Below are positions 1 through 11,993 of a DNA stretch of 11,993 nt, one piece after another. The DNA comes from Nocardioidaceae bacterium. Its GTDB lineage: Bacteria; Actinomycetota; Actinomycetes; Propionibacteriales; Nocardioidaceae. Location of the stretch: assembly GCA_013813125.1 (NCBI GenBank), contig JACCSH010000019.1:1-11993 (forward strand), written 5' to 3'. Made by a program: the position numbers and the translations under genes. The notes beneath the pieces are model-generated. The model saw nothing but the letters and a program-made list of their open reading frames with translations, was not told where the DNA came from and did no database searches. Numbering within the stretch: the first letter of the stretch is position 1; each line of letters begins with the position of its first letter.

Positions 1-1
1 T

Positions 2-49
2 GCCTGCACCGGTGAGAAATCAGCGGCGACGCGGAAGGCGAACACGTGA
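2..49 (+). CDS. 3' end of an unidentified upstream gene (partial)
   Basis: The frame starting at base 2 is open from the window edge to a TGA at 47-49 and would encode 15 C-terminal residues (ACTGEKSAATRKANT). The stop overlaps the GTG start of kal in a GTGA arrangement, which is typical of translationally coupled operon genes. The product cannot be identified from so few residues. In lysine-fermentation clusters the neighbours of kal are usually kdd, kce, kamD or kamE, so one of these is a guess from context only. Confidence 0.4.
   Translation, partial: ACTGEKSAATRKANT
33..38 (+). promoter_or_regulatory. Ribosome binding site of kal
   Basis: The purine stretch GGAAGG lies 7 bases before the GTG at 46. 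It supports that GTG as the start, inside the end of the preceding frame. Confidence 0.55.
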
Positions 50-444
50 GCAACGGTGACCACCGAATCGGCTTGACCGTCACTCATCGGCGATATGTGC
101 CGTACTCCTCCGCTCACTATGCTGGCAGCTTGGTGGCCGGTGCCTACAGCCTCGAGTTGTGCGGGGACGTGGCGACGGAGGTGTGCATCCGTACCGATGG
201 CGATGAGGGTCTGTTGGCTGCCTACGCCGACGTGCAGTTCCGCGCACCTGTGCGGGCCGGCGACGTACTGGAGGTGGAGGCCGTCGTGGTGCGGGTCGGC
301 ACCCGTTCGCGCACTCTGGACTTGAAAGTGTCTGTTGTCTGCCGGGCCCGCCCCGATCTGGGCGAGTCCGCTGCGGAGGTGCTCTCGGAGCCCATCGTGG
401 CTACCACCGCCACGGGGACAGTCGTGGTGCCGGTGGGGAGATAG
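46..444 (+). CDS. kal: 3-aminobutyryl-CoA ammonia-lyase, hot-dog fold
   Basis: The 132-residue product resembles Kal of lysine fermentation, which removes ammonia from L-3-aminobutyryl-CoA to give crotonyl-CoA in the cytoplasm. The length matches the family (about 130 residues). Recognisable blocks are SAHYAGSLVAGA (22-33, Kal: DAHYGGNLVDGA), GDVATE (40-45), DGDEG (51-55), a strand of the form V-F-APV-AGD (63-73), and the C-terminal AAEVLSEPIV then GTVVVP. A single hot-dog domain with no signal peptide is seen. The start is GTG at 46, supported by GGAAGG upstream and by the GTGA overlap with the previous frame. It appears to be the last gene of its operon, since a 442-base gene-free stretch follows. 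The assignment rests on recalled family motifs. A generic acyl-CoA hot-dog thioesterase is the main alternative. Confidence 0.82.
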   Translation: MSNGDHRIGLTVTHRRYVPYSSAHYAGSLVAGAYSLELCGDVATEVCIRTDGDEGLLAAYADVQFRAPVRAGDVLEVEAVVVRVGTRSRTLDLKVSVVCRARPDLGESAAEVLSEPIVATTATGTVVVPVGR

Positions 445-534
445 GTCAGCCGGGGCGCTCTTCGGCGCGTCTGGTCCAAACACGCCGCGCGCGTCGAAAA
501 TTCGCGAAAAGTTTTCCATTCTGACTTGCTGCGG

Positions 535-569
535 CTGACCTGCGTACTTGTCCCAAATTCCCAGGTCAG
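535..569. repeat. Perfect 8-bp inverted repeat, possible operator
   Basis: CTGACCTG at 535-542 is matched by its exact reverse complement CAGGTCAG at 562-569, with a 19-base A/T-richer spacer. The arm centres are 27 bases apart, about two and a half helical turns. There is no T-run, so it is not an intrinsic terminator. It lies 7 bases before a TTGACA hexamer, which fits a regulator binding site upstream of a promoter. Confidence 0.4.
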
Positions 570-576
570 TAGTGAG

Positions 577-582
577 TTGACA
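577..582 (+). promoter_or_regulatory. Consensus -35 hexamer TTGACA (no good -10 seen)
   Basis: TTGACA is a perfect sigma-70 family -35 element. At 16-18 bases spacing only weak -10 candidates occur (AAAGGG, AAGGGT or AGGGTT at 599-606). The call rests on the -35 and on the structured RNA plus terminator downstream. Confidence 0.3.
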
Positions 583-821
583 ACAATGCGTCACGTTGAA
601 AGGGTTCAGGAGGTCCACCGGTAACCGCCGATCAGCAACTCATCGTCAGGCGCACTGCTTTCAACCTGGTTCCTGATCCAAACCAGCGCGACGCAGGCCC
701 TCCATGTCTTTGCTGACACACGTGGGTGGACCCGGGAAGAGCCTGCTTGCCAGTAGACAACGGGCGCTTCGGTCCACATCCAGTGGCGCCGTCGCTCGGT
801 TCGAAGGCGAGCGGGGTTTTT
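583..821 (+). ncRNA. Candidate structured non-coding RNA, family unknown
   Basis: A run of mutually compatible helices can be drawn. GTTGAAAG 595-602 pairs with CTTTCAAC 658-665. CGCC 626-629 pairs with GGCG 649-652. CTGGTT 666-671 pairs with AACCAG 681-686 around a 9-base loop. TGTC 705-708 pairs with GACA 715-718. A long stem joins 723-743 to 763-782 (TGG, GTGGACC, GAAG and GCC segments, about 17 pairs with small bulges). The loop CCTGATCC (672-679) is complementary to GGTTCAGG (603-610) except for one mismatch, suggesting a pseudoknot. A hairpin with T-run closes the unit at 793-821. I see no tRNA, tmRNA, SRP or RNase P signature. The 5' end is not defined. It could instead be a regulated leader, but lnt has its own promoter downstream. 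All of this is manual folding without energy calculation. Confidence 0.4.
793..821 (+). terminator. Rho-independent terminator-like hairpin
   Basis: CGCTCG (793-798) pairs with CGAGCG (808-813) around a 9-base loop. It is followed by GGG and five T (817-821). Polarity is plus strand. It is too far (about 350 bases) from kal to be its obvious terminator and precedes the lnt promoter, so it most likely ends the candidate RNA. Confidence 0.5.
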
Positions 822-873
822 CCGGTTCCGGCCCAGGCGATCCCTAACCACACCCGCCGGGCTTCGCGGTCGG

Positions 874-879
874 TAGGCT
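874..879 (+). promoter_or_regulatory. -10 element of lnt, leaderless geometry
   Basis: TAGGCT fits the actinobacterial TANNNT -10. It ends 7 bases before the GTG at 887, so transcription would begin at or next to the start codon. No convincing -35 is seen at 17-18 bases spacing. There is no Shine-Dalgarno before the GTG, which agrees with a leaderless mRNA. Confidence 0.5.
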
Positions 880-886
880 CGCAGGC

Positions 887-2407
887 GTGCCTCTCTCGCC
901 TCGCATGAGTGGCCTGGCGAGACTGACCGGCTCCGCCGTGGCTGGGTTGGCCGCAGCGGCCGCTTTCCCGCCCTGGGGCCAGATCTGGCTGCTGCCGTTC
1001 GGGTTGGCCGGACTGATGGTCACCGTGCGTGGTTGCCGCGGCCGCGGAGGCTTCGCGCAGGGACTTGCCTTTGGTCTGGGGTTCATGTTGCCGCTGACCA
1101 GTTGGCTCACTGTCATCGGTGCGGATGCCTGGCTCGCGGTGGGACTCTTGGAGGCCCTCTTCTACGGGCTGATGGCAATGACCTGGGCCTGGCTGCGCAT
1201 TTCCGCGTACTGGCCAATCGGCATCGCCTGCACCTGGGTCGGCGCGGAGCTCTTGCGAGCGACGGTGCCCTTTGGCGGCCTGCCCTGGGGACGGCTCGCC
1301 TTCGGCCTGGTCGACACTCCGCTGGTGCACTACGGCCGAATCGGTGGCACCGCTCTCGTCGCGCTCGTGAGCGTCCTGTCCGTGGCGCTGGTGGTTGCGG
1401 TCATCGAACGACGCCAGCTTGACCTACGCGCGGGTGCGATGCTGCTGAGCGGCGTCGGGGCGCTGGGAGTCAGCCTGCTGCTGCCGGCGCGCGCCGCAGA
1501 CCCGGGCCAGGCCATCACGGTGGCAACCGTGCAGGGCAACGTACCGGGGGAAGGCATGAACGCTTTTGCCGAGCGGCGTGCCGTCCTGCGCAACCACGCC
1601 CAAGCCACCCGCGCCTTCAGTCGAGACGTCGCCGAAAGCTCGCGCCCTGCTCCCGACATCGTCATCTGGCCGGAGAACTCAACTGACATCGACCCGTTCG
1701 TCGATTCGGCGGCATACGCACAGATCGACCGCGCCGTCCAAGCTATCGGCGTTCCCACGTTGGTGGGAGCCGTAGTAGCGGGACCGGATGCGACGCAGGT
1801 ACAGAACATGGGCATCGTCTGGACTCCAGGGTCGGGTCCGGGCGAGCGTTACGTGAAGCGCCACCCCGTCCCGTTCGGCGAGTACATCCCCTTTCGCGGC
1901 ATCCTCACCCGCTACATCTCGCGTCTGGAGCAGATCCCGCGCGACTTCGCCCGAGGGACGTTCGACAACGTCCTCGACATGGCCGGCACGCGCGTCGGGG
2001 ACGTCATCTGTTTCGAAGTGGCCTATGACGGTCTGATCCGCGATGCGGTGAACGACGGGGGAGAGCTGCTGGTCGTACAGACCAACAACGCGACTTACAC
2101 CGGCACCGGGCAGCTGCAACAGCAGTTCGCCATCTCCCGCTACCGTGCGATCGAAACCGGTCGGACAGTCGTGGTGTCCGCCACGAACGGCATCAGCGGC
2201 ATCATTTCCCCCGATGGCGAGGTCATGGACATCACAGCCGAGAAGACCCGTGATGTGCTGGTCGAGGAGGTGACGTTGGCCAGTGGGGTGACGGCGGGTG
2301 TGCGGATCGGAAAGTGGCTCGAGTTGGCGCTTTCGATGGCAGGCCTGGCCCTCGCTGCGCACGCCTACTTGGGTCGACGTCGCGAGGTTGGCACGATGGC
2401 AACGTGA
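887..2407 (+). CDS. lnt: Apolipoprotein N-acyltransferase
   Basis: The 506-residue membrane protein would add the third acyl chain to the N-terminal cysteine of lipoproteins, outside the cytoplasmic membrane. Several hydrophobic segments span about residues 12-200. A nitrilase-type domain follows (about 210-465), then a last membrane segment (476-495). The Glu-Lys-Cys triad is visible: E263 in IVIWPENS, K324 in YVKRHPVPFGEYIP, and C375 in GDVICFEVAYD. Spacing is close to E. coli Lnt (E267, K335, C387). The chosen start is GTG 887 because a TAGGCT -10 box lies 7 bases upstream; ATG 905 (residue 7) is the alternative. The stop overlaps the ppm start (GTGA). In M. tuberculosis the same two activities are fused in Ppm1 (Rv2051c); here they are separate chains in an operon. 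Confidence 0.93.
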   Translation: MPLSPRMSGLARLTGSAVAGLAAAAAFPPWGQIWLLPFGLAGLMVTVRGCRGRGGFAQGLAFGLGFMLPLTSWLTVIGADAWLAVGLLEALFYGLMAMTWAWLRISAYWPIGIACTWVGAELLRATVPFGGLPWGRLAFGLVDTPLVHYGRIGGTALVALVSVLSVALVVAVIERRQLDLRAGAMLLSGVGALGVSLLLPARAADPGQAITVATVQGNVPGEGMNAFAERRAVLRNHAQATRAFSRDVAESSRPAPDIVIWPENSTDIDPFVDSAAYAQIDRAVQAIGVPTLVGAVVAGPDATQVQNMGIVWTPGSGPGERYVKRHPVPFGEYIPFRGILTRYISRLEQIPRDFARGTFDNVLDMAGTRVGDVICFEVAYDGLIRDAVNDGGELLVVQTNNATYTGTGQLQQQFAISRYRAIETGRTVVVSATNGISGIISPDGEVMDITAEKTRDVLVEEVTLASGVTAGVRIGKWLELALSMAGLALAAHAYLGRRREVGTMAT

Positions 2408-3162
2408 TTGCTGACCGGTGCATAGTCGTCATCCCGACGTACGACGAGGTCGACAACCTCGAGCTGGTCGTCGACCGGATTCGCGCCTGTGTCCCCAGAA
2501 GCGACGTCCTCGTGGTCGACGACGCCTCACCTGATGGCACCGGCGAGCTAGCGGACAAGCTCCAGGCGCATGACCCGCAGGTGCATGTCCTGCATCGGGC
2601 GGCCAAGGAGGGCCTAGGCGCCGCCTATCTCGCCGGTTTCGCCTGGGCGCTCGAGCGCGGGTACGACGTGATTATTGAGATGGACGCCGACGGTTCACAC
2701 CTGCCAGAACAGTTGCCCCGGCTGCTCGAGGCGCTGCCCGGGGTCGATCTGGTCCTCGGCTCACGCTGGGTGCCCGGGGGCCGGGTGGTCAACTGGCCGC
2801 GACGGCGCGAGCTCTTGTCCCGAGGGGGCAACCTCTACACGCGGCTGGCTCTCGGATTGCCGCTCTCCGACGCGACAGCGGGATTTCGGGCCTTCCGCCG
2901 TCATACCCTCGAAGGCATCGATCTTGCCACCGTGACATCGCAGGGATACTGCTTCCAGGTGGAGCTGGCGCGGCGCACGGTCGAAGCCGGCCATCGGGTT
3001 GTCGAAGTTCCCATCACATTCGTGGAACGACAGGCTGGGAACTCGAAGATGACCGGGGAAATCGTGCGGGAGGCACTCGTGCGGGTGTCGCAGTGGGGGT
3101 TGGAACACCGCATCTCCCAGGCGCGGACCTTCCTGACGCGATCACGTGTCCCGCAGCGGTAG
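2404..3162 (+). CDS. Polyprenol-phosphate mannosyltransferase (GT2, Ppm/DPM1-like)
   Basis: The 252-residue product is a GT-A glycosyltransferase that would transfer mannose from GDP-mannose to polyprenyl phosphate. The resulting mannosyl donor is used outside the membrane for lipoglycan and protein mannosylation. Visible motifs are IPTYDEVDNL (10-19), VVDDASPDGTG (37-47), and MDADGSH (93-99, with the metal-binding DAD at 94-96). GSRWVPGG and the SQGYCFQVEL block are typical of dolichol-phosphate mannosyltransferases. No C-terminal membrane anchor is seen, as in soluble DPM1-type enzymes. The GTG at 2404 is preferred: it overlaps the lnt stop and begins just before the first beta strand. The frame is open upstream to 2314, but that extension lies in lnt coding sequence. 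The link to Lnt is expected because in M. tuberculosis the Lnt-like and Ppm domains are one protein. Confidence 0.9.
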   Translation: MIADRCIVVIPTYDEVDNLELVVDRIRACVPRSDVLVVDDASPDGTGELADKLQAHDPQVHVLHRAAKEGLGAAYLAGFAWALERGYDVIIEMDADGSHLPEQLPRLLEALPGVDLVLGSRWVPGGRVVNWPRRRELLSRGGNLYTRLALGLPLSDATAGFRAFRRHTLEGIDLATVTSQGYCFQVELARRTVEAGHRVVEVPITFVERQAGNSKMTGEIVREALVRVSQWGLEHRISQARTFLTRSRVPQR

Positions 3163-3166
3163 CGCC

Positions 3167-3616
3167 ATGCCTGTCGTGGCGCTCATCGTGGCCTTCGTCG
3201 CGGTACCCATCGTCGAGATCTATCTGATCATCCAGGTCGGCCAAGCGATCGGCGCGCTGCCGACGGTGCTGCTCTTGATCTTCGAGGCCGTGCTCGGTGC
3301 CTGGCTGGTCAAGCGCGAGGGCAAACGCGCCTGGACTGCGCTCGAGACCACTTTGCGCTTTGGCCGGTTGCCCGGGCGGGAGCTAGCAGACGCGGCGTTG
3401 ATTTTGATCGGCGGCACATTGCTGCTCACGCCGGGGTTTGTGACGGACGTGTTCGGCTTCTTCTTCGTCTTGCCCTTCACTCGCCCGCTGGCCCGGCGGG
3501 CAGTGATGGCGTGGTCTGCCCGCCGCATCGCCTCGCGCGCCAGAAAGGGGTATGCGCCCGAGCACGGGGGAACCTTCCGCATCTACCGCGGAGACGAGCG
3601 CAACACCTCGGAGTGA
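3167..3616 (+). CDS. fxsA: FxsA-family membrane protein
   Basis: The 149-residue protein has hydrophobic segments at about 3-23, 27-48 and 73-108. It carries the FxsA hallmark GGTLLLTPGFVTD (82-94), then a basic tail. E. coli FxsA was named for suppressing F-plasmid exclusion of phage T7; its normal role is unknown, and so is this one's. The ATG at 3167 is 4 bases after the ppm stop and gives the canonical N-terminus MPVVALIVAF. An in-frame GTG at 3146 inside ppm would add 7 residues and is less likely. It is the third gene of the lnt-ppm-fxsA operon and converges on rbpA with a 21-base gap. Confidence 0.88.
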   Translation: MPVVALIVAFVAVPIVEIYLIIQVGQAIGALPTVLLLIFEAVLGAWLVKREGKRAWTALETTLRFGRLPGRELADAALILIGGTLLLTPGFVTDVFGFFFVLPFTRPLARRAVMAWSARRIASRARKGYAPEHGGTFRIYRGDERNTSE

Positions 3617-3637
3617 AGGGCGGAGAGGTGGCGGAGG

Positions 3638-4033
3638 TCAGGCAGATTTCTTCGTCTTGCTCCGCGACGATGACCTGCGGTGCAGGTGCGGTGGTCCGAT
3701 CTCACCTGCACGCAGAAGCTCGAGCCGCTCCGAGAGGATGTCTTCCAGCTCCGGAATGGAACGTCGCTCAAGCAACATGTCCCAATGGGTGCGAGCCGGT
3801 TTCTCCAGCTTGCTTTCAGGCTCGTTGCCGTCGCGCTGCTGGGATAGGGCACCGCACCGCGGACATTCCCAGGTGAAGGGCACCTCAGCCTCCACCGCCA
3901 TGGGGATCTCGAAGTCATGACCGTTGACGCAGTCGTAGACCACGCGCTGGCGAGGCGCGAACTCTATGCCGCTCTCGTCTTCGAAACTGGTGCCTCCGAG
4001 GCGTGATCCTCTGAGGGTCGCTCGCTCTGACAT
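3638..4033 (-). CDS. rbpA: RNA polymerase-binding protein RbpA
   Basis: The 131-residue product matches RbpA, the actinobacterial factor that binds RNA polymerase and the principal sigma factor and helps open promoters. The core domain shows the zinc-site pattern C35, H39 (VYDCVNGHDFEIP) and C57, C60 (WECPRCG). A basic linker and the sigma-interacting helix region RTHWDMLLERRSIPELEDIL (81-100) follow. A basic Ser/Arg/Lys-rich tail ends the protein. The ATG at 4033 has a GGGGAG ribosome site (4040-4045) at 6 bases. A SigR-type promoter lies about 100 bases upstream. Neighbouring convergent ppm/fxsA genes resemble the M. tuberculosis Rv2050-Rv2053c locus. Confidence 0.95.
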   Translation of the reverse strand: MSERATLRGSRLGGTSFEDESGIEFAPRQRVVYDCVNGHDFEIPMAVEAEVPFTWECPRCGALSQQRDGNEPESKLEKPARTHWDMLLERRSIPELEDILSERLELLRAGEIGPPHLHRRSSSRSKTKKSA

Positions 4034-4132
4034 CGTGATCTCCCCGTCTGTGGTTGCGTTAGGTGGCGCGCCGCTGAGCAGTGATGAGACGTCGTACGCG
4101 CGAACTCATGACGTAGCGTGGCTGATTCTTAC

Positions 4133-4159
4133 AACGAGTTCGCTTCTGCCATCATTCCC
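4133..4159 (-). promoter_or_regulatory. SigR (ECF sigma) promoter of rbpA
   Basis: On the minus strand GGGAAT (4159-4154) is followed by exactly 18 bases and GTT (4135-4133). This is the consensus of actinobacterial SigR/SigH thiol-oxidative-stress promoters. Transcription would start near 4125, leaving an untranslated leader of roughly 90 bases. Streptomyces coelicolor rbpA is a known SigR target, which makes the match meaningful. Confidence 0.8.
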
Positions 4160-4163
4160 AATC

Positions 4164-4204
4164 GGCCTGAGAGTCCGCTGAGATACCGCAATGTAGGGCC
4201 TGAG
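4164..4204. repeat. Direct repeat GGCCTGAG x2, 33 bp apart
   Basis: GGCCTGAG occurs at 4164-4171 and 4197-4204, a spacing of about three helical turns. It lies just upstream of the rbpA -35 element and just downstream of the MFS gene stop. It may be chance. Confidence 0.2.
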
Positions 4205-4221
4205 GGTTGGGCGGAATCCGG

Positions 4222-5598
4222 TCAAACGACGCGAGGAGCCTGGTTTCCGGCTTCGGCGATTCCACGGCGGACATCCACCCGTGACAGCAGCGCCAACCCG
4301 ACCACGAAGAACACCATGAGCGCGAAGATCGCCGGGCGGTAGGAGTCGGTCCACTGGTGTACCAGGCCGAAGATCAAGGTTCCGAGCCAGCTCGTCCCAC
4401 GCTCGCCGGCCTGGTAGAGGGCGAAGTACTCGGCTTCGCGTCCCCGGGGGATCAGCTGGCTGAAGAACGACCGAGACAGCGCCTGGGTCCCACCTAGCAC
4501 CAGACCGATCGCCACCGCCATCGCGAGGAACGGCACCAGCTCTTCGCGGGGCAGGAAATACGCAGTCGTCACGACCCCCATCCACACGAGCAGTCCGCCC
4601 GAGATGGTGCGCTTGCTGCCGTAGCTGGCGGCGATCCGCCCGAACAGCAATGCCCCGCCGAACGCCACGAACTGCACCAGCAAGATCGTGGCGATCAGCA
4701 CCTCTGTCTCGAACCCCAACTGCTTTTCGCCGTACGTCGACGAAGCCACGATGACCGTCTGGATCCCGTCGTTGAAGAAGAGATAGGCGAGCAGAAACGT
4801 CAGCGTCATTGGGTAGGCGCGCATCGACGTGAGCGTGGCCCACAGCTGGCCGAAGCTTTGGCGGACGATACTGCCAGGAACCGCCTCGGTGGAGACCGCG
4901 GGCCGGTCCCGCACGCCGCGGTACGGGATGATGGTGAAGAGCGCCCACCACAGGGCCGCGCTCACCAGGCAGATGCGCACCGCCATGGCCTGGTCGAGTC
5001 CTAGCGAGTCGTGCAGGGTGACCACGGCCAGGTTGGCTGACAGCAACAGTCCGCCACCGAGATATCCCATTGCCCACCCCCGTGACGACACCCGGTCGCG
5101 CTCGTCGGGCAGGGCGATCTCACAGAGGATCGCGTCGTAGACGACCAGGCTGGCACCCAGGCACACGTTGCCGACCAGCAAGAGCATGGCGCCGAGTTGC
5201 CAGTTCGATCCGGTGACGAGGAACATCGCTGCGGCGGAGGCGCTGCCCGCCCACGCGAAGCCGGCCATCAGATGTCGCTTGTGCGAGCTGCGGTCAGCGA
5301 GCGCTCCGACGATCGGAAGGATGAAGGCCGAGATCACGGTGGCGAACGTGACCACATAGAAGACAAGTGATCCCGGCGACACCGCCACCCCCGCGACCTG
5401 CAGATCGGTGAAGCAGGAGTCGGCACCCGCCCCGCACGCCGCCGTCTCTGCCACAGACGTGAGATAGGGCGCGAAGAGCACAGTGGCGACGGTGGTGACG
5501 TATGCGGAGTTGGCCCAGTCGTAGAAATACCAGGCGCGTTGCTCGTGGTGGCGCGAAGCGCCTGCCAGGTCGGCGCTCGGCGCGGAGGCTGCCGTCAT
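4222..5598 (-). CDS. MFS transporter, UMF1 / Atg22-like family
   Basis: The 458-residue protein is rich in hydrophobic helices, consistent with about 12 transmembrane segments. It carries YDWANSAY (26-33), the signature at the start of helix 1 in the UMF1/Atg22-like branch of the major facilitator superfamily. A GALADRSSHKR loop between helices 2 and 3 corresponds to the MFS A-motif. Yeast Atg22 exports amino acids from the vacuole; the bacterial substrate is unknown and cannot be read here. The ATG at 5598 overlaps the stop of the phosphodiesterase gene by four bases (ATGA), so the two are probably translated from one mRNA. Whether the transporter moves a phosphodiesterase product is speculation. 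Confidence 0.88.
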   Translation of the reverse strand: MTAASAPSADLAGASRHHEQRAWYFYDWANSAYVTTVATVLFAPYLTSVAETAACGAGADSCFTDLQVAGVAVSPGSLVFYVVTFATVISAFILPIVGALADRSSHKRHLMAGFAWAGSASAAAMFLVTGSNWQLGAMLLLVGNVCLGASLVVYDAILCEIALPDERDRVSSRGWAMGYLGGGLLLSANLAVVTLHDSLGLDQAMAVRICLVSAALWWALFTIIPYRGVRDRPAVSTEAVPGSIVRQSFGQLWATLTSMRAYPMTLTFLLAYLFFNDGIQTVIVASSTYGEKQLGFETEVLIATILLVQFVAFGGALLFGRIAASYGSKRTISGGLLVWMGVVTTAYFLPREELVPFLAMAVAIGLVLGGTQALSRSFFSQLIPRGREAEYFALYQAGERGTSWLGTLIFGLVHQWTDSYRPAIFALMVFFVVGLALLSRVDVRRGIAEAGNQAPRVV

Positions 5599-6410
5599 GT
5601 CCTTGCCTCCCGCCAGATGCCGCGCGACTGATAGGTCGTGCGCAGCACGTCGATTCGGTCAGTCATGATCGCATCCACCCCCATGTCGAGCAGCCGAGCG
5701 ATCTCATCGGCGCTGTCGACGGTCCAGACGTGGACCTGTTTGCCGAGCCGGTGAGCGGAGTCGATGAAGGTCGGTGTCACGATCCTGAGGTGGCCATGGC
5801 GGACCGGCACCTGAGCTGCTTGGGCGAAGCGGCCCAGAGCCTGGGCTCGCAAACGATGTGCCGGCAGCAGCCGTAGCGCGGCGACTCCGACAGCCGAATA
5901 TGCGGTCGCGACCCGCGGTCCCAGAAGCCGTCTCATCTCGCGCAGGTGACGTGGTGAGAACGAGGCGACGCAGACACGGTCCCAGGCACGGTGCCTGGCG
6001 ATCGTGGCCGCCAGAGGTGCCACCGCGGTGGCTGTCTTAGCGTCGATGTTGACACGTAGCTGCGGCCAGGTCGCCAGCACCAAGTCCAGCGTCGGGATCG
6101 GTTCGCGGCCGGCGATCAAGGCATGGCGCAGGTCGTCGTACTCGAGGTCTCGGATTCGGCCGACAGTGCCGGTGACCCGCTCCAGCGTGGCGTCGTGAAA
6201 GGCGACCAGCACGCCGTCGCGCGTGGCCTGTACGTCGGTCTCGACATAGCGGTAGCCGAGGTCGACCGCTGCCTGGAACGCGGCCAGGGAGTTCTCCAGG
6301 CCCGCGCCCTTGTGGCCGTTCGGCGCACCTCCGCCACGGTGGGCAAACGCGAGCGGCAGGCCGTCGTTGTCGAAGTAGGGATGGTCGACGGCTCGGAGCA
6401 ACCTGGGCAC
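5595..6410 (-). CDS. Glycerophosphodiester phosphodiesterase (GDPD)
   Basis: The 271-residue product hydrolyses glycerophosphodiesters to glycerol 3-phosphate and an alcohol, or a related phosphodiester. Numbered from the GTG at 6410, the GDPD motifs are AHRGGG (23-28, His24), GLENSLAAF (37-45, Glu39), YVETDVQATRDG (55-66, metal ligands Glu57 and Asp59), and LVAFHDATLERVTG (68-81, His72). A conserved C-terminal VHVWTVDSADEIARLLDMGVDAIMTD barrel end is also present. No signal peptide is seen. The frame is open to 6614, but that extension runs antisense into the zinc-ribbon gene and lacks family similarity. GTG 6410 has no good ribosome site, so the exact start is uncertain (TTG 6416 is possible). 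It overlaps the downstream transporter by ATGA. Confidence 0.88.
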   Translation of the reverse strand: MPRLLRAVDHPYFDNDGLPLAFAHRGGGAPNGHKGAGLENSLAAFQAAVDLGYRYVETDVQATRDGVLVAFHDATLERVTGTVGRIRDLEYDDLRHALIAGREPIPTLDLVLATWPQLRVNIDAKTATAVAPLAATIARHRAWDRVCVASFSPRHLREMRRLLGPRVATAYSAVGVAALRLLPAHRLRAQALGRFAQAAQVPVRHGHLRIVTPTFIDSAHRLGKQVHVWTVDSADEIARLLDMGVDAIMTDRIDVLRTTYQSRGIWREART

Positions 6411-6452
6411 ACGCAAGGATATGTCTGCTCGCCGCGCGCTGTCCCAAAGGAC

Positions 6453-6458
6453 TAACCT
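6453..6458 (+). promoter_or_regulatory. -10 element of the zinc-ribbon gene, leaderless geometry
   Basis: TAACCT fits TANNNT and ends 6 bases before ATG 6465. No Shine-Dalgarno precedes the ATG. It lies in the 54-base gap shared with the divergent phosphodiesterase gene. Confidence 0.5.
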
Positions 6459-6464
6459 GGCCGC

Positions 6465-6731
6465 ATGGACTCGATGGCTTGTCCGCAGTGCCAGGCACAG
6501 ATGACCCCCGAGCAGCGGGGTGGAGTCACTGTGAACCAGTGCTCGACTTGTGAGGGGCTTTTCATCCCGCGTTCGGAGCTCGGCGTGATGATCGAGCGAG
6601 AAAGCGAATGGCATCTGGCCTCCGGGCCTAGCACGCAGCCGATCCCGCGGATTGTTCCCGGCATGAGCGCTCCACCTACATATCCCGAGGCCAGGCAGGC
6701 TCGGTCCTACGTCGATGAGCTCTTCGGCTGA
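6465..6731 (+). CDS. Small TFIIB-type zinc-ribbon protein
   Basis: The 88-residue protein has CPQC (6-9) and CSTC (26-29), a four-cysteine zinc ribbon. It also has the GLFIPRSELG stretch seen in the zf-TFIIB (COG3809-like) family. The rest is Pro/Ser-rich and ends in a short helix (ARQARSYVDELFG). Such proteins are common in bacteria, and their role is unknown; nucleic acid or protein binding is only presumed. The first ATG fits the leaderless promoter; ATG 6474 (residue 4) is an alternative. It is transcribed away from the phosphodiesterase and converges on the MurA-like gene. Confidence 0.8.
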   Translation: MDSMACPQCQAQMTPEQRGGVTVNQCSTCEGLFIPRSELGVMIERESEWHLASGPSTQPIPRIVPGMSAPPTYPEARQARSYVDELFG

Positions 6732-6785
6732 CCGTGTCGTCTGAGGAGGCGGTCACGTCTAGCTCCGGAGCGCGCAACCGGCGGA

Positions 6786-8312
6786 TCAGATGTCGCGGAA
6801 CGTCTCGATCTGGGCGCCGAGGGCATTGAGCCGCTCAGCCAGATCCTCGTAGCCGCGGTTGATGACGTAGACGTTGCGCAGCACAGATGTGCCCTTAGCT
6901 GCCAACATGGCCAGCAAGATCACGACGGCAGGACGGAGCGCTGGCGGACACATCAGCTCGGCTGCCGACCAGTGGGTCGGGCCCTCTACCAGCACCCGAT
7001 GGGGGTCGAGCAACGTGACACCCGCACCCAGCTTGGTCAGCTCGGTGAGGTAGATCGCGCGGTTCTCGTAGACCCAGTCGTGGATCATCGTCTGGCCGTG
7101 GGCGGTGGCGGCGATGACGGCGAAGAAAGGCAGGTTGTCGATGTTGAGACCGGGGAACGGCATCGGGTGGATTTTGTCTATCGGAGCGTGCAGAGTCGAC
7201 TCTTGCGTCGTCAGGTCGATGAGGCGGGTTCGCCCGTTTCCGGCCAAGTACTCGTCGCTGCGCTCGTAGTTGAAACCCATCTCCTCGAGCAGGGCGAGCT
7301 CGATCTCGAGGAACTCGATGGGCACTCGACGGATCGTGATGCACGACGAGGTGACGATGGCCGCCGCCACCAGGCTCATTGCCTCGATCGGGTCCTCGGA
7401 GGGGGCGTAGTCGACGTCGACGTCTATCTCCGTCACACCATGGACGGTCAACGTCGTGGTGCCGACACCCTCGATGCGCACGCCCAGCTTCGAGAGGTAG
7501 AAGCACAGGTCCTGCACCATGTAGTTCGAGCTGGCGTTGCGGATGACGGTGACGCCGTCGTGGCGGGCCGCGGCAAGCAGCGCGTTCTCCGTCACGGTGT
7601 CACCCCGCTCGGTGAGCACGATCGGCCGCAACGGCGCAATCTGCGAGTCGACCTGCGCATGGTAGTAACCGTCGGTGGCGCTGATCTTGAGGCCGAATGG
7701 CCGCAGCGCAGTCAGGTGGGGCTCGACCGTACGGGTCCCCAGGTCGCAACCGCCTGCGTAGGGCAGTTCGAACGCCTCACGGTCGTGGAGGAGTGGGCCG
7801 AGGAACATGATGATGCTGCGAGTACGGCGGGCAGCCTCCTCGTCGATGCTGCTCAGGTCGAGCTGGTCGGGTGGGATCAACTCGAGGTCGTTGTCCCCGA
7901 GCCAGGTGGACTTGACCCCAATGCTGTTGAGAACCTCGAGGATGCGGTTGACCTCTTCGATGCGGGCCACTTTGCGGAGCGTCGTACGGCCCTTGTTGAG
8001 CAGTGACGCGCACAGCAGGGCCACTCCGGCGTTCTTGCTGGTCTTGACGTCGATCAAACCCGACAAGGTGGTGCCGCCGACCACCCGAAGGTGCATGAGC
8101 TCGGGTGCTCCCAGAGAGACGATGCCAGAGTCGAGCGCCTCGCCGATGCGAGCGAGAGTGTCCAGCGTGACGTTTTGATGACCCCGCTCGATCCGGTTGA
8201 GGGCGCTTTGGCTCGTGCCCAAGATGTCTGCGAGTTGAGCCTGGGTGTAGCCGCGATGCCGGCGAGCGTTGCGGATGAGATCACCGATGCGCTGCAAGTA
8301 GTCCCCGTTCAT
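6786..8312 (-). CDS. XRE HTH-enolpyruvyl transferase fusion (MurA-like)
   Basis: The 508-residue product joins an XRE-type helix-turn-helix (about 8-62: YTQAQLADILGTSQSALNRI, then ERG) to a complete UDP-GlcNAc enolpyruvyl transferase domain (about 74-506). MurA adds enolpyruvate from PEP to UDP-GlcNAc at the first committed step of peptidoglycan synthesis. Active-site features remain: K93-N94 in TSKNAGVALL, C189 in AGGCDLGTRTVEPHL (the fosfomycin-target Cys), R193, an Asp in LNIDNLPFFAVIA (392), YENRAIYL (415-422), and the C-terminal INRGYEDL. The enzyme part is near the usual 420 residues, so the HTH is extra. ATG 8312 is preferred because a TACGGT -10 box ends 6 bases upstream; a frame open to 8372 would cross the operator. 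Whether it is the main MurA or a paralogue cannot be told here. Confidence 0.88.
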   Translation of the reverse strand: MNGDYLQRIGDLIRNARRHRGYTQAQLADILGTSQSALNRIERGHQNVTLDTLARIGEALDSGIVSLGAPELMHLRVVGGTTLSGLIDVKTSKNAGVALLCASLLNKGRTTLRKVARIEEVNRILEVLNSIGVKSTWLGDNDLELIPPDQLDLSSIDEEAARRTRSIIMFLGPLLHDREAFELPYAGGCDLGTRTVEPHLTALRPFGLKISATDGYYHAQVDSQIAPLRPIVLTERGDTVTENALLAAARHDGVTVIRNASSNYMVQDLCFYLSKLGVRIEGVGTTTLTVHGVTEIDVDVDYAPSEDPIEAMSLVAAAIVTSSCITIRRVPIEFLEIELALLEEMGFNYERSDEYLAGNGRTRLIDLTTQESTLHAPIDKIHPMPFPGLNIDNLPFFAVIAATAHGQTMIHDWVYENRAIYLTELTKLGAGVTLLDPHRVLVEGPTHWSAAELMCPPALRPAVVILLAMLAAKGTSVLRNVYVINRGYEDLAERLNALGAQIETFRDI

Positions 8313-8318
8313 GCCACC

Positions 8319-8324
8319 ACCGTA
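8319..8324 (-). promoter_or_regulatory. -10 element of the MurA-like gene
   Basis: On the minus strand TACGGT ends 6 bases before ATG 8312, the leaderless spacing. A weak -35 (TTTACC, 8348-8343) lies 18 bases further upstream. Confidence 0.45.
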
Positions 8325-8340
8325 TCTCATATCTGAGATA
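8323..8340. promoter_or_regulatory. Palindromic operator TATCTCA-TATC-TGAGATA
   Basis: A perfect 7-bp inverted repeat with a 4-base centre occupies the spacer between the putative -35 and -10 of the MurA-like gene and touches the -10. Its size and A/T content are unlike the surrounding sequence and suit a dimeric XRE repressor. The simplest reading is autoregulation by the HTH domain encoded just downstream. Confidence 0.6.
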
Positions 8341-8391
8341 GCGGTAAAGGCCACGCCGACGACTCTGTCCACCGTCTAGAGTCGCCCCACC

Positions 8392-9438
8392 ATGTGTGCC
8401 GCAGTCGTGAGCGAGTCGCAGCTCGTCTTCACTTTGGCGGACCGATCTCGCTCCCTCGCCGCGGTATCGCTTGAGTGTGCCCAGGAGATCACCGGCCAGC
8501 GTCGCTTTCGCCGTGCGGTCGGGGGATGGCAGCTGAGCCTGGCCAGACCATCGCTGCATCGGGTCGAGTACAAGCTCCTCGTCACGACCCGCGAGGGAGC
8601 CAGCCAGGTCGGGTGTGACCCCGAGAACAACGAGCGGGTACGGACGGCCTTCGGGGAGCGAAGCGTTGTGCACATGCCGCACTACCGGGCGCCGACTTGG
8701 CTTCACGACCGCGCTGAGTCGGGCTCGCTCGAGCGACTTACCCACACCGACCGATCCCTCGGCGACGTGCCGATCACTTTGTGGTCAGCGCCGGGGTTGA
8801 CCAAGGACACGACAGCGCCACTGCTTGTCGTGCACGACGGACCTGAGTACGTCGACCTGGCCGGCTTGACGACGTACGCCGAGGCCATGGTCGCTCGTGG
8901 CACGCTGCCGACGTTCAGGATGGCGCTCATGCAGCCCGTTTTGCGCGACGAGTGGTACTCCGCCAACCCCGACTACATCGCTGCCACCTTCGACGTGCTG
9001 GACCGGCTCGCGGACGCCTACAGCACATCAGCCGATCCGGTGGTGATGGGCGCCAGCCTCGGCGGGCTGAGCGCCCTACTGGTCGCGCTGCATGACAGAT
9101 CGAGCTTCGTCGGAGTTCTCAGCCAGTCTGGGTCCTTCTTCCAGCCCCGGCTGGACTCCCAGGAGTCGTCGTACCCCTTCTTCTCGCGCGTGACGAGCGC
9201 CGTGCGAGCCGTGGTGGACTCCCCATCGGCCCCCCGGCGGCTGGTTGTGGCGATGACGTGCGGGGCTATGGAGGAGAACTTCGCCAACAACGACGCGATG
9301 GCTGCCTGTCTTGACCGCCAGGGACACCAGGTCACGTTTCGGTCGGTGCCGGATCTGCACAACTACACGGCCTGGCGAGACAGTCTCGACCCGACGATGA
9401 CCGATCTGTTGCGACACGTGTGGGGTAGGCGAGGATGA
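8392..9438 (+). CDS. Enterochelin esterase-like alpha/beta hydrolase
   Basis: The 348-residue protein has an N-terminal beta-rich segment (about 10-105) resembling the CBM48/E-set domain before Fes-type esterases. An esterase D-like alpha/beta hydrolase follows (about 120-345). The nucleophile elbow is MGASLGGLSALL with Ser222; a C-terminal DLHNYTAWRDSL supplies His323; an acid near Glu294 (CGAMEEN) is likely. No signal peptide is seen, so it is probably cytoplasmic. Fes enzymes cleave siderophore esters, but no siderophore genes are visible, so the substrate is unknown. The ATG has no ribosome site; TAGAGT (8377-8382) nine bases upstream could be its -10. It diverges from the MurA-like gene and is 4 bases from the next esterase gene. 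Confidence 0.8.
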   Translation: MCAAVVSESQLVFTLADRSRSLAAVSLECAQEITGQRRFRRAVGGWQLSLARPSLHRVEYKLLVTTREGASQVGCDPENNERVRTAFGERSVVHMPHYRAPTWLHDRAESGSLERLTHTDRSLGDVPITLWSAPGLTKDTTAPLLVVHDGPEYVDLAGLTTYAEAMVARGTLPTFRMALMQPVLRDEWYSANPDYIAATFDVLDRLADAYSTSADPVVMGASLGGLSALLVALHDRSSFVGVLSQSGSFFQPRLDSQESSYPFFSRVTSAVRAVVDSPSAPRRLVVAMTCGAMEENFANNDAMAACLDRQGHQVTFRSVPDLHNYTAWRDSLDPTMTDLLRHVWGRRG

Positions 9439-9442
9439 GCGC

Positions 9443-10189
9443 GTGAGACGCGAGCAGGTGGAGTTGCCCCTGCCAGGCGGTGATGCCAGCCTGTCGCTTA
9501 TCGCCTACGGCAGCTACGGCAGACCCGTTCTGGTGTTTCCCAGTGAAGCGGGCCGAGCCACAGATTTCGAGAACAACGGCATGGTGGGCGCGGTCACCGA
9601 TCTGATCCAGGCAGGGCGGGTGAAGCTCTACTGCCTCGACTCGTTGGACGCCTACAGCTGGGCGGACGCCACCGCACCCCTCGAGGAGCGGGCCCGACGC
9701 CATGGCCTCTACACCGAGTGGCTGGTCTCGCAGGTGATCCCGTGGGTTACGGCCGACACCGGTGGGGGAGGGGAGCTCATGGGCCTCGGCGCCAGCATGG
9801 GCGGCTATCACGCGGTGCACTTCGCCTTACAGCGGGCCGACCTCATGCCGCTTGCCATCGGGCTGTCCGGCAACTACGACGCGAGCTCGTGGCGAGGATG
9901 GGGAGACCGCGGCGACGCGACGTACTTCGCGAACCCCACCGATTACGTCGCGAACCTTCATGGCGACCATCTCGACTGGCTGCGGCATCGGCTGTCGGTA
10001 CTGCTGGTCTGTGGCCAGGGGGCCTGGGAGGTGGACCCGACAGGGGCCTTGCCCTCGACGCAGAAGATGGCGACGCTGCTGAAGGACAAGGGCATCCGCT
10101 GCGAACTCGACCTGTGGGGCCATGACGTCGCCCATGACTGGCCGTGGTGGCAACGACAGTTGGCTCACCACCTGCCGCGGTTCTGTTGA
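9443..10189 (+). CDS. Esterase family protein (alpha/beta hydrolase)
   Basis: The 248-residue product is a compact esterase D-type hydrolase. GLGASMGGYHAV (115-125) contains the nucleophile Ser118. GAWEVD (193-198) may give the acid, and LWGHDVAHDWPWWQRQL gives the catalytic His (227 or 231). No signal peptide is seen. The GTG at 9443 has GAGGA (9431-9435) 7 bases upstream and lies 4 bases after the first esterase gene. Two different esterases in tandem before a ligase gene suggest consecutive steps on one metabolite, or hydrolase and acyl-transfer roles; this is inference. Confidence 0.8.
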   Translation: MRREQVELPLPGGDASLSLIAYGSYGRPVLVFPSEAGRATDFENNGMVGAVTDLIQAGRVKLYCLDSLDAYSWADATAPLEERARRHGLYTEWLVSQVIPWVTADTGGGGELMGLGASMGGYHAVHFALQRADLMPLAIGLSGNYDASSWRGWGDRGDATYFANPTDYVANLHGDHLDWLRHRLSVLLVCGQGAWEVDPTGALPSTQKMATLLKDKGIRCELDLWGHDVAHDWPWWQRQLAHHLPRFC

Positions 10190-10223
10190 AAACCCCAGCT
10201 GACACTGATCTCGGGAGAGGAGC

Positions 10224-11474
10224 ATGATGACCCAACCTCGCCGGCACCTCGTCGGACTCCTGCTCGGCATGGAGGAGGACTGGCCGCGCGCCTTCGAGTC
10301 GATCGTCGAGCGGCTCGGAGTCTTCAGCTACGCCGGTCAGCGCCACGCCATCGACATCGAACGGGTCCGGATCGAGCCGTTCAACCTGCGCGACAAGGCC
10401 CGCCACGATCTGGTGATCGACCGCCTCGCCTACTGGTACTACCATCCGCGCGAGTGGCTCAAGAAGATCACCCTGATGGACGACGTCTACCTGTTGAACT
10501 CGCCGTTCACCTTCCAGTCGATGGAGAAGCACTCGGCCTACTGCGCGATGATGCGTCTGGGCCTGAAGGTGCCCGAGACGGTCCTCGTTCCCTACAAGAA
10601 CCCGATCGACAACGTTCGTTGGTCGTACACGGCGTCGCGCTACAACCAGCCCTTCGACCTCGAGGAGATCGCTCACCGGATGGGCTACCCGATGTACATG
10701 AAGCCGTTCGACGGAGGCGCCTGGCGAGGGGTCTCGAGGATCAATCACGACGACGACCTATGGGCGGCCTACAACCAGTCCGGTGAGATGCTCATGCACC
10801 TGCAGAAGGCCGTCGAGCCGTACGACGTTTTCGCCCGGGCATTGACGATCGGGCCGGAGTCGATGGTGATGAACTTCAAGCCCGACGAGCCGATGCACAA
10901 CCGGTATGCGGTAGACCATGACTTCTTGTCGCCGGCGGTGGGCCTGGAGGCGACCACGATCGCCCAGACAGTCAATGCCTTCTTCCGCTGGGAGTTCAAC
11001 TCGTGCGAGATGTTGGTCCAAGGCGACTCCGTGGTGCCGATCGACTATGCCAACGCGTGTCCAGACGTGGCGGTGACGTCGCTGCACTACTACTTCCCCT
11101 GGGCTATGCGCACCCTGGTGAAGTGGACGGCGTTCTGTGTTGCGTCCGACCGGCCGGTTCGTCCCCACGTCGAGCCAGCGGAATGGTTCGCCGTTGCCGA
11201 CGACCCCGATTTGGGTTATGACGCCAAGCTGGCTGCCTATTCACGCTTGTCCGACTCGTACTTCGAAAAAGAGCGTTATGACGAGTTCTGTGCGCAGGCT
11301 CTGCCCTCCATCGACGAGCTGGTGACGGAATGGGTGGGCTCACCGGCGTTCGACGACCTGCTTACCTCCACCGTGGTCAGCACTTATCCCGCCGCCGAGG
11401 TCGACCGCTTCCTCGCGCATTTCCGCGGCCTGCTGGCGCTCTGGGTCGCTGACAACGCTGCTGCTTCAGCCTGA
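10224..11474 (+). CDS. ATP-grasp domain protein (predicted carboxylate ligase)
   Basis: The 416-residue protein looks like an ATP-grasp ligase, which activates a carboxylate as acyl phosphate and joins it to an amine or thiol. GYPMYMKPFDGGAWRGV (154-170) gives the ATP-binding Lys160 and glycine-rich loop. EPYDVFARALTIG (198-210) resembles the middle strand. VVPIDYANACPD (270-281) holds the Asp274/Asn277 metal-binding pair near the end of the fold. A helical C-terminal extension (about 320-416) has no function I recognise. The ATG at 10224 follows GGGAGAGGAG; ATG 10227 is an in-frame alternative. It is 34 bases after the esterase gene, and its stop overlaps the next start (TGATG). The substrate is unknown; its amino-acid or peptide nature is inferred only from the superfamily. 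Confidence 0.78.
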   Translation: MMTQPRRHLVGLLLGMEEDWPRAFESIVERLGVFSYAGQRHAIDIERVRIEPFNLRDKARHDLVIDRLAYWYYHPREWLKKITLMDDVYLLNSPFTFQSMEKHSAYCAMMRLGLKVPETVLVPYKNPIDNVRWSYTASRYNQPFDLEEIAHRMGYPMYMKPFDGGAWRGVSRINHDDDLWAAYNQSGEMLMHLQKAVEPYDVFARALTIGPESMVMNFKPDEPMHNRYAVDHDFLSPAVGLEATTIAQTVNAFFRWEFNSCEMLVQGDSVVPIDYANACPDVAVTSLHYYFPWAMRTLVKWTAFCVASDRPVRPHVEPAEWFAVADDPDLGYDAKLAAYSRLSDSYFEKERYDEFCAQALPSIDELVTEWVGSPAFDDLLTSTVVSTYPAAEVDRFLAHFRGLLALWVADNAAASA

Positions 11475-11993
11475 TGCCGGGCGACGATGGCGACACGACC
11501 CTGGCAGATCGGATGCGCATCGACGCGGCCGACGAGGAGCACCTCTACGCCAACCTGATGCGGTCTATGGCCGACGACTGGGAGGCAGGAGGCCCTACTC
11601 GCCAGATCTGCCGGGGATGGGAGGACGCTCCCGAAACCGCCCTCGTGCAACTGCGCCTCCTGGCCGGAGTATTTCGGATCGTGTTGAGCGGTCGCGCCCC
11701 TGAACTGGTGCCGTTCTATCGCTGTCTGGGTGGTCAGGCGCCTCCAGACGAGGCATGGCCTGCTGTACGCCACGTGCTCGAGCGTCATACCTTCGAACTC
11801 CATGGGGCACTGGCCGTGGCGCCCCAGACGAACGAGGTGGGCCGCTCCACGGCTCTGCTGGTGGGTCTGTTCGAAGCCGTACGGCGAACCGGCTTGACGC
11901 GCATCCGGCTCCTGGAACCGGGCGCCAGTGCCGGCCTCAACTTGTTGGTGGACCAGTTCCTGTTCGTCAACCAGAACTGGAGGTTCGGTCCGA
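11474..11993 (+). CDS. DUF2332 family protein (partial, 3' end outside window)
   Basis: The frame is open from ATG 11474 to the window edge (173 residues seen). It shares its first A with the TGA of the ATP-grasp gene, so the two are probably coupled. Family blocks are RAPELVPFYRCLGG (74-87), APQTNEVGRSTAL (116-128), and RLLEPGASAGLNLLVDQF (145-162). The last glycine-rich strand-loop resembles motif I of SAM-dependent methyltransferases, so a Rossmann-like methyltransferase role is possible. DUF2332 proteins, however, have no established function known to me. ATG 11504 (MRIDAADEEHLY) is a possible later start. Confidence 0.8.
   Translation, partial: MPGDDGDTTLADRMRIDAADEEHLYANLMRSMADDWEAGGPTRQICRGWEDAPETALVQLRLLAGVFRIVLSGRAPELVPFYRCLGGQAPPDEAWPAVRHVLERHTFELHGALAVAPQTNEVGRSTALLVGLFEAVRRTGLTRIRLLEPGASAGLNLLVDQFLFVNQNWRFGP

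Follow-up and report, generated by a model that had tools for sequence, protein, structure and literature searches.

The window analysed here is the whole stretch of 11,993 nucleotides, which makes up one complete contig of a draft assembly (1.8 Mb in 332 contigs, completeness 76%). The interval studied is flanked by a gene for a thioesterase-fold protein (46–444, named kal in the first-pass annotation) and by lnt (887–2407), and the gene order after lnt is a glycosyltransferase (ppm), fxsA, and then rbpA on the opposite strand (all assigned with Pfam). Further along, at 6786–8372 on the minus strand, the window encodes an EPSP-synthase-type enzyme (MurA-like) with an N-terminal helix-turn-helix (HTH_3, E 4.3e-14, Pfam); given this domain, the cell-wall enzyme may also bind DNA.

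The first-pass annotation had placed an RNA gene between kal and lnt. The structured RNA is borne out by the comparisons described below, whereas half of the structure drawn for it is not. The features of the locus are the following.

536–568, no strand assigned: palindrome TGACCTGC (536–543)–N17–CCAGGTCA (561–568), one letter off the consensus TGACCTGC...GCAGGTCA
577–582, plus strand: −35 hexamer TTGACA, found with the pattern TTGACA + 16–19 nt + NANNNT
600–605, plus strand: −10-like hexamer AAGGGT, 17 nt after the −35 hexamer, a weak match from which the start site is predicted
612–821, plus strand: RNA of about 210 nt, from the fold and the homologues, with predicted start (611–613) and predicted end
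612–619, plus strand: 5' strand of helix P1, GGTCCACC, which closes the 5' domain (fold; pair changes in the family)
666–686, plus strand: hairpin of the 5' domain, CTGGTT (666–671) with AACCAG (681–686) (fold; family alignment)
725–732, plus strand: 3' strand of helix P1, GGTGGACC (fold; pair changes in the family)
733–827, plus strand: conserved 3' domain as modelled (R1/R2), from covariance; the window itself scores 75 bits
736–751, plus strand: 5' strand of the basal stem, paired with 806–821 (fold and covariation)
752–760, plus strand: internal-loop strand AGTA (752–755), GAC (756–758) and bulge AA (759–760), invariant in 17 family sequences
761–798, plus strand: second stem and apical hairpin with a five-base loop (fold and covariation)
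800–807, plus strand: opposite internal-loop strand, from GGTTCGAAGG (798–807; GGTCCGAAGG in most) (alignments)
806–821, plus strand: 3' strand of the basal stem, ending in TTTTT (817–821), a probable terminator (fold)
874–889, plus strand: TAGGCT, 7 nt and GTG, a possible leaderless promoter and start of lnt, 3' of the RNA

When the RNA is folded from position 612, P1 forms the outermost helix of the 5' domain, with z = −2.28 (612–821; 6 of 200 shuffles as good), while 577–821 gives z = −1.83 (12 of 200 shuffles as good). By itself, the predicted folding energy is unimpressive. The fold of the 3' domain, predicted from the family alignment, starts from a long basal stem and leads through an internal loop into a second stem, which is capped by an apical hairpin whose loop has five bases; no large central bubble is present in the predicted fold. 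The two strands of the internal loop are CCAGTAGACAACG and GGTYCGAAGG. In the family alignment the former is a run of 13 consecutive invariant letters and the latter appears as CGGTYCGAAGG. The most constant letters are those of the internal loop (AGTA opposite CGAA) and of the AA bulge, with flanking helices that vary while their pairing is kept; the apical loop NNCCA is fairly conserved. By eye, the AGUA/GAA internal loop resembles the sarcin-ricin or loop-E motif.

Every string of the first-pass annotation that was looked up is present in the window: TTGACA (577–582), AGGAGGT (608–614), TTTTT (817–821), the inverted repeats GTTGAAAG (595–602) and CTTTCAAC (658–665), CTGGTT (666–671) and AACCAG (681–686), GTGGACC (726–732) and GGTCCAC (771–777), and the loop CCTGATCC (672–679), complementary with one mismatch to GGTTCAGG (603–610). 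The hairpin 666–671/681–686 is part of the predicted fold, and relatives have similar hairpins in other letters at the corresponding position (by eye). Two of the stems drawn were rejected from the conserved fold: the 595–602 arm of 595–602/658–665 belongs to the promoter, 5' of the predicted start, and the nearest relative (L003) does not retain its partner, while 726–732/771–777 competes with the helix 612–619/725–732 and with the apical hairpin that contains 771–777. The suggested pseudoknot between 672–679 and 603–610 is not supported either, its 603–610 strand lying upstream of the predicted start. This start, placed by the promoter position at ~612 instead of 577, gives a length of ~210 nt and not about 240 nt. 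AGGAGGT, described there as exposed and possibly a ribosome or antisense contact, is not conserved in relatives and was rejected in that role. The terminator hairpin with its five T residues is present, although it is longer than drawn (736–751/806–821). As to the low coding potential, among the open reading frames of 10 sequences (the two longest of each) none is common to all, but one GTG frame, ~94 nt before the core, is common to 5 of the 10, in which its length differs, from 32 codons up to 61 or more.

Relatives of the RNA were found within the genus and the family. In the same genus, one of the two other genomes has the interval, with 79% identity over 532–827. In the family, blastn (E up to 0.01) gave matches in 35 of 197 genomes, a large share of which were short and had nothing to do with the RNA; 31 loci were collected, 18 of which (17 distinct, window included) have a shared 3' motif. 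Among the 17 relatives, lnt is found in 16 and kal in 15 (neither in L018; L008 starts too near). The 17 distinct motif-bearing sequences make up the first alignment (A1), from which the remaining loci were left out. In A1 (17 sequences, 16 distinct), 22 of 34 pairs show two-sided changes and 90.9% of cells pair, and none of 500 shuffles reaches any of the five covariation measures. One row of a larger alignment of 100 matches (A2) is an antisense artefact from L009 (28.5 bits), in which the hairpin is mirrored; it was kept when model R2 was built. In A2, 93.5% of the cells of the 3' domain pair, and 635 two-sided cells are observed vs 190 in shuffles, with at most 129 when the partner columns are slid; the number of covarying pairs is 28 vs a shuffle mean of 25.6 (8 of 500 shuffles reach 28). 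Covariation among relatives, which the first-pass annotation had named as one test of its proposal, is strong, and a structured RNA is well supported by the comparison: the two-sided changes exceed those of shuffles and indicate structure beyond chance, though energy alone would not convince.

The 5' domain behaves differently from one lineage to another. In the family alignment it has 82 two-sided cells (shuffle mean 35, maximum 48), and 78% of its cells pair vs 71% in shuffles, in a region where the alignment is imperfect; this alignment, the best of three by energy, holds 24 of 42 extracted sequences, and nine further loci (L279–L287) gave no row. In four other groups the 5' domains beat each of 100 shuffles in two-sided cells, and their sequence and layout differ. 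For the Streptomyces 5' domains, a group filtered by motif spelling, the covarying pairs (8, with a shuffle maximum of 9) are not above shuffles. Each of these tests used a structure predicted from the very alignment being tested, a bias in its favour. The cross-species swap test of P1 is not discriminating, with a mean of 17.7 for the own partners and of 16.9 (sd 3.6) for the swapped ones, and among 23 copies with an unusual 5' strand of P1 the own partner is better than the consensus in 12, equal in 3 and worse in 8. As judged from these alignments, the 5' domain is lineage-specific and covarying.

The promoter pattern TTGACA + 16–19 nt + NANNNT is found at 163 of 195 distinct RNAs and in no shuffled control (each RNA shuffled once, by mononucleotide); a good number of the 195 belong to closely related genomes and do not count as independent. 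The positions of the −35 hexamer and of the −10-like AAGGGT in the window lead to the predicted start at about 611–613; in Streptomyces copies the −10-like hexamer is TAGGTT. Together with the covariation and the terminator-like 3' stem, the conserved promoter upholds the earlier proposal of a structured RNA transcribed on its own.

The palindrome upstream of the promoter is 31–33 bp long across relatives. With up to 4 mismatches in 16 positions, it is present at 105 of the 163 promoter-bearing RNAs (none below 5 mismatches in shuffled sequences), and in 103 of these the distance from its end to the −35 hexamer is exactly 8 nt (3 to 14 nt allowed). In 61 genomes of the family, 30 exact sites are found in 27 genomes, with 34 genomes lacking an exact site; 25 of the 30 are at the RNA, and a wide regulon in the family was rejected on this count. 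Two of the other five exact sites were inspected (L234, L242), and the RNA is absent from both. The palindrome is probably a transcription-factor site, and its near-unique occurrence per family genome suggests a dedicated regulator. Its fixed place beside the −35 hexamer, from Nocardioidaceae to Streptomyces, suggests that the factor touches RNA polymerase and would hence be an activator. We know of no actinobacterial factor with the palindrome TGACCTGC...GCAGGTCA.

With model R1, the RNA is detected in 137 of 197 genomes and in all 26 of 26 genera of the family. Within the order 140 of 293 genomes have it, which adds three families, one of these through just one marginal match, and within the class it occurs in 181 of 394 genomes, from 71 of 138 genera. 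All of these figures are minimum counts. There is one match in each of the family and order genomes listed, and eight genomes of the class listing have two. In the phylum sample, model R2 matches 17 of 396 genomes; two are outside the class and weak (E 1.7e-4 and 0.0096), both retain a AGTAGACAACG-like strand, and one is located 5' of an lnt homologue. Judged by these samples, the RNA is essentially confined to the class Actinomycetes.

Thirteen genomes were picked after negative searches; one (G002) has no ppm match, and the intended stretches upstream of lnt were read in 12. A search run with the speed filters off found a divergent copy in 4 of the 12 (L303, L304, L305, L307): three lack most of the apical part and read ACTAGACAAC, so that the first loop strand (752–760 in the window), invariant in the first 17 sequences, is altered in them, and one has a decayed internal loop. 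These copies are natural variants able to test which part of the RNA matters. In 5 of the 12 stretches blast gave no lnt edge (L303, L304, L309, L311, L312), and the absence of the RNA from L309, L311 and L312 is uncertain. In G003 (L301) only 55 nt separate the kal match from the lnt match and no RNA lies there, while a second member of the genus (G028, L012) carries it.

A pattern scan of named genome contigs gave at least 119 stretches, 80 of them among the matches listed. These 80 include Streptomyces, Nocardioides, Kribbella, Nonomuraea, Sphaerisporangium, Streptosporangium, Microtetraspora, Nocardiopsis, Micromonospora, Salinispora, Actinoplanes, Plantactinospora, Phytoactinopolyspora, Oerskovia, Actinotalea, and Frankiaceae MAGs. 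An archaeal record (L134, the only one among 100 sources that the model missed) and an uncultured bacterium (L150) lack the surrounding sequence and were taken as chance. The viral contigs contain no exact match to the motif, the window's copy has no blastn match in plasmids, and a Streptomyces copy has none in phages; on these grounds a mobile-element origin was rejected.

The gene neighbourhood is largely constant. In 72 of the 80 named loci among the matches listed, lnt or ppm is found downstream in the same orientation, no more than 4 kb away, ppm being the first match 3' of the RNA at many Streptomyces loci; of the other eight, five end 123–925 nt after the core start, two are the chance matches, and one is L139. 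The gap between the core and the aligned part of the Lnt or Ppm protein ranges from 59 to over 600 nt. On L139, a single Streptosporangiaceae MAG contig, the RNA (165–253) ends ~70 nt from a convergent rbpA; lnt and ppm are not seen nearby, and no co-directional gene is evident. In the window, TAGGCT lies seven bases before the GTG of lnt, downstream of the terminator stem of the RNA. A similar leaderless pattern before a frame open for 90 codons is found at 14 of 28 family loci, a raw count, uncorrected for chance, that accepts any such frame as the possible lnt.

The first-pass annotation had matched the RNA to no known family by eye, and Rfam 15 at gathering score likewise gives no match in the window nor in 16 family loci. 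A permissive scan of 440–900 returns only two weak, implausible matches. On the 16 named loci scanned there is no match at the RNA, the sole match lying elsewhere on one locus. This is a ZMP/ZTP riboswitch (RF01750, 40.6 bits) at L125:6850–6954 of Phytoactinopolyspora halophila, on the same stretch as the RNA. Searching the literature with the motif letters gave only chance matches, unrelated by title, and searching it for scr1422–1425 and SCO1423–1424 gave ppm-type proteins and one unrelated paper, with no description of the RNA. The S. coelicolor ppm1 is, we presume, SCO1423. No description was found in open-licence main texts, although supplementary tables of Streptomyces sRNAs may already list the transcript. 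An RNA at the kal/lnt/ppm locus is not described in the accessible text of PMC9130861, PMC11077062, PMC3765725, PMC11678152, PMC11109978 and PMC8632094. The RNA family of Actinomycetes is apparently undescribed so far.

Among the known RNAs, scr1434/sar6912/svr1031 is, in the accessible text, conserved in three Streptomyces and has a stable stem-loop with a C-rich loop (PMC3765725); it is named after SCO1434, whereas the RNA described here is expected beside ppm1, and, compared by name and position, the two are probably, though not certainly, different. The CoRP RNA of Corynebacterium glutamicum is likewise an abundant actinobacterial structured RNA outside Rfam-type families, but, compared by description only and as given in the accessible text, it has 516 nt, lies between tRNA genes and binds RNA polymerase (PMC11077062), whereas the neighbours of the RNA in the window are protein genes.

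The RNA is probably, though by no means certainly, a stand-alone, separately regulated structured RNA that acts in trans, most likely with a protein. Comparison across genomes supports a conserved fold, promoter and control site, occurrence in single copy as a rule, and a fixed neighbourhood. The neighbourhood is also an argument for a different and, in our estimate, unlikely reading, namely a cis-acting leader of lnt or ppm (a riboswitch or protein-binding attenuator), in which the 3' stem would be a conditional terminator opened by ligand binding to, or release from, the internal loop. As a leader would, the RNA stands before a co-directional lnt or ppm at those 72 of 80 listed loci, with lnt 3' of it in 16 of the 17 first relatives, and it shares with riboswitch-type leaders a conserved, aptamer-like internal loop, a terminator-like stem, and the constant place before lnt/ppm. 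Unlike them, it is followed by a separate promoter-like element for the next gene, with lnt having its own −10-like element after the terminator. This element, the variable next gene and gap, and L139 with no evident co-directional gene favour an independent RNA over a leader, and the persistence of lnt without the RNA in G003 was counted on the same side. Against the stand-alone RNA, besides the position before lnt/ppm, are the missing leaderless pattern in 14 of 28 loci, the single MAG contig behind L139, the counts of covarying pairs (hardly above shuffles in A2, and not above them in the Streptomyces 5' domains), and P1, which the cross-species swap does not support.

Size, class-wide occurrence, single copy and stand-alone character would also suit an RNA like 6S or Ms1 that binds RNA polymerase, and rbpA, the gene of an RNA polymerase regulator, is close by. 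Ms1 (scr3559) is similarly a class-wide stand-alone structured RNA of 200–300 nt with a conserved gene neighbourhood, but according to the accessible text that of Nocardioidaceae Ms1 is a HAD-hydrolase locus (PMC9130861) and not kal/lnt/ppm/rbpA. There is no 6S or Ms1 match in the Rfam scans, a negative that is weak for Ms1, which Rfam is said to detect only near Mycobacteria (PMC9130861, accessible text). The fold has no large central bubble, and by eye the layout differs from that of Ms1. RNA polymerase is made less likely as a partner because RIP-seq in S. coelicolor, in the accessible text, named only scr3559 and scr0792 on it (PMC11077062), where an S. coelicolor copy of the present RNA is presumed. 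A polymerase-binding RNA is accordingly rated very unlikely. Equally improbable is a base-pairing sRNA that controls mRNAs via single-stranded loops such as the apical NNCCA. The apical loop is fairly conserved, and conserved Streptomyces sRNAs with C-rich loops are known (PMC3765725, accessible text); however, the most constant letters are in the internal loop and its flanks rather than in an exposed seed, and the apical part is shortened in three copies.

For the stand-alone RNA, the following arrangement can be proposed. The segment 612–821 would be a non-coding RNA of ~210 nt, the local member of a family of the class Actinomycetes, encoded by an RNA gene with its own housekeeping-type promoter, which is probably activated by a dedicated factor binding the palindrome. 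A lineage-specific 5' domain, closed by the long-range helix P1, would precede the widely shared 3' domain, whose basal stem would also serve as the terminator. We infer that the RNA is transcribed under such a regulator and acts in trans with a protein partner: the constant internal loop between paired helices that change their letters looks like a site read in three dimensions, and its two nearly invariant strands would be where a conserved partner, probably a protein, binds. The 5' domain, in turn, may adapt the RNA to each lineage. A further-reaching version, which is put forward tentatively and may well not hold, is that of an undescribed class-wide housekeeping RNA, an ancestral single-copy component of a ribonucleoprotein, controlled by an activator of its own. 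A conserved protein would sit on its AGUAGACAAC/GGUCCGAAGG internal loop, which by eye is sarcin-ricin or loop-E-like, and take part with it in a process served by no known bacterial RNA, and the exchangeable lineage-specific 5' domains would be adaptors.

The RNA recurs in many soil bacteria, including Streptomyces, and its presence in tractable streptomycetes makes its function directly testable. Its retention, usually in single copy, from Nocardioides and Kribbella to Streptomyces, Micromonospora and Nonomuraea, together with the control site at a fixed distance, points to a likely general role in these producers of natural antibiotics.
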